From contig NZ_CP049861.1 in NCBI RefSeq assembly GCF_011299615.1, forward strand, positions 1,922,001 through 1,986,000: a stretch of 64,000 bases of DNA, given 5' to 3'. Under the pieces are notes generated by a model. That model saw nothing but the letters and a program-made list of their open reading frames with translations. It was not told the DNA's origin and made no database searches. The DNA comes from Erysipelothrix sp. HDW6C (GTDB taxonomy: Bacteria; Bacillota_I; Bacilli_A; Erysipelotrichales; Erysipelotrichaceae). Shown in pieces: positions 1 to 64,000 of this stretch; position 1 is the first letter of the stretch, and every line of letters begins with the position of its first letter. Position numbers and translations under genes: made by a program.

Positions 1-432
1 TGGAATGAATGCTTTATCATAATCTTGTGCGAGTGCTTCTGCCTTCGCAATGGCACCCTTCATGCCTAGTGGACCTTCTGTTAAAACAACTTCCGCTCCA
101 TATGCCTTAAGAAGATTACGACGTTCAACGCTCATTGTTTCAGGCATTGTAAGAATAACCTTTAGTCCAAGGGATGCACCAATTGATGCAAGACCGATTC
201 CGGTATTTCCACTGGTTGGTTCGATAATGACAGTATCACTATCTACAAGTCCTTCTTTGATTGCTTGATCAAGCATTGCAAATGCAGCTCTATCTTTGAC
301 ACTTCCACTGGGATTGAAGTATTCTACCTTGGCAAGAATTGTCGCTTCCAACTTATTATCAGCTTCAATATTTGTTAATTCAACCAAGGGCGTATTACCA
401 ATGAGTTCACGAATATTTTTATATGTTTTCAT
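1..432 (-). CDS. cysK: Cysteine synthase A (O-acetylserine sulfhydrylase), C-terminus beyond the window
   Basis: The first 144 codons are present, reading leftward off the window edge. The protein opens MKTYKNIRELIGNTPLVEL. The PLP lysine lies in NPSGSVKDRAA and the phosphate-binding loop is PTSGNTGIG. Both motifs are standard for the OAS sulfhydrylase/cystathionine beta-synthase fold. The enzyme makes cysteine from O-acetylserine and sulfide in the cytoplasm. The start codon at 430-432 follows an AGAAGGTGG ribosome-binding site. The gene is divergent from an Rrf2 regulator at 568, which suggests local sulfur or cysteine control. Cystathionine beta-synthase is a possible alternative because the C-terminus is not visible. 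Confidence 0.93.
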   Translation of the reverse strand, partial: MKTYKNIRELIGNTPLVELTNIEADNKLEATILAKVEYFNPSGSVKDRAAFAMLDQAIKEGLVDSDTVIIEPTSGNTGIGLASIGASLGLKVILTMPETMSVERRNLLKAYGAEVVLTEGPLGMKGAIAKAEALAQDYDKAFIP

Positions 433-468
433 ATATACCACCTTCTCTAGTATGTTTACTATGTGACT

Positions 469-498
469 AGTATACCACTCTCTGTTCCCTCTCGTAAA
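469..498 (-). promoter_or_regulatory. cysK promoter
   Basis: The minus strand reads TTTACG (493-498), an 18-bp spacer, then TATACT (469-474). A short inverted repeat TAGTA-tgtt-TACTA (448-461) and the direct repeat CTAGTAT (447-453 and 467-473) lie between the -10 and the start codon. They could be operator elements for the divergent Rrf2 protein. The promoter is read from sequence and the operator role is inferred. Confidence 0.5.
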
Positions 499-516
499 CT
501 GCTATGATTAGATTGA

Positions 517-545
517 TTGACATTGAGGTGGAAACCTAATAACAT
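517..545 (+). promoter_or_regulatory. Promoter of the Rrf2 regulator gene
   Basis: A perfect -35 TTGACA (517-522) is followed by a 17-bp spacer and TAACAT (540-545, four of six matches). The implied start site leaves a short leader carrying AAAGGA (552-557) before the ATG at 568. Confidence 0.5.
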
Positions 546-567
546 AGTGCTAAAGGATGTGAAAGAA

Positions 568-993
568 ATGAAACTCTCAGCTCGAACTCGATACGGAATT
601 GCCGCACTGACTTACATGCACATTAACGAAAAAGAACTTACAACTTTGGTAAATATTGCCGATCATTTGAATATATCTAAAATCTATCTTGAACAAGTGT
701 TCTCAAGCCTGAAACAAGCCAATTTAGTGGATGCTGTGAAAGGTCCATCTGGTGGATACTTCCTCAAAGCCGCAAACTGCAATATGTTCAACATACTGAA
801 CGCACTTGAGCCATCACTATTTGAAAAAACACCACCGTCAACTGACGATGATGTTATTAATGCCGCATTGTGCACACACTTGTATACCCCATTGGATACC
901 GTGCTTGTTGCCAAGTTAAAAGAAATTAGGCTCAAAGATATCGCCGAAGTCATAAAATCTGAATCCGGCGATAATTTAATGTATTATATTTAG
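568..993 (+). CDS. Rrf2 family transcriptional regulator (CymR/IscR-like)
   Basis: This is a 141-residue protein with the Rrf2 winged-helix signature: KLSARTRYGIAAL at the N-terminus, the recognition helix region ISKIYLEQVFSSLKQANLV, and the wing VKGPSGGYFL. It has only two cysteines (ANC and ALC), not the three-cysteine cluster of IscR, so Fe-S sensing is unlikely. CymR-type control of cysteine metabolism fits the divergent cysK. I chose the ATG at 568 because it begins the conserved domain and has AAAGGA upstream. An in-frame start further upstream at 517 would overlap the promoter. The exact ligand or partner is unknown. Confidence 0.85.
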   Translation: MKLSARTRYGIAALTYMHINEKELTTLVNIADHLNISKIYLEQVFSSLKQANLVDAVKGPSGGYFLKAANCNMFNILNALEPSLFEKTPPSTDDDVINAALCTHLYTPLDTVLVAKLKEIRLKDIAEVIKSESGDNLMYYI

Positions 994-2318
994 TCTTCCA
1001 TAAGCGAGTCACCTGTGACTTGCTTTTCTTTTGTCACACGGACTTTCGCAATGACTTTTTCATCCAATTCAACAATGCAGAATCGGTATCCGTTAAAGAC
1101 AAGATCAGATTCATCATTGATAACATCTTCCAACGTTGGTATACGTCCCAATTCACTCACGATAAATCCACTCAATGTGTCATAATCGTCAATTGGAAGC
1201 CCGATACCAAGAATATCTTCAAGTTCTTCCAAGTCCACAAGTCCTTCGACAAGGTACTCATCCGGACCAATTTCTTGAATTTCATTGCCTTCTTCTTCGT
1301 CATACTCATCCATGATATTACCCATGATTTCTTCAATGAGGTCTTCCATTGTAACAATACCTGCTGTCCCACCGTATTCATCGATAACAACAGCCATGTG
1401 CATTTTTACATTTTGAAGTTCTCGGAAAAGTTCATCGGTTCGTTTTGAATCAGGAACATAATAGGGTTCACGCATGATCTGCTTAATATCGAACGCTTCA
1501 CCGTTTGAATCTTTGATATAGCGAAGAATGTCGCGTAAATGAATCAATCCGATAATCTTATCAATGCTATCATCGTACACAGGGTAACGTGTGAATCGTT
1601 CTTCATCAACAAGACTCATAATTTCTTCAAAGGTACTTTCAATGTTGATTCCAACAATATCGGTACGGTGTGTCATGATGTCACCAACTTCTTGATTATC
1701 AAAATCAAAGATGTTGTTAATCATTTCTTTTTCGCTGATGTCAATTTCACCCGCATCAACCATGATACGAATTTCTTCCTCAGTTACTTCATCATTTGCC
1801 TTATGAGGATCAATACCTACAAGACGTAACATGATATTTGTTGAGAAGGATAAGAACTTAACGATTGGTTTTGTTATCTTCGACAAGATCCAAATTGGAT
1901 ATGCTACAAAGAATGCAAACCCTTCTGAGTTCGTCATCGCGATACGCTTTGGCACTAGTTCACCAAACACAAGCATAAGATAGGATGTGATTAAGGTTAC
2001 AACCAACATCGCGATTGGTTTAACTACAACAACTGTGAGTGCAAAGTTTGCAACAGCCCATTGCGTTAAGACTTCCGCAAATGCCTCCGATGCAAACGCA
2101 CCTGAGAAGATACTTGCGAGGGAAACACCAATTTGAATCGTTGAAAGAAACTGATTTGGGTTTTCTTTAAGGCCTAAGACAATACTTGCTTTACGATTGC
2201 CTTCATCTGCCATACTTTTTAATTTATTGTTATTGAGAGATACAAATGCTAATTCACTTCCTGCAAAGAATGCATTAAGAAGTACTAAGAAAAGCAACAT
2301 GAATATTTGAACTACCAC
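990..2318 (-). CDS. CNNM/CorC-HlyC family membrane protein with paired CBS domains
   Basis: The protein has 442 residues. An N-terminal CNNM (DUF21) domain of about four membrane segments spans roughly residues 1-190. A Bateman CBS pair follows (about 205-330, with IMTHRTDIVGI and MHMAVVIDEYGGTAGIVTMEDL). A C-terminal CorC_HlyC domain covers about 345-430. Relatives are linked to magnesium or cobalt efflux and resistance, and the old hemolysin label is not functional evidence. The start is GTG (2316-2318) with GAGGGGG seven bases upstream. The 3' end overlaps the Rrf2 gene by four bases, tail to tail. A small ORF (2312-2440) overlaps the start. Confidence 0.88.
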   Translation of the reverse strand: MVVQIFMLLFLVLLNAFFAGSELAFVSLNNNKLKSMADEGNRKASIVLGLKENPNQFLSTIQIGVSLASIFSGAFASEAFAEVLTQWAVANFALTVVVVKPIAMLVVTLITSYLMLVFGELVPKRIAMTNSEGFAFFVAYPIWILSKITKPIVKFLSFSTNIMLRLVGIDPHKANDEVTEEEIRIMVDAGEIDISEKEMINNIFDFDNQEVGDIMTHRTDIVGINIESTFEEIMSLVDEERFTRYPVYDDSIDKIIGLIHLRDILRYIKDSNGEAFDIKQIMREPYYVPDSKRTDELFRELQNVKMHMAVVIDEYGGTAGIVTMEDLIEEIMGNIMDEYDEEEGNEIQEIGPDEYLVEGLVDLEELEDILGIGLPIDDYDTLSGFIVSELGRIPTLEDVINDESDLVFNGYRFCIVELDEKVIAKVRVTKEKQVTGDSLMED

Positions 2319-2440
2319 GTTTTGACCCCCTCAAGATAGACGAAAAGGATCTGAAGCCCATTTTCACACCTTGTTTTATTCTTTATCAATTTAAAAATAC
2401 TACGCTTAGGACTACAACTGTCCTGGTCACTGTTTTCCAC
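2312..2440 (-). CDS. Possible small leader ORF overlapping the CNNM gene start
   Basis: This is a 42-codon ORF with a GTG start (2438-2440) and a strong CGGAGGA ribosome-binding site. Its TAG stop overlaps the GTG start of the CNNM gene (GTGGTAG), so the two are arranged for translational coupling. The peptide begins VENSDQDSCSPKRSIFK, is hydrophilic at the N-terminus, has two cysteines, and has a hydrophobic patch LQILFVYL near its end. I recognise no family. It could be a regulatory leader peptide, a small protein, or chance. Support comes from the good ribosome-binding site and the promoter about 30 bases upstream. Confidence 0.4.
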   Translation of the reverse strand: MENSDQDSCSPKRSIFKLIKNKTRCENGLQILFVYLEGVKTW

Positions 2441-2674
2441 AAACAATCCTCCGTTTGAAATAATAACCATCATATTCTATAATTTTTGTTCTTTGACTTA
2501 CAAAACGATGCGTAAAAGATCACCGTTATAGAATTAACTTGAGATTATAATATCACACTTCACTGATTATTTGAAGTTTTTGCTCTTGATATTTTTGCGA
2601 TACCATCATGAAGAAACCATGAAAGGCAGCCTTTATGGCTGGACAAAAAAAATAGGAACCCCCTAATAGGGTCC
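2319..2674 (-). other. 356-base leader between an ABC permease gene and the CNNM gene
   Basis: Going leftward it holds the terminator of the upstream ABC operon, a second hairpin (CCATgAAAGG-cag-CCTTTaTGG, 2617-2638), a promoter (2476-2503), a small ORF (2312-2440), and a short hairpin AGGAC-agttgta-GTCCT inside that ORF. I looked for the Mg2+ (M-box) and Mn2+ (yybP-ykoY) riboswitch motifs and do not see either. Confidence 0.6.
2476..2503 (-). promoter_or_regulatory. Promoter for the small ORF and CNNM gene
   Basis: The minus strand reads TTGTAA (2498-2503), 16 bp, TATAGA (2476-2481). The implied start site is about 30 bases ahead of the small ORF. Confidence 0.4.
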
Positions 2675-2679
2675 CTATT
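2645..2679 (-). terminator. Terminator of the cca-ABC operon
   Basis: On the minus strand AATAGGGACCC pairs with GGGTTCCTATT and a run of eight T follows. The stem begins at the stop codon of the FtsX-type permease gene. Confidence 0.8.
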
Positions 2680-5656
2680 CGTCAAATGTTTTCAATGCTT
2701 CACTCATATTTACATTGTTTGCCTTGCGTGACATCACAAGGTTAATGATCACTGAAATAGCGAATGTAAGTGCCAATGCACCCGCAACGCTTGTCCACAG
2801 CAATTCACGATTAAACATAATCGCATCCAGTTCTGCCTGAAGTATTACAAATTGATGCAAGTAATAACCAAAGATAGCACCAAAGATTAAACTTACCCCT
2901 GTGAGGATAATATTCTCTCTCATTATATATGTCGCAAGTTCTTTGGGATAGAACCCCAGAACTTTTAGAGTTGCAAGTTCTTTGTTTCGCTCGCTCATGT
3001 TCATTGTTATCAAGTTGAGAAGCACAATTAATTCCAGTGCGAATGCTGCTCCTGTAATCACCACAATCACGATGTCAAAGTTCCCCATCATATCCGCATA
3101 TTGAATGCGCATATCGGAAAGGAATGTCACCGCATAAACTGAATCTTGTTTCAGAAGTTCCGTTGAAACTGCGGTGTGATCTTGCTCTGTCTTAAACATC
3201 ATCATATTGTAGGATGGTGCTTTTCCAGTCACGGTCGTGTACATCTCTGAACTCATGTATATGTAATGCAAGACGTAGTTTTCTGTGATTCCACCAACTG
3301 TCAACGGATACTCGCGTTCACCAATCTTCATACTGAACGTGTCACCCACTTTGAGCCCTTTTAGAATTGCCAGTTTTTCAGTGATGACCACTGTATCATT
3401 TTTCAGTTCAATAGGCGTATGGGTCCGACGATCTTGAAGATTTGTAAATTCTGGGAACGCTAAGAAATCATCAATGGCATACACTTGTGTATCAGTGCCT
3501 TCAACGGATACCATTTCTGAAGCAATCTTAATACTATTTTCAAAGACAACCGTACTTGTATCGACTGTTTCATCAAATGTAATTACACCATCATAGCGAA
3601 TAATATCGTCAAACTGTTTATCAACGATAGTATAAATTGAATGTTGTAAGCCAAATCCAGTAATAAGCAATCCTGCACACCCACCGATTCCAATGATGGT
3701 CATTAAGAATCGTGTTTTATTGCGGAATAGATTTCTAAAACTTACCTTGTAAAGAAAACTCATGCGATTCCATAGGAACGGAATGCGTTCTAAGAAAATA
3801 CGTTGCCCACCTTTTGGTACTGGTGGACGCAGCAAGTTAGCCGTTTTCTCACGACTTACACGCACAGCTTTAAACATCGCAACACCCACACTGGAAATAA
3901 AACTCACAATGAGCGGAATCCATGCATACGATGCGATGACACCAACTTCAAGTGGCGGGGTGAGATACATAATACGATAGGCATTGTAAATGAGAGTTGG
4001 AATCATGTAGAAACCAAAGATTACTCCTGCAATGGAGCCTACAATCCAACTGAAGAAAGCAAATCCTACAAATTTCATGGAAGAATAAAACCAAGAATAC
4101 CCCAATGCTTTATAAACCCCAATTTGTGATCGTGATTCATCCACCATACGGGAAATTGTACTTAGGGTTACAAGGATTGCAACACCAAAGAAAATGAGTG
4201 GAAATACCTGACCAATCGCTTCGATACGATCAGAATCTTGGTAAAACTCTTTGTACCCAATCAACACATCCTCACGTTGCAAAATGTATTGTTTACCATG
4301 ATCGGCATCGGCAATCTCTTGATACCCATCGTCAATTTTTTGTTGTGCACTGGCAAACTCTGACTCAGCAGTAATACGATTCGCTGCGAGTGTTGAAACG
4401 CCTTCATTATACTGTTCAAAAGATGTATTGTATGTTGTAATCCCTGCTTGTAAGGTTGTTTGTGCAGTACGCAACGATGCAATGCTGGTTTGTAATACTT
4501 GCAATTGATTTTTGAGTTGAGTTTGTGATGCTTTAAGTTCTGCAAGTTGCCCTTCCAATGTCGTTAATTGAACTTGAAGCGCAGCCAACTTTGCTGGATC
4601 TTTTTCAATGGAAATGGCTTGCTTTACACCAGCTATTCCTGCTTCTACAGTTGTGATTGCATTGTCAACATCACTAATGCCGTTGACAAGTGTAACTTGT
4701 TCGTTATTCTCTAAATTATTCGTTGCATTAACTAAGGCATCCAATTTTCCTTGTAACGATGTATCAGTAAGCTGCAAGTCTATACCAGCAGCCATTTCAT
4801 TGATACCATTATTAATTTCGTTATAAGCATCATCGAGTTGGACTTTTGCACGATCAAGGTCCTGTTCTGCTTGTTCAAATACTGCATTAGCATCGACAAT
4901 ATTCGCATCCAGTTCTACCTGCCCATCAACCAATTCTTGAATAATTGGTTTTGTGATGCGATCAAATCGTGCCGATGAAATTGCGGCCTCATTCGACTCC
5001 AAGAGCGCTTGTTGAGTTTTAATATCGACATCATCAGGTATTGCAAAACGAGCACTCGTAAATACATCGACCTTCTTATCCAAATCAAAACCGTACATAA
5101 ATCCAAGGACACTCCCAGACCCAATACTACTGGACCCACGTTCTTGATTCATGTAAAGACTTGAGTTTGCATAACCTACGATTGTAAGTGTCGCACCTTC
5201 GAAGATATCATTGGGTTTCAATTGAACAGTATCACCAATTTTCAATCCACGCACATCATGTAAATTAGCATCAATTACGACTTCATTCTTTGCCTTTGGC
5301 ATCGTGCCTTCAAGTACCGTAATATCAAGTTCTGTTTGTGAGTTAAGTTCAATCACACGAACGACGCCATCGGTTGAACCAACGCGAATAAATGCATCTG
5401 CATCATAGACTCCAACTGCTTCACCATCGACAATATCGGAAAGCTGCGTAATCATTTCTTTATCAATACCTAAACTGTGACGAAACTCCAAATCGAGTAC
5501 ATCACTGGTTTCCATATATTTATCGGCCGTAGCGCGCATATCATAACCGGTAACACGAATCCCTACAAAGAATCCCACACCGAGAGCGGTAATAATCATA
5601 ATGGCAACAAATTGGAACCACTTCGCTTTAATCTCGCGGAGGATGTCTTTTACCAT
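2675..5656 (-). CDS. FtsX/MacB-type ABC transporter permease with long extracytoplasmic coiled coil
   Basis: The 993-residue protein has TM1 at about 12-33, followed by an extracytoplasmic MacB-like region to about 230. A heptad-rich coiled-coil stretch spans about 235-460 (repeated Q, L and A residues such as LAALQVQLTTLEGQLAELK). A first FtsX domain (about 480-610) and a second periplasmic-type region follow. A C-terminal FtsX domain (about 860-990) carries ERNKELATLKVLGFYPKEL. Such permeases usually act in lipid, lipoprotein or peptide export, or in mechanotransmission, rather than import. The gene overlaps the ATPase gene upstream by seven bases. The substrate cannot be told from sequence. 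Confidence 0.88.
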   Translation of the reverse strand: MVKDILREIKAKWFQFVAIMIITALGVGFFVGIRVTGYDMRATADKYMETSDVLDLEFRHSLGIDKEMITQLSDIVDGEAVGVYDADAFIRVGSTDGVVRVIELNSQTELDITVLEGTMPKAKNEVVIDANLHDVRGLKIGDTVQLKPNDIFEGATLTIVGYANSSLYMNQERGSSSIGSGSVLGFMYGFDLDKKVDVFTSARFAIPDDVDIKTQQALLESNEAAISSARFDRITKPIIQELVDGQVELDANIVDANAVFEQAEQDLDRAKVQLDDAYNEINNGINEMAAGIDLQLTDTSLQGKLDALVNATNNLENNEQVTLVNGISDVDNAITTVEAGIAGVKQAISIEKDPAKLAALQVQLTTLEGQLAELKASQTQLKNQLQVLQTSIASLRTAQTTLQAGITTYNTSFEQYNEGVSTLAANRITAESEFASAQQKIDDGYQEIADADHGKQYILQREDVLIGYKEFYQDSDRIEAIGQVFPLIFFGVAILVTLSTISRMVDESRSQIGVYKALGYSWFYSSMKFVGFAFFSWIVGSIAGVIFGFYMIPTLIYNAYRIMYLTPPLEVGVIASYAWIPLIVSFISSVGVAMFKAVRVSREKTANLLRPPVPKGGQRIFLERIPFLWNRMSFLYKVSFRNLFRNKTRFLMTIIGIGGCAGLLITGFGLQHSIYTIVDKQFDDIIRYDGVITFDETVDTSTVVFENSIKIASEMVSVEGTDTQVYAIDDFLAFPEFTNLQDRRTHTPIELKNDTVVITEKLAILKGLKVGDTFSMKIGEREYPLTVGGITENYVLHYIYMSSEMYTTVTGKAPSYNMMMFKTEQDHTAVSTELLKQDSVYAVTFLSDMRIQYADMMGNFDIVIVVITGAAFALELIVLLNLITMNMSERNKELATLKVLGFYPKELATYIMRENIILTGVSLIFGAIFGYYLHQFVILQAELDAIMFNRELLWTSVAGALALTFAISVIINLVMSRKANNVNMSEALKTFDE

Positions 5657-6351
5657 TTTATTTCATCCACTGCTTTCACATGTTTGTTGACAGTATCCGA
5701 TTCAACGCGGCCATTTTTAATCTCAATGACACGATCGGCAACCTCAGTAATACTGCGATTATGGGTGATCACGACCACGGTCATTCCATACAAATCCGAA
5801 CAATCCCGCAGTACCTGGAGAATTTGCTGCCCTGTCTTTGTATCTAATGCACCTGTTGGTTCATCACAGAGGAGTAACTGCGGATTCTTTGCAATCGCAC
5901 GAGCAATCGCAACCCGTTGTTGCTCTCCACCACTTAATTGTGCTGGGAAATTATTCATCCGTTCTCCCAAACCAACTTGGGCAAGAATCTCCTTAGGATC
6001 TTTTGCTTCTTTACGAATCTGTGTAGCGAGTTCAACATTCTCTAAAGCAGTCAAGTTGGATATGAGGTTGTACGATTGAAACACAAAACCCACATCATCA
6101 CGACGATATTGTGTCATTTGTCGATCATTCATAGCGGTAACTTCCTTGTCACCAACAAGAACGGTTCCCGATGTTGGTTGGTCCATTCCACCTAGAATGT
6201 TCATAACAGTTGTTTTTCCAGCTCCCGATGGGCCAACGACAACGGTAAATTTACCGCGATCAAGATTGAAATTCACGCCTGCTGCAGCATGAATTTCAAC
6301 ATCGCCAACTTTATATACTTTTTTCAAATCCTTTACTTCGATAAATGCCAT
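5650..6351 (-). CDS. ABC transporter ATP-binding protein (LolD/MacB type)
   Basis: The 233-residue ATPase has Walker A GPSGAGKTT (about 42-50), Q-loop VFQSYNL, signature LSGGEQQR and Walker B LLLCDEPTGALD. It ends with the H-loop VITHN. The DEPTGALD form is typical of the MacB/LolD/FtsE branch and matches the downstream FtsX-type permease. Its ATG shares a base with the cca stop codon (TAATG), and its ribosome-binding site GGAGGAATT lies inside cca, so translation is probably coupled. Confidence 0.93.
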   Translation of the reverse strand: MAFIEVKDLKKVYKVGDVEIHAAAGVNFNLDRGKFTVVVGPSGAGKTTVMNILGGMDQPTSGTVLVGDKEVTAMNDRQMTQYRRDDVGFVFQSYNLISNLTALENVELATQIRKEAKDPKEILAQVGLGERMNNFPAQLSGGEQQRVAIARAIAKNPQLLLCDEPTGALDTKTGQQILQVLRDCSDLYGMTVVVITHNRSITEVADRVIEIKNGRVESDTVNKHVKAVDEIKW

Positions 6352-7670
6352 TATAATTCCTCCAAACTCATGTTCAATAATTTATCTTTTTCATTCAAAA
6401 CTTTACCGTCAATGACGGCATCAAGAAGTGCATGAAGTCGTTTTCCAATATCGTGCGGTTTGACTCCCGCATCTCGTAAATCATGACCATTAATGGCCAA
6501 ATCTTTTGTTGTTGTGGGTAACCCTTGATCTATAATTGTATCTACAATTGCTTTGAAATGGGCACACCGTTCTACTTGGTACGCCGCCTTATCTGATTTC
6601 GCAAGATTGTCTGCCCGCTTAAGGGTGATAAGGTCATAAACCCAAGCAACCCCATATTGACCAATTAATCGTTGGAAATCGGCCAGCACCGGTTGAATGC
6701 TCAATCCATGATTAAGAATGAGTTCCGTAAAATATGCAATTTCTTCTTTTGTAAATTGAAATTCCAAAAAATAGGGGTGCGCAATTGTAGCGCTGGCCGT
6801 TGCATGACCCCCGTAATGGGCGATTCCTGCTGCATCCATGGTCTGTACACATACTTTGCCAGTATCATGGAATAGCCCCACCAAGCGATGCCCTAAGGTC
6901 AAGGGAAGCTGTTGGGTTACTGTGATGCTATGATCGTATAAATTCATTGTATGGTATGGGTTCTGTTGATCATAATCGATCATGTTTGCGACCTCTGGAA
7001 ATAAGCTTCCGAGAAACCATGGATAATCATGACTCGTAACATGAAAACTCGGCCCACAAAGATAGCGTGTTAATTCTTCTTTTAACTGCATTGGATGAAT
7101 AGTATGAAGTGTATCCATCAGTTCGTATGCAGCGGAAATTGTTTCTGGATCAAACGCATAGTCCAACTCCGATTTAAAGCGAAACAAGCGAACAATTCTC
7201 AAGGAGTCTTCATGCAAGCGCGTCAATGGATCACCAATTACACGCAGAACTTTAGATTCAATATCCTGTTTCCCACCGAAAAAATCAAAGAGCCCTTTAT
7301 CCGGATGGTAATAGAGTGCATTCACAGTAAAATCGCGACGCATTGCATCCAGTCGTATATCATCAATGAAAATTACAGTATCAGGATGCCGCTGATCTGA
7401 ATACGTCATTTCCTGGCGCATCGTTGATATCTCAAACGATGATTCGCCATAGTTAAATTTAACCCCATAGTCGAGACCGACCTCAGATGGTTTAAAGTGT
7501 TCAAAGAGTTCATGAAGCACTGGTGGCTTCGCATTCGTGCAAATATCAATATCAGAAGTATTGTGATGTTGTATTGCATCACGGACATAGCCACCAACAA
7601 GATATGCTTCATACCCTTGGTTTGTAAGAATGTCTAACACTTCACGTATTTCGACTGAAATTTCCAACAT
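6351..7670 (-). CDS. cca: CCA tRNA nucleotidyltransferase with HD domain
   Basis: This 439-residue class II nucleotidyltransferase has the head-domain motif LVGGYVRD (about 22-29), the catalytic carboxylates in SDIDICT, and RRDFTVNALYY. These add or repair the 3'-CCA of tRNA in the cytoplasm. A central HD phosphohydrolase segment (GLFHDTGK, about 265) may hydrolyse 2',3'-cyclic or phosphate ends, as in the E. coli type. Poly(A) polymerase is the alternative for this family. The start follows GAGGTGATATC. It is the first gene of an operon with the two ABC genes, an unusual partnership with no obvious functional link. Confidence 0.9.
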   Translation of the reverse strand: MLEISVEIREVLDILTNQGYEAYLVGGYVRDAIQHHNTSDIDICTNAKPPVLHELFEHFKPSEVGLDYGVKFNYGESSFEISTMRQEMTYSDQRHPDTVIFIDDIRLDAMRRDFTVNALYYHPDKGLFDFFGGKQDIESKVLRVIGDPLTRLHEDSLRIVRLFRFKSELDYAFDPETISAAYELMDTLHTIHPMQLKEELTRYLCGPSFHVTSHDYPWFLGSLFPEVANMIDYDQQNPYHTMNLYDHSITVTQQLPLTLGHRLVGLFHDTGKVCVQTMDAAGIAHYGGHATASATIAHPYFLEFQFTKEEIAYFTELILNHGLSIQPVLADFQRLIGQYGVAWVYDLITLKRADNLAKSDKAAYQVERCAHFKAIVDTIIDQGLPTTTKDLAINGHDLRDAGVKPHDIGKRLHALLDAVIDGKVLNEKDKLLNMSLEEL

Positions 7671-7690
7671 GATATCACCTCTTTTGTATT

Positions 7691-7699
7691 ATTATAACA
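7691..7699 (-). promoter_or_regulatory. Extended -10 promoter of the cca operon
   Basis: The minus strand reads TGTTATAAT, an extended -10 element, about 20 bases before the cca start. No good -35 is visible. Confidence 0.45.
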
Positions 7700-7748
7700 A
7701 AGAATAAGCACCTTAAGTGAAGCCTACTTGAATAATAAAACACAGAAC

Positions 7749-7764
7749 TGTTACAATTGTAACA
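7749..7764. promoter_or_regulatory. 16-bp perfect palindrome, probable TetR operator
   Basis: TGTTACAATTGTAACA is a perfect 16-bp palindrome 74 bases upstream of the TetR gene. A half-site TGTTACA recurs at 7815-7821, just before the ribosome-binding site. TetR proteins bind palindromes of this size, so autoregulation is likely (inference). Confidence 0.6.
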
Positions 7765-7838
7765 ATTAAAGTGTAACCAACTTACGAAACAAGCGCAATA
7801 CAGGTTATCAATAATGTTACAAAACAGGAGGATTTGTT

Positions 7839-8366
7839 ATGACCAACGATACGTTCGCAAAACAATGCATTACAGACGCACTTCTTATTCTTGTTGAAAC
7901 AAAACCGTTTAATAGTATTTCGATCACTGAATTATGCGATCGAGCAGGTGTATCACGAATGACCTATTATCGCCATTATGAAACAAAAGAAGATATCCTT
8001 GTTACTCGATTGAATCACATCTTCAATGATTTCATTACTACGGTACGTAGCGCTCCATCAGCAGATAATCGTGAAATATTACAACAGTTTGCTGCCCTTT
8101 GCCGTCGCGAACATGTCATTCTCAATGCCATGATTCACTCAGAGCTAACGCCCCTATTGCAAACGCAAATCAGCTCATATTTTGATATTTTCTTTGCTGA
8201 GATTATTCATCCTCATGCCATCGAACCAACTGTAGGAACCTATTCAAAAGCCTTCATTATTGGTGGTTTAATACAAGTGGTCATTACCTGGATTGAACGT
8301 TCCATGTTCGAAAGTGACACATTCATTGCCGAAACCTTGTATACATTAGTACGTGGCGCAATATAA
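7839..8366 (+). CDS. TetR family transcriptional regulator
   Basis: The 175-residue protein has an N-terminal TetR helix-turn-helix (about 10-58), with the signature SISITELCDRAGVSRMTYYRHYETKED split across its helices. A helical ligand-binding domain follows. Start choice is secure because AGGAGGA lies seven bases before the ATG. It faces the UMF1-type transporter gene convergently, and the palindrome upstream suggests autorepression. The ligand and any distal targets are unknown. Confidence 0.9.
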   Translation: MTNDTFAKQCITDALLILVETKPFNSISITELCDRAGVSRMTYYRHYETKEDILVTRLNHIFNDFITTVRSAPSADNREILQQFAALCRREHVILNAMIHSELTPLLQTQISSYFDIFFAEIIHPHAIEPTVGTYSKAFIIGGLIQVVITWIERSMFESDTFIAETLYTLVRGAI

Positions 8367-8395
8367 AAAAAGAACGTCATTTGACGTCCTTTTCG
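8366..8395. terminator. Bidirectional terminator between tetR and the MFS gene
   Basis: The hairpin ACGTC-attt-GACGT is flanked by A and T runs and serves both converging genes. It overlaps the end of the MFS gene. Confidence 0.7.
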
Positions 8396-9624
8396 TGTGT
8401 ATCGATTTTTTGAACTTTCCCCAATAAAATATAACCAATTATAAAGAGTACAACCAAGAAGAGAACGCCATAGCGTGACTCACCTAATAATATAGAAGAT
8501 GCGGCAATGACAAGTGGACCCATAAAGTCCGCAAATTTCCCGAAAATATCGAAGAATCCAAAGTATTCGTTTGATTTTTCCTTTGGAATCATCTGTCCAA
8601 AATAGGAGCGCGATAGTGATTGAATACCCCCTTGCGCAATTCCAATAAGAATCGCCAAGAACCAGAATTGCCATGCATATTGCAAGAAGAAACCAAAAAT
8701 CGCAATAAACATGTAAAGCAAGATGTAAGACTTAATAACCGGCAATGTTCCAAACCGCTTCGCAAGTTTTACAGATAGAATCGCAAATGGGAATGCAACA
8801 AATTGTGTTAACAACAGGGCCATCAGCATTTGATTATCCGAAATGCCAACTTCCCCTCCATACGTTGTTGCCATCGAAATAATCGTATATACCCCGTCAA
8901 TATAGAAGAAATATGCAAGAATATAGTACATCAACTTTGGTGTTTGTCGAATATCACGCAATGTCTTGAATACCCGTTTGATGGATGTCTTGACCAGTTG
9001 GGGTTGGTGTTCAAGATAATGAACTTGCTCTACATTTTTGAGTAATGGAATGGATAATACTAACCACCATACAATTACAATGATAAATGATAGTTTCGTT
9101 GCTAATCCCGTTGATATCCCAAATGTATCTGCAAAGAAAATAAGGATTACGCCGAGAATAAATGGAATTGTACTGCCAACATACCCATAAGCATATCCAA
9201 GTGACGATACGTGGTCCATGCGCTCATTGGTTGTAACATCGACGAGCATTCCATCATAAAATATATTACAAGCAGAGTAGCCAAGACGCGAGATGATATA
9301 AAGGATAATAAATGCTTGCCATTCATTGGCGAAAGTAAACGCAAACGCCGCTAAGACCGCGATCATTAAAAACAGCGTGAAAAGCCTCTTTTTATACCCT
9401 TTGTAATCTGCGAGCGCTCCTAAGAATGGCGATAGGAATGCGAGAACTAAAAGTGAGACCGATGTTGCGGTTCCCCACCATGCACTGATGACATTATCCG
9501 CCACGCCTGCACTGCTGGCAATTGAGCGGAAATAGATTGGTAAGGTTGCAGTGATAATTAAAATAAATGCTGAATTCGCAACATCATATAAAACCCATGA
9601 TTTTTCTTGCTTTGTTAGTTTCAT
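8377..9624 (-). CDS. UMF1-type MFS transporter (Atg22-like)
   Basis: The 415-residue, 12-TM protein opens KLTKQEKSWVLYDVANSAF. That WxxYDxANSAF motif marks the UMF1 (unknown major facilitator 1) family related to vacuolar Atg22. Further family features are the GALADYKGYKKRL loop and a late FGFFDIFGKFADFMGPL segment. Bacterial members have no firmly established substrate, although amino-acid efflux is proposed from the yeast relative. I start at the ATG at 9622-9624 because AAGGAGGG precedes it. A longer reading with 11 extra residues lacks a ribosome-binding site. Confidence 0.88.
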   Translation of the reverse strand: MKLTKQEKSWVLYDVANSAFILIITATLPIYFRSIASSAGVADNVISAWWGTATSVSLLVLAFLSPFLGALADYKGYKKRLFTLFLMIAVLAAFAFTFANEWQAFIILYIISRLGYSACNIFYDGMLVDVTTNERMDHVSSLGYAYGYVGSTIPFILGVILIFFADTFGISTGLATKLSFIIVIVWWLVLSIPLLKNVEQVHYLEHQPQLVKTSIKRVFKTLRDIRQTPKLMYYILAYFFYIDGVYTIISMATTYGGEVGISDNQMLMALLLTQFVAFPFAILSVKLAKRFGTLPVIKSYILLYMFIAIFGFFLQYAWQFWFLAILIGIAQGGIQSLSRSYFGQMIPKEKSNEYFGFFDIFGKFADFMGPLVIAASSILLGESRYGVLFLVVLFIIGYILLGKVQKIDTHEKDVK

Positions 9625-9648
9625 AAACCCTCCTTGGTTGATGCGATA

Positions 9649-9677
9649 AGTATACAACTATTTAGTTTGACTTTCAA
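9649..9677 (-). promoter_or_regulatory. Promoter of the UMF1-type transporter gene
   Basis: The minus strand reads TTGAAA (9672-9677), 17 bp, TATACT (9649-9654), close to the start codon at 9624. Confidence 0.6.
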
Positions 9678-9763
9678 AGTAAATATGTAATATCATCAGA
9701 AACTAACCACATTGTACCAATATTGTCATGGGTTTATGTTAAGTCATCGTTAATGTTTGTTAA

Positions 9764-9788
9764 AAAAAGAAGTAGCTTACGCTACTCC
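9764..9788 (-). terminator. Terminator of hsp20
   Basis: On the minus strand AGTAGC-gtaa-GCTACT is followed by a T run. Confidence 0.8.
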
Positions 9789-10187
9789 TTATTTAATACT
9801 GATTCGATTGACCACTTCTTCTTGATTCTTCTTAGGCAAGATTACTTGGAGAATACCATTTTCATAAACAGCATCTACTTTCGATTCATCAACATCTGCA
9901 AAGCGAATTTGGCGATTCACTGAACTGTGTTTACGTGATCGATAGTAATAGTCCTTTTCATTTTTCTCTTCTGTATCTTTATGATCTGCTTTAATTGTTA
10001 AGATATCACCATTGAATTGAACATCAATGTCTTCTTTGGTGAATCCTGGCATCTCAACATCCACAAGATATTTGTCATCTTCTTTATAAATATCAATACC
10101 TGTTCCGTAAGATACATTGTTTAAGAATTCGTCGCCTAGAAGGTTTTCAAATAATGTACTTGGTCGTCTTGTCATTTCATTTCTCAT
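9789..10187 (-). CDS. Small heat shock protein, Hsp20/alpha-crystallin family
   Basis: The 132-residue chaperone has a short N-terminal arm and an alpha-crystallin domain (about 30-125). It contains VDVEMPGFTKEDIDVQF, the GILQVILPK strand and a C-terminal I-x-I-like tail ISIK. It holds unfolding proteins for refolding by ATP-dependent chaperones. AGGAGG precedes the start. Two CIRCE boxes overlap its promoter, so HrcA heat-shock control is strongly implied. The gene is monocistronic. Confidence 0.95.
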   Translation of the reverse strand: MRNEMTRRPSTLFENLLGDEFLNNVSYGTGIDIYKEDDKYLVDVEMPGFTKEDIDVQFNGDILTIKADHKDTEEKNEKDYYYRSRKHSSVNRQIRFADVDESKVDAVYENGILQVILPKKNQEEVVNRISIK

Positions 10188-10199
10188 AATAATTCCTCC

Positions 10200-10226
10200 T
10201 TGGCACTCTCTTGCATCGAGTGCTAT
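10200..10226. promoter_or_regulatory. CIRCE element 1 (HrcA operator)
   Basis: The arms are TTGGCACTC and GAGTGCTAT with a nine-base spacer. The consensus is TTAGCACTC-N9-GAGTGCTAA, so two positions differ. It lies between the -10 and the ribosome-binding site of hsp20. Confidence 0.85.
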
Positions 10227-10235
10227 TACACTATT

Positions 10236-10263
10236 AGTATACCATATTTATTAGCAGTGTCAA
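10236..10263 (-). promoter_or_regulatory. Sigma-A promoter of hsp20
   Basis: The minus strand has a perfect TTGACA (10258-10263), 16 bp, then TATACT (10236-10241) with an extended TGG. The -35 lies inside the upstream CIRCE box. Confidence 0.85.
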
Positions 10264-10277
10264 CACATGAGTGCTAA
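10251..10277. promoter_or_regulatory. CIRCE element 2 (HrcA operator) over the -35
   Basis: On the minus strand the arms are TTAGCACTC and CACTGCTAA with a nine-base spacer. One arm is perfect and the other differs at two bases. It covers the hsp20 -35 element, so HrcA binding would block polymerase directly. Confidence 0.8.
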
Positions 10278-10336
10278 AAATATTGATTCTTGCCTTTTTT
10301 CTTCAAAACCACACTATTTCGGCAACGATGGGGGCA

Positions 10337-10366
10337 TAAAAAAACCACCGACGCGTGGCGGTGGTT
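10337..10366 (-). terminator. Terminator of the S51 peptidase gene
   Basis: On the minus strand AACCACCG and CGGTGGTT flank CCACGCGT and a T run follows. Confidence 0.85.
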
Positions 10367-10371
10367 AGATC

Positions 10372-11097
10372 TTAGATATTTATTGACAATTCAACACGAT
10401 CGCCATCATCGAGGTTTACTTTCTCAATGACGCCATCATGTGCAGTGTAAATAATGGCTCTTTTCTCAGGATTATCTTTGATGATACTAAACTCATGACC
10501 ATCATAGACAAGTGCAACCTGGTTGTCCAGAGCAATACCCGGAAGTGCTGAGTCTTGCGCAAACATGTCATCGTAGCTATGCCGTCCTTCTTCATCAAAA
10601 TGGGGAACGTGCGACGCATTGATAAATCCCAGGCCAGCAACCTTGCTCCACACCCATGTGTCGCTTGGTCCGAATGAGTTCGAATCAGAATGTCCCCATT
10701 GATACCAACAGATTGAACCTGCACTCAGTCCTGCTAAAACCTTGTCTTGATTAAATGCCTTGCGTAGGGCTTGGTCGAGATTAAAGGTTTCCCATAATGT
10801 CATCATCATTCGTGTGTTGCCACCACCAACATAGATAATGTCATGATCCAAGATTATTGCCTCAATTTCTTCTCCACTTTGAGTTGCTGAATGAAGATTC
10901 AATACGTCGACTGTCGCTCCAAGTGCCTCAAAGTGTTTTTTTATACCTGCTGAGTAAGCAGGTGCATCGGAACTCGCTGTTGGTATGAACAACAAACGTG
11001 GATTTGATTTGGATGAAAGTGAAATAATCTTTTTATCGATTTTTAAAGTCTCGTTAAGTTCGTATTCACCACCACCGATTGTTACAATTTTTCCCAT
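10372..11097 (-). CDS. Peptidase S51 family protein (PepE/YgaJ-like)
   Basis: The 241-residue protein has the class I glutamine-amidotransferase-like fold of S51 peptidases. The nucleophile elbow GLSAGS (about 122) carries the Ser. YVGGGNT forms the substrate loop and HVPHFDEEG supplies the His region. The founding member, Salmonella PepE, cleaves N-terminal Asp dipeptides, and B. subtilis YgaJ is the Firmicutes relative. I start at 11095-11097 (GGGAGAAATC before ATG). The longer reading includes 24 residues that lack family similarity. A cyanophycinase-like activity cannot be excluded. Confidence 0.87.
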   Translation of the reverse strand: MGKIVTIGGGEYELNETLKIDKKIISLSSKSNPRLLFIPTASSDAPAYSAGIKKHFEALGATVDVLNLHSATQSGEEIEAIILDHDIIYVGGGNTRMMMTLWETFNLDQALRKAFNQDKVLAGLSAGSICWYQWGHSDSNSFGPSDTWVWSKVAGLGFINASHVPHFDEEGRHSYDDMFAQDSALPGIALDNQVALVYDGHEFSIIKDNPEKRAIIYTAHDGVIEKVNLDDGDRVELSINI

Positions 11098-11140
11098 ATG
11101 ATTTCTCCCTTTTGGTAAGTATACCAAATTCGTAATCACA

Positions 11141-11167
11141 AAAAAAGGGAACTGATATACAGTTCCC
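11141..11167 (-). terminator. Terminator of the nitroreductase gene
   Basis: On the minus strand GGGAACTG pairs with CAGTTCCC and a run of seven T follows. It separates the nitroreductase from the S51 gene. Confidence 0.85.
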
Positions 11168-11202
11168 ACGCAGTTTTATATGAGGTTATAGTTGGCTCTT
11201 AA

Positions 11203-11796
11203 TTAGAATACTTTTACTTTGTCGCTAACTGGTGCTAATTCTTTAGGATTAACATCACCGACTGGATTACCAAATGGCATTTGTGCAACAAGTTTCCAAG
11301 TTGAAGGCAGATCAAATGCTGTTGCTGTTGCAGCATCTACAACTGGGTTGTAGTGTTGTACAGTTGCACCAAGTCCTGCTTCTGACAATGCAGTCCAAGT
11401 TACTAATTGTAACATACCGTTTTCTTGTTGTGCCCAGATTGGGAAGTTATCTGCATACAATGCAAATTGTTCTTGAAGACCTGTTACTACAGCGTCATCG
11501 ATGAAATAAAGAATTGTTCCTTGTCCTGCTTTAAAGCTTTCAAGTTTGGCAATTGTGTTTTCAAACCCTTCTGCTGGAGCAACTTTACGTAATTCTTCAC
11601 GTGTGATATCCCAGAATTTATCTGAATTTTCACCAAATAATACAACAACACGTTGTGTTTGTGCGTTAAATGCTGAAGGCGTTGCTTGAACTGCACGTTC
11701 AACCAATGCGGTAACTTCTTCGTTTGATAGTTTTGATGCTTTATCCAAACCGTAGCGTGAACGGCGTGCATCTAATGCTGTAAAAATGTTTGACAT
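11203..11796 (-). CDS. Nitroreductase family protein (Frm2/Hbn1-like)
   Basis: The 197-residue flavoprotein has the FMN-binding N-terminal RRSRYGL motif, PSAFNAQTQRVVVL and GLGATVQHYNP. These are typical of the Frm2/Hbn1 branch of nitroreductases common in lactic acid bacteria. It probably reduces nitro or quinone compounds with NAD(P)H as a cytoplasmic dimer. AGGAGG precedes the ATG. It has a strong promoter with a repeated ACTATGTTAT motif, suggesting stress-responsive control. The physiological substrate is unknown. Confidence 0.88.
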   Translation of the reverse strand: MSNIFTALDARRSRYGLDKASKLSNEEVTALVERAVQATPSAFNAQTQRVVVLFGENSDKFWDITREELRKVAPAEGFENTIAKLESFKAGQGTILYFIDDAVVTGLQEQFALYADNFPIWAQQENGMLQLVTWTALSEAGLGATVQHYNPVVDAATATAFDLPSTWKLVAQMPFGNPVGDVNPKELAPVSDKVKVF

Positions 11797-11833
11797 GATT
11801 GTCCTCCTAAGTAACTATGTTATTACAAAAAGT

Positions 11834-11862
11834 ATTATATAGTCCTCTACTATGTTATGCAA
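11834..11862 (-). promoter_or_regulatory. Nitroreductase promoter with direct repeats
   Basis: The minus strand reads TTGCAT (11857-11862), 17 bp, TATAAT (11834-11839). The 10-bp direct repeat ACTATGTTAT lies at 11814-11823 and 11849-11858, one beyond the -10 and one overlapping the -35. Confidence 0.65.
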
Positions 11863-12020
11863 TATTAATGCTCACAATATTTACGCATAGTATGTATTTA
11901 CATCGGTGTATTACGAACACCCGCCATTAATCACAAAGGTTTCACCTATTTCTAACTTAGATGACTGGAACTCCTTTTGATTTGGGAGTACACTTTAACT
12001 ATAGAGACGGAGGCATTACT

Positions 12021-12770
12021 ATGATGAAATTAGTTGTTGTTCGACATGGAGAGAGTGAATGGAATAAAAAGAATCTCTTTACCGGTTGGGCAGATGTAGA
12101 GTTATCAGAAAAAGGCGTAGAAGAAGCAATTCAGGGTGGGAAACTTTTGAATGAAGCCGGTTATGACTTCGATATTGTTTACACATCCTATCTCAAACGT
12201 GCAATCCATACCATGGAGCACATACTTAATGAAATGGACCGTAATTGGTTACCCATCGTCAAGGACTGGCGTCTCAATGAAAGACATTATGGCGCACTTC
12301 AAGGACTGGATAAAGCTGAAACTGCAGCGCAGTACGGTGAGGATCAGGTTTTAATATGGAGACGTTCATTTGATACAAAACCACCAATTCTTAAGGAAGA
12401 CGATGCCCGTGCACCACGGAATATGGTTGCGTACCGTGATGTTACGGATAAAGATGTTTTACCACTTCACGAGTCGTTAAAAGAAACCATTGAGCGCGCT
12501 GTTCCCTACTTCAATGACATTATCAAACCAGATATGTTAGAGGGAAAACGTGTACTTATTGTTGCACACGGTAACTCGTTAAGAGCATTAGTTAAATATT
12601 TTGATAATCTCACTGATGATGAAATTATGAAAGTGAATATTCCAACAGGTGTTCCCCTTGTTTATGAATTCAACGCCGATTTTACGGTGCGTGATTCCTA
12701 TTATCTGGGTGACCAAGAGGCATTAAAAGCCAAAATGGAAGCTGTTGCAAATCAAGGAAAAGCAAAATAA
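12021..12770 (+). CDS. gpmA: 2,3-bisphosphoglycerate-dependent phosphoglycerate mutase
   Basis: The 249-residue histidine-phosphatase-fold enzyme interconverts 3- and 2-phosphoglycerate in glycolysis. The phosphorylated His sits in [11 protein letters not shown]. The partner motifs are ERHYGALQG and [11 protein letters not shown]. Length and motifs match dPGM rather than a broad-specificity phosphatase. I chose 12021 because GGAGG (12009-12013) is seven bases upstream. An adjacent ATG at 12024 is possible, and the longer reading adds 20 residues with no family match. The same window encodes the unrelated cofactor-independent enzyme (26515-28077). Confidence 0.95.
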
Positions 12771-12773
12771 TTC

Positions 12774-12797
12774 AAAGCCCCGCCAAGGGGCTTTTTG
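12774..12797 (+). terminator. Terminator of gpmA
   Basis: AAAGCCCC-gccaa-GGGGCTTTTT. Confidence 0.9.
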
Positions 12798-12874
12798 TTG
12801 CAATCTTTGCATTTACTTCACTAGTCTAATCACAGTTGATGTTGTACAATAGATAGAGTTACATGGAGGTAAAT

Positions 12875-14284
12875 ATGAAAACTAACAATATTGGCGTTAT
12901 TGGAATGGCCGTAATGGGTTCAAACCTTGCCCTTAACATGGCAGACCACGGCTACCACGTTGCAATTTATAACCGAACTTATGCAGTTGGAGAAATAGTT
13001 GTGGCCGAAAATCCCCACGAAAAATTACATTTATATAAGGAACTCCCAGATTTTGTAGCTTCCCTTGAAAAACCACGTAAAATTGTCTTAATGGTTCAAG
13101 CTGGAAATGCCGTCGACAAAGTCATCGAAAATTTAATACCATTACTTGATCAAGGCGATATCATTATGGATGGCGGAAACTCAAACTTTAAAGATACAAT
13201 TCGTCGTACAAAAGAAATTGAAGCAATCGGATTGCGTTATCTTGGTGTTGGAATCTCTGGCGGAGAAGAAGGTGCGCGTTTTGGTCCTGCAATCATGCCA
13301 GGTGGAAGCAAAGATGCTTACCAATACGTTCAAGCAATTCTTGAGGATATCTCAGCGAAGTACGAGGGCGAACCTTGTGCAAACTACATGGGAACTGACG
13401 GAGCGGGACACTATGTTAAAATGGTCCACAATGGTATTGAATATGCAGATATGCAATTGATTGCAGAAAGCTATGCAATATTGAAACATGTGGGTAGTTT
13501 TGACAATGACGAATTGGCTTCAATCTTCACATCTTGGAATGAAGGTGAACTCGAGAGTTACCTCATCGAAATCACTGCCCAAATTTTTAAAGAAATTGAT
13601 CCAAAAACAGGCAAACACATGATTGATGTTATTCTTGACCGTGCTGCCCAAAAAGGAACTGGAAAATGGACTGCAGAAGAAGCCCTCAACACGGGCACTG
13701 ACGCATCACTTCTTGCATCATCTGTATTTGCTCGTTTTATGTCATCGCAAAAAGATCAACGTGTTGCAGCATCAAGCGTCTTAACATTCGATGCTCCAAA
13801 AGTTGAACTTGCCGATCGCAAACACTTTGTTGAAAAAGTCCGTGAAGCACTTTATGCAAGTAAAATTATTGCTTATGCACAAGGATTTGATCTCTTGAAG
13901 CATGCATCCGAAGAATATGGATGGGACTTGGATTTTGGTTCAATTTCTCGTAATTTCCGTGAAGGGTGTATTATTCGTGCGCGATTCCTCAATCGCATCA
14001 GTGATGCCTATGGTTCAAATCCTGAACTTGCAAACCTTATGATTGATGATTCATTCCGTGATAACCTTCTTTCTTACCAAGGAAGCCTTCGTGAAGTTAT
14101 CGCTTTAGCTGTCCAAAGTGGTATTAGCATGCCTGCATTTACAACGGCCATCAGTTATTTTGATGCTTACCGTACTGCAGACTCAAGTGCAAACCTTATT
14201 CAAGCGCAACGCGACTTGTTTGGAGCACATACTTTCGAACGTGTTGATGAAGATGGTAACTTCCATTACGAATGGAACCAATAG
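12875..14284 (+). CDS. gnd: 6-phosphogluconate dehydrogenase, decarboxylating
   Basis: The 469-residue enzyme oxidises 6-phosphogluconate to ribulose 5-phosphate, CO2 and NAD(P)H in the oxidative pentose phosphate pathway. The Rossmann motif is GVIGMAVMGSNLALNM. The catalytic lysine and His lie in YVKMVHNGIEYADMQ, and GGNSNFKDT binds substrate. The family REGCIIRA segment is present with a Glu where RGG is common. Length is normal. The start follows GGAGG (12865-12869). zwf begins two bases after the stop codon. Confidence 0.96.
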   Translation: MKTNNIGVIGMAVMGSNLALNMADHGYHVAIYNRTYAVGEIVVAENPHEKLHLYKELPDFVASLEKPRKIVLMVQAGNAVDKVIENLIPLLDQGDIIMDGGNSNFKDTIRRTKEIEAIGLRYLGVGISGGEEGARFGPAIMPGGSKDAYQYVQAILEDISAKYEGEPCANYMGTDGAGHYVKMVHNGIEYADMQLIAESYAILKHVGSFDNDELASIFTSWNEGELESYLIEITAQIFKEIDPKTGKHMIDVILDRAAQKGTGKWTAEEALNTGTDASLLASSVFARFMSSQKDQRVAASSVLTFDAPKVELADRKHFVEKVREALYASKIIAYAQGFDLLKHASEEYGWDLDFGSISRNFREGCIIRARFLNRISDAYGSNPELANLMIDDSFRDNLLSYQGSLREVIALAVQSGISMPAFTTAISYFDAYRTADSSANLIQAQRDLFGAHTFERVDEDGNFHYEWNQ

Positions 14285-14285
14285 T

Positions 14286-15719
14286 ATGATCAAAGACAAT
14301 CATATTATCACAATATTCGGAGGTACTGGTGATCTTACATATCGTAAATTACTGCCTGCCTTCTATAATTTAGCGTCCACGGGAAATCTCCCGGAACACT
14401 TACATCTCGTGATCATTGGTCGTCAACCACTTACCTCAGAATCCTACCGTGAACTTGCACGACCTTGGTTTGCTGAGCACAGTCGCATTAAAGTTGATGA
14501 TACGATGCTCACCGAGTTTCTCAATCACATCACTTATTTTGAGATGACATTTACTGAAGATGAAGGCTATACTCGTCTTCATGCGTTCTACGATGCCATT
14601 GACCCATCCATGAAACGCCTCTATTACTTCGCAGTTGCTCCATCGTTTTTCGAAACAATTGCACTGAAACTTGATGCTCATAATTTAGTAACCAACAGCA
14701 AGGTTGTTATCGAAAAACCATTTGGTAACGATCTTGAATCTGCTTGTTCAATCAATGAAACACTAACAAGTATCTTCAGCGAAGACAATATCTATCGCAT
14801 TGATCATTATGTTGCTAAAGAAATGGTTCAAAATATATTTACAATTCGTTTTGCAAATGTCCTGTTCGCAGATATATGGAATGCCGATCACATTCAAAGC
14901 ATTCAAATCTCTGCAAATGAACTTGTTGGTGTTGAAAACCGCGGTAACTACTACGACCACACAGGTGCACTCAAGGATATGTTCCAAAACCACTTGCTAC
15001 AGATTTTATCAATTGTAACCATGGATGAACCTGCAACAATGAGTGCTGCAGACATTCACATTGAACAAGAGAAGATTCTTGAAAACCTCTCAATCACTAA
15101 CATTCAAAACGATGTTATTCGCGGACAGTATACAGCCAACGATACATCGATCGACTATCGCGATGAAGAGCGTGTGGATCCACAGTCTAATACAGAAACA
15201 TTTGTAGCTTTAAAGCTTGGAATCAACACGCCAACATGGCAAAAAACTCCAATTTACGTCCGTACTGGAAAGCGAATGCACAAGCGTTCTACTGAAGTTG
15301 TTATTGAATTTAAGAAACGAAGCAATGAAAGTGCCAACGTGCTTATCATCAAAATTCAACCAGACGAAGGCGTCTACCTTCGCTTTAATATCAAGAAACC
15401 AGGACAAACTAATGATGTTCAGACAGTCTTCATGGACTTTTGCCAGAGTTGCAACTATGAGAACCGGATGAATACTCCTGAGGCGTATGAGCGATTGCTC
15501 AATGCTGCCTTGGACGGGGATCACACCCTCTTTGCGAGTTTCAACCAAGTACGTTCAAGTTGGCAGTTCGTAGAAGATATCACAAATGCAATTGGCAAAC
15601 AAACGCCAGTTTTCTATCCCGCATTTACAAATGGACCCACAGCATCACACATACTTTTAGAAGCTGATGGAAACAGTTGGATCGAAGAAGAAGTGATGGG
15701 CGATACATTCACATATTAG
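14286..15719 (+). CDS. zwf: Glucose-6-phosphate 1-dehydrogenase
   Basis: The 477-residue enzyme has the dinucleotide motif FGGTGDLTYRKL, the active-site motif RIDHYVAKE (RIDHYLGKE in most) and substrate contacts IEKPFG and VRTGKRM. It makes 6-phosphogluconolactone and NADPH, feeding Gnd. The ATG is one base after the gnd stop and has no clear ribosome-binding site, so translation is probably coupled to gnd. An upstream-extended reading inside gnd is a shadow. No 6-phosphogluconolactonase gene is in the window. Confidence 0.95.
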   Translation: MIKDNHIITIFGGTGDLTYRKLLPAFYNLASTGNLPEHLHLVIIGRQPLTSESYRELARPWFAEHSRIKVDDTMLTEFLNHITYFEMTFTEDEGYTRLHAFYDAIDPSMKRLYYFAVAPSFFETIALKLDAHNLVTNSKVVIEKPFGNDLESACSINETLTSIFSEDNIYRIDHYVAKEMVQNIFTIRFANVLFADIWNADHIQSIQISANELVGVENRGNYYDHTGALKDMFQNHLLQILSIVTMDEPATMSAADIHIEQEKILENLSITNIQNDVIRGQYTANDTSIDYRDEERVDPQSNTETFVALKLGINTPTWQKTPIYVRTGKRMHKRSTEVVIEFKKRSNESANVLIIKIQPDEGVYLRFNIKKPGQTNDVQTVFMDFCQSCNYENRMNTPEAYERLLNAALDGDHTLFASFNQVRSSWQFVEDITNAIGKQTPVFYPAFTNGPTASHILLEADGNSWIEEEVMGDTFTY

Positions 15720-15723
15720 TTAT

Positions 15724-15750
15724 AGAACACCCGAAACGGGTGTTTTTTTT
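15724..15750 (+). terminator. Terminator of gnd-zwf
   Basis: AACACCCG-aaa-CGGGTGTT followed by T. Confidence 0.9.
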
Positions 15751-15836
15751 ACAACTTATCATGGAAATGTGACATCTTAGCTTGTTTTTATACCACTTAA
15801 TTGACCTTTCTCGTACGATGTCACCAGGTGATACAT

Positions 15837-17666
15837 ATGAAAGAAAAAAAATATACGCTACTTCAAAATATGAAGTACTACTTTACAGAAGTAAAGCGTT
15901 ACCGGCCAATTATGTTTCTTATGATGGCGGTCAGCATTCTAATATCTGTTGCGATTATTATCGTAACAACGCTTATCCCAACTGTCTTGATTTCCCTTTT
16001 GACAGATGGAAAGGCAATTGCCATGCCCATCTTACTCTTGAGTTTGGGCGTTGCCATCTTAAGTTACAATAAACTAATGATGGCACAACGCTCCTTTATG
16101 AGTGGCGTTGGTGTGCGTATCGTACGCTTTAGTGTACTTATCATTTCCAAATTTCTCAGTATGGATTATGAACAAGCCGAAATCGAATCCATTCATAAGG
16201 CTTACATGCGATCATTAGAAAATGGAACGGGTAATAACAGTTGCGGAACCGAAGCAATGTATACACAATCGGAAAGACTGATCGTGAATACGTTAAGCCT
16301 CATCGTATTTGGAGCGCTTCTAACACAATTTAATCCTCTCGCCTTCCTCTTAACTTTGGCGGTTGGGATCTTGAATGCTTATCTTTTAACATTCAAACGT
16401 CAATATCGTGAAAAGACAAAACCGCAGTGGTCCGTTATTGATAGCAAACGACATATTCTTAAGCGCGATGCCATCAAACATGAGAATGGTAAAGATGCAC
16501 GTATCTACAATGTACAAAAGGTATATATGGAGCGCGTAGATTCTCTGACTGAGTCACGTCTTTCTTACATTCGTAAAGAAGCAAGCATTGACATGAAAAA
16601 CCGTATGCTTAGCGATACCGCTATTCTCATTCGTGATCTCTTTGTTTTTATCTATCTTATTAACGGTGCTTTATCTGGAGCAATCAGCATCGCTACATTC
16701 ACGCTTTTCTTCACAATGATGACATCCTTCAACGTTTGGATTCAAGAAATTGTTGATGCATTTCACTTATTAAACATTGCCTCACAAGATATCAACGATG
16801 TTCGTACCTACCTTGAAATACCAGAAGCATCCAATACACATCCTATTTCAAATGCCGAGGACATTACAATCCAATTCCACAATGTATCATACAGATACCC
16901 CAACGCGTCTCACGATACACTTGCAAATCTAAACTTCACACTCAACCCCAAAGAGTCAATTGCACTTGTTGGTGTCAATGGAGCGGGTAAGTCAACGATT
17001 GTTAAATTGATACTTGGATTAATTAAGCCAACTACAGGTACAATTACTCTAAATGGAGAGGACATCACACAGTTTGAGCGTAAGGCTTACTTCGACCTCT
17101 TTGCCCCTGCCTTTCAAGAAAATGACTTATGGGCTCTTACCTTACAACAAAACGTCAGCATGTCCAAACAAGACAGTGATACATCGAGAATGCATGAAAT
17201 TCTTGTTAGAGTTGGATTGGGAGATGTAGTTGATACACTTCCAAAAGGCATCCTTACAAATATGACAACCAACATTCATTTGGATGGGACAAGCCTGTCT
17301 GGCGGTCAAATCCAAAAACTCATGCTTGCTCGTGCATTATACAAAGATGCGCCAATTATGGTGCTTGATGAACCTACAGCAGCACTTGATGCCATTGCTG
17401 AACAAAATATGTATGAACAGTATCAAAAACTTGCTGGAGAGAAGTCCTCAATATTCATTTCTCACCGACTTTCGTCAACACGATTCTGTGATCGCATCCT
17501 CTTCCTCGAAAATGGGGTTATTGTTGAAGAAGGAACGCACAGCGAACTTCTTAAGGCAAAAGGATATTATGCAGATATGTTTGCCATTCAAAGTCAATAT
17601 TACCAAAAGGAGGACTCAATCGATGAAGAAAGCATTTCGAATCTTAGCGCTCATTCAGAAGCTTAA
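15837..17666 (+). CDS. ABC exporter half-transporter (permease-ATPase), first of a pair
   Basis: The 609-residue protein has about six N-terminal membrane segments (to about 330) and a C-terminal ATPase. Walker A is GVNGAGKST, the signature LSGGQIQK, Walker B MVLDEPTAALD, and the H-loop ISHR. Both catalytic motifs look intact. AGGTG precedes the ATG at 15837. It overlaps the next half-transporter by 44 bases, so the two probably form a heterodimer. The domain style resembles peptide or drug exporters, but no precursor-peptide or modification gene is nearby, so the substrate is open. Confidence 0.87.
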   Translation: MKEKKYTLLQNMKYYFTEVKRYRPIMFLMMAVSILISVAIIIVTTLIPTVLISLLTDGKAIAMPILLLSLGVAILSYNKLMMAQRSFMSGVGVRIVRFSVLIISKFLSMDYEQAEIESIHKAYMRSLENGTGNNSCGTEAMYTQSERLIVNTLSLIVFGALLTQFNPLAFLLTLAVGILNAYLLTFKRQYREKTKPQWSVIDSKRHILKRDAIKHENGKDARIYNVQKVYMERVDSLTESRLSYIRKEASIDMKNRMLSDTAILIRDLFVFIYLINGALSGAISIATFTLFFTMMTSFNVWIQEIVDAFHLLNIASQDINDVRTYLEIPEASNTHPISNAEDITIQFHNVSYRYPNASHDTLANLNFTLNPKESIALVGVNGAGKSTIVKLILGLIKPTTGTITLNGEDITQFERKAYFDLFAPAFQENDLWALTLQQNVSMSKQDSDTSRMHEILVRVGLGDVVDTLPKGILTNMTTNIHLDGTSLSGGQIQKLMLARALYKDAPIMVLDEPTAALDAIAEQNMYEQYQKLAGEKSSIFISHRLSSTRFCDRILFLENGVIVEEGTHSELLKAKGYYADMFAIQSQYYQKEDSIDEESISNLSAHSEA

Positions 17667-19440
17667 TCCCTATGCCATAGTCTCTGTATTTATGTTTCAA
17701 GTAACAACACTTGCCAGTCCCTTTATGATGCTTTACTTTACAGCGCAAATTGTGAATCAAATTATCAATCAAGTAAGTCTTTCAGAAATACTTCCGACAT
17801 TGTTTATTTTTCTTGGAGTTAAGTACTTACTCGCTCTTCTAAACAATATATTCCGATGCATGAATGATGTTAATATTGCCGATGTTGGCTATAAGCTCAA
17901 TGATCAACTCACAAAGAAAGCATTAGTCATGGACTATCAACAACTCGCCAGTCCTGAAAATCGACTTAACTTTCAACGCGCAGAAGAAGGCTCAAACTTC
18001 AGTGGTGGTATTCTTACTTTTATCTCCAATGTCGTTGGGTTTACCTTCGGTGTTATGATTTCAATCGCTGTTGCGGGTGTTGCATTGATCAATGTCATAC
18101 TCACTCGCTCTTCTGAAACTACGCCACTTGCAACATTTACGAACTCTTGGGTTTTCCCAGTTATTTTACTGGCATCGATACTCATTCCACTTGTCTTGGC
18201 AGTTCTTGCAAATCGAAAAGCAGCAATGTTCCAAAAAGCATCGTTTGAAATCGTCACGCATTCCAATCGCGAAATGGGTTATTATTATTCAACACTACTC
18301 ACAAACAATGATGTCGGTAAAACAATTCGCTTGTACAATGCAGCTGACTTAATCATTGGTGTTGTTGGCGAAGGCGGCCAACTCCTCATTGATACCTATC
18401 TCAAATCAAATCTGGATGGATCGCGATATGTAGGACTTTCACAGATGGTTACAACCATGGGAACAGCCATAATTTACCTTCTAATTGGTGCGAAGGCATC
18501 TGTGGGTGTCATATCCATTGGCTCGGTACTCATGTATGTTGGTTATACACAAACTCTCATAAATAATCTGGTTGAAGGATTGGGTAAGTTTACATTTGCG
18601 CAAAACATCATAAATTATTTACAGTACTATGTGGATTTCTTAGATTTGCCTGACACTCAAAGTGGGATACAACAACTTCCTCAAGCAGAGCGACTTGTCT
18701 TCAAATTTGAAGATGTATCCTTTACGTATCCAGGAAGTGAAACTCCAGTTCTTGATCATGTTACCCTGACCATTTCCGATCAAGAACGGATTGCAATCGT
18801 TGGAAAAAACGGCGCAGGTAAAACAACGTTTATCAAGTTGTTGTGCAAACTCTACCAACCCTCTTTAGGTCGTATTACCCTGAACGGCATTGATATTAAC
18901 AGTTTTGACAATGAAGCCTACATGAGATTACTCTCGGTAGTATTCCAAGATTTTAATCTTTATCCATTTGAAATTGATGCAAATATCAGTTTGGGGTCTG
19001 ACTATTACGAAAATCGCGTATTGCAATCTTTGGATGTTGTTGGAGTTGCTGACAAAGTTAAGAAACTTGAAAAAGGCATCCATACAACAATTAAAGGGCA
19101 ATTGGATGAAGGTGTTGACTTATCGGGTGGCGAAGCACAAAAGATCGCAATCGCAAGAGCCTGGTATAAAGACTCACCCTTTGTAATTCTTGATGAACCA
19201 ACAGCTGCTTTGGATCCAATTTCAGAGTATGAAATCTACCAGAATTTTGACGCACTCATGGAGGGAAAAACCGCCATTTATGTTTCACACCGAATGAGTT
19301 CGTGTAAGTTCTGTGACCGTGTCCTTGTGTTTGATCAAGGTCGTATTGTTCAAGATGGTGCTCACGATGAGCTCATTGATGATGAAAGTGCCATTTATGC
19401 CGAGCTCTTCAATGCCCAAGCACAATACTATATCTCGTAA
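17623..19440 (+). CDS. ABC exporter half-transporter (permease-ATPase), second of a pair
   Basis: The 605-residue protein has a six-TM N-terminal domain and an ATPase with Walker A GKNGAGKTT, signature LSGGEAQK, Walker B VILDEPTAALDP and H-loop VSHR. AAGGAGG lies nine bases before the ATG at 17623. The longer reading upstream is an out-of-frame shadow of the preceding gene. With both ATP sites apparently catalytic, this pair differs from the degenerate-site exporter at 29644-33167. Confidence 0.87.
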   Translation: MKKAFRILALIQKLNPYAIVSVFMFQVTTLASPFMMLYFTAQIVNQIINQVSLSEILPTLFIFLGVKYLLALLNNIFRCMNDVNIADVGYKLNDQLTKKALVMDYQQLASPENRLNFQRAEEGSNFSGGILTFISNVVGFTFGVMISIAVAGVALINVILTRSSETTPLATFTNSWVFPVILLASILIPLVLAVLANRKAAMFQKASFEIVTHSNREMGYYYSTLLTNNDVGKTIRLYNAADLIIGVVGEGGQLLIDTYLKSNLDGSRYVGLSQMVTTMGTAIIYLLIGAKASVGVISIGSVLMYVGYTQTLINNLVEGLGKFTFAQNIINYLQYYVDFLDLPDTQSGIQQLPQAERLVFKFEDVSFTYPGSETPVLDHVTLTISDQERIAIVGKNGAGKTTFIKLLCKLYQPSLGRITLNGIDINSFDNEAYMRLLSVVFQDFNLYPFEIDANISLGSDYYENRVLQSLDVVGVADKVKKLEKGIHTTIKGQLDEGVDLSGGEAQKIAIARAWYKDSPFVILDEPTAALDPISEYEIYQNFDALMEGKTAIYVSHRMSSCKFCDRVLVFDQGRIVQDGAHDELIDDESAIYAELFNAQAQYYIS

Positions 19441-19468
19441 AAAAAACTCTTCTATCATGAAGAGTTTT
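19441..19468. terminator. Bidirectional terminator
   Basis: AAAACTCTTC-tatcat-GAAGAGTTTT lies between the converging ABC and pyrophosphatase genes. Confidence 0.85.
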
Positions 19469-21120
19469 TAACGTTTCCCATCTACAACTTTTGCAATTGC
19501 AGATGATAAACGCGGGATAATTTGATTCTTTCTTGAAACAATATCTTGAAGGAATGTACGTTCTTGACCATCCTCATTCGGGAATGCATCCAGAACAGCA
19601 TTCTTAAGGTTTCCTGCCGATACAACAATTGATCCATTGTCTTCAATACTTGTAAAAACAACCACCAAGAGATCCAACTTGTGCTTAAGCACATAGGCCT
19701 CAAGAGCTTCTTCAAATGTCTCATGAATCGTATCCAATTCTGTAAAGTGATAAATTACAACCTGTGATACCATCACTTCTTTTCCTGAGATATAAAATGT
19801 CTTAATATCCTGATTAATGATATCTTCATAAGGCTTGTTCTTAAGTGTTGATGTTACTTCGTACATTTCTTGTGCAAACTGATAACGATCAAGACCGGAA
19901 ATTGCTTCAAGTTGCAACGCGAGACGGAAGTCTTGTTGTGTTGCAGTTGGAGATTTCAGATTCAATGTATCCGAAATCAAGGCTGACAAGAGGATCGATG
20001 CAATATTCTTAGGAATATTGACACCATTCTCATGATACATCTTCGTTATGATTGATGCTGTTGAACCGATAATTTCATTGCGGAAATAAATCGGTTTGAT
20101 TGTATTAATATCACCAATACGATGGTGGTCAATGACTTCAAGAATTTCTGCATCCTCAACACCTTCAACACTTTGCGAATACTCATTGTGGTCGACAAGA
20201 ATCAATCGTTTGCTTTGACTATTCAGAATATGATATCGCGATATAAACCCATAGATATGATTGTTATCATCCAAGACTGGATACGCTCGATATCGTGTTT
20301 TAAGCATACGGGATTCCACATCTTCAACAAACTCATTTTTATTAAAGTAAACCAAATCAGTAGTCATAACTTCACGAATGCTTGGTGAGAAAAGCAAATA
20401 TCGGGATGTGTTCATCGTACCATGTGATGACATAATAATGGCGCACCCTTTTTCAATGGCTTGCTTTATGACTGCATCCTCAATCTCTTGAGTCCATACG
20501 GTGACAATACAGGCAGCACCCTTGTTGATTGCTTCCATTTGAGCATTGACATCATCACCGATGATGACCAACCGACCATCCAATTGATAGTTGCTTAGGC
20601 CCGATTCAGCAATGGCTACGATACTTGTCTTTCCATTAAAGCGGAACTCTTTCGGCTTGTAGACTAAGGTCCCATCAATTGCCTTAACAATGTTTTCGAC
20701 TGGTGTTCTTTTTAAGAGTTCAATCGAATGTGCTGTATCGCCCATCGCAATGTGGGTTAAATTTGAACTTGTGACAACTCCCATCAACTGGGATCGATCG
20801 TCAACAACCGCCAAAGTTTGTCGGCTTTTCTGTAAAATATCCATCGCATCCTTAATCGATGTATCGACATGAATTTCGATTGGACTGTCGACATCAATTT
20901 CATCCAAGGTAGCACGTGCATCTTTCAGCAAGATTGGTGCCTCAAATCCGAATTTTTCAAGAATATAGTCTGTCTCTTCGCTCAATCCACCCAAACGACA
21001 TGCAACGGCCTTCACTCCGAGTTCATTCTTTAGGTGAGCATACGCAATCGCCGACACGACTGAGTCGGTATCTGGGTTGCGATGACCGTGAACATAAATA
21101 AAATCTTTTTCATTTTTCAT
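19468..21120 (-). CDS. ppaC: Manganese-dependent inorganic pyrophosphatase with CBS and DRTGG insert
   Basis: The 550-residue family II (DHH) pyrophosphatase has the N-terminal metal motif GHRNPDTDS, then DHNE and VIDHHRIGD in the DHH domain, and a DHHA2 C-terminus. Between them (about 65-300) lies a regulatory insert: a CBS domain, a DRTGG domain and a second CBS. Such CBS-PPases are inhibited by AMP/ADP and activated by ATP or diadenosine polyphosphates. It removes pyrophosphate from biosynthesis according to energy state. The start follows AAGGGG. Confidence 0.93.
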   Translation of the reverse strand: MKNEKDFIYVHGHRNPDTDSVVSAIAYAHLKNELGVKAVACRLGGLSEETDYILEKFGFEAPILLKDARATLDEIDVDSPIEIHVDTSIKDAMDILQKSRQTLAVVDDRSQLMGVVTSSNLTHIAMGDTAHSIELLKRTPVENIVKAIDGTLVYKPKEFRFNGKTSIVAIAESGLSNYQLDGRLVIIGDDVNAQMEAINKGAACIVTVWTQEIEDAVIKQAIEKGCAIIMSSHGTMNTSRYLLFSPSIREVMTTDLVYFNKNEFVEDVESRMLKTRYRAYPVLDDNNHIYGFISRYHILNSQSKRLILVDHNEYSQSVEGVEDAEILEVIDHHRIGDINTIKPIYFRNEIIGSTASIITKMYHENGVNIPKNIASILLSALISDTLNLKSPTATQQDFRLALQLEAISGLDRYQFAQEMYEVTSTLKNKPYEDIINQDIKTFYISGKEVMVSQVVIYHFTELDTIHETFEEALEAYVLKHKLDLLVVVFTSIEDNGSIVVSAGNLKNAVLDAFPNEDGQERTFLQDIVSRKNQIIPRLSSAIAKVVDGKR

Positions 21121-21205
21121 ATGGTAAACCCCTTACACTCATTGTCTATAGTTTACCATAAAGCAGATACATTTAGGTAGATGAACTGAATCCAATACAC
21201 CCTAA

Positions 21206-21236
21206 AAACAGAAAAGATGTTGCGTTTGCAACATCT
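21206..21236 (-). terminator. Terminator of the siderophore importer operon
   Basis: AGATGTTGC-gttt-GCAACATCT with a T-rich tail on the minus strand. Confidence 0.8.
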
Positions 21237-22146
21237 AGTTAAATAATGGGAGTAGCTCCTCAGTCATTTTTAACACTGCGTTATAACCACCTTCTGTAAT
21301 ATACCATGTTTCAGGATCAACATAGATGATGCGTTTGTTCTTTGCAGCTGGTGTCCCTTTTACGAAATCATTATTCATCAATTCTTCTGCAAATACTGTA
21401 CCACCAGTAACTGCCGCACGGTCCATTACAATGATGATTTCAGGTTTCAGTGAGCTGACCAACTCAAATGAAACTGTCGCACCATGTGTTGAAGGATCGA
21501 GTTCATGATCAATAGGTGCAAACCCAAACTCTGAGAAAATGTGTCCATAACGACTGCCCGGTCCGAATGATTTAATTTCCGTACCATTGGCCATAATAAA
21601 CATTGTGGATAAACCAGATGCTTGTGCTTTGTCATGAAGTTCTGTTACTTTTTCTTGAAGTGCTGGCATTGCTTTAGTCACATCCTTATTGGGGAAGATC
21701 TCTCCTAAGAGCTGAATGTTAGCATCCATCGAATTTAGAAGTCCTGTTGGATCGGTATCGTTTCCCATATAAACCGTAGGTGCTATTTTTGACAACTCTT
21801 CATATTGCTTTGAAGCACGTCCAGAAATAATAATTAAGTCTGGACCATATTCCATAATTTTTTCAAAATCTGGTTCAAACAAGGTTCCGGCATTTAACAC
21901 TTCGTCTTTATCATAGATTTTAAGTGCAGTTGGAAGTGAATCTTTAGGAACACCCCCGACTGGTAGTTCAAGGTATGTCATGATATCAATGATACCATTA
22001 TCAAATACAACGACTTTTTCTGGGTTTGTTTGCAAAGCAGTTTTTCCAAGTTTATGTTCAATCTCAATATCTACTTTCTTCGGTGTAGCAGCTGCGCATC
22101 CGGTAAGAACCAATAATACTGAAAGCAATGCGAAAATTTTTTTCAT
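21235..22146 (-). CDS. Iron-siderophore ABC transporter binding lipoprotein (YclQ/CeuE-like)
   Basis: The 303-residue protein has a signal peptide ending in the lipobox LTGC (Cys18). A type III binding fold follows, with KVVVFDNGIIDIMTYL at the start of lobe one and GPGSRYGHIFSEFGF typical of catecholate-siderophore receptors. It is the last gene of a four-gene operon with the same permease-permease-ATPase-binding protein order as B. subtilis yclNOPQ (petrobactin). A hydroxamate or heme ligand cannot be excluded. Confidence 0.88.
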   Translation of the reverse strand: MKKIFALLSVLLVLTGCAAATPKKVDIEIEHKLGKTALQTNPEKVVVFDNGIIDIMTYLELPVGGVPKDSLPTALKIYDKDEVLNAGTLFEPDFEKIMEYGPDLIIISGRASKQYEELSKIAPTVYMGNDTDPTGLLNSMDANIQLLGEIFPNKDVTKAMPALQEKVTELHDKAQASGLSTMFIMANGTEIKSFGPGSRYGHIFSEFGFAPIDHELDPSTHGATVSFELVSSLKPEIIIVMDRAAVTGGTVFAEELMNNDFVKGTPAAKNKRIIYVDPETWYITEGGYNAVLKMTEELLPLFN

Positions 22147-22158
22147 ATTTTTCTTCCT

Positions 22159-22914
22159 CTATTTTATAAACGCAACAGTGTGCGTCTCACATTTCTGAAT
22201 TTCAAAGTGCATATCATAAATTTCATGGAGCATGTGTTCATTCAAGACGTCGTCAACTGCACCATCACAAATCAAACGTCCATGTTTTAAAGCAATAATA
22301 TTGTCGACATAACGGTAGACCATATTTAAATCATGCATGATTATAACAACCGTTTTTCCATGTTCATCAACCAATTGGCGGATAAGTTCCATTAATTCAT
22401 GCGCGTGTTTTAAGTCAAGATTATTCAAAGGTTCATCCAATAACATCACATCCGTATCCTGTGCCAAAATCATTGCAATATAAACCCGTTGCAGTTGCCC
22501 ACCACTTAACTGATCGATAAACTTATCCCGCAGGTCCAAACATTGCATGAACGCAAGGGACTCTTCAACAATTAGAATATCGTCTGCATTTAATCTTCCT
22601 TGATTGTGGGGATAACGGCCAAATCCAACCAAATCAATCACGCGTAAGCGTAAGTTAATTGTATTGGCTTGTTTGAGTGTTGCAATCTTACAGGCATACT
22701 CTAATGACGCATAGGTATTAATATCTTTAGAATCAAGCAGAACTGATCCACTGGTCGCGTTATTAAGGCGACCCATAATATTTAACAACGTGGACTTCCC
22801 TGATCCATTTTCTCCAACAATTGCGGTAACCTTATTTGACGCGATGTCCAGCGTGATATCATCAAGTGCGAAAAACGATCCGTATTTTTTTGTAATGTTT
22901 GTTACTTCAATCAT
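22159..22914 (-). CDS. Iron-siderophore ABC transporter ATPase (YclP-like)
   Basis: The 251-residue FecE-type ATPase has Walker A GENGSGKST, signature QLSGGQLQRV, Walker B VMLLDEPLNNLD and H-loop IMHD. It powers the adjoining two permeases. Its ATG overlaps the permease stop by four bases (ATGA), and AAAGGAGCG precedes it. Confidence 0.93.
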   Translation of the reverse strand: MIEVTNITKKYGSFFALDDITLDIASNKVTAIVGENGSGKSTLLNIMGRLNNATSGSVLLDSKDINTYASLEYACKIATLKQANTINLRLRVIDLVGFGRYPHNQGRLNADDILIVEESLAFMQCLDLRDKFIDQLSGGQLQRVYIAMILAQDTDVMLLDEPLNNLDLKHAHELMELIRQLVDEHGKTVVIIMHDLNMVYRYVDNIIALKHGRLICDGAVDDVLNEHMLHEIYDMHFEIQKCETHTVAFIK

Positions 22915-23840
22915 GAGAATCGCTCCTTTAGCATTAATCGAATAAAATAAATACCACCCAAGATATTCAAGACAACACTGATGGAGGTGTTGAAATGAAG
23001 CATGCGCTCAAATATGAGTTGACCCGCAACCAACAATGCAATTGATAAATACGTGCCATATTTAACAATTTCACGTGTTCGAAACCCTTTGATCGACTCA
23101 CGCGCAATATTAGTCGTTAGCAACCCAAGAAACGATATGGGTCCAACAAGGGCTGTAGTGATGGAAATGAATACTGCAATCATTATCAGCGCATAATACT
23201 GGAATTTTCGAACATCAATACCGAGATTTCGTGCATGGGTTTCACCCAACGCCACAACATCAACTTGTTTGTGTAATTTCCAAACTGCCCAAAATCCAAC
23301 CAATGACAACACCATTCCAACCCATAAGACATCAACATTGATTGCGTTAAATGAGGCAAAGGATTGATTTTGAATGATTGAAAACTCGTTGGGATCCATC
23401 ATCATTTGTAATGTTGATGTAATGCTTCCAAACAGTGTTCCCATCACTGTACCAACTAAGAGTAACGTAAATAAATCGGTGCGAATCACACGTAATACAA
23501 CCGTATAGATTAGTACTGAAATCAGTGTCATAACCGTGACCACAATCACAAACAATGTCATACTTGAGACATACTGTTTCACAAAGAATACAATGATAAC
23601 CTGAATAAGCATAAACAGTCGGTCAAATCCAAGTAATGACGGTGTGAGGATTCGATTGTTTGTCATGTTTTGGAAGTACACAGTCGCGATGTTAATCAAT
23701 AGTGATACAAATGCTACAGCAATCAGGCGTGTCAAACGCCGATACATCAAATACACAATGTTGTTTGCATTAACACCTATCAAAAGGTAAATTAGACTCA
23801 ATCCGATACAAATAATCGGCAATATGTATTTACGCTTCAT
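22911..23840 (-). CDS. Iron-siderophore ABC transporter permease (YclO-like)
   Basis: The 309-residue FecCD/BtuC-type permease has about nine membrane helices. The family segment GPISFLGLLTTNIAR at about 228 includes the coupling-helix region. It overlaps the next permease gene by 11 bases and forms a heterodimer with it. Confidence 0.9.
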   Translation of the reverse strand: MKRKYILPIICIGLSLIYLLIGVNANNIVYLMYRRLTRLIAVAFVSLLINIATVYFQNMTNNRILTPSLLGFDRLFMLIQVIIVFFVKQYVSSMTLFVIVVTVMTLISVLIYTVVLRVIRTDLFTLLLVGTVMGTLFGSITSTLQMMMDPNEFSIIQNQSFASFNAINVDVLWVGMVLSLVGFWAVWKLHKQVDVVALGETHARNLGIDVRKFQYYALIMIAVFISITTALVGPISFLGLLTTNIARESIKGFRTREIVKYGTYLSIALLVAGQLIFERMLHFNTSISVVLNILGGIYFIRLMLKERFS

Positions 23841-24834
23841 GGCGACTTCTCAACAATACAACCAAAAAGAAAATCGAACCAACTACTCCCAAAATTAAAC
23901 CAATTGGTACTTCGTAAGGATAAATAACAACACGTGATATGAGATCACAAATCAATAATAAGTTTCCACCAAGAAGGGCCGTATCAATAAGTACCGATTG
24001 ATTGCCATCGCCATATACTTTGGTAACAATATTAGGAATCATCAGACCCACAAACGGAACACTTCCTATCGTAACGACAACCGATGCACTGAGCAGTGAA
24101 ACCATAAGAATTCCCAGCAAGAGCGTTCGTTCATAGTTAACACCCACGTTCCGTGCGAAATCAGAACCCATCGCAACGATACTGAAACGACTGATATAAA
24201 CATATGCAAGAACTAACAGCGGAATGCTTAAGTAAAGTAACTCATAATTTCCTTGCATCACAAACGTAAAGCTTCCCAACATGTAACCAGCGAGCGTTTG
24301 CATCAAATCAAAACGCATCGCAAGGTAAGTAGTGATTGAATCGACGACCATTCCCATCATCATCCCCATTAATGGAACAAACACAATATTCTTAAACGTA
24401 ATTCGATTCACAAGTTTCATAAAAACAAGTGTACCAATAACAGCAAAGACAAGTGCGAATACGGATCTTCCAACAAAACCCATACCCGCAAATACAATTA
24501 AAGAAATAATAATCCCCAATCGCGCAGCATCCATCGTTACCGCTGTTGATGGTGACACAAAGCGATTTTGGGCAATTTTCTGCATGATTAGCCCTGCCAC
24601 TGATAATGAGATTCCGGTAATGACTACGGCCATAACACGCGGAATACGACTGTATACAAAGGCATGCCACGCAGCACCGTCCATCTTCATCAATAAAGAC
24701 GGTGTAACATCCAAGACACCCATGAAAAGCGATACAACAAACATCACTATAAATGTCACTATGGAAAACACGCGGACATGTTTCGCCGTAATTTTTGATG
24801 TTGATTTTGGTGTGTCAATTTCATGCTGTGCCAT
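23830..24834 (-). CDS. Iron-siderophore ABC transporter permease (YclN-like)
   Basis: The 334-residue FecCD-type permease has family motifs GLIMQKIAQNRFVSPS and GSVPFVGLMIPNI. It opens with a hydrophilic stretch and TM1 at about 25-45. I chose the ATG at 24832-24834 because GGAGG lies six bases upstream. It is the first gene of the operon, with a 14-bp palindrome just before the ribosome-binding site. Confidence 0.9.
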   Translation of the reverse strand: MAQHEIDTPKSTSKITAKHVRVFSIVTFIVMFVVSLFMGVLDVTPSLLMKMDGAAWHAFVYSRIPRVMAVVITGISLSVAGLIMQKIAQNRFVSPSTAVTMDAARLGIIISLIVFAGMGFVGRSVFALVFAVIGTLVFMKLVNRITFKNIVFVPLMGMMMGMVVDSITTYLAMRFDLMQTLAGYMLGSFTFVMQGNYELLYLSIPLLVLAYVYISRFSIVAMGSDFARNVGVNYERTLLLGILMVSLLSASVVVTIGSVPFVGLMIPNIVTKVYGDGNQSVLIDTALLGGNLLLICDLISRVVIYPYEVPIGLILGVVGSIFFLVVLLRSRHEA

Positions 24835-24846
24835 CGATAACCTCCA

Positions 24847-24860
24847 CAAATGATCATTTG
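24847..24860. promoter_or_regulatory. 14-bp palindrome before the siderophore operon
   Basis: CAAATGATCATTTG is a perfect palindrome two bases upstream of the GGAGG of the first gene. It is a candidate operator for a metal or other regulator. It resembles a Fur box only loosely. Confidence 0.4.
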
Positions 24861-25017
24861 CTCTTTTAGTTTATGCTTATAGGAATATCAAAACAATGCA
24901 AAATGCTAATTATATTATGTATTTCTTTCACAAAGTTCGAGATTACCGCAAATGTGCAATACTCTTGTGAAATAATATTCAAAGTATACAATCGGGTGAT
25001 TTTGATTATCGTAACCA

Positions 25018-25044
25018 TAAAAAAAGAAGATCTTTCGATCTTCT
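25018..25044 (-). terminator. Terminator of the repeat-domain membrane protein gene
   Basis: GAAGATC-gaaa-GATCTTC followed by a T run on the minus strand. Confidence 0.85.
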
Positions 25045-25046
25045 CG

Positions 25047-26372
25047 TTATTGACATTGAAATCCATTTTGATTTAACTCTTCTTGTACCGCAGTTGGACT
25101 CATCTTATCACGAGCCGGAACCATAGAACGTAATCTGGCTGTAATCACGCCGTTACTATCAGCCATTATGTTAGTAAATCCATACGCATCTGCAAATGTT
25201 TCTGTCTTGCCATCCGTTACTAAATCGAAACTAAAGACAAACATAAGCGAACCATTTTCATAGTTCTTTCCTGATTCTTTATCCGTAGCATTGATTGTAT
25301 TTGACGGTGTCGCAGTATAACAGGCACTGACCATACGAATATTCGTAGCTTCTATTCCATTCTTTTGGTAATCAGCAATCATTTTCTGGCTTGCTTTTTC
25401 TTGAAGGTCGAGGAAATTATCGATTCCATCGATGGATGCCGGCGCACCAATTAGGCCCTCAACAGTTATTTCTTTTGTTTCAGATTCCAGTTGGACATTT
25501 TCCTTGCGTAAGGCTTCGCGCATGGCATCTGTTAAGTCTAAAGATACTGTTACAATATCACCATTCGCAAGGTCTGTAGCTGCTATCGGTTTTACCTTAA
25601 TTTGCTTTAGAACCTTTTCAACTTCAGGATTACTATCCTTGATTGCTGAGTCAATTGTTGTTTCAGCAACTCCAGTTCCACTCTCACCTTTGAATGTTAC
25701 AGTGACACGCGTAAAGAAATCAATCGAGACAAGCTCAGAATATCCTTCAACGCGTATCTCCTTTGCAGTCGCCTTTAATTTATACTTATTGTCCTTAAGG
25801 GTTTTTAACTCTGCTTCAGTCGGCGTTAATGTTACCAAGACAGCATCACCTTCTTTGAGTGCTCCATCAGGGTTCACTGTATAACGCATGGTTTTCAGTA
25901 CTGCTTCTACAGCAGGGTTTTCCGCAAACACAATTTGATCTTGATTCATTTCAAAGAATATACTTTCACCATCGTTCACAAAGCGCGTCGGTGCAAGTTC
26001 AAAGAAGTCAAGAGTCTTAACACTCAGCACGCGGTCCCATAATACAAACCCTCCTCCTGCAACAATTAACACTGCTGCAATAATTGCCAGGATTTTATAT
26101 TTCTTTGAATTCTTGTTCTTTTGCTTGGTTACATGTTTTACTTTTGTTTTTGTTTTCTGACGTTTTGTTCTTACACTATCCCCAACATCATCAACGATTG
26201 TTTCATCCACAACTTCTTCGTCTGTTTCTTGGGTTTCGATATCTTGTTCAGAGTCATCATTAACTCCATCAAAATCATCCGTTTGAGGGATGTCTTTCTC
26301 GGATTCCGAAACGGACTCTGGGTCAAATATTTTCTTTAATCTCATTACTGTATTGTCGTTTTTATCAATCAT
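25047..26372 (-). CDS. Membrane-anchored protein with two tandem extracytoplasmic repeats
   Basis: I do not recognise a named family. The 441-residue protein has a very acidic cytoplasmic N-terminus (about 1-65), then a Lys/Arg-rich stretch. One TM helix follows (ILAIIAAVLIVAGGGFVLW, about 95-113). The exterior part contains two related units of about 90 residues, at about 118-210 and 212-305. Each runs DFF...V...NPxVExVLK...GDxVxVxL then KEIxVEG. A C-terminal domain with two cysteines follows. The single-pass, repeat-bearing design suggests a cell-envelope or sensing role. The start follows GAGGAGGATTACC. Confidence 0.7.
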   Translation of the reverse strand: MIDKNDNTVMRLKKIFDPESVSESEKDIPQTDDFDGVNDDSEQDIETQETDEEVVDETIVDDVGDSVRTKRQKTKTKVKHVTKQKNKNSKKYKILAIIAAVLIVAGGGFVLWDRVLSVKTLDFFELAPTRFVNDGESIFFEMNQDQIVFAENPAVEAVLKTMRYTVNPDGALKEGDAVLVTLTPTEAELKTLKDNKYKLKATAKEIRVEGYSELVSIDFFTRVTVTFKGESGTGVAETTIDSAIKDSNPEVEKVLKQIKVKPIAATDLANGDIVTVSLDLTDAMREALRKENVQLESETKEITVEGLIGAPASIDGIDNFLDLQEKASQKMIADYQKNGIEATNIRMVSACYTATPSNTINATDKESGKNYENGSLMFVFSFDLVTDGKTETFADAYGFTNIMADSNGVITARLRSMVPARDKMSPTAVQEELNQNGFQCQ

Positions 26373-26404
26373 GGTAATCCTCCTCATTTCTTAACCTAGA
26401 CACC

Positions 26405-26417
26405 ATAACACTGTTAT
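26405..26417. promoter_or_regulatory. Palindrome at the promoter of the repeat-domain gene
   Basis: ATAACA-c-TGTTAT overlaps a minus-strand extended -10 (TGCTACAAT, ending 26416). It may be a repressor site. Confidence 0.35.
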
Positions 26418-26483
26418 TGTAGCAAACCCGACGCTATTATGCATGAAATCCCATATTTTCAGTTATTTCTCATATTCCATATA

Positions 26484-26508
26484 AAAAGAAACGGACGGGT
26501 CCGTTTCT
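26484..26508 (-). terminator. Terminator of gpmI
   Basis: GAAACGGAC and GTCCGTTTC with a T run on the minus strand. Confidence 0.85.
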
Positions 26509-26514
26509 TCATGC

Positions 26515-28077
26515 TTACTTCTTAATGAGGCTTGTTTCCCATTTTGCATTGGGTTTGATGTCAAGCAAATCTGCAACAGTCGCTGCAACATTAGCAAGAC
26601 CAAAACCACCTTCTTGTTTTAATTCAACATCGCGGTTGTAAATGATAAATGGAACGGGGTTGAGGGTATGTGATGTTTTAGCATTTCCCTTTTTATCAAC
26701 CATTTCATCTGCATTACCATGGTCTGCAAGCACAATCAATGTTGCATCATTTTTCTTAACAACTGGAAGTAAACGTCCCAAAGCCAAGTCAACTGCCTCA
26801 ACGGAAATGATTGATGCAAGCATATCACCTGTATGCCCGACCATATCTCCATTTGGGAAGTTGAGACGAATGAAGTCGTATTGACCGCCATTTAGTGCAG
26901 CAATTACTTCATCGGTAATTTCTGCTGATTTCATCCATGGACGTTGATCAAATGTGACATCATCTCCTTTGATCTCGACATAAGTTTCTAAAGCGTCATC
27001 AAATTTCTCGAGTTTGTTTCCATTCCAGAAATAAGTAACGTGTCCATATTTTTGTGTTTCGGAAATTGCAAATGATGACATACCATTTTCAATCAATGTT
27101 TCTGTCAATGTATCGGTAATGTGTGGTGGTTCAACTAAGAAATTAGCAGGAATTCCTGAGTCTCCATCGTATTGAAGCATACCTGCATATTTAACATTAG
27201 GTACGCGAACACGATCAAACTTGTCAAATGATGCATCGCCTTCGAATGTTTTTGAGATTTCAAGAGCACGGTCACCGCGGAAGTTAAAGAAAATTACCGA
27301 GTCATTATCAACGATTGGGGCAACTGCTTCACCATCTTTGGCAACAACCCATGCAGGGATGTATTGATCAGAAAGTGTTGGTTCTTCTGCACGGAAGTGA
27401 TTAATGGCTTCAGTTGCTGAAGCAAACTTTTGTGCATCACCCAAGACGTGTGTTTTCCAACCACGTTCGACCATTCCCCAGTCTGCATCATAGCGGTCCA
27501 TTGTAACTAACATACGACCACCACCACTTGCGATTTCAGCGTGGAATGAATCATCATTCAATTCATTCATAACTGCCTCAACGGCATCAATGTATGTCAA
27601 TGCTGATTGTTGTTCAACGTCACGTCCATCTTGAAGTGCGTGTAATGCAAGATGTTTGACACCATCTGCTTTTGCGCGTTTAATCATTGCAATGACATGA
27701 TCAACGTGTGAATGCACATTACCATCTGATAATAATCCAAGAAGATGTAATGTATTATTTTTCAAATCCGTTGTAAGAAGTTTCCATGCTTTTGATTCAA
27801 ACAAACTGCCATCTGCGATTGAACCGTTCACAAGTTTTGCCCCTTGTGAGAAAATCTGTCCGGATCCCAAAGCGTTGTGTCCAACTTCTGAGTTTCCCAT
27901 GTCTTCATCTGATGGAAGACCAACAGCGAGACCGTGCGCTTTTAATTCAATATTAGGGCATTCAGCCATTAATGCATCTAAGTTTGGTGTATGAGCTTGT
28001 TTTACAGCATTACCTTCTACAGTATCTGTTATACCAACACCATCCATTACTACTAAAACTACAGGTTTCTTTTTCAT
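26515..28077 (-). CDS. gpmI: 2,3-bisphosphoglycerate-independent phosphoglycerate mutase
   Basis: The 520-residue alkaline-phosphatase-superfamily enzyme is Mn-dependent and does the same glycolytic step as GpmA without bisphosphoglycerate. The catalytic Ser is in EDMGNSEVGHN (about 60). Metal-site residues are in VLVVMDGVG, LADHGNADEM and TSHTLNPVP. Substrate contacts are in LQDGRDV and NFRGDRA. AGGAGG precedes the ATG. It is monocistronic between two terminators. Confidence 0.95.
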   Translation of the reverse strand: MKKKPVVLVVMDGVGITDTVEGNAVKQAHTPNLDALMAECPNIELKAHGLAVGLPSDEDMGNSEVGHNALGSGQIFSQGAKLVNGSIADGSLFESKAWKLLTTDLKNNTLHLLGLLSDGNVHSHVDHVIAMIKRAKADGVKHLALHALQDGRDVEQQSALTYIDAVEAVMNELNDDSFHAEIASGGGRMLVTMDRYDADWGMVERGWKTHVLGDAQKFASATEAINHFRAEEPTLSDQYIPAWVVAKDGEAVAPIVDNDSVIFFNFRGDRALEISKTFEGDASFDKFDRVRVPNVKYAGMLQYDGDSGIPANFLVEPPHITDTLTETLIENGMSSFAISETQKYGHVTYFWNGNKLEKFDDALETYVEIKGDDVTFDQRPWMKSAEITDEVIAALNGGQYDFIRLNFPNGDMVGHTGDMLASIISVEAVDLALGRLLPVVKKNDATLIVLADHGNADEMVDKKGNAKTSHTLNPVPFIIYNRDVELKQEGGFGLANVAATVADLLDIKPNAKWETSLIKK

Positions 28078-28135
28078 AATTTCCTCCTACGTACCGTTCA
28101 ATTTTAACACTTTTCGACCAGTAGTTCTACCCGAA

Positions 28136-28175
28136 TAAAAAAAGACTCACAAACTTTCCAATTCGTTTGTGAATC
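28136..28175 (-). terminator. Terminator downstream of the HAD gene
   Basis: On the minus strand GATTCACAAAC pairs with GTTTGTGAGTC (one mismatch) and a T run follows. Confidence 0.75.
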
Positions 28176-28248
28176 GAAGTTTAAGAATCTTAACAAATAT
28201 GATTTCATCTAGAATAATAGTGGAAAGGTAATACTCGCATATCTACCA

Positions 28249-28881
28249 TTATATAAGTTCAATAATTTTATCCATACGATCCAGAATATGCTTAGCACCG
28301 TGTTCTTCTAATTCAGAAACGGGTCTAAATCCCCATGAAACGCCTATAGGGATCATATTTGCATTCTTTGCAGTATTCATATCAACATCACTGTCACCGA
28401 CAAAGAGTATGTTCTCAGGATTAATGCCCATTTCTTCTGCGATTATGAGTGGGTAATGGGGACTTGGTTTATGATTCCCATCAAATTGATCCCCAATAAC
28501 TGTTACAAAATCGATGTCACCAAAATAAGCAGCAACGATTCCATCCGTATATACTTGTTTCTTGTTAGTACAAATCGCGACTGGGATGCCACGTGTGTTT
28601 AATTCCTTTAATGTTTCAACAACTCCAGGATACGGCGTTGAATCGACACTGTAGTTTAAACCATAATCGGCAAGGAATTCCTCGAGCGCGTCATCAAATT
28701 CATCGTAGTCTTCCGGCAATGCGCGTTCTACGAGCTTCTTAATGCCGTTTCCAACGAATGTTTTATATGTTGCGAGTGTATGAGTTGGAAGATTGCGTCC
28801 TTCCAGTACACGGTTTAAACTGTTTCCCATATCCGCGATGGTATCCATCAGAGTACCATCCAAATCAAAAATTACTGCCAT
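28249..28881 (-). CDS. HAD-family phosphatase (phosphoglycolate phosphatase-like)
   Basis: The 210-residue subfamily IA HAD hydrolase has motif I FDLDGTLMDT, motif II CTNK, the lysine in HKPSPHYPL and motif IV VGDSDVDM. The cap sequence AFVGNGIKKLVERAL (here KTFVGNGIKKLVE) is typical of Gph, which clears 2-phosphoglycolate. I start at 28879-28881, where family similarity begins. The longer reading overlaps the upstream gene and adds 34 unrelated residues. It is 13 bases after the MBL-fold gene, so the two are co-transcribed. Confidence 0.87.
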   Translation of the reverse strand: MAVIFDLDGTLMDTIADMGNSLNRVLEGRNLPTHTLATYKTFVGNGIKKLVERALPEDYDEFDDALEEFLADYGLNYSVDSTPYPGVVETLKELNTRGIPVAICTNKKQVYTDGIVAAYFGDIDFVTVIGDQFDGNHKPSPHYPLIIAEEMGINPENILFVGDSDVDMNTAKNANMIPIGVSWGFRPVSELEEHGAKHILDRMDKIIELI

Positions 28882-28894
28882 AATAACCAACTTT

Positions 28895-29578
28895 CTATGC
28901 GATATTCTTAAATGTATGATTGGTGTAATTGGGTTTGAAGAATTTACAATCTTCAACACCATTGGACCACTCATAGAATTCATTCAAGTCACTTGAGTTA
29001 TCCCCAAAGTGCATGGGGAAGAAAAATTGTGGGCGAAGGAGTTCAACAATCCGTCGCGCCCCTTTATCATAGTCTTCTCCCATACGCGGGTCAATTGAAA
29101 ACATCATAACATCAATTTTCCCAATATTCTGAAATTGTTCGAGCGCAAGTTCATAGGCTGTTTCTTCTTCATTAATTTCTTGTTTATTTGACATGGATGA
29201 CCAATGCCAATTGTTGAGATCGCCACCATGTAAGATTGTCTTGTCCTTCTCCTTAATGAGGTAGCAGACACCTTCACGCGTTGTTTTTAGAACGTGAATT
29301 GTCGCAAATCCGGTATGAAAGGTATCGCCAACATCCATTTTATAGACGTTATTGAAAGGTGACGCAAGCACATCATACGATAAAAAAACGGGCTTCCTGT
29401 ACGAGAATATAGCGTCGGTGTAGTGGTGTGACTCAGCGGTTGTCACAAAGAAATATGTCGGCTTGTGACTCATCAAATAGCGCGCGGGGACCTGACCTTC
29501 AACATAATCAAAAACATAAACAGCATTATCCGTTTCAACGATGTAACCACAGTGATTTATATATTCAACATTTAGCAT
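28895..29578 (-). CDS. MBL-fold protein with a degenerate first metal motif
   Basis: The 227-residue metallo-beta-lactamase-like fold has HCGYIVET at the start. The usual HxHxDH motif is expected after the FVT strand, but the text there is TTAESHHYTDAIF, so the first-motif ligands are not in the usual spacing. Later metal-site motifs (HGGDLN and FPMHFGD) are kept. The gene is in an operon with the HAD phosphatase. It may be a single-metal or non-hydrolytic member, and its substrate is unknown. GGAGGGTTTCCT precedes the ATG. Confidence 0.7.
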   Translation of the reverse strand: MLNVEYINHCGYIVETDNAVYVFDYVEGQVPARYLMSHKPTYFFVTTAESHHYTDAIFSYRKPVFLSYDVLASPFNNVYKMDVGDTFHTGFATIHVLKTTREGVCYLIKEKDKTILHGGDLNNWHWSSMSNKQEINEEETAYELALEQFQNIGKIDVMMFSIDPRMGEDYDKGARRIVELLRPQFFFPMHFGDNSSDLNEFYEWSNGVEDCKFFKPNYTNHTFKNIA

Positions 29579-29598
29579 AGGAAACCCTCCTTAACTTA

Positions 29599-29607
29599 AG
29601 TATAACA
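29599..29607 (-). promoter_or_regulatory. Extended -10 promoter of the MBL-HAD operon
   Basis: The minus strand reads TGTTATACT, directly after the preceding terminator. Confidence 0.4.
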
Positions 29608-29609
29608 AA

Positions 29610-29632
29610 TAAAAAGGCAGCCAGGCTACCTT
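29610..29632 (-). terminator. Terminator of the marR-exporter operon
   Basis: GGTAGC-ctg-GCTGCC then a T run on the minus strand. Confidence 0.75.
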
Positions 29633-29643
29633 CTTATCATTAT

Positions 29644-31437
29644 TTAACTTAATTCTGTTTGACCTGAGTAAAGGGATGCATAGCGTCCGCCTTGCTCAAC
29701 AAGTTCATCGTGACTTCCACGTTCGATGATGCGACCATGTTCGAGAACAATAATTGCATCAGAATTACGAACCGTTGAAAGTCGGTGGGCAATAATGAAG
29801 GTTGTACGACCTTTCATCAATGAATCCATTCCTTGTTCAATCAAGCGTTCCGTACGCGTATCAATTGATGACGTTGCTTCGTCAAGAATAAGAATACTTG
29901 GGTTTGCAACTGCAGCTCGGGCAATATTCAGCAATTGTTTTTGACCTTGTGACAGTTCAGAACCCGTACCGCTTATTTCAGTATCATAACCATGTTCTAA
30001 TGTACGAATAAAGTGATGCGCGTTGGCAAGTTTTGCCGCTGCAATACATTCTTCATCCGTTGCATCCAGATTACCATAACGTATGTTCTCCATGATTGTT
30101 CCTGTAAAGAGGTTTGTATCTTGGAGCACCATCGCAATATGTTTTCGAAGACTAAGACGGTTTATCTTTGAGATATCATGTCCATCAATTAGAATCTTTC
30201 CAGAGTTAATATCATAGAATCGCGAAATTAAATTGGTAATGGTTGTCTTACCAGCACCGGTTGATCCAACAAAGGCAATTTTCTGTCCTGGTGCGGCCCA
30301 GAAAGTTACATCCTTCAAGACAGTGACGTTTTTAACATAACCAAACGTTACATCTTCGAATCGTACATCACCTTCAACAGTATCAAGAACTAGATCGGTA
30401 TCACGAATTTCTTCTTCTTTCCAATCGAGCAATTCAAAGATACGCTCAGCGGATGCTATTGCTGATTGCAGTGTTGTAAATTGGCTGGATATTTCGTTAA
30501 TTGGTTTTCCTTGTGTTCGTGTCATGTTAACATAGGCACCCAGATCACCAATACTTAAACGCCCATTTATGGCAAGGTATCCACCTACAATCCCAATAAC
30601 AGCATACGATATCGTATTGATATTTTGCATCAGTGGATAAATCATAATTGATGTGATTTGCGCAAATTGCGAGTTTTTACGGTATACTTGATTTTTCTTT
30701 TGGAACTTCTCGCGTGCTTTCTCTTCATGATTAAAGAGTTGCATTACAACTTGACCTTCCATGGATTCTTCAACATATCCGTTTAGATCACCCAAAGACT
30801 GTTGCTGACGCTTGGAATAAATCCGTGATTTCTTAATAATGACATTTGACATTAAACTTAATAATGGCAGAATAATCATCGTCACAGCTGTTAGAATTGG
30901 GCTTAAAATAAACATGACCACAACGGTTCCGATAAGGGTAAAGATATTTATAACGATTGATGCCGCTGCAGTGTTCAATCCTTCACCCACCAAATCAATA
31001 TCATTGGTAAATCGACTCATTAAATCACCGTGTGCGTTGGCATCATGGTAGGAAACCTTCATGCGCAAGACATGCGAGAACATTTCCTTACGAATTGTTT
31101 CAACGGTACGTTGTGATATTTTAACCATCAAACGTGCAGCGAGGAACATCGCACCAACTTCAATGGCAAAGATAATAGCAAGACCAATAAGTTGTGTTGT
31201 TAATGAACTAAACATAACTTCACGCGTGATGGTATTGTTCATCCCCTGTTCAATCGTTGCGATGAGTGGCGAGATTGCATAGGATCCATACAAACCTCCA
31301 AGTGTTGAAACAATGGAAGCGATAATAACAACGATGAGTAAGAATTTACTTTCACCGAGGTAAGATAGTAAGCGTAGAAGGGTTCCTTTTTGGTCCTTGG
31401 GTTTATGTTTCCCAATAACAAGACTTTGTTGACTCAT
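29644..31437 (-). CDS. Heterodimeric ABC multidrug exporter, catalytic-site subunit (LmrD/BmrD-like)
   Basis: The 597-residue half-transporter has six TM helices (to about 330) and an ATPase with Walker A GSTGAGKTT. The non-canonical signature is ELSQGQKQ, with Walker B ILILDEATSSID and H-loop IAHR. It keeps the catalytic Glu. The start codon shares a base with the stop of the partner gene (TAATG). Together with the next gene it matches the asymmetric LmrCD/BmrCD/TM287-288 exporters that expel drugs or lipids. Confidence 0.9.
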   Translation of the reverse strand: MSQQSLVIGKHKPKDQKGTLLRLLSYLGESKFLLIVVIIASIVSTLGGLYGSYAISPLIATIEQGMNNTITREVMFSSLTTQLIGLAIIFAIEVGAMFLAARLMVKISQRTVETIRKEMFSHVLRMKVSYHDANAHGDLMSRFTNDIDLVGEGLNTAAASIVINIFTLIGTVVVMFILSPILTAVTMIILPLLSLMSNVIIKKSRIYSKRQQQSLGDLNGYVEESMEGQVVMQLFNHEEKAREKFQKKNQVYRKNSQFAQITSIMIYPLMQNINTISYAVIGIVGGYLAINGRLSIGDLGAYVNMTRTQGKPINEISSQFTTLQSAIASAERIFELLDWKEEEIRDTDLVLDTVEGDVRFEDVTFGYVKNVTVLKDVTFWAAPGQKIAFVGSTGAGKTTITNLISRFYDINSGKILIDGHDISKINRLSLRKHIAMVLQDTNLFTGTIMENIRYGNLDATDEECIAAAKLANAHHFIRTLEHGYDTEISGTGSELSQGQKQLLNIARAAVANPSILILDEATSSIDTRTERLIEQGMDSLMKGRTTFIIAHRLSTVRNSDAIIVLEHGRIIERGSHDELVEQGGRYASLYSGQTELS

Positions 31438-33167
31438 TATTCAACACCTCCTTTACTCATTTGACTTTGATAGATTTCTTGGTAAACCTGGCATGTTTCA
31501 AGTAGCTCATCATGTGTTCCAAGTCCAACAATTTGTCCTTCATCCAGAACAACAATTTTATCAGAATCAGCAACTGAGCTAATCTTCTGCGCAATACTGA
31601 TTACAGTAACATCCGAATACATTGCAGCGATTGATTCCTTAACTTTGGCTTCTGTAGCTGCATCAAGGGCACTTGTACTATCATCCAACACTAAAATTTT
31701 AGGATTAACCATCAGTGCTCGCGCAATACATAATCTTTGACGCTGTCCACCAGAAAAGTTTGTTCCACCTTGTTGTACTGGCGAATCGAATCCATGTTTG
31801 CTTTCTTCGATAAAGCCATAGATCGAAGCAGCCATTGTTGCTTGAATCATGTCTTCTTCTGTAGCATGTTCATTTCCAAGGCGTAAGTTCTCAGCAATTG
31901 TTCCCGTAAAGAGAACATTCTTTTGAGGTACGAAACCAAATTGACTTCTAAGGAACTTCATATCCAAATCACGAATATCATGGCCATCAAGGGTAATGCG
32001 TCCTTCAGTGACATCGATGAGACGAACCATAAGATTAATCAGAGAAGACTTACCACTTCCAGTAGACCCAATAATTCCAATATGTTGACCTGGAATAATA
32101 TCCAAATTGATGTGTTTCAAGACATCATTGGCATCTTCGTAGTAACGGAATGATACATCTTCAAACTTAATATGTCCTTGGACGTTTGTAAGCAACTCTG
32201 GAGTCGCAATTGAATGAATATCAGCCTCAGTATCAAGGACTTCATTAAGTCGCAACACCGACGCTTTTGAGCGCGACACCATCATCAAGACGTTGGTAAT
32301 CATCATCATTGAGAACATGGTAAAGCGTAGATAGTTAATGAACACTAACAGATCACCCACTTGAATTAAATGCATATCAACAATCAAGTACGATGAAATC
32401 CAAACAATAAAGATTGTGGCAAAGTGAATTGCGGCGGTTAACGCTGGATTCATGATAATCATCAAGTTCATTGCATCAACGTTTGCTTTGAAGAGCTGAG
32501 AGTTTTCATCGTTAAATTTCTCATCTTCTAAGTCTTCGCGAACAAACGATTTGATAACACGAATATTCATAAGGGATTCTTGAACTTTACGGTTCATCTT
32601 ATCGACCATTTTTTGAAGTCTCACAAAACGTGGGAATCCCGCTTTAATTGTATAGATAAGAATTCCTGTTAAGAAGAGTACAGCTGCTAACATGACCCAT
32701 GATAATTCAGGGCTGATAATATATGTAAGCACAACAGTACTGATTAGGAAAACAGGCGCACGAACTAAAAGACGCAAACACATCATCAAGGTTCGTTGTA
32801 AAAAGTTAACATCATTTGTTAACCGTGTAACAAGGGATGCTGTTTGAAAGTTAGACATATTCTTAATCGAAAATGTTTGAATGCGTTTGAAAACTGCTTC
32901 ACGCAAACGCAATGCGAAATTATTTGACACTTGTGATGGGAAAACAAGTCCCAACATGGCAATTACTGCACCAGCAATTGCTAACCCTACCATTTTGAGC
33001 CCAACAGATACAATGATCCCAAAATCTGCTTGCGCGATTCCGACATCAATAATCTCGGCCATCAGTTGGATTTGATAGAGTTCTATGAATGCAACACCAC
33101 CAACAAAGATAATCCCAAGTATTGCTGCGGGTATCTCTGGTTTGAAATACTTATAGAATTTTTTCAT
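31437..33167 (-). CDS. Heterodimeric ABC multidrug exporter, degenerate-site subunit (LmrC/BmrC-like)
   Basis: The 576-residue half-transporter has Walker A GSTGSGKSS and signature NFSGGQRQR. Walker B is ILVLDDSTSALD, in which the catalytic Glu is replaced by Asp. That is the hallmark of the degenerate nucleotide site in heterodimeric exporters. The expected H-loop reads SIAQK instead of a His. It overlaps the marR gene by 17 bases, so the regulator and the exporter are one operon. Confidence 0.9.
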   Translation of the reverse strand: MKKFYKYFKPEIPAAILGIIFVGGVAFIELYQIQLMAEIIDVGIAQADFGIIVSVGLKMVGLAIAGAVIAMLGLVFPSQVSNNFALRLREAVFKRIQTFSIKNMSNFQTASLVTRLTNDVNFLQRTLMMCLRLLVRAPVFLISTVVLTYIISPELSWVMLAAVLFLTGILIYTIKAGFPRFVRLQKMVDKMNRKVQESLMNIRVIKSFVREDLEDEKFNDENSQLFKANVDAMNLMIIMNPALTAAIHFATIFIVWISSYLIVDMHLIQVGDLLVFINYLRFTMFSMMMITNVLMMVSRSKASVLRLNEVLDTEADIHSIATPELLTNVQGHIKFEDVSFRYYEDANDVLKHINLDIIPGQHIGIIGSTGSGKSSLINLMVRLIDVTEGRITLDGHDIRDLDMKFLRSQFGFVPQKNVLFTGTIAENLRLGNEHATEEDMIQATMAASIYGFIEESKHGFDSPVQQGGTNFSGGQRQRLCIARALMVNPKILVLDDSTSALDAATEAKVKESIAAMYSDVTVISIAQKISSVADSDKIVVLDEGQIVGLGTHDELLETCQVYQEIYQSQMSKGGVE

Positions 33168-33591
33168 TCTTCGACTCCTTCTCTAAATCCTCTAACATGA
33201 TTGTGAAATAGTCTTCAAGAATTGATTGTTGTTTGTCTGAAAGCGCGCGAAACAAAGCATTATCGATCCGATCAAAATTTTCAGTTAACTCGGGCATAAT
33301 TGCTTTTCCTTTTTCCGATAAAAAAAGATTTTTTTCGCGACGATCAATTGTACTCACAACACGTTCAATATAACCGGATGCTTCAAGTCGTTTCAATGTC
33401 ACCGAAACTGATTCCTTCGACAGTTTGATGATTTCGACAAGTTGCTTCTGAGTGATTCCGGGATTTCTATCTATTATATATAGAAATCGTGGTTGCCCCG
33501 TATACAAGTCAAATTCATCCAAATAGTCTTGTACATTTTGTCGGTGTTTAATGTTAATCTTCCGGAATAGCGTACTCAGCTGGTTATCCAT
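33151..33591 (-). CDS. MarR family transcriptional regulator
   Basis: The 146-residue winged-helix protein has GITQKQLVEIIKLSKESVSVTLKRLEASGYIERVV broken over the recognition helix, and the wing DRREKNLFLSEKG. MarR proteins are usually dimeric repressors released by small phenolic or drug ligands. It is the first gene of the exporter operon, and an inverted repeat overlaps its -10, so autorepression is likely. AAAGGAGAGG precedes the ATG. Confidence 0.92.
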   Translation of the reverse strand: MDNQLSTLFRKINIKHRQNVQDYLDEFDLYTGQPRFLYIIDRNPGITQKQLVEIIKLSKESVSVTLKRLEASGYIERVVSTIDRREKNLFLSEKGKAIMPELTENFDRIDNALFRALSDKQQSILEDYFTIMLEDLEKESKNEKIL

Positions 33592-33603
33592 TTTACCTCT
33601 CCT

Positions 33604-33623
33604 TTAGTTAGTCGGCTAACTAA
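33604..33623. promoter_or_regulatory. Probable MarR operator
   Basis: TTAGTTAG-tcgg-CTAACTAA is a perfect inverted repeat that touches the -10 and sits just before the marR ribosome-binding site. Confidence 0.7.
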
Positions 33624-33650
33624 TTATACCATACACAGTATATGAAACAA
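33623..33650 (-). promoter_or_regulatory. Promoter of the marR-exporter operon
   Basis: The minus strand reads TTGTTT (33645-33650), 16 bp, TATAAT (33623-33628) with an extended TGG. Confidence 0.7.
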
Positions 33651-33668
33651 CATTTGTGCCTGAATTCA

Positions 33669-33700
33669 CAAAAAAAGTACATCGTTATTACGATGTACTT
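33669..33700 (-). terminator. Terminator of the ABC-2 exporter operon
   Basis: AAGTACATCG-taataa-CGATGTACTT then T run on the minus strand. Confidence 0.9.
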
Positions 33701-33704
33701 CAGT

Positions 33705-34439
33705 TTAGTCGCTTTCCATACCATTCTTTTTATAAAAGTATATGAAGAGTCCAATACTAATAACTGTACACGCGATGAGTACGCCAATTTGTACTAACTC
33801 AAGACTGTATGCCTCGCCAAGGTTGAACGCCTTCAACATGTCTGATAACATACCCGTATAAATAAAACGGGATGCTGTTGCCATGGACTCATTGAATACT
33901 GAAAATGTTGGTAACATTGCTAAGATAAGTGTAATTGGCATCATGATGTTGTTTGCGTTGACTTGTGACTTAGAGTAAATTCCCACCACAAGACCCACAA
34001 CACAACTGATCAGTGACGCTACAACGGTAAGTGCTGTAAACATGATAAAGTTAATGTTTGCGATGTTAATACCACTCACGAATACAAGTAAGAAGTTTAC
34101 AGCTACCGTAACCAAGAATGGTGGTAGCAAGCTTCCGATAAAGAAATGCTTTGCATTGACTGAAGAGGTCATCAATGTTCGAAGCGTATTTTTCTCTTTC
34201 TCTTCAGCAAGTGGAAGTGCCGTCATCATGACCGCCCCCATACCAATATTCATCGAAACGCCCATTGATAGCGCCATTCCAAACATATAATCAAGCATCT
34301 CTGGATCTGTTGCCATTGTTCCATACAGAACCCTCATTAAGATCGTGATTCCAACTGCCATGAGTGGTCCGGTGAGTGCTGATGTATTGGTCATCAACAT
34401 CTTTGTTTTTAATTTCATCATTACGAATGCTTTTCTCAT
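33705..34439 (-). CDS. ABC-2 type exporter permease
   Basis: The 244-residue protein has about six membrane helices and an ABC-2 pattern, with EEKEKNTLRTLMTSSV in the cytoplasmic loop. It pairs with the ATPase that overlaps its start by four bases. BcrAB- or YhaQ/NatAB-like exporters are the nearest style. The substrate could be a peptide, sodium or a lipid and is not resolved. Confidence 0.85.
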   Translation of the reverse strand: MRKAFVMMKLKTKMLMTNTSALTGPLMAVGITILMRVLYGTMATDPEMLDYMFGMALSMGVSMNIGMGAVMMTALPLAEEKEKNTLRTLMTSSVNAKHFFIGSLLPPFLVTVAVNFLLVFVSGINIANINFIMFTALTVVASLISCVVGLVVGIYSKSQVNANNIMMPITLILAMLPTFSVFNESMATASRFIYTGMLSDMLKAFNLGEAYSLELVQIGVLIACTVISIGLFIYFYKKNGMESD

Positions 34440-35317
34440 ACTAAACTCCTTCCCGAAACTTTAATAAATACTTCTTCCAATGTCGGCTCACAAGAATGAA
34501 TTGTTTCGACATTTCCTTCTGATAAATGTTGATTAAGAATTGCGATATGTTCCTTACTCTCGTTGAGATGAACGATATCATCATTTTTCAAACGAACCTT
34601 AAAGGTCTTCTCTTGATTGTGACGCAAGCAAATTTCTTCAGGTGTTCCATGTTCAACAATGACACCATCATTCAGTAAAGCAATTTTATCGCAGAGTTTG
34701 GTTGCTTCTTCCATATTGTGTGTTGTCAAGAAAATCGACATTCCCTCACCCTTCAATTCCAAGAACATATCTTGGATTTGATTGGCAGTTGCAGGATCTA
34801 GGCCACTTGTTGGTTCATCGAGAAAAAGCAATCTGGGTTTGTGGAGAATCGCACGTGCCAAAACGAGGCGTTGCTTTTGTCCCTTTGATAGTTTACCCGC
34901 TTGATGTTTTTTATGACCTTCCAAACCAACTTTTGATAGGAGAACATCAATACGGTCTTCTTCAACTTTAAAGAGATCCGCAAATATCTTGAGATTATCG
35001 TATACCGAGAGTTTCTCATAGATACCACTTGTATCCGTTACAATTCCAATTTGTTCATAAATGGCTTCATTAATCGTCGATGCATCTTTCCCCAAGACTT
35101 GGGCATCACCACGTGTTTGCCCCAATTGGCCTGTTGCAATTTTTATCGTTGTAGTTTTACCCGATCCACTGGGTCCCAAGAACCCAAATATTTCCCCTTT
35201 GCCAATTTCAAAGCTGATATCCTTAAGAGCAACGTGGTTGTTGAACTCTTTACGGACATTTTTCATTTGAAGAATACTCGGCTTTGCTTTCGTATTTAAT
35301 TGATAAATTTCATTCAT
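34436..35317 (-). CDS. ABC-2 exporter ATPase (CcmA/BcrA type)
   Basis: The 293-residue ATPase has Walker A GPSGSGKTT, signature LSKGQKQRL, Walker B LLFLDEPTSGLDP and H-loop TTHN. The C-terminal extension (about 225-290), ending EPTLEEVFIKV, is typical of drug-resistance ATPases. GGGAGGTAAG precedes the ATG. It is divergent from the Rgg-like regulators, which may control it. Confidence 0.9.
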   Translation of the reverse strand: MNEIYQLNTKAKPSILQMKNVRKEFNNHVALKDISFEIGKGEIFGFLGPSGSGKTTTIKIATGQLGQTRGDAQVLGKDASTINEAIYEQIGIVTDTSGIYEKLSVYDNLKIFADLFKVEEDRIDVLLSKVGLEGHKKHQAGKLSKGQKQRLVLARAILHKPRLLFLDEPTSGLDPATANQIQDMFLELKGEGMSIFLTTHNMEEATKLCDKIALLNDGVIVEHGTPEEICLRHNQEKTFKVRLKNDDIVHLNESKEHIAILNQHLSEGNVETIHSCEPTLEEVFIKVSGRSLV

Positions 35318-35422
35318 ATTCTTACCTCCCTGATATTTAAAATTATACGTTGTAGAATGACAATTTTTATAAACTTAAAGTAAAATTACGAAAGGTGTAG
35401 ATTTTAGTGCAAATTCACAACT

Positions 35423-35451
35423 TTGTCCAAGTAAACTTGGCGTGCTATAAT
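35423..35451 (+). promoter_or_regulatory. Promoter of the tandem Rgg-like genes with palindromic spacer
   Basis: TTGTCC (35423-35428), 17 bp, TATAAT (35446-35451). The spacer contains the palindrome CCAAGT-aa-ACTTGG (35427-35440), which would put a bound repressor between the two promoter elements. Confidence 0.65.
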
Positions 35452-35470
35452 ACTGAAAAGAGGTAACACT

Positions 35471-36346
35471 ATGGAGAACTATGGGAGTACATTTCGCGAA
35501 TTGCGACAGAATAAGGGTTATACACTAAAAGAAGTCGCTGCGGGAATCATGAGCGTGACTGCTCTCTCAAATTTCGAAAATGGTATATCTGATATCAAAT
35601 CAACGAATCTATTCAAATTGCTTTTTCGGATTCAAGTATCGACTTCAGAGTTTCTTTACACCCATGATCAATTTGGAAACGTGGACCTGAATCGCATTAT
35701 TCAAAATATTGAAAGTGCTCGAAATTCTAACGAAGATGCAGCACTCACATTAAGGAATTTGGGCACTACCTACCAGACATTATATTTGCGTACGCAAGAA
35801 AAACACTTTCAATACGTCGCAATTCTGTGTGAGTATATGGCTGACCCAGAGTGTTTGAGTTCTGGGAGTAAGCGAGTCTTACAGCACTATCTTTTAAACG
35901 TCAAGCGATTTGATGAATTTGAATTCTATCTTATGCAATACTTGAGTGAGTTCTTTACAACTACTGAACTTGCTGCGCTCTACACGCGTATGGATAAAGA
36001 CATTACGAATCTCTCCCCTTTTACAAAAACGAACCGTCATCATATTTATATCAATCGTTGCTTTCATTTAATCCGTCGTAGCGAAGTGAAACTTGCACGA
36101 TTGACTTTGGATGCATACAAGCGTATTGAACCAATTCCAAAAATCGAAAGTATCGAGAAATTCATACTTGCGCGTTTTCTTGATGGTCTTATCCAAATCG
36201 CTGAAGGTAAATCAGAGGGTGAATCGTTATGCCGTGAATCCTTGCATGCTTTTTCAATACTTGACGGTTTCGAGGATGCACTCGCAAAACTTGATTCATG
36301 GATTGCATTCGCTAAAGACCTCAATATGGAAGGGGCGACAGTATGA
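35471..36346 (+). CDS. Rgg/GadR/MutR-like transcriptional regulator, copy 1
   Basis: The 291-residue protein has an N-terminal XRE helix-turn-helix (about 6-62: TFRELRQNKGYTLKEVAAG, VTALSNFENG). A long all-helical C-terminal part resembles the Rgg/MutR peptide-sensing repeat domain. Rgg proteins usually bind small pheromone peptides. AGAGGT precedes the ATG. The next gene starts within its stop codon (ATGA). No obvious short hydrophobic pheromone ORF is visible next to it. Confidence 0.82.
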   Translation: MENYGSTFRELRQNKGYTLKEVAAGIMSVTALSNFENGISDIKSTNLFKLLFRIQVSTSEFLYTHDQFGNVDLNRIIQNIESARNSNEDAALTLRNLGTTYQTLYLRTQEKHFQYVAILCEYMADPECLSSGSKRVLQHYLLNVKRFDEFEFYLMQYLSEFFTTTELAALYTRMDKDITNLSPFTKTNRHHIYINRCFHLIRRSEVKLARLTLDAYKRIEPIPKIESIEKFILARFLDGLIQIAEGKSEGESLCRESLHAFSILDGFEDALAKLDSWIAFAKDLNMEGATV

Positions 36347-37233
36347 GTAATTATGGACCAACATTTCGCAAATTGCGGATTGAGAAGGGCTTTTCGAGTA
36401 AGGAAGTTGCGGCGGGAATCCTAAGCGTCACGGCACTGGCAAACTTTGAAAATGGAGCATCCGATATAAAATTCAACAAACTCATTAAGTTACTTAATCG
36501 AATTTGTGTCGACCTTGCCTATTTCACGTACTTAAGTGATGATACAGCTTCCGATGATATTCATCGCATTCTATCCGAGATCATGGATTTAGCGCACAGT
36601 GATGCAATCTCGACATATGGCACCAATAGACTCTATGAGAAATACCGTGACCTTTATCAATCAACACACGAAAGTGCTCATTATCTTGTGAGTATTTATA
36701 ACAACTTTTCTTCAGGAGTCGATCGAGTCACCCCCGAAGAAATTGCCTTCTATCGCAATCACATTCAATCGATTACAATGATGAATGAATTCGAACTGTA
36801 TCTCATGAGCGCAACAAGTGAGTTTTTCTCAATCGAAGAACTTAAAGATATTGATGATCGCAAAAGTGAAGACATTTTATCGCTCCCCCCCAGTTCAATC
36901 ATCGAAATTAACCATATCTATATTAATCAGTGCTTTCACTATCTCCGTCGCAATAACGTTGCCTTAGCAAAACATAGTATTGCTTTGCTTGATGCTTTGA
37001 ATCTTCCTAAGAATTTTGAAAACAGCGTTTCATACTTCTTCCGTCATTTCATTACGGGACTTGTTGATATTTTACAAGGGAACATGGATGGTAAGAAACG
37101 ATGTTATCAATTATTAGACGTAATGGAAACATTCCCTGCATATCAGCCAACAATTCGACAACTTCACCTTTGGACTGAAGTCATCGAGAAGATGTACAAC
37201 GATAACAACGCATTGAATACTGGGTCAAAGTAG
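36343..37233 (+). CDS. Rgg/GadR/MutR-like transcriptional regulator, copy 2
   Basis: This 296-residue paralogue of the preceding protein matches through the helix-turn-helix (TFRKLRIEKGFSSKEVAAGILSVTAL in the same order) and diverges in the helical C-terminus. A shared ancestor and tandem duplication are likely. The four-base overlap implies coupled translation and fixed stoichiometry, raising the possibility of heteromers. Confidence 0.82.
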   Translation: MSNYGPTFRKLRIEKGFSSKEVAAGILSVTALANFENGASDIKFNKLIKLLNRICVDLAYFTYLSDDTASDDIHRILSEIMDLAHSDAISTYGTNRLYEKYRDLYQSTHESAHYLVSIYNNFSSGVDRVTPEEIAFYRNHIQSITMMNEFELYLMSATSEFFSIEELKDIDDRKSEDILSLPPSSIIEINHIYINQCFHYLRRNNVALAKHSIALLDALNLPKNFENSVSYFFRHFITGLVDILQGNMDGKKRCYQLLDVMETFPAYQPTIRQLHLWTEVIEKMYNDNNALNTGSK

Positions 37234-37246
37234 TAAAGTATTGCAC

Positions 37247-37296
37247 CAAAAAAGAAGTGATTGGACTCATTTAAGAGCACGATCACTTCTTTCTTT
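37247..37296. terminator. Bidirectional terminator of the Rgg pair and the opp operon
   Basis: AAAGAAGTGAT (37251-37261) and ATCACTTCTTT (37282-37292) form an 11-bp stem with a 20-base loop. A T run follows on the plus side and A/T runs on the minus side. Confidence 0.75.
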
Positions 37297-37309
37297 TTAT
37301 AGTAGATTG

Positions 37310-37492
37310 CTAGAATATAATCCAGACAATTGCGATAAGAACAGCTGAAATAAGGAGTACTACGGGTAAGAATGTTATGAGTGCTGCCAATGATATGGCA
37401 AGCGCATCATTTTTTTCAAACTCGACGTCTTTAAACTTTTCAGTTATTTCGTCTTCCGTCAATAACTTCTTCTTTCGTTTACGTCCAAACAT
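37310..37492 (-). CDS. Small single-pass membrane protein at the end of the opp operon
   Basis: The 60-residue protein has a strongly basic N-terminus (MFGRKRKKKLL), an acidic helical stretch and a hydrophobic C-terminal half long enough for one TM helix or a hairpin (about 33-58). Its ATG is one base after the oppD stop (TAATATG), with no separate promoter, so it is probably translated by coupling. I recognise no family. The position suggests a small accessory protein of the Opp transporter, which is inference. Confidence 0.65.
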   Translation of the reverse strand: MFGRKRKKKLLTEDEITEKFKDVEFEKNDALAISLAALITFLPVVLLISAVLIAIVWIIF

Positions 37493-37493
37493 A

Positions 37494-38435
37494 TTATTTC
37501 TTCAAGTTACAAGCAACAAAGTGGTTATCACCAACTTGATGCCAGTCTGTATCGGCAACCGCATTTACGCGGAAGTTCTCAAAGTCATAAACATCGTTCT
37601 CAGCTTCGTAGAAGTCTAAGGCGTCGTTTTTTACGTCTTTACGTGAGTTAATATCAGTCTTCAAGAATGCAGCTAACAAACGTTTCGTATATGGATGTTT
37701 TGCATCGTTGAATATTGTAAGAATTGGTGCAGCTTCAACAATTTTACCACCATACATAACAATAACATCATCGGCCATTTGGCTAATAACCCCAAGGTCA
37801 TGGGTAATAAAGAGAATTGATGTATCAGAGTTTTGTTTCAGATCATTCATCAATTTTAAGATTTCTGCTTGAATAATTACGTCAAGTGCAGTTGTAGGCT
37901 CATCCGCAATCAAGAGTTTTGGATTACATGCTAAAGCCATCGCAATCATAACACGTTGACTCATCCCACCTGATAGTTGGAATGGGTAACTGTTTAAGAC
38001 GTTTTTTGCATTGGTAATCTTAACCGCTTCAAGAAGTTGTAACGAACGATCATACGCTTCTTTCTTTGACATTCCACGGTGAAGGATTAAGACTTCACTG
38101 ATTTGTCGTTTAACGGTAAGAACTGGGTTTAAACTTGTCATCGGTTCTTGGAAAATAACCGAAACTTCGTTCCCACGGTACTTGCGTAATTCATTTTCGG
38201 AAAGTTCCGAAATCACTTTACCATCAAGGATAATTTCACCCTCATAGATTTTTTGGTTTGGTTCAAAAAGTTTGAGAATGGACATTGCTGTCTGACTCTT
38301 TCCACTTCCTGACTCACCAACAATCCCAAGTGTGCGTCCTTTTTCAAGTTTAAAGCTAACGCCATTTACGGCTTTAACCAAACCACGTTTGGTATCAAAG
38401 TAAGTGTGTAAGTTTTTTACCTCTAATAGACTCAT
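37494..38435 (-). CDS. oppD: Oligopeptide ABC transporter ATPase OppD
   Basis: The 313-residue ATPase has Walker A GESGSGKSQ, Q-loop IFQEPMTSLNPV, signature LSGGMSQRV, Walker B LLIADEPTTALD and H-loop ITHD. The C-terminal HPYTKRLLAAF segment is the oligo/dipeptide ATPase tail. It forms the NBD heterodimer with the OppF protein. It overlaps oppF by four bases and follows it, the reverse of the common D-F order. Length is normal, unlike OppF. Confidence 0.95.
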   Translation of the reverse strand: MSLLEVKNLHTYFDTKRGLVKAVNGVSFKLEKGRTLGIVGESGSGKSQTAMSILKLFEPNQKIYEGEIILDGKVISELSENELRKYRGNEVSVIFQEPMTSLNPVLTVKRQISEVLILHRGMSKKEAYDRSLQLLEAVKITNAKNVLNSYPFQLSGGMSQRVMIAMALACNPKLLIADEPTTALDVIIQAEILKLMNDLKQNSDTSILFITHDLGVISQMADDVIVMYGGKIVEAAPILTIFNDAKHPYTKRLLAAFLKTDINSRKDVKNDALDFYEAENDVYDFENFRVNAVADTDWHQVGDNHFVACNLKK

Positions 38436-39907
38436 GCGCTTACCTCCTCATCTGATTTTAGAAGACGACATGCAACAAAGTGATCCGGAGATACTTCGAA
38501 CCAGTCTTTATCTGCTTCACCTGTTTCTTTGTAGGTGAAGTCGAAACGACTGTCATGTGTTTCTTCAAGAATTTTTTGAATTTCTTCCTCTTCGGACTTC
38601 ATGCGTGGAATCGCTGCAAGCAAGGCCTTTGTATAAGGATGTTGTGGATTTGAGAAGATTTCTTCTGCAGGTGCTAACTCTACTAAGTTACCAAAGTACA
38701 TAACACCAATACGGTCACTAATATAACGGACGACACCAAGGTCATGCGTAATAAAGAGGTATGTTAAGTTATTCTCTTCTTTTAAATCTTGGAGTAAGTT
38801 AATGACTTGTGACTGGATTGAAACATCAAGTGCAGAAACAGCTTCATCACAAACGATGAATTTAGGGTTCAAGGCTAACGCACGTGCAATTCCGATACGT
38901 TGGCGTTGTCCACCCGAGAACTGGTGTGGATAACGATGAATGAATTTTGCATCCAATCCACATTTTTCCATGATGTCAATGATGTAGTCATTGTATTCTT
39001 TACTCTTGTTATTTGGGAAAATCTTATGAGCGATTAACCCCTCACCAATGATATTACCAACTGTTAAGCGGGGATCAAGTGATGAATACGGATCTTGGAA
39101 AATAATTTGTAAGTCTTTACGGAGTAAGCGAATTTCCTTCTTCGTAAGGGATGACAAATCAATACCATTGTCCAATTTTGATTCGAATTTATCGAAGTCG
39201 GTGTTGTTTACAAGGGTATCTTTAAGTTTTTGTACATCTTGCTTCGCTGCATCATTTGCGACACTTGCGGCTTCAAATTCTTTTTTCAATCCATCGACGG
39301 TCTTTGAAGCAACGCCTGTTGCTTTCGCACGTTGTTCTTCGGCATCAATTTTTAAGTGAAGGTTTGCGACTGCAGAACCTTTTTCATATTGTGCAACAAG
39401 TAATTTTGTAACTTCATCCAAGTTGCTGTGTGTTAACAGTCCACCCGCAAGACGGAAGATGTTTCCGTACTTTGTATCATAATCGATACGTGCTACACGA
39501 AGTGCTTCATTCGATGTTAAGAATGCATCACCGCTTGCAGTTTTTGCTGCAACCTTCAATGCATCAAGGTTTGCTTTATCTTTAGCATGGTCTGGGAACA
39601 CTTTAGGAATTGATGTGTATACTTTTTTAACGTAATTTGGCATCATTCCTTCAATTGTTTCACCATAGTAGAGTGTATCGCCACCTGTTTGGTCATAAAG
39701 TTGGATTAGAGTACGTCCGAATGTAGATTTACCACATCCAGACTCTCCTACTAAACCTAATGTTTCCCCTTCAAGAATATCAATTGTGATGTTCTTGTTT
39801 GCTTTTACATATTCTTGAGTACGTTGGAATACGCTTGTTTTCTTAATTGGAAAATATTTTTGTAAATGTTCAACTTTTAGAATTACTTTATCTTTTGAAA
39901 TTGTCAT
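38432..39907 (-). CDS. oppF: Oligopeptide ABC transporter ATPase OppF with a ~160-residue insertion
   Basis: The protein has 491 residues where about 310-330 is usual. Walker A GESGCGKST is at 54-62 and the normal strand GDTLYYGE ends near 83. Residues about 86-248 then form an extra, mostly helical segment (for example TVDGLKKEFEAASVANDAAK). The ordinary sequence resumes with KKEIRLLRKDLQIIFQDPYSSLDPR split over 256-280. Signature SGGQRQR (331-337), Walker B FIVCDEAVSALD and H-loop FITHD follow. The insertion interrupts no catalytic motif. The gene starts 12 bases after oppC, with GGAGG. Confidence 0.93.
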   Translation of the reverse strand: MTISKDKVILKVEHLQKYFPIKKTSVFQRTQEYVKANKNITIDILEGETLGLVGESGCGKSTFGRTLIQLYDQTGGDTLYYGETIEGMMPNYVKKVYTSIPKVFPDHAKDKANLDALKVAAKTASGDAFLTSNEALRVARIDYDTKYGNIFRLAGGLLTHSNLDEVTKLLVAQYEKGSAVANLHLKIDAEEQRAKATGVASKTVDGLKKEFEAASVANDAAKQDVQKLKDTLVNNTDFDKFESKLDNGIDLSSLTKKEIRLLRKDLQIIFQDPYSSLDPRLTVGNIIGEGLIAHKIFPNNKSKEYNDYIIDIMEKCGLDAKFIHRYPHQFSGGQRQRIGIARALALNPKFIVCDEAVSALDVSIQSQVINLLQDLKEENNLTYLFITHDLGVVRYISDRIGVMYFGNLVELAPAEEIFSNPQHPYTKALLAAIPRMKSEEEEIQKILEETHDSRFDFTYKETGEADKDWFEVSPDHFVACRLLKSDEEVSA

Positions 39908-39919
39908 ATTCTACGCCTC

Positions 39920-41779
39920 CTATTTCTGATTCGATCGTGGGTCCATAGCATCTCTCAATGCGTCCCCAATAAAGTTAACGGATAATGCTGTTGCAAGAAC
40001 ACAGACGGATGGAAGAATCCATTGCCACATGTAGTTCTCAAGAACATAAGTCTTTGCAGCACCAGTCAACATATTACCCCATGATGGGCTTGGAGGTGTA
40101 ACACCAAAACCAAGATAGGATAGACCCGCTTCAGTTAGTAAACTTCCCGCGTATCCAAGTGTCATGCTAACGATGATGAAACTTACGACTGAAGGCAAGA
40201 TATGCTTAAGCATGATTGCACCTTCTTTAAGTCCAAGAGCACGCGCTGCAAGCACGAAGTCTTTCTCACGTTCAGCCAAGATTTGTCCACGAACAAGGCG
40301 TGCAACTCCTGGCCAACTGATAACACCAAGAATAACCATGATCATTGTGATTCGGACTTCTTGTGATGTTTCGATTGGTAAGAATGCGGACAATGTGATT
40401 GCTAAAGGAATGAATGGGAATGCCGATACAACTTCTGCAAAACGCATCAATAAGTTATCGACCCATTTACCATAGTAACCCGCAATCAACCCGACAAACA
40501 CACCAATAATTGTTGAAATAATCATCGCAACCGCACCAACAGTTAATGAGATACGACCACCTTGTAGCAAGCGTGTTAAGACATCACGTCCAAACGCATC
40601 CGATCCAAGACGGAATCCGTTATTACCCCATCCGGTGACTTGGTTGTCTGATGAGATCGCATAACTGCTGAAGAAGTCTCCATGAATTGATTCGATATTG
40701 CCATTTTTCACAGCCGTTGGAAGTTCAGTTAAACCAAATTTCCCACGTCCCCATGTTTGAACATTGTGAGCATCATCAAGAATTGATAATGAAGAACGTG
40801 TTGCTGAGATATCTACAATATTTCCTGTGTGTTCTGGAACATTTAGAGCACCGTATTGTGCAGAACCCCATGTATGAACGTTACCTTCCGAATCAAGTGC
40901 CATCGCTGTATTTGATGCAATTACGACATCAACAACTTTAACACTACCGTCGGTAAGATTTTCAGGAATTGCAGTAATTTCAGTTCCCTTTTGTCCAAAG
41001 ACACGAAGTGAACCGTCTTTCATAATTGTAATAATATTGTATGAACCTGCAATGAGTTTCTCAGTTTCACCTTGTAACTCTTTTGGAATATTATTTAAGT
41101 TGTTTGGTAATGTACTACCCCAAACAATAATTCGGTCATTCTCAGTAAGAATTGCTGAAAAATCAATTCCAGTTGCCAATTGTTTGATTTTCTCTCCCTT
41201 AAGAAGATCTTTTGGACTGGGTTCTCCCATTGGATCACGGAAGTCAATTTCACTTTGATTAAAAGTATTTGAACCAGCTCCGATAAATTCATTATCTTCA
41301 GTAACAGCAATAACATGCTTGTCACCTGCTTCAATCATTTTAACCTTTTTTCCTTCTGTTAACGCAACGATACTTTTAACATCATATTTCTTTTCAGGAT
41401 TTTGGCCCCAGAAATATACTTTCCCTTGGTCATCCAAAGCAACAGTGAATGATGTTCCACTTGAAATCGAAACAATATTCTTGCCTTGAATTTCTTTTGG
41501 TGGATTTACAAAACCCGTACCCGGTGCAAGGTTGTTAAGTGTCGGTTCGTTATCATACATATCATAATCCATAAGCGCAGTCGATCCAAAGACGATTGCA
41601 AAGATTAAAACAAAGACTGTTAAACCAAATACCCCTAATTTATTACTAAAAAAGTTTTGAACAATTTGTTTTGTAGGACTAATAACTACGTTGTCGTCAA
41701 TCATTTCCTCAATATCATCATGACGCATTCCGCCTGGTGCAAACAAGCGAGTAAATAGTGATTTCTTTTTCTTCTTCAT
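39920..41779 (-). CDS. oppC: Oligopeptide ABC transporter permease OppC with an RCC1-like seven-repeat extracytoplasmic domain
   Basis: The protein has 619 residues where about 300 is usual. The cytoplasmic N-terminus and TM1 (about 48-70) are followed by a segment from about 96 to 388. It contains seven related repeats ending in a Trp/Phe/Ala-Gly motif: YFWG (122-125), IGAG (166-169), IVWG (218-221), RVFG (259-262), HTWG (302-305), QTWG (341-344) and TGWG (382-385). Each is preceded by an A/S-I/L-T-x-DG-like strand. The spacing is 39-52 residues, as in RCC1 propellers. The ordinary OppC core then begins at LGSDAFGRDVLTRLLQGGRIS (split) with its BPD TM domain and EAA loop. Confidence 0.93.
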   Translation of the reverse strand: MKKKKKSLFTRLFAPGGMRHDDIEEMIDDNVVISPTKQIVQNFFSNKLGVFGLTVFVLIFAIVFGSTALMDYDMYDNEPTLNNLAPGTGFVNPPKEIQGKNIVSISSGTSFTVALDDQGKVYFWGQNPEKKYDVKSIVALTEGKKVKMIEAGDKHVIAVTEDNEFIGAGSNTFNQSEIDFRDPMGEPSPKDLLKGEKIKQLATGIDFSAILTENDRIIVWGSTLPNNLNNIPKELQGETEKLIAGSYNIITIMKDGSLRVFGQKGTEITAIPENLTDGSVKVVDVVIASNTAMALDSEGNVHTWGSAQYGALNVPEHTGNIVDISATRSSLSILDDAHNVQTWGRGKFGLTELPTAVKNGNIESIHGDFFSSYAISSDNQVTGWGNNGFRLGSDAFGRDVLTRLLQGGRISLTVGAVAMIISTIIGVFVGLIAGYYGKWVDNLLMRFAEVVSAFPFIPLAITLSAFLPIETSQEVRITMIMVILGVISWPGVARLVRGQILAEREKDFVLAARALGLKEGAIMLKHILPSVVSFIIVSMTLGYAGSLLTEAGLSYLGFGVTPPSPSWGNMLTGAAKTYVLENYMWQWILPSVCVLATALSVNFIGDALRDAMDPRSNQK

Positions 41780-41789
41780 AAACTCGCTC

Positions 41790-42764
41790 CTAATCTAATT
41801 TAACACGAGGGTCAACCAACGCGTATCCAATATCCATAATAATGTTCGCAATTAATGAAAGCGATGCAAAGAACATATTAAGTGCTAGAACCATCATGAA
41901 ATCTCGGTTTGTAACAGCTTCAACAAGAATCTTTCCAATTCCATCAATCGAGAAGATTGATTCGGTAATTGCCGCACCACTGAAAAGTCCGGCTAAACTA
42001 CCTGCAACAATTGTAACTACGGGAATCAATGCATTTCGGAATGCATGTGAATAGATTACAACTTTGTTTGAGAGACCTTTCGCACGTGCTGTACGAATAT
42101 AGTCACTGCTCAATACATCTATCATCGCGTTACGAACATAACGAATAATTGACGCAAATGAACCAATTGTAATGGCAAATATTGGTAATGCCATTGAATT
42201 TAACCAGTCTAATGCATACGCAAGGCCAACTTTCCCCTGACCTGCACCCGCACCTGATGAAGGGAACCATTTAAGTTTTCCTGCAAAGATGTAGATTAAC
42301 ATTAACCCAATTAAAACAACCGGCAACGACATTCCGACCAGCGAAATGACTTGCCAAATCTTATCGAACCATCCACCACGCTTAACAGCAGAGTAGATTC
42401 CGACAAAGATCGAAATTACAAATGAAATCACAAATGAAATTAAATTTAGAACAACTGTATTTTTCATTGGTTTCGCGATTACATCGATTACTGGTTTATT
42501 ATATTTTGTTGAATAACCCAAGTCACCACTAACAGTACGTCCCACCCAACGTATGTATTGTTCTGGTAACGATTTATCCATACCAAACTGAGCTTCAATG
42601 CGTTTGTATGTTTCTTGGTATAGAACGGGGTCCTTGATATTCGGATTAATCATCCCTTTAATAGGGTCTCCTGGCATAATTTTGACTAGTGAAAACAGCA
42701 AAATTGAGATCATAATTATAACCGGAACAAGTGATGCCATTCTCCTAACTAGGTATTTAAACAT
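41790..42764 (-). CDS. oppB: Oligopeptide ABC transporter permease OppB
   Basis: The 324-residue protein has TM1 at about 9-30, the family MPGDPI motif, and the EAA loop DYIRTARAKGLSNKVV. Later TM segments contain the GAAITESIFSIDGIG signature. It is the partner of the OppC-type protein. I start at 42762-42764, where TAAAGGAGAAATT precedes ATG; the longer reading covers the hairpin upstream. Length is normal, so only OppC and OppF are elaborated. Confidence 0.95.
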   Translation of the reverse strand: MFKYLVRRMASLVPVIIMISILLFSLVKIMPGDPIKGMINPNIKDPVLYQETYKRIEAQFGMDKSLPEQYIRWVGRTVSGDLGYSTKYNKPVIDVIAKPMKNTVVLNLISFVISFVISIFVGIYSAVKRGGWFDKIWQVISLVGMSLPVVLIGLMLIYIFAGKLKWFPSSGAGAGQGKVGLAYALDWLNSMALPIFAITIGSFASIIRYVRNAMIDVLSSDYIRTARAKGLSNKVVIYSHAFRNALIPVVTIVAGSLAGLFSGAAITESIFSIDGIGKILVEAVTNRDFMMVLALNMFFASLSLIANIIMDIGYALVDPRVKLD

Positions 42765-42791
42765 ATAAATTTCTCCTTTACTTCTACGTCG

Positions 42792-42817
42792 TAAGAAGTG
42801 CCGCAAGGCACTTCTTA
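42792..42817 (-). other. Intercistronic hairpin between oppA and oppB
   Basis: TAAGAAGTGCC and GGCACTTCTTA form a perfect 11-bp stem with a four-base loop 28 bases after the oppA stop. There is no T run, so it is more likely an mRNA stabiliser or partial attenuator than a full terminator. Confidence 0.7.
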
Positions 42818-42845
42818 TCAAGTATTAATGCTTTAACTTCTTGTA

Positions 42846-44642
42846 TTATTTAACGTCAATATAAACGATTTGTCTTGCCCAGTCAAGTTCAGGAGTAATG
42901 CTATCCAATCCTGTAACACGATCTAAAGCAATATCGAAGTATTGATTTGAATACAATGGCACTGAAGGAAGTAATTTATTCCAAACTTTAAAGTACTCAA
43001 CAACAGCTTTCGAGAATCCTTCACGGTCTTCTGGAGCACGATTTCTTAGGTTCATGATTGCTGCATCCAATTCTGGATCTGCAATATCACCCCAGTTTAA
43101 TCCTGATCCTACCCAATCTGAGTGATGTCCTGTGTAAGGGTCATAGATTGATGTAAATGATGTAGCAAGGTTAAATGCGTTGTAGTCGTTTTCGACACGG
43201 CCTTGCATGTAGTCACCAAGAGTTGAGAATTCACCTTGTTGAACGAAGTACTCAATACCAGCAGCTTTAGCATTTGGTACTAATTGTGAAACAACTAAGT
43301 CAGTAACAGCGTTCTTTTCAGAACCAAAGTGCTTGATAACAAGTTTTTCACCTTTGCTGTTGTAACGGAAGTAGTTTGTTGCTGCATCTGAATTTGCTTT
43401 TGCAGGATCAAATGCTGTAGTTCCGTCTGACTCAAATTTATAATCAGTTGTGTCAAGTAGTTCATTAGCTTTTGTTAGGTTGAATGTATATTGAATTAAA
43501 TCGTTGTCTAATTCATCTTTGTTTTCTTTGTAGAACCATTGTGATAATCCGAATGGAGCATTAACAACAACACCGTATCCACCAACAACCTTGCTGACGA
43601 ATTCGTTACGGTCTAGTAAGTATCCAATAGCTTGACGTACTTCAGTAATTTGTGTAGGTCCTTTGTTAGCTTTAAATTGGATCATACCGTATCCATTACG
43701 TGGGTATGAAATTAATTGGTAACCAGCTTCTTTTGAAGGTTCGATTACGCTTGATTCGATATTACCTGGTGATAAGTCAATTTCACCATTTCCTAATGCT
43801 TGAACTGTTACGTCACTTTCAACAAGTTTAATAACAACTTTACCGATTGAAGGTTTTTTGCCTTCGAAGTTTCCTGCATAGTTTTCGTTAGCAACTAATA
43901 CAGCTTGGTTATTTTCGTATGTTTCAAGAACATAAGGTCCAGCTGATACTGTTGGTTTGAAACGTTCTTTTTCAGAAACATTCTTAACTGCAGCAGCGAT
44001 TTCTTCTGCTGTGTTGTCAAAGCCATTTCCATCAGCGTTTAATTTTGCTTCAGGGAACCATACATGCATTGGTTCTGGTGAGACTGTTGCATATGATGTT
44101 TCGAAATAGTATGGTAAACGATCAGCAGCGATTGTTACTGAGAAATTTGAATCATCGATGTATTTTACACCTTCAAATTTATCTGCTTCGCCTTTTGAAT
44201 ATGCTTCGTATCCTACGAGGTCATATCCTGTGCTATCCATTTTAGCTTGCTCTAACCATCCAGCTTGACCGCGGAATAGAAGTGCGCCAACGTATGATTT
44301 AGCTGTAAGAGCTTCACCATCTGAGAATTTTAATCCCTCGTTGAGTGTAAATGTGTAAGTTTTGCTTCCGTCAGCGTTGTCTGTTGTTACCAATTGTTTA
44401 ACAACACTTTCGTCAAGTTTCAACTCAGCGGTTGTTGGGTCAACATAGAATGTGTCATACCCACTCATTAATTTTACTGCCCATTGGTCGTATGCATTGG
44501 TTCCGAAACCATTTACAAAGTCACCATTAAGTGAAGCAGGTGCAGCAACTGTTAATACCTTGTCTGCTGATGGTCCGCTTTTTGAACCACAGCCTGTAAG
44601 GACTAATAGAGCCGCTAGTAATACTACTGCGAATCTTTTCAT
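42846..44642 (-). CDS. oppA: Oligopeptide-binding lipoprotein OppA
   Basis: The 598-residue SBP_bac_5 (cluster C) binding protein has a signal peptide with lipobox LTGC (Cys18). The N-terminal domain includes TYTFTLNEGLKFSDGEALTA and the family segment VSAGPYVLETYENN. The C-terminal lobe follows. It delivers peptides to OppB/C. GGGAGGAG precedes the start. It has its own strong promoter and is first in the operon. Confidence 0.94.
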   Translation of the reverse strand: MKRFAVVLLAALLVLTGCGSKSGPSADKVLTVAAPASLNGDFVNGFGTNAYDQWAVKLMSGYDTFYVDPTTAELKLDESVVKQLVTTDNADGSKTYTFTLNEGLKFSDGEALTAKSYVGALLFRGQAGWLEQAKMDSTGYDLVGYEAYSKGEADKFEGVKYIDDSNFSVTIAADRLPYYFETSYATVSPEPMHVWFPEAKLNADGNGFDNTAEEIAAAVKNVSEKERFKPTVSAGPYVLETYENNQAVLVANENYAGNFEGKKPSIGKVVIKLVESDVTVQALGNGEIDLSPGNIESSVIEPSKEAGYQLISYPRNGYGMIQFKANKGPTQITEVRQAIGYLLDRNEFVSKVVGGYGVVVNAPFGLSQWFYKENKDELDNDLIQYTFNLTKANELLDTTDYKFESDGTTAFDPAKANSDAATNYFRYNSKGEKLVIKHFGSEKNAVTDLVVSQLVPNAKAAGIEYFVQQGEFSTLGDYMQGRVENDYNAFNLATSFTSIYDPYTGHHSDWVGSGLNWGDIADPELDAAIMNLRNRAPEDREGFSKAVVEYFKVWNKLLPSVPLYSNQYFDIALDRVTGLDSITPELDWARQIVYIDVK

Positions 44643-44694
44643 GAAAAATTCTCCTCCCTTGAAATAATACAGAGTGTTCTAACTGTATGTTGAT

Positions 44695-44722
44695 ATTATA
44701 AACTATACAGAAAGAATGTCAA
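44695..44722 (-). promoter_or_regulatory. Promoter of the opp operon
   Basis: A perfect TTGACA (44717-44722), 16 bp, and a perfect TATAAT (44695-44700) on the minus strand. Confidence 0.85.
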
Positions 44723-44745
44723 TGCTTCTTTCACATTTCTATCAT

Positions 44746-44760
44746 ATATTTCTGAAAATG
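44746..44760. promoter_or_regulatory. CodY-box-like site upstream of oppA
   Basis: ATATTTCTGAAAATG matches the CodY consensus AATTTTCWGAAAATT at 12 of 15 positions. It is 24 bases upstream of the opp -35. No codY gene is in the window, so presence of CodY is assumed. Confidence 0.5.
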
Positions 44761-44779
44761 TTTTCATAAATATGAAAAC
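44760..44779. promoter_or_regulatory. Inverted repeat between oppA and the S9 peptidase
   Basis: GTTTTCAT-aaat-ATGAAAAC is a perfect 8-bp-arm repeat next to the CodY-like site, in the shared control region. Confidence 0.55.
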
Positions 44780-44833
44780 AACGTCATTTCAGTTGCTTTT
44801 AAGTTACATTGAACTTCCACACACCTTTATTCG

Positions 44834-44842
44834 TGCTATAAT
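44834..44842 (+). promoter_or_regulatory. Extended -10 promoter of the S9 peptidase gene
   Basis: TGCTATAAT, 52 bases before the start codon. The -35 is weak. Confidence 0.5.
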
Positions 44843-44893
44843 ATTTTAGAATAAGAAAGGAATGCATAGTATCTTTTATGCATAGGTTACACC

Positions 44894-46849
44894 ATGAATA
44901 AACTAGAATTAGACGATTTTACTGGCTATAATGCAGTTTCATCGTTAACTGCAAGCCCAAACAGAATCCGTTTCGCATTTGTTCGTTCCGAAATTAATGT
45001 GGATGAAAACAAATATAAGCATCATCTTTATATTAACGATATGGGTATTGTGAAGAGAGTCTATAGTTTTGAGAATTCAATGCAATTTTACTGGGAGACC
45101 GATGAAACACTTTTGATTAACACCTCTTCAAGTGAAAATCAGAAAAAGTCTGAAACAACATTTTCAAGACTTTTCATTGCGAACGGTGAGTTCGAAGTCG
45201 CATATACTTTCCCAATTCCTGTTGGGGGTCTCAAAGTCATTAACGCGGATACACTCATCATCTCCACAAACTTAAGTGTCGCTGATCACGTGTTATTCAA
45301 TAAGGATGAACGCCAAGCTTATCTTGATCAAGCTGCAAAAGAGACTTTCTTTGAAGTCTTTGATGAAGTTCCCTTTTACTTCAATGGTGGTGGCTTCACA
45401 AAAGGGAAGCGTTCGCAATCCTTTGTGTATGCAATTTCAACTGAAACGTTTGAACCACTCGCTGCTCAAAATGAAGACATTTCGCTCGTCCATTATAATA
45501 AGGATACAAATCGTGCATATTTCGTGTTTCAAGCAATCGTTGGAACCCCGCAATTCTTCGATGATGTGAAGTGCTACGATTTTAATACACAGACGTTAAC
45601 AACGCTGTACGAAAATACGTCAATGAGTATCTCAAAATTATTCGCACTTGAAGATACTGTTTATGTTTTTGCCAATGATATGGTGGATTATGGTATCAAT
45701 CAAAACAGCGATGTCTACCGTCTTGTAGATGGTTCCTTAGAAAAGGTCTGTGATTTTGGTCTCAGTGCCAATAATTCGGTTGGTAGTGATGTTCGATACG
45801 GTGGCTATCCGACTGCAGATACTTTTAACGGTGTCCACTACTTCGTAGGGACTTATCGTAATCGCAGTATTCTCTACACGTTTAATGGTAGCGACATTAA
45901 AGAAGTCTTTAGCAAAGCAGGCAGTTTGGATGCATGGATCTATTGCAACGACGCATTCTATGGTATCGGACTCTTCGATAATGCCCTGCAAGAAGTTTAC
46001 AAATTGAATATCGACTCTGGTGATGCTACACCAATCACAGCATTCAATACAAAGGTACTGGATGGTAAGTATATCGCGAAACCAAATCATCATGAATTTA
46101 TTCGCGATGGCATCGCGATGGATGGATGGGTTCTCCTGCCAGAAGGGTATTCAGAAGACAACACTTACCCTGCAATTTTAGATATCCATGGTGGTCCTAA
46201 GACAATTTATAATGAATCTTTCTACCATGAGATGCAAGTATGGGCAAACCTTGGCTATATCGTTTTCTTTGCAAACCCACGTGGGAGCGATGTCTATGGG
46301 AATGATTTCATGGATATCCGTGGAAAATATGGAACCGTTGATTTTGAAGATTTGATGGCATTTACAGATATTGTTCTTGATCACTACGCAATTGACGCAA
46401 GTCGTGTGGGCGTAACAGGCGGTTCATACGGTGGATTTATGACCAATTGGATCGTTAGCCACACCGACCGTTTCCGAGCTGCTGCGACACAACGTAGTAT
46501 CTCAAACTGGATTTCATTCTACGGAACTGCCGATATCGGCCTCTATTTCGCCAACGATCAAACCGGCGCAACACCTTATGATGGCATTGAGCGCATGTGG
46601 GAACAATCACCACTCAAGCATGCAAACAACATTAAGACACCGTTACTCTTTATCCACTCCGATGAAGATTATCGATGTCCAATAGAACAAGCAATGCAAC
46701 TCTACAGTATCGTTCGCAATAACGGTGTTGAAACACGATTCCTTTGGGTTCGTGGGGAAAACCATGATTTATCACGAAGTGGTCGCCCCCAAGCACGTCT
46801 CAAGCGACTTCAAGAAATTACCAATTGGTTTGAAGCACATCTCAAATAA
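44894..46849 (+). CDS. S9 family oligopeptidase (acylaminoacyl/dipeptidyl peptidase-like)
   Basis: The 651-residue protein has an N-terminal beta-propeller-like region (about 1-390) and a C-terminal alpha/beta hydrolase. The nucleophile lies in TGGSYGGFMTNW, Asp in SDEDYRCP and His in GENHDLSRSGRP. There is no signal peptide, so it is cytoplasmic. It probably trims peptides imported by the divergent Opp system. AGG is the only ribosome-binding hint before the ATG at 44894. Confidence 0.9.
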   Translation: MNKLELDDFTGYNAVSSLTASPNRIRFAFVRSEINVDENKYKHHLYINDMGIVKRVYSFENSMQFYWETDETLLINTSSSENQKKSETTFSRLFIANGEFEVAYTFPIPVGGLKVINADTLIISTNLSVADHVLFNKDERQAYLDQAAKETFFEVFDEVPFYFNGGGFTKGKRSQSFVYAISTETFEPLAAQNEDISLVHYNKDTNRAYFVFQAIVGTPQFFDDVKCYDFNTQTLTTLYENTSMSISKLFALEDTVYVFANDMVDYGINQNSDVYRLVDGSLEKVCDFGLSANNSVGSDVRYGGYPTADTFNGVHYFVGTYRNRSILYTFNGSDIKEVFSKAGSLDAWIYCNDAFYGIGLFDNALQEVYKLNIDSGDATPITAFNTKVLDGKYIAKPNHHEFIRDGIAMDGWVLLPEGYSEDNTYPAILDIHGGPKTIYNESFYHEMQVWANLGYIVFFANPRGSDVYGNDFMDIRGKYGTVDFEDLMAFTDIVLDHYAIDASRVGVTGGSYGGFMTNWIVSHTDRFRAAATQRSISNWISFYGTADIGLYFANDQTGATPYDGIERMWEQSPLKHANNIKTPLLFIHSDEDYRCPIEQAMQLYSIVRNNGVETRFLWVRGENHDLSRSGRPQARLKRLQEITNWFEAHLK

Positions 46850-46859
46850 TTACAAACAA

Positions 46860-46887
46860 GGCTATAGCACTCTGTGCTATAGCCTTT
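46860..46887. terminator. Hairpin ending the S9 gene and the small membrane protein gene
   Basis: GGCTATAGCAC-tct-GTGCTATAGCC, with a T-rich 3' flank on each strand, between converging genes. Confidence 0.8.
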
Positions 46888-47296
46888 ATGGTAGATAATC
46901 AAAATATGGAGCATTCTGTTTCTTGCCACGACGATAGCCAAGTACAATTTGAATACAACCAATTGCAAAGAATATAAGATGAAGTATTGCAATTGAGCGC
47001 AACATAATGCATTGTACAACAATCCATACTACTAGAATCCCTCCCATGGCGATATCACCGTAAGGGATAAGCATTGGATATTTATACCCAATCCAAGCAA
47101 CAGCAAGGTTTCCGATTCCAAGAACAGCAACAAGAAAAAGCCCAGGAATCAAAAAGTCTTGGAATGGACTGTATTTGAGAAGTTCCAGGGGAACGCCCAT
47201 ATTTGAACCCGTAGGATCAATCACAACCGCCATACCCCCAGCAATCGCACCCACACCAACCAACACATGTAAGATTAAACTTCCTTTAGTTTTCAT
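46886..47296 (-). CDS. Four-TM membrane protein of unknown function
   Basis: The 136-residue protein has about four hydrophobic segments (roughly 8-26, 45-70, 80-100, 103-122) and a basic C-terminal tail. I recognise no named family, although the size and topology resemble small conserved membrane proteins of Firmicutes. GGGGATAAACG precedes the ATG. It converges with the S9 peptidase gene. Confidence 0.7.
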   Translation of the reverse strand: MKTKGSLILHVLVGVGAIAGGMAVVIDPTGSNMGVPLELLKYSPFQDFLIPGLFLVAVLGIGNLAVAWIGYKYPMLIPYGDIAMGGILVVWIVVQCIMLRSIAILHLIFFAIGCIQIVLGYRRGKKQNAPYFDYLP

Positions 47297-47340
47297 CGTT
47301 TATCCCCAATCACTTTATATGTGAATTATAAATCAACCAA

Positions 47341-47368
47341 AAAGAAAAAGCACTAATTTTTTAGTGCT
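47341..47368 (-). terminator. Terminator of the afu/yes-type operon
   Basis: AGCACTAA-aaaa-TTAGTGCT followed by T-rich sequence on the minus strand. Confidence 0.8.
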
Positions 47369-47372
47369 CTTG

Positions 47373-48149
47373 TTAATGTTGTTCTTTGAAATGATTGGGT
47401 GACATACCAAAGTACTTCTTAAAGACAATGCTAAAGTAACGCTGATCCTTATATCCAACTGCATTTGCGACCTCATAAATTTTAACGCTTGGATCCATAA
47501 GGAGCTCACAGGCAATCTTCATCCGATATACTGTCAGATATTCATGAAAGCTATAATTAGTCTCATTGCGAAACAATCGACTGAGGTAGCTTTCAGATAC
47601 CTGTAAATACTCTGCGACACTCCCTACCGTAAGATCTTGTGCATAATTAGTGCGAATGTAGTCAATGACACGTTGAATGTTATCATGCTTACTCCGATCA
47701 CTTTTGGAAAGATAACGATTAACAGTACCAATCAAATCATCACGACTTACTTTGGATTCGTTTTTTAGAACCTTCATTCGCTCAACTTGCGTCTTTGCAT
47801 TTTCGATTGCTTCTTTTAAAGACTCATCCGTGAATGGTTTGAGCAAATAATCAACTGCACCCAATTGCAACGCCCGCTTCGCAAAAGAAAACTCACTAAA
47901 CGCAGATAATATAATGAAAACTATGTCCTGTTCCTCAGATAGTTGCTCAATCATCTCAAGTCCATCCATTATTGGCATTTTGATATCGGTAATAATAATG
48001 TCTGGGCGTAATCGCACTGCCAAATCATACCCATCTTTTCCATTGCTTGCTGCACCAATGATTTCAACATTCATTGCTTCCCAAGGCGTTGTCATAATAA
48101 GACCTTGACGCGCAAACAATTCATCTTCAACAATCAGCGCTCTAAACAT
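47373..48149 (-). CDS. YesN-type response regulator (REC plus AraC helix-turn-helix)
   Basis: The 258-residue protein has an N-terminal receiver with the phosphoacceptor Asp in IIITDIKMPIMDG and a Lys in LLKPFTDE. The C-terminal AraC domain has two helix-turn-helix units (NYAQDLTVGSVAEYL and VANAVGYKDQRYFSIVFKK). It overlaps the kinase gene by eight bases. As the last gene of the importer operon it probably activates that operon when the exported-domain kinase senses the substrate. Confidence 0.92.
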   Translation of the reverse strand: MFRALIVEDELFARQGLIMTTPWEAMNVEIIGAASNGKDGYDLAVRLRPDIIITDIKMPIMDGLEMIEQLSEEQDIVFIILSAFSEFSFAKRALQLGAVDYLLKPFTDESLKEAIENAKTQVERMKVLKNESKVSRDDLIGTVNRYLSKSDRSKHDNIQRVIDYIRTNYAQDLTVGSVAEYLQVSESYLSRLFRNETNYSFHEYLTVYRMKIACELLMDPSVKIYEVANAVGYKDQRYFSIVFKKYFGMSPNHFKEQH

Positions 48150-49869
48150 TGGATATCTCCTTTATCTTATCGAGTGGTAATTCAATATAAACCACTGTAC
48201 CGATTCCTTTCTTACTTTCCCATTTTAATCCATACGATTCACCAAAATGCAATTGAATTCTTTGGTGAACATTGAGTAAACCAATACTGTCCTTATTCCT
48301 GAGTTCAGCAAACTCAACATCACTTCCCAATCCATCATCAGCGATGGATATGTAAAGGAGTTCGTCATCCGACCAAACATTGATTTCGATTGTTCCATGA
48401 CCTCCCAACGGTTCGATTCCATGAACAGTCGCATTTTCGACCAACGGTTGCATAATAAGTTTGGGAATTTGATAGTTCAACGTCGTTGGCTGAATTGCAG
48501 ATACATATTGTAGGGTCTTGCCATAACGGAATTGTTGTAGATGAATGTAACTCTCAATAAATCGGAGTTCCTCTTCGACACTGACAAAGGCATTTGTATT
48601 CATACTCTCTTTTAAGAGTACACTCAATTCCGTAACCATCTCAGCAATACTATCGACGCCATTGAGCTTTGCCTGCCATTTAATTGAATCCAATGTATTG
48701 TTGAGAAAGTGAGGGTTTATTTGTGACATCAGTGCTTTGATTTCAGCAAAACGAAGGGATTCTTGTTTGCGCTTATCTTGTTCGTGATATTCCTCACTAC
48801 GCGCAATCAAATCATCAAACTGATTGTTAAGTTCATAAATTTCATCGACACTTATGGCAACTTCAGGATGATTTTCTTGTGGTCGATACCCACGCATCTT
48901 CTCAACAAGTTCCAATAAGGGTTGTGTAAAGTGACGTGTTGTGAGATAACCGATCACCGCAACAATCAATGTTGTAATTGAAATCATAATTATGATGGTC
49001 GTAGACATATCTTGAACTTGGTCCTTCAGCATTTCATTGGGAACAAGACCATAGATTTTAATACCATGGTTTTGATTTGTACGATCGACCATTGTCATTT
49101 GATCCAAACTTGTTTTGATTTCTTGAGAGTCATCGATAACAAGCTGATCGTACTTAAACACATTATTGAGAAACCCAATCGGACTATGGAAGACCGAGTC
49201 ATTATATATGATCATGTCAATATCAGACGTTATAATGAACTGAATGTACCCGAAAGATGTTCCTTTCACCGACATCAAGATATCTTGCAAGAATTCTGTC
49301 GATATATCGAGGATGAGATAAGCTTCTTTCTGTCCATGTTGTTGCAGACGGTAAACAATCGAGTAAGAATTAATGAAGCGTTCGTTTTCATTCTGCATGT
49401 TTGGATAAAATGTTGCACGGTCACTACTATCTGCGGCATGAAAAATCCCCCACCGACGGTAACGTGGCAACTCATACAATGATGGGAGTGCACTTGTCCC
49501 AATCGCCTGGCCAGCATCGGTAATGAGATACATATTTTGCATCGCTTCATTCCCACGCATGTACTGATACATTGTTTTCAAAATGGTCGATTGATCGTCT
49601 TGTGTAAGTGTGTCTTTTGAAAAGTCAATTTCTCCAATCAAAGTACGGCTGACACTCTCAATATCCACAATTTGTGTCGATATTGTCGTATCCAACAATT
49701 CATCTGCGGAACGAACTATTTCATTCAAACGATCATTGAGACTCGTTTGTGTTGTTGTCCTTAGAAAGTAGACAGAAAAAACACCCAATAACAAGAGCGG
49801 TATAATTGAAGTTAAGAGGATTAAAATCGTTAACTTTTCTTTTACACTACGATGTCTGGGTGTTTTCAT
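48142..49869 (-). CDS. YesM-type sensor histidine kinase
   Basis: The 575-residue protein has TM1 at about 13-33, an extracytoplasmic sensor region of about 250 residues (Cache-like in length), TM2 at about 293-312, a HAMP linker and a His_kinase domain. The phosphoacceptor is in QINPHFLNNTLDS, and the ATP site is VENATVHGI and ADDGLG. It pairs with the AraC-type regulator downstream. Located eight bases after the permease gene. Confidence 0.92.
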   Translation of the reverse strand: MKTPRHRSVKEKLTILILLTSIIPLLLLGVFSVYFLRTTTQTSLNDRLNEIVRSADELLDTTISTQIVDIESVSRTLIGEIDFSKDTLTQDDQSTILKTMYQYMRGNEAMQNMYLITDAGQAIGTSALPSLYELPRYRRWGIFHAADSSDRATFYPNMQNENERFINSYSIVYRLQQHGQKEAYLILDISTEFLQDILMSVKGTSFGYIQFIITSDIDMIIYNDSVFHSPIGFLNNVFKYDQLVIDDSQEIKTSLDQMTMVDRTNQNHGIKIYGLVPNEMLKDQVQDMSTTIIIMISITTLIVAVIGYLTTRHFTQPLLELVEKMRGYRPQENHPEVAISVDEIYELNNQFDDLIARSEEYHEQDKRKQESLRFAEIKALMSQINPHFLNNTLDSIKWQAKLNGVDSIAEMVTELSVLLKESMNTNAFVSVEEELRFIESYIHLQQFRYGKTLQYVSAIQPTTLNYQIPKLIMQPLVENATVHGIEPLGGHGTIEINVWSDDELLYISIADDGLGSDVEFAELRNKDSIGLLNVHQRIQLHFGESYGLKWESKKGIGTVVYIELPLDKIKEISNV

Positions 49870-49877
49870 ACAATCTC

Positions 49878-51551
49878 CTATACGACTGAAACTTTTCCCT
49901 TACTGATAATACTAAAAATTGCAAAGGAAATAATAGTTGCGACAGTTAAGATACTTGCCAATGCTGCAGCAGTACCAAAGCTTGCTCGTACAACTTCAGT
50001 ATAAATGGCGACCGATATTGTCGCGGTCTTACCAGTATACAACATAATACTTGAACTTAACTCATTAATGGTACTGATCCATGAAAGAATCGCTCCTGAG
50101 ATAATTCCCGGCAGCATGAGTCGTGCCGTGACTTTAAAGAACGAACGCATCGGTGAAACTCCAAGATTGATGGATGCTTCTTCGACACTTTGATCGACTT
50201 GCTGGAGCATCGCGCTCGACGATCGTACCGTATATGGCATCTTTCGAATGACATAGGCGATAATCATAATCGCCGGCGTTCCAACAAGAACAAGCGGCCC
50301 TTGCTTAAATGCAAGCATCAAACCGATACCAAGAACTGCTCCTGGAATAACATAGGGGAACATAACCAAGATATCAAGAAGGTCGGAAGATTTTGAGCGA
50401 CGTTTTGTTGTTAGATAAGCAATGATGATTCCTATTACAATTATAACAACAATTGCAATTGATGAGAATATAAAGGTGTTGCTAATATTTCGACCAAGTT
50501 TATAGAATATGGTCTTGTAGCTATCCAAGCTAAACCCACTGACAAACATCGGTCCACTTGTTTTCATGAACGACGTGAATACAACTACAATTTGCGGTAG
50601 GAAGGTAACAATAGCAACAAAGAACGTTAAGAGTGTCATCAACACACGGGGAACGGAACGCAATTTCTCTACCTTTGGTGGTCGCAGTGTACTCATTGAG
50701 TACTGTTTCTTTGCAACCACACGTTTTTGATAGAGCAAGACCGTAAGGGAGCATGCAACAACAATAATGCTAAGTGCAGCGGCTAGCCCTGGGTTCCCTG
50801 ACATCTCACCCATAAACTCTTCATAGACAAGAACCGGGAGTACCTTGTACCCTTCACCAATTAACATTGGGGTTCCAAAGTCAGCGAGACTCGACATGAA
50901 TACCATGACAGCACCAGCAGCAATTGTTGGTAAAATCACTGGGAATGTAACCGTCATAATACGACGCCATTTACTCATTCCAAGGTTTTCAGCTGCTTCC
51001 TCTAAAGAACTGTCAATTCCCTCAAGCGCTCCTTTAACATAAAGGTATACATAGGGATAAAGTTTCAGTGTGAAAACTAAAATAATACCAAAATATCCAT
51101 AGATTGAGGGTGTATGAATGCCAATATTTGCGAGGAAGTTTGTAATGACACCATTTCGTCCCAGCAACATAATCCATGAATAGGCACCAATAAATGGTGG
51201 CGACATGAGCGACATCACAATCATGACATTAACAATTCGTTTTCCCCATACATTGTATCGTGTTGTAATGTAGGCTAAGGGAACACCAATCAACACCGAT
51301 GAAATGGTAGTAACTACCGCAACATTCAGCGAACGGAATAATGTCTGATAGTAATACTTATAAGTGAAGAATGTTTGGAAGTTCTCCATTGTAAATTTAC
51401 CATCAACATCCATAAAGCTTCGGATGAATAAGGAGCCAAAAGGATAAATTAGAAATAAGAAGAAAATCGCAAAGATGAGAATCTTCGATACACTCCAAAA
51501 ATCTGGTTTCTTAAACATGGGTTTAATCTTTTGATCGAGCCAGTTAGACAT
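49878..51551 (-). CDS. Fbp/Afu-type ABC importer permease (two fused BPD domains)
   Basis: The 557-residue permease has about 12 TM helices in two homologous halves, each with a BPD coupling motif (EEAAENLGMSKWRR near 190 and EEASINLGVSPMRS near 455). This fused form is normal for FbpB/AfuB. It overlaps the ATPase gene by eight bases. It imports the ligand of the binding lipoprotein below. Confidence 0.9.
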   Translation of the reverse strand: MSNWLDQKIKPMFKKPDFWSVSKILIFAIFFLFLIYPFGSLFIRSFMDVDGKFTMENFQTFFTYKYYYQTLFRSLNVAVVTTISSVLIGVPLAYITTRYNVWGKRIVNVMIVMSLMSPPFIGAYSWIMLLGRNGVITNFLANIGIHTPSIYGYFGIILVFTLKLYPYVYLYVKGALEGIDSSLEEAAENLGMSKWRRIMTVTFPVILPTIAAGAVMVFMSSLADFGTPMLIGEGYKVLPVLVYEEFMGEMSGNPGLAAALSIIVVACSLTVLLYQKRVVAKKQYSMSTLRPPKVEKLRSVPRVLMTLLTFFVAIVTFLPQIVVVFTSFMKTSGPMFVSGFSLDSYKTIFYKLGRNISNTFIFSSIAIVVIIVIGIIIAYLTTKRRSKSSDLLDILVMFPYVIPGAVLGIGLMLAFKQGPLVLVGTPAIMIIAYVIRKMPYTVRSSSAMLQQVDQSVEEASINLGVSPMRSFFKVTARLMLPGIISGAILSWISTINELSSSIMLYTGKTATISVAIYTEVVRASFGTAAALASILTVATIISFAIFSIISKGKVSVV

Positions 51552-52602
51552 TGAGGTTCACCGTCCCTTCCAGGTCGTAGATATTAACCTTATCAGCCAA
51601 CAAGTTTAACATCACCGGACCATGAGGACGAATTTGGTTGTTTACCTGTGTGTATTCGTTTACTTCAACAACCTGTCCATTTTCAAGTTCTACTTCGTAA
51701 CTTACAAAATCGCCAAGGAATGTTGATAATGTAATCACTCCTTTGATGCCTTCATCTGCGAAAATAAATTGTTCTGGTCGAATCGATACCAATACTTCAT
51801 CGCCACGGTTGGCAGCATTCAATTTCGGGAACACAGTATCCCCGATAATGATTGATTCATTATTGACTGCAACCCCTTTTATGAAGTTTGAGGTTCCAAT
51901 GAAATTGGATACAAAGCGATTGGCTGGAACTTTGTAGATACGATCGGGTTCATCAACTTGCATAACATGTCCTTTATTCATAACAGCTATGCGGTCAGAA
52001 ATTGCCAACGCTTCTTCTTGATCATGTGTAACATAGATAGTCGTGATGTTTAACTGACGTTGCAGTTTCTTAATGATCGTACGCATCTGCACACGAAGTT
52101 TAGCATCAAGATTTGATAGGGGTTCATCCATCAGGAGAATCTTAGGTTCAATGACAATTGCGCGCGCAAGCGCAACACGTTGTTGTTGTCCCCCCGATAG
52201 TGCTGCAGGCATGCGATCTTTAAGATCCGCAATTTGTACAGTTTCCAAAGCATTCATAATACGATCATGGGCTTCTTCTTTGGGAACTTTTCGTGCCTTA
52301 AGACCATATCCCACATTATCATAAATACTCAAGTGCGGAAAAACAGCATAGTTTTGGAATACCATTCCAATGTCGCGCTTATGGGCTGGAAGGTTGTTGA
52401 TGCGTACACCACCAAAATCAATATCGCCACCTTCGATCGAGTTAAACCCTGCAATCATGCGCAACAACGTTGTTTTACCACAACCAGAAGGTCCAAGTAA
52501 TGTAAAGAACTCCCCTTCTTTAATGGATAACGATACATCATCAATTGCTTTGAAATCCCCATACATTTTGGTCACATTTTTAATATCTACATTAACACTC
52601 AT
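51544..52602 (-). CDS. Fbp/Afu-type ABC importer ATPase
   Basis: The 352-residue ATPase has Walker A GPSGCGKTT, Q-loop FQNYAVFPH, signature LSGGQQQRVA, Walker B LLMDEPLSNLD and H-loop THD. A TOBE regulatory domain follows the core (about 240-345). This CUT1/FbpC architecture is shared by iron, sugar-phosphate, thiamine and polyamine importers, so the ATPase alone does not set substrate. AGGAGAGTAATT precedes the ATG. Confidence 0.93.
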   Translation of the reverse strand: MSVNVDIKNVTKMYGDFKAIDDVSLSIKEGEFFTLLGPSGCGKTTLLRMIAGFNSIEGGDIDFGGVRINNLPAHKRDIGMVFQNYAVFPHLSIYDNVGYGLKARKVPKEEAHDRIMNALETVQIADLKDRMPAALSGGQQQRVALARAIVIEPKILLMDEPLSNLDAKLRVQMRTIIKKLQRQLNITTIYVTHDQEEALAISDRIAVMNKGHVMQVDEPDRIYKVPANRFVSNFIGTSNFIKGVAVNNESIIIGDTVFPKLNAANRGDEVLVSIRPEQFIFADEGIKGVITLSTFLGDFVSYEVELENGQVVEVNEYTQVNNQIRPHGPVMLNLLADKVNIYDLEGTVNLNV

Positions 52603-52623
52603 AATTACTCTCCTTTAATTAAG

Positions 52624-52646
52624 AAAAAGAGGGAAGCCCTCTTTTT
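52624..52646 (-). terminator. Attenuator-like hairpin between the binding-protein and ATPase genes
   Basis: AAAAAGAGGG-ctt-CCCTCTTTTT is a perfect 10-bp stem with a T run in its 3' arm. It should end most transcripts after the binding protein and give it higher expression than the rest of the operon. Confidence 0.8.
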
Positions 52647-52650
52647 CGTG

Positions 52651-53664
52651 TTATTGTCCAACGACAATATCTTTCCAAGCTTTTAAGTTGGCATCTTTTT
52701 GTTCGGCTGCCCAATCAAAGTCATATTCCAATAACTTGATATCTGCAAGTGGTTGAAGTCCTTCAGGTGCTTCGACATCATCACGGATTGAACGACGGCT
52801 TAGTTTGTTTGACATAAACTCTTGTGTTTCTTTACTTAATACGAAATCAACAAATGTTTGTGCATTATCAAGGTTCTTAGCACCTCGAATGATTGCCACG
52901 CCATCGGGAACAGCAGACGTTCCTTCATCGGGATACACAAGTTTTACAGGTGCACCGTTGAGAACATATTTTACGGCTTCTTTTTCAAGTGTTAACCCAA
53001 CAGCATATTCGCCATCAGCTACACCTTTATAGACTCCTGATGAGTTTGAGACAATTTTGCTGTCAAGGTTAGCGTAGAATTCTTTAATGAAGTCCCAACC
53101 ACCAGTATCTTTACCATAGGCTTGGACCATTGTCGCCATGATTGTATAAGCAGAACCACTCTTGGCAGGGTCAGCCATTGCAATTTGTCCCTTGAATTGT
53201 GGATCGGTCATATCCTTCCATGACTTGGGTGCATTCTCTTCAGAAACAAGATTCGTGTTATACATCATCACCATTGGAAGTGGGCTTTCACCAATCCACT
53301 TGTATTCTGGATCATAATATTTTGCATCAACATGTTCTAATTCTTTGGATTGGTAGGGTTGGAAATATTCAGTATACGATGCTAATGACTCTGCACCACC
53401 ACCCCAGACAACATCACCTTGAGCATTACCGTCTTCCGATTCAACACGTTTGAGTAATTCTCCAGTACCAGCAGCAACAATCTCTACTTTGATACCTGTC
53501 TTTTCCTCAAATTCTTTGACTACTGAGTTAATTGTTTCGGCTGGATGAGGTGAATAAATCGTAAGTGTTTTACTTCCTTCTCCACCATCATTACCACCGG
53601 ATGAACATGCGGTTAATGCGAGTGCAACAATCGCGATCATCATTACTTTGAAGTACTTTTTCAT
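52651..53664 (-). CDS. Afu/Fbp-type ABC binding lipoprotein lacking the ferric Tyr pair
   Basis: The 337-residue protein has a signal peptide with lipobox LTAC, a type II binding fold with the family segment TLTIYSPHPAETINSV, and GDVVWGGGAESL. In ferric-binding FbpA proteins the GEVAIGL segment is followed by a Tyr-Tyr pair. Here it reads GEYAVGLTLEKEAV, with no Tyr pair, so iron is improbable. AfuA-like proteins of this fold bind hexose phosphates, and context (cre site, phosphohexomutase, HAD phosphatase) agrees. Phosphonate or polyamine ligands remain possible. Confidence 0.87.
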   Translation of the reverse strand: MKKYFKVMMIAIVALALTACSSGGNDGGEGSKTLTIYSPHPAETINSVVKEFEEKTGIKVEIVAAGTGELLKRVESEDGNAQGDVVWGGGAESLASYTEYFQPYQSKELEHVDAKYYDPEYKWIGESPLPMVMMYNTNLVSEENAPKSWKDMTDPQFKGQIAMADPAKSGSAYTIMATMVQAYGKDTGGWDFIKEFYANLDSKIVSNSSGVYKGVADGEYAVGLTLEKEAVKYVLNGAPVKLVYPDEGTSAVPDGVAIIRGAKNLDNAQTFVDFVLSKETQEFMSNKLSRRSIRDDVEAPEGLQPLADIKLLEYDFDWAAEQKDANLKAWKDIVVGQ

Positions 53665-53675
53665 TTGATTCCTCC

Positions 53676-53689
53676 TGTAAGCGCTTCGA
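53676..53689. promoter_or_regulatory. cre-like (CcpA) site in the leader of the binding-protein gene
   Basis: TGTAAGCGCTTCGA matches the palindromic cre TGTAAGCGCTTACA at 12 of 14 bases, immediately upstream of the AGGAGG. It suggests carbon catabolite repression of the importer operon. Confidence 0.6.
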
Positions 53690-53706
53690 CTAACTAAAGA
53701 TTACCA

Positions 53707-53734
53707 TTGATACCTATTCTGTACAATCGTACAA
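53707..53734 (-). promoter_or_regulatory. Promoter of the importer operon with overlapping palindrome
   Basis: The minus strand reads TTGTAC (53729-53734), 16 bp, TATCAA (53707-53712). The palindrome TGTAC-aatc-GTACA (53720-53733) overlaps the -35 and may be the site for the AraC-type regulator. Confidence 0.5.
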
Positions 53735-53815
53735 AACGGTCATTTTGTTTAAAAAACAGGACAAAGATTGTAATCGCTATCAATTGCTTGTAATTTATAG
53801 GTAGGAGGAACACCT

Positions 53816-55216
53816 ATGATTAAATTTGGTACTGGGGGATGGCGCGCTATAATTGCAGATGCCTTCACCAAAGAGAATGTGCAAATTCTTGCTCAAGCAG
53901 TTGTTAAAGAATTGAGTAAAAAAGAAATCGTAATTGGTTTTGATCGCCGCTTCTTATCCGATATTGCGGCACAATGGTTGGCTGAAGTATTCGCTGGAAA
54001 TGGTATCCATGTTTATTTTATTAAGCGTGCAGTTCCAACGCCGATGATTATGTTTGCTACCGAATCACTAAAACTTGATTACGGACTCGCGGTAACAGCA
54101 AGCCATAATCCGGCAATATACAATGGAATTAAAGTCTTTACGTACGGCGGTAGGGATGCTACACAAGAAGTGACCGCAGTCCTTCAAAAGAACACCGAAA
54201 CAAATGATCCTGTTTCCGTGATGGACTTTGAAACTGGTATTAAAGAAGGATTGATTGAGTATTACAACCCTCAAAACGAGTATATTGATGCCGTACTTAA
54301 CTTTGTAGACACCGAAGCAATTCGTAAAGCACAGCTCAGTGTGCTCGTAGATACCATGTTTGGAGTATCGAAGACTTCACTTTCAATCATTCTCAACACA
54401 ACGCGCTGTGATGTTGATATTATCAATGATCGCCACGATACATTGTTTGGTGGGAAACTTCCCTCACCTGCATCCACAACACTGCATAAACTTAGTGATT
54501 TGGTACGAGAAAATCATTATGATATTGGAATCGCTACAGACGGTGATGCAGACCGGATTGGTATTATCGATGAAAATGGACGGTTCATTCATCCCAATCT
54601 GTTGATAGCGCTAATCTATCGCTACCTCCTTGTAGAAAAAGGATGGCATGGCCCTGCTGTTCGAAACTTGTCAACAACTCATTTGATTGATAAAATCGCT
54701 GCAAAGTATGGTCAATATGTCGTCGAGACGCCGGTTGGGTTTAAACACATTACTGAAGGCATGGATGAGAGTGGTGCAATCATTGGTGGTGAATCGAGTG
54801 GGGGGCTTACCATCGCAGGGCACATAAAAGGGAAAGATGGTATTTTCGCAGCAACGCTTCTCGTTGAAATGATTGCTGTTACCGGAAAGAAAATTGGCCA
54901 ATTGGTTAACGAACTTTATCAAGAATTTGGAGATTTGTATAATGATGAGCGTGACTACAGTTTCACCCTGGCAACACGTGAGCGTATTGAAACACTCTTG
55001 TTTGCAGACCGTGCCTTGCCAGACTTTGAAAAAGAAGTCGATCGCATCTCTTATATGGATGGTCTCAAGGTATACTTCAAAGATAACTCATGGATTAGTG
55101 CACGATTCTCTGGAACCGAACCGCTCATACGGATTTTCGTTGAATCGGATAGCAATCGCGAAAACCTTCGTCTCATCGAAATATTAGAGAAATTCCTAGA
55201 CATAAAAGGAAACTAG
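53816..55216 (+). CDS. Alpha-D-phosphohexomutase (phosphoglucomutase/phosphomannomutase)
   Basis: The 466-residue enzyme has the catalytic Ser loop TASHNP (about 95), metal loop DGDADR (about 240), sugar loop GGESSGG (about 323) and phosphate loop FSGTEP (about 430). It interconverts hexose 1- and 6-phosphates. The PGM versus PMM specificity is not set by these loops. AGGAGG precedes the ATG. It is divergent from the importer operon and may process what that operon brings in. Confidence 0.93.
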   Translation: MIKFGTGGWRAIIADAFTKENVQILAQAVVKELSKKEIVIGFDRRFLSDIAAQWLAEVFAGNGIHVYFIKRAVPTPMIMFATESLKLDYGLAVTASHNPAIYNGIKVFTYGGRDATQEVTAVLQKNTETNDPVSVMDFETGIKEGLIEYYNPQNEYIDAVLNFVDTEAIRKAQLSVLVDTMFGVSKTSLSIILNTTRCDVDIINDRHDTLFGGKLPSPASTTLHKLSDLVRENHYDIGIATDGDADRIGIIDENGRFIHPNLLIALIYRYLLVEKGWHGPAVRNLSTTHLIDKIAAKYGQYVVETPVGFKHITEGMDESGAIIGGESSGGLTIAGHIKGKDGIFAATLLVEMIAVTGKKIGQLVNELYQEFGDLYNDERDYSFTLATRERIETLLFADRALPDFEKEVDRISYMDGLKVYFKDNSWISARFSGTEPLIRIFVESDSNRENLRLIEILEKFLDIKGN

Positions 55217-55240
55217 AGCGAATCTAGTTTCCTTTTTTTA
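55207..55240 (+). terminator. Terminator of the phosphohexomutase gene
   Basis: AGGAAACTAGA and TCTAGTTTCCT flank a short loop and end in a T run that overlaps the end of the next gene. Confidence 0.85.
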
Positions 55241-55843
55241 GATGAGATGAACATTTTTTAGATAGTGACGGAAGAGCGTCAGATTCCCGTTGTATTGGTA
55301 AGCATACATTCCTACTGATTCAGCGGCCTTTGTATTGGCTCCCAAATCATCCACAAATAAGCACTCTTCTGCGATGAGTTTGTTTGAATCCAATAGGTAT
55401 TCATAAATTCGAATGTCCGGCTTGGATATATGGATATCTGCGGAAATGAGCAGGCCATCAAAGTATTGGAATACTTCATAGGTATCTTTGTATGAGTGGA
55501 AGCGGTCGGCAGCATTTGAACACAGGTAGATGCCATACCCCTTCTCTTTAAGTTCTTTGATAAGTTCAAGCATATCCAATCGTGGTACCTTGTGCAAGTG
55601 CCATGTATTAAGAATGTCACGAATTAGCGTGTGATATTCGACAGGTGCACTCTTAAGCAACCCATCTTTTGCTTCATCAAAGGACACATCCCCATTATCA
55701 AGTTGTGACCATAACGTGTTTCCAAAGATTAAATCCTTCAATGCTTTTATTACTTTCATATCATCTGTGTATTGCGATAACATGTAATCTGGGCTAAAGT
55801 CCATAAGAACATTTCCCATGTCAAATATAAAATTTTGAATCAT
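55238..55843 (-). CDS. HAD-family phosphatase (YihX-like)
   Basis: The 201-residue subfamily IA HAD protein has motif I FDMGNVLMDF, with GN where DG is common. Motif II is LCSNA, Lys is in HISKPDIRIYEYLL, and motif IV is FVDDLGAN. The FDMGNVL motif and size match YihX, an alpha-glucose-1-phosphate phosphatase. It converges with the phosphohexomutase gene, a suggestive pairing. AAAGGAG precedes the start. Confidence 0.85.
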   Translation of the reverse strand: MIQNFIFDMGNVLMDFSPDYMLSQYTDDMKVIKALKDLIFGNTLWSQLDNGDVSFDEAKDGLLKSAPVEYHTLIRDILNTWHLHKVPRLDMLELIKELKEKGYGIYLCSNAADRFHSYKDTYEVFQYFDGLLISADIHISKPDIRIYEYLLDSNKLIAEECLFVDDLGANTKAAESVGMYAYQYNGNLTLFRHYLKNVHLI

Positions 55844-55919
55844 GTTTGGCTCCTTTTGTCTGTACCATCAATTATACACGATTTGAACATATGATAAATT
55901 AGATATCTGAAGTTGCATA

Positions 55920-55950
55920 AAAAAAAGACACTTACAAGAATGTAAGTGTC
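55920..55950 (-). terminator. Terminator of the pdh operon
   Basis: AGACACTTACA pairs with TGTAAGTGTCT, with a T run on the minus strand. Confidence 0.9.
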
Positions 55951-55956
55951 TCAATT

Positions 55957-57363
55957 TTAGATATGAATTGGCAATCCAAGTGATAACTCAGATGCATCCA
56001 TGACTGTTTCAGCCAATGTTGGGTGAGCATGAATTGTTAATGATAAATCTTCAACGTTCATACGTGTTTCAACAGCTAATCCAATTTCAGCAATAACGTC
56101 ACTTGCTCCGACTCCAGCTACTTGTCCACCTAAGAGTAGACCTGTTTCTTTGTCTGTAATTAAACGGACAAATCCTTCAGTTGCATTGAGGGATAACGCA
56201 CGACCGTTTCCACCGAATGGGAACTTCGAAACTTTAACCGTTAAACCTTGGTCTTTTGCTTCTTTTTCTGTTAAACCAACAGTTGCAAGTTCAGGGTCTG
56301 TAAAGCAAACTGCAGGGATAGCAACGTAGTCAATGACAACGTTTTCACCGGCAATAACTTCTGCAGCAATCTTCGCTTCGTATGAAGCTTTGTGTGCAAG
56401 TGCAGCTCCTGGAACAATATCTCCAATTGCGAAGATGTGTGATTGACTTGTACGACCTTGGTTATCAACATTGATAAGTCCACGATCATTCATTTCAACT
56501 CCAGCAACTTGCAATCCAAGATCATCTGTATTTGGACGACGTCCAACAGTAACCATGACAAAATCAGCGTTTACTGTATGTGGTTTTCCGTCGACTTCAT
56601 AGACAACTTCAACACCATCTTTTGTTTCTTTGGCTTCTTTAGCCATTGCATTGTTAACAATTGTTACATTCTTTTTCGCAAATTCGTTCTCAACAAGTTT
56701 GATCATGTCGCGGTCGAATTGTGGCAAGATTGTTGGTGCACCTTCAAGGATTGTAATTTCAGTACCTAAGTTTGCGTAAACTCCAGCTAACTCACTACCG
56801 ATATATCCTCCACCAATAACAACAAGTTTTTTAGGGATTTCTTTTAAGTTCAATCCACCTGTTGAATCGATGATACGTTTTCCAAATTTGAAACCTTTGA
56901 TTTCAATTGGACGACTTCCTGTTGCAATGATTGCATTTTTGAAAGTGTAAGATTGTGCATCGTCACCATTAACAACACGTAATTGATGTGTATCGTTAAA
57001 GAATGCGGTACCTTTGATAATTTCAACTTTATTCTTTTTAAGAAGTCCAGCTACTCCTGTTGTAAGTGTCTTAACAACTTTTGTATCTTTCCATTCTTGT
57101 GTTTTTGCAAAATCGATATGAACATTTTCTGATGTGATACCGAATGCCGTTGAGTCTAATGACTCACGGTAACGGTGTCCAGCATTGATTAATGCTTTTG
57201 AAGGAATACATCCAACATTCAAACATACACCACCAATTGCATCTTTTTCAATAATTGCTACTTTTTTCCCGAGTTGTGCTGCGCGAATTGCGGCAACATA
57301 TCCTCCAGGACCTGACCCGATAACAACTGTATCGAGTTCTAATGCTAAATCTCCAACTACCAT
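55957..57363 (-). CDS. lpdA: Dihydrolipoamide dehydrogenase (E3)
   Basis: The 468-residue flavoprotein has FAD motif [10 protein letters not shown], the redox-active disulfide CLNVGC, NAD motif [11 protein letters not shown] and the catalytic His-Glu in HAHPTLAET. It reoxidises dihydrolipoamide on E2 and makes NADH. It is the last gene of the pyruvate dehydrogenase operon, 18 bases after pdhC. AGAAGGACGG precedes the ATG. Confidence 0.97.
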
Positions 57364-57381
57364 GTGTTTACCGTCCTTCTA

Positions 57382-58998
57382 TTAAGATTCCATCAAGAGA
57401 AGCTCTGGATTGCTCAAGAGGCGTTTCACTTCGTTCATCGCCATTTGTGCAGTCATACCATCGATAATACGGTGGTCAAAGCTCAATGATAATGCTAAGA
57501 CATTACCAACACCAAGTGTACCGTCTTCAAGTACTACTGGTTTCTTGTCGATACGTCCAACACCAAGGATTGCAACTTCTGGGAAGTTAATGATTGGTGT
57601 AAACCATAGACCACGTGCTGAACCAATATTTGAAATTGTGATTGTTCCATCACGCATATCTGCTAATGCTAATTTGTTATCATTTGCATCTTTTGCAAGT
57701 GATGTAATTTCTTTAGCGATTGTAAAGAGACCTTTTGAGTCTGCGTTTTTGATATTTGGTACATATAAACCATGCGGTGTATCTGCAGCAAATCCAATGT
57801 TAAAGTAGTTTTTATAGACAATTTCATTTGTCTTGTCATCAACACTACTGTTCAATACTGGGTACTTACGTACAACAGCAACCAACGCTTTAACAACGTA
57901 TGGTAAGAATGTCAATTTTGCATCTTGTGCTGCGGCAACATCTTTGAATTTCTTGCGATGATTTACAAGTTCTGTAACATCAACTTCATCGAATAATGTA
58001 ACATGTGGTGCTTCGCGTTTGCTTGTAACCATTGCTTTAGCGATTGCACGACGTGTTGGTGACATTGCTTCACGTGTTTCTGATCCAGCAGCTGTAACAG
58101 TCGCTTTGACAGCTGCTTTTGGTGCTTCTGTAGTTGCTTGTGTTGTTGCTGATGGTGCGATTGCTTCTGGTGCGAATGTTGCTTCAGTTGTTTGAACTGG
58201 GGCTCCACCTGCTAAGAATGCATCGACATCTGATTTACGAATATGACCATGTTTACCTGTTGCAGCAACTTGTGTTAAGTCTACACCTTTTTCACGTGCA
58301 TAACGACGTACTGAAGGCATTGCTAAGATACGGCCATCGATTGAGTTATCAGCGTATGTTGTTCCGTTTCCGGCTTTTTCTCCAACAGGTGCACTCACTG
58401 CAGGTGCAGGAGTTGTTGCTGCCGGTGCTGGAGCATGAGTGCCACCAGCTGTTGTAATTTCAACAAGTGCATCACCAACAGTTGATACTGTTCCAGGTGT
58501 TACTAAGATTTTAGCAATTGTTCCTGATACAGGTGATGGGATTTCTTGAACGAGTTTATCATTTTGGATTTCTAACATTGGTGCATCTTCAGTGACTGTA
58601 TCACCTTCTTTTACGAACCATTGTACGATTTCACCTTCTGCAATACCTTCGCCAACATCTGGCATGTTGAATACAAAGTTTGCAGATGCTGTTGCAGCAG
58701 GTGCTTGAGCAGCTGGTGTTGGTGCAGGTGCTGCTTCAGCGTGGGCAACAGGTGCGCCACCTTCAGTAGCAAATTCGACCAAGTCGTCACCTACTGATGA
58801 CACAGTTCCTGGTTGAACTAAAATCTTTGAAACTGTACCTGTAACAGGTGATGGGATTTCTTGTACTAATTTATCGTTTTGGATTTCAAGTAGTGGCTCA
58901 TCTTCTTTGATGGAGTCCCCTTCTTTAACAAACCATTGTACGATTTCACCTTCAGCGATTCCTTCACCGACATCAGGCATTTTAAATTTGAATGACAT
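57382..58998 (-). CDS. pdhC: Dihydrolipoamide acetyltransferase E2 with two lipoyl domains
   Basis: The 538-residue protein has two nearly identical lipoyl domains (about 1-80 and 110-190), each with the lipoylated Lys in [15 protein letters not shown]. Ala/Pro-rich linkers separate them. An E3-binding domain follows (about 225-262, [16 protein letters not shown]) and then the catalytic domain with the acetyltransferase motif FDHRIIDG near the end. It carries acetyl groups between E1 and CoA. The duplicated lipoyl domain is common in some Firmicutes. Confidence 0.96.
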
Positions 58999-59016
58999 AA
59001 TTTGTGGCCTCCTCTA

Positions 59017-59996
59017 TTAGTCGAAGTTTACTGTTTCGCGAACTTTTACAGCAATATCTTCTGCGTTTGGTAACCAATCAGCTTCTGCAAGACCGAATGG
59101 GAATACTGTATCCGGTGCGGCAACACGACCAATTGGAGCTTTAAGTGTTAAGATTGCACGTTCGGCAATTTCTGCCATAACAGTGACACCAACACCTGCT
59201 TGACGTTGTGCTTCTTGCACGACAACCAAGCGGCCAGTTTTTTCAACAGATGCAACGATTGTTTCGATATCAATTGGTGAAACAGTACGCAAGTCGATAA
59301 CCTCAACTGAGATTCCTTCTGCTGCGAGTGTTTCAGCTGTCTTAATTGCTTCACGAACCATATATCCGTAAGTTACGATTGTTACATCAGTTCCTTCAGT
59401 AACGATATTTGCTTTACCCAATGGAATTGTGTAGTAGCCTTCTGGAACTTCGTCACGGAATGAACGGTATAATTTCATGTGCTCTAAGTAAACAACTGGA
59501 TCATTGTCTTCGATTGCAGCAAGTAATAAACCTTTTGCATCGTAAGGGTTTGATGGAATAACTACCTTAATACCAGGTGTTTGTGCCATTAAGCCTTCCA
59601 AGTTGTCTGAGTGAAGTTCAGGAGTATGAACACCACCACCGAATGGTGAGCGAATTGTAATTGGCATGTTACGTGTATTACCTAAACGGTAACGTGTACG
59701 TGCCATTTGAGCTACGATTGAGTCCATAACTTCAAATACAAAACCAAAGAATTGTACTTCAGGAATAGGTCGGAATTTTTCCAATGCAAGTCCGATTGCT
59801 AAACCACCAATTCCAGATTCAGCTAAAGGTGTATCGAATACACGGTCTTCACCATGTTTCTCTTGAAGTCCATCAGTTGCGCGGAATACTCCACCATTTT
59901 TCCCAACGTCTTCTCCGAAAATCAATGTATTTTCATCACGTTCAAGGGCAATATCAAGCGCTTCTGTAATGGCTTGGATCATTGTTAATTGTGCCA

Positions 59997-59997
<1 letters not shown>
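59017..59997 (-). CDS. pdhB: Pyruvate dehydrogenase E1 beta subunit
   Basis: The 326-residue transketolase-fold protein has [19 protein letters not shown] (split motif), PLAESGIGG, and [16 protein letters not shown] at the substrate site. Its ATG overlaps the pdhA stop by one base (TAATG). It forms the alpha2-beta2 E1 that decarboxylates pyruvate. Confidence 0.97.
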
Positions 59998-61172
<1,175 letters not shown>

Positions 61173-61177
61173 CTATA

Positions 61178-61206
61178 AATGTACCATGTAACAGGGTTTC
61201 ATTCAA
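61178..61206 (-). promoter_or_regulatory. Promoter of pdhA
   Basis: The minus strand reads TTGAAT (61201-61206), 17 bp, TACATT (61178-61183) with an extended TGG. This allows pdh to be transcribed independently of lplA just upstream. Confidence 0.5.
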
Positions 61207-61250
61207 TGATAATGATGTGTTTCGTGTGAATTCTTTCCGATAAATCACAA

Positions 61251-62237
61251 TTAATCAAACATTAACGATAAAAGTTCTTCTTGTGTAATCATTCCGAAAT
61301 ATTTCTTAAGTTCAAGACCACTTAATACAGCAGCAACATCTGCTCTGTGGAATCGAACACCCTGAAGACGCGCTTCAACTTCCGCAACATCTTCAACGCC
61401 CAAATAGTCACCAATGAACCGAACGGATTGAATCCGACCTTCGTTAACATCCATCAACAACTCAACTTTTCCCCCAGGGAAACGGTTGCTGTTTTTGAGA
61501 TTAAACTCGGGTGAGTAACCGTAAATCCAATCCCAGGTACCAAAACGGTTGACTGCCTCGTACTCAATCTTTGCGAGGTCGGCATCTGTAAGCACAATCT
61601 CTGCATCCTTACCTTCATTGGATAAGTAGTATTGCAACGAATCCCAAAAATCTTGGAGTGTTGTTCCCTCAGGGAGGTGTTCTTTGATGTTTGTAACTCG
61701 CGAACGTACTGATTTCACACCTTTTGAGGTTATCTTGTCAGGACTTACATTTAAGGCATCGACAAGATCTTCAACATTCACATCAAACATCAGTGTCCCA
61801 TGATGCATCAATTTTCCGTTTGCCATGCGTTGTGCATTCCCAGATATTTTGAGGCCATCCAACAAAATATCATTGCGTCCGGATGCTTCTGCACTGACAC
61901 CCATACTTGCTAAGGCATCGATAATTGGTTGCACATATTTCTTGTAATTTACTTTACCCGGGTCATCCACATTGATAACAAAGGTAAAGTTCAAATTACC
62001 AAAATCATGATAAACTGCACCACCACCAGAAACACGTCTTGCGACTTTAATGCCGCGTTCATCAATAAACCCTTGATTGATTTCTTCGGCAGTATTTTGG
62101 TTTTTCCCAATAATTACTGACGGCTCATTTTGCCATAAAAAAAAGAAATCTTCATCGCATTCAATCGACTTCATTGCATATTCATCCAATGCTAAATTGA
62201 AGTAAGGATTGGTCGATGGATTCTTTAAATATCTCAT
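61251..62237 (-). CDS. lplA: Lipoate-protein ligase A
   Basis: The 328-residue ligase has NPYFNLALDEYAM, the lipoate-binding motif ARRVSGGGAVYHD, the catalytic Lys in GLKISGNAQR and the C-terminal accessory domain. It attaches salvaged lipoate to the E2 lipoyl lysines encoded next door. Its position just upstream of pdhA suggests that PDH depends on exogenous lipoate. Confidence 0.95.
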   Translation of the reverse strand: MRYLKNPSTNPYFNLALDEYAMKSIECDEDFFFLWQNEPSVIIGKNQNTAEEINQGFIDERGIKVARRVSGGGAVYHDFGNLNFTFVINVDDPGKVNYKKYVQPIIDALASMGVSAEASGRNDILLDGLKISGNAQRMANGKLMHHGTLMFDVNVEDLVDALNVSPDKITSKGVKSVRSRVTNIKEHLPEGTTLQDFWDSLQYYLSNEGKDAEIVLTDADLAKIEYEAVNRFGTWDWIYGYSPEFNLKNSNRFPGGKVELLMDVNEGRIQSVRFIGDYLGVEDVAEVEARLQGVRFHRADVAAVLSGLELKKYFGMITQEELLSLMFD

Positions 62238-62272
62238 AAATAATGCCTCGCTCTCTATTCCCTTGCTCTATC

Positions 62273-62301
62273 ATTCTATAGCCTCATAGTGTATAATTCA
62301 A
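62273..62301 (-). promoter_or_regulatory. Promoter of lplA
   Basis: TTGAAT (62296-62301), 17 bp, TAGAAT (62273-62278) on the minus strand. The -35 overlaps a plus-strand TATAAT (62292-62297) that may serve the next gene. Confidence 0.55.
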
Positions 62302-62357
62302 TAAAAGTAACCGAATTCATTTGTTATGTTTTTGACAACTATCAAGGAGAGTTTATT

Positions 62358-62768
62358 ATGGATTTCACATTCGATTTTTCCCTCACTACCCCAGCACTTA
62401 TTTTCCCCGCAATCTCGCTTTTAATGCTCGCATACACAAATCGGTTTGTCGTGCTTGCAGACCTTATTCGCGCTTTATACAATGACAATCAACAACATCC
62501 AAAGCAACAAAATCTTGATCAGATTGCCAACCTTAAATATCGCATGGACGTGATTAAGAAGATGCAAATCTTTGGTGCTGCAAGTTTTATCGTTGCAGTT
62601 ATCAGCATGCTTGTTGCAATGCTAAAAATACCATTTGCATCTGCAGCATTGTTTGCGATAGCCTTAGTCTTACTTGTGATATCCCTTGCCTGTCTCTTAC
62701 GGGAACTTACTGTATCCATTGACGCACTTACTATTCAACTGGATGATATTAGCGACCAAAACAACTAA
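62358..62768 (+). CDS. DUF2721 family membrane protein
   Basis: The 136-residue protein has TM1 about 12-30 (family segment SLLMLAYTNRFVVLADLIR), then a short cytoplasmic loop and two more TM helices. DUF2721 proteins have no assigned function. AAGGAGA (62344-62350) fixes the start at 62358. Confidence 0.8.
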   Translation: MDFTFDFSLTTPALIFPAISLLMLAYTNRFVVLADLIRALYNDNQQHPKQQNLDQIANLKYRMDVIKKMQIFGAASFIVAVISMLVAMLKIPFASAALFAIALVLLVISLACLLRELTVSIDALTIQLDDISDQNN

Positions 62769-62792
62769 AAGGAGCCTCAGCTCCTTTTTTAG
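62768..62792. terminator. Bidirectional terminator
   Basis: AAAGGAGC-ctca-GCTCCTTT with T on both strands, between the DUF2721 and GNAT genes. Confidence 0.85.
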
Positions 62793-63268
62793 TCAAATAC
62801 TTTAACTGCTACCAACTCATCCGAGCAAATTTCTCCTGTTTCTTCGAACCCAAAAGAAGCATACAGTTTTTGGGCGACACTGTTTTCGGGTTCATAGGAA
62901 AGCCAACACGCTTTCGCCTCACCCACGGGTGCAGATTTTATGAATTCCAACACCGCTTCAATTCCTGCTCGGCCGTATCCTTTCCCTTGGCATTTGGCAT
63001 CAATCATATAACGCCACAAGCAATAATTTCCATCTGCAATGGCTGGATCATCAGCATCAATGCGATCATACCCTAACATGACAAAACCAACGGTGTCCTC
63101 GTTATGCTTGAGAGCGTACGGTAAAGCTATCTTATTTTGAATGATCGTTGTATAAGCCTCGATGATACTTTGTTCGTTTGTGGCAACAAAGTCTCTTTGG
63201 GATTCGCTCACTTGGAGATTGCACACCTTCCAAACATTGTCATCATTAATCGGTTCAATTGTTATCAT
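62789..63268 (-). CDS. GNAT family N-acetyltransferase (SpeG/BltD-like)
   Basis: The 159-residue protein has the acetyl-CoA motif MIDAKCQGKGYGRAGIEAVL, and the C-terminal ENSVAQKLYASFGFEETGE of GNAT enzymes. The spermine/spermidine acetyltransferase branch is the nearest style. I start at 63266-63268 because GGAGG is seven bases upstream. A TTG two codons earlier is less likely. Confidence 0.87.
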   Translation of the reverse strand: MITIEPINDDNVWKVCNLQVSESQRDFVATNEQSIIEAYTTIIQNKIALPYALKHNEDTVGFVMLGYDRIDADDPAIADGNYCLWRYMIDAKCQGKGYGRAGIEAVLEFIKSAPVGEAKACWLSYEPENSVAQKLYASFGFEETGEICSDELVAVKVFD

Positions 63269-63318
63269 ATTCAAACCTCCATGGATTAATTATAACAAAA
63301 CATGAATACTATCACTAG

Positions 63319-63351
63319 AAAAAAACACCGTCGTTATTTGTACGGCGGTGT
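63319..63351 (-). terminator. Terminator of the truncated exporter-like gene
   Basis: ACACCGCCG and CGACGGTGT flank a nine-base loop with a T run on the minus strand. Confidence 0.85.
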
Positions 63352-63367
63352 CTTTCATTTCGCTCTT

Positions 63368-64000
63368 TTAATATTCTGTACCATTCATCATTGGTGAACA
63401 CATCTTGAATACAATCAGTGCAACAACAACAGCAAGACAACTCCCAAGAATGCTTCCGGCATAAATAAGTACTGTAAGATCAACACCTGCCAGGTATGCA
63501 AGCCACACACCCAAAGCAGCAGGTGCAATCATAGCCATAATAGACGCCATGCGCACTGCTGACTCAATCATCATTGTTGTGCGAGTCTTCAACATACGTA
63601 TCGCTAAGACATTACTTGCGTACACGCACATGACAACGGCAAACACCACAATAAGAGCAATACCCATTTGGATAAGTGGAACACTCAGATAGATTGCCGG
63701 AACAACGACTGCAATTGTCGCCATTATCAGTGTCTTCAACATAGGTAATGCGATTGATGCCATCAGTTTCTTTAAGGGTTTTTCCGGTATCAGGTAAGTA
63801 TATGGACTCTTGAAGTCCGTTTTGATACTTTCGGAGCTCACAATAAACGAGAGATACATCACAAGCATTCCCATAATTAGAATAAACGGTGCACCACTGA
63901 ACATCATGACCCCTACCATTGAAGCAATTCCAGCGAACTCATTCATCGATATAATGGAACGCGTTTTCTTCGCAACGAGCAAATTCTTTGAGAACAGTGC
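63368..64000 (-). CDS. Putative ABC-exporter-like membrane protein, N-terminus beyond the window
   Basis: Only the C-terminal 210 residues are present. The frame stays open through ALFSKNLLVAKKTRS at the edge, so the gene continues upstream. About six hydrophobic segments are seen, and the cytoplasmic stretch KSPYTYLIPEKPLKKLMAS resembles the putative ABC_export domain of Firmicutes multi-TM proteins. The full length and its ATPase partner lie outside the window. Confidence 0.6.
   Translation of the reverse strand, partial: ALFSKNLLVAKKTRSIISMNEFAGIASMVGVMMFSGAPFILIMGMLVMYLSFIVSSESIKTDFKSPYTYLIPEKPLKKLMASIALPMLKTLIMATIAVVVPAIYLSVPLIQMGIALIVVFAVVMCVYASNVLAIRMLKTRTTMMIESAVRMASIMAMIAPAALGVWLAYLAGVDLTVLIYAGSILGSCLAVVVALIVFKMCSPMMNGTEY

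Follow-up and report, generated by a model that had tools for sequence, protein, structure and literature searches.

A seven-bladed RCC1/BLIP-II-type propeller in the TM1-TM2 loop of an OppC peptide permease: fold, single origin and possible role

In the window, the whole stretch of 64,000 nucleotides of Erysipelothrix sp. HDW6C that was analysed here, an oppC gene (39920..41779, reverse strand, as are all features of its operon given below) encodes a permease of 619 residues which, according to Pfam and a structural model, carries an inserted propeller. This raises the questions of whether the inserted repeats form a complete domain, how the permease acquired it and what such a domain would do on a peptide importer.

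Domain layout and fold

The first-pass annotation had described the protein as TM1, a block of seven repeats and a normal OppC core, outlining the RCC1-like block at 40600-41510, and both Pfam and the model bear out this layout. The OppC_N domain with TM1 (residues 34-86; 41522..41680) scored above the PF12911 cut-off (E 1.1e-7; 32.0 bits, cut-off 23.9), with a model helix at residues 47-69, and the core from TM2 onwards (residues 392-619; 39923..40606) contains BPD_transp_1 at residues 426-615 (E 6e-31; 108 bits, cut-off 26.4). Between them lies the propeller with its neck segments (residues 87-393; 40601..41521), which is matched in five stretches by RCC1_2 (PF13540; E 2.8e-31; 106.9 bits, cut-off 22) and also exceeds the cut-off of PF00415 (30.6 bits, cut-off 21.7), so that the RCC1 and permease families anticipated for this protein are both above threshold. 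The full-length RLD model WD40_RLD (PF25390) gave 132.2 bits, under its cut-off of 150, and OppC is therefore not assigned to it; the NCBIfam Opp4C equivalog NF045476 gave 319.3 bits, under its cut-off of 350, with the match split by the insert, and the protein is not placed there either. Since the seventh repeat, ending at residue 385, passes straight into the conserved LGSDxxGRD that starts the OppC core, the limits first drawn for the domain were accurate. On sequence and model, we identify the protein as the OppC permease of an OppABCFD peptide importer, peptide import itself being predicted.

The seven blade units, each of 24 residues, end in G125, G169, G221, G262, G305, G344 and G385. 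In the model they correspond to blade 1 at residues 102-125 (41405..41476; strands 102-107, 111-116 and 121-125), blade 2 at 146-169 (41273..41344), blade 3 at 198-221 (41117..41188), blade 4 at 239-262 (40994..41065), blade 5 at 282-305 (40865..40936), blade 6 at 321-344 (40748..40819) and blade 7 at 362-385 (40625..40696). These are the same glycine-ended units, at the same spacing of 39-52 residues, that had been picked out by eye from the letters. Their mean pairwise BLOSUM62 score was 20.9, whereas the region shuffled 2000 times gave -21.5 +/- 2.4 (maximum -10.1). The propeller of the window contains no cysteines.

Structure prediction from the single 619-residue sequence gave a pLDDT of 38 and was replaced by an AlphaFold run on a 30-row alignment (the window protein and 29 homologues), which yielded a model with mean pLDDT 85.3 and pTM 0.78. 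Across residues 87-393 the block pLDDT was mostly 88-96 and seven strand triplets were present, corresponding to a confident propeller of seven three-stranded blades. The best match among solved structures was BLIP-II (3qhy_B; Z 30.9, 2.1 A over 259 residues, model 87-377), followed by UVR8 and HERC2. Thus, neither of the outcomes named beforehand as fatal to the idea, a prediction with no propeller or segments that do not align to RCC1 repeats, was encountered, the second being judged from Pfam RCC1_2 and the structure superposition. The RCC1-like label holds as regards the seven blades, but the nearest solved fold is the compact three-stranded BLIP-II and not the larger blades of RCC1. Short strands occur at residues 87-88 and 388-389, the superposition spans full closed rings, and the model suggests that both chain ends of the propeller meet at the neck, closing the ring. 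Matches in BFVD to RCC1 proteins of giant virus and phage origin were set aside, as they reflect the fold only. The remainder of the protein superposed on E. coli OppC (8z21_B; Z 30.3, 278 of 278 residues, model 32-614) and also, by structure comparison and Foldseek alike, on M. tuberculosis OppC.

Operon, distribution and origin

In the window, oppC shares an operon with oppA (42846..44642), coding for a lipoprotein-type peptide-binding protein of 598 residues (SBP_bac_5, E 9e-47), oppB (41790..42821), a permease of 343 residues with a TTG start as listed (BPD_transp_1, E 6e-38), and the ATPase genes oppF (38432..39907; 491 residues) and oppD (37494..38435; 313 residues), the latter an open reading frame whose counterpart is an operon partner in related loci. 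Wherever the contig was long enough, propeller-oppC loci showed the same oppA-B-C-D-F (or F-D) operon. Two tandem Rgg-like regulators, 35% identical, lie at 35471-37233, convergent to the operon, and the first exceeds the TIGR01716 and Rgg_C cut-offs; as a possible functional hint, their homologues were sought in the available flanks of the other propeller operons and none was found. The OppD and OppF of the window (37494-39907) are without the C-terminal [4Fe-4S]-site cysteine motif. Loss of this motif was rejected as a feature of the subtype, the motif being kept in 38 of 43 OppD and 37 of 47 OppF of propeller operons. The genome of the window has a second Opp operon (L165; G000:C1:1221700-1225900) with an OppC that has no propeller; its OppB and OppC are distant from those of the window (34-40% identity) and its OppF and OppD are 60-73% identical to the OppF and OppD of the window, and by sequence it is a mosaic operon.

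To map the architecture, 295 genomes of the order were searched with the insert and, separately, with just the OppC core. About 50 genomes had frames, some 550-640 residues long, that matched the insert over its full length. In the core search there was a sharp step: all 49 matches with at least 51% identity lay in frames of 597-641 residues. The next core matches, at 49% identity, were ordinary OppCs of 303-330 residues, and two further propeller proteins occurred at 44-47% core identity (G051, G143). A scan of the genome collection found propeller-OppCs in Erysipelothrix, Dielma, Solobacterium, Anaerococcus, Oscillospiraceae, other Clostridia MAGs and Peloplasma (Acholeplasmatales), and further families of the class carry them too, some in longer forms. 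Long OppC homologues, which the annotation had proposed to map, thus range over Erysipelotrichales, Clostridia, Anaerococcus and Mollicutes. Among members of the genus without a propeller, the OppCs of G111, G130 and G151 all lie outside the propeller clade, and G181 is a fragmentary genome.

On a tree of the core only, with the insert omitted, the 64 sampled propeller-OppCs formed one clade (SH-aLRT 98) requiring a single change, and they still did so (96) with ten more relatives added; both trees came from quick searches, contain some long branches and have limited sampling of propeller-less relatives. Two changes were needed on the OppB tree, in which identical rows placed one OppB in both groups; we attribute the extra change to an additional partial OppC in L086 and read the tree as congruent. 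According to these sequences, one insertion event in an ancestral member of Bacillota gave OppC its propeller, no loss is seen among the 64 sampled OppCs, and propeller-OppC is a conserved architecture of single origin across Bacillota and Mycoplasmatota.

In close pairs, omega was 0.032-0.048 for the propeller and 0.013-0.036 for the core (NG86, some dS values being near saturation), values that place the propeller under strong purifying selection. In the long run it diverges faster than the core, with 53% identity versus 78% for the core between the window and L153. Conservation within it tracks the RCC1 repeat signature, the neck and blade 7; beyond the signature, the most conserved positions are mostly in the neck and blade 7 (N83, P86, P94, Q371, Y373, G388, G392). 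The linkers between blades are mostly variable, and the conservation analysis revealed no conserved outward-facing patch pointing to one fixed partner.

A second insertion is found in the OppF of the window, where about 165 extra residues separate Walker A from the Q-loop, a gap of 207 residues that normally measures 41. This distance was 143-420 in 44 of 45 propeller operons and 41-42 in 24 of 28 operons without propeller. Given that DppC contacts DppF specifically (PMC12136057), the OppC propeller and the OppF insert would both belong to one half of the transporter. A distinct Opp lineage in which the two form a two-sided system, sensing the docked binding protein and adjusting ATPase engagement, is conceivable, and we consider it improbable. 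Strict coupling of the two insertions was rejected: long OppF goes with plain OppC in L165 and in two other Erysipelothrix genomes (L166, L167), whose OppFs nest inside the long-OppF clade, as well as in two further family members (L213, L214), and L075 combines a propeller-OppC with a short OppF.

Possible roles at the OppA docking face

The TM1-TM2 region of E. coli DppC is periplasmic (PMC12136057), so the propeller would lie outside the membrane, and this homology to E. coli OppC/DppC supports its initial placement there, between TM1 and the core. In the E. coli importer, DppA caps DppB and DppC, and a scoop located after TM1 in DppB binds DppA, inserts into its cleft and closes off the cavity (PMC12136057). 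By analogy, the propeller would occupy in OppC, the partner subunit, the pseudo-symmetric position that corresponds to the scoop of OppB. We therefore propose, tentatively and with slightly less than even confidence, that it is a rigid ectodomain serving as a platform for OppA docking and peptide handover, a role suggested by its retention in wall-less bacteria, by its co-variation with OppA and by this counterpart position; more broadly, it probably helps the importer to receive peptides. The propeller would sit on the OppC half of the transporter, with its chain ends leaving the junction of blades 7 and 1 toward the permease, and the conserved neck and blade 7 would fix it there. The variable outward linkers might then touch the docked OppA, the incoming peptide or both, and the propeller could stabilise or orient OppA on OppBC, or help to seal the cavity during passage of the peptide to the channel. 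Neither guanine-nucleotide exchange nor wall anchoring is expected of it.

Co-variation was measured as correlations between distances across 30-32 non-redundant operons, with permutation p values. Propeller and OppA distances gave a partial correlation of 0.42 (p 0.0005) with OppC core, OppB and OppD as controls, and of 0.27-0.29 (p about 0.005) with cubic controls. The partial correlation of the propeller with OppC's own core was near zero or negative (-0.14 in the cubic-control run), and the OppF insert gave 0.06-0.12 in the cubic-control run. Because that run also retained signal with OppB (0.24) and with the N-terminal region of OppC (0.14-0.19), shared fast evolution may explain part of the propeller-OppA correlation, which is modest and lends weak support from sequence to docking or handover. 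Against a docking role, standard OppC works without such a domain, the genome of the window itself holds an Opp operon that has none, and the propeller surface shows no conserved outward patch that would suit one fixed partner.

Other functions have to be weighed against the same data. The annotation had listed binding to the wall as an option, and an anchor to peptidoglycan or wall polymers, or a spacer holding OppA off the wall, would suit the mostly Gram-positive lineages that host the propeller. However, four genomes with propeller-OppC (G399, which is Peloplasma-type and 99% complete, G352, G454 and G397) had no penicillin-binding transpeptidase when searched, and their Mur-ligase matches were weak and few at most, with just one in each of G352, G454 and G397, of about 412-432 residues and fitting FolC; for comparison, each Erysipelothrix genome searched has three transpeptidases and five Mur-ligase matches. 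As Mollicutes without peptidoglycan genes keep the propeller, wall binding is not the shared role, and we consider the anchor reading highly unlikely. Binding to host proteins, also put forward at the outset, is improbable as a general role, given that Peloplasma and many MAGs from gut and rumen belong to the clade. Nor does the propeller look like a tolerated passenger without function: standard OppC does not need one, but a single ancient insertion with 0 losses in 64 sampled members, its presence in 49 of 49 close cores in the order and an omega of 0.03-0.05 effectively refute this idea, to which we give almost no credence.

The propeller could also be a receptor for a ligand other than OppA (peptides, glycans, or proteins of a host or neighbour), concentrating substrate or sensing the surroundings with the transporter merely as its anchor. 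RCC1 and BLIP-II propellers are generally protein-binding scaffolds, the linkers between blades are variable, and some relatives have large extra linker insertions, such as the 1144-residue OppC of L200; yet its strict retention by bacteria with unrelated lifestyles points to a function linked to transport, and omega is low, not elevated, which leaves the receptor unlikely, if worth keeping in mind. A gate or plug of the extracellular entrance, or a size sieve or lid against large peptides, would agree with a propeller above the permease on the entrance side and with the conserved neck, but that face is also where OppA has to dock, and we infer that such a function is doubtful at best. The docking and handover platform remains the reading that we put forward. 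Being outside the membrane and probably folding on its own, the propeller should be easy to test.

Comparison with known systems

In the open-licence full-text literature we found no description of an OppC or other peptide permease bearing an RCC1-type or other propeller. The fusion is probably recorded in databases, since Pfam hits would show the architecture automatically, and is undescribed as far as this literature was checked. RCC1-like propellers with Ig folds are reported in other proteins of Hepatoplasmataceae (PMC10928387). An ancient and strictly kept propeller beside the docking face lets the control of OppA docking and peptide handover be studied as a natural experiment, and it marks out a transporter subtype that can be recognised among gut bacteria, wall-less bacteria and animal pathogens. 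A separate OppC clade (L205, L206, L207, L209, L210) has about 190-240 residues inserted in the TM1-TM2 loop, with no Pfam match in the insert in the three members tested, and in the OppC of L200 (L200:3857-7288) two large extra segments, one of them coiled-coil-like, interrupt the propeller linkers. These cases mark the loop as a recurrent site of domain insertion.

Among known propellers, BLIP-II (3QHY/1JTD) shares the compact-bladed, seven-bladed RCC1-type fold (259 of 271 residues, 26% identity), but it is a free secreted inhibitor, whereas the OppC propeller is part of a permease loop, and the similarity implies no action on beta-lactamases. The RLD propellers of RCC1, UVR8 and HERC share the repeat signature and the seven-bladed ring, and UVR8 is the best sequence match in the PDB (E 1e-21); they have longer repeats and four-stranded blades, and, unlike the OppC propeller, act within eukaryotic cells. 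The OppC and DppC of E. coli (8Z21, 8Z1V) and M. tuberculosis (8J5Q, 8WD9) have the permease fold of the remainder of the protein, but a TM1-TM2 loop that is short and domain-free. The scoop of DppB/OppB is likewise an extracytoplasmic element placed after permease TM1 at the docking face of the binding protein (PMC12136057), although it is a short two-helix motif of about 30 residues in the partner subunit and not a propeller.
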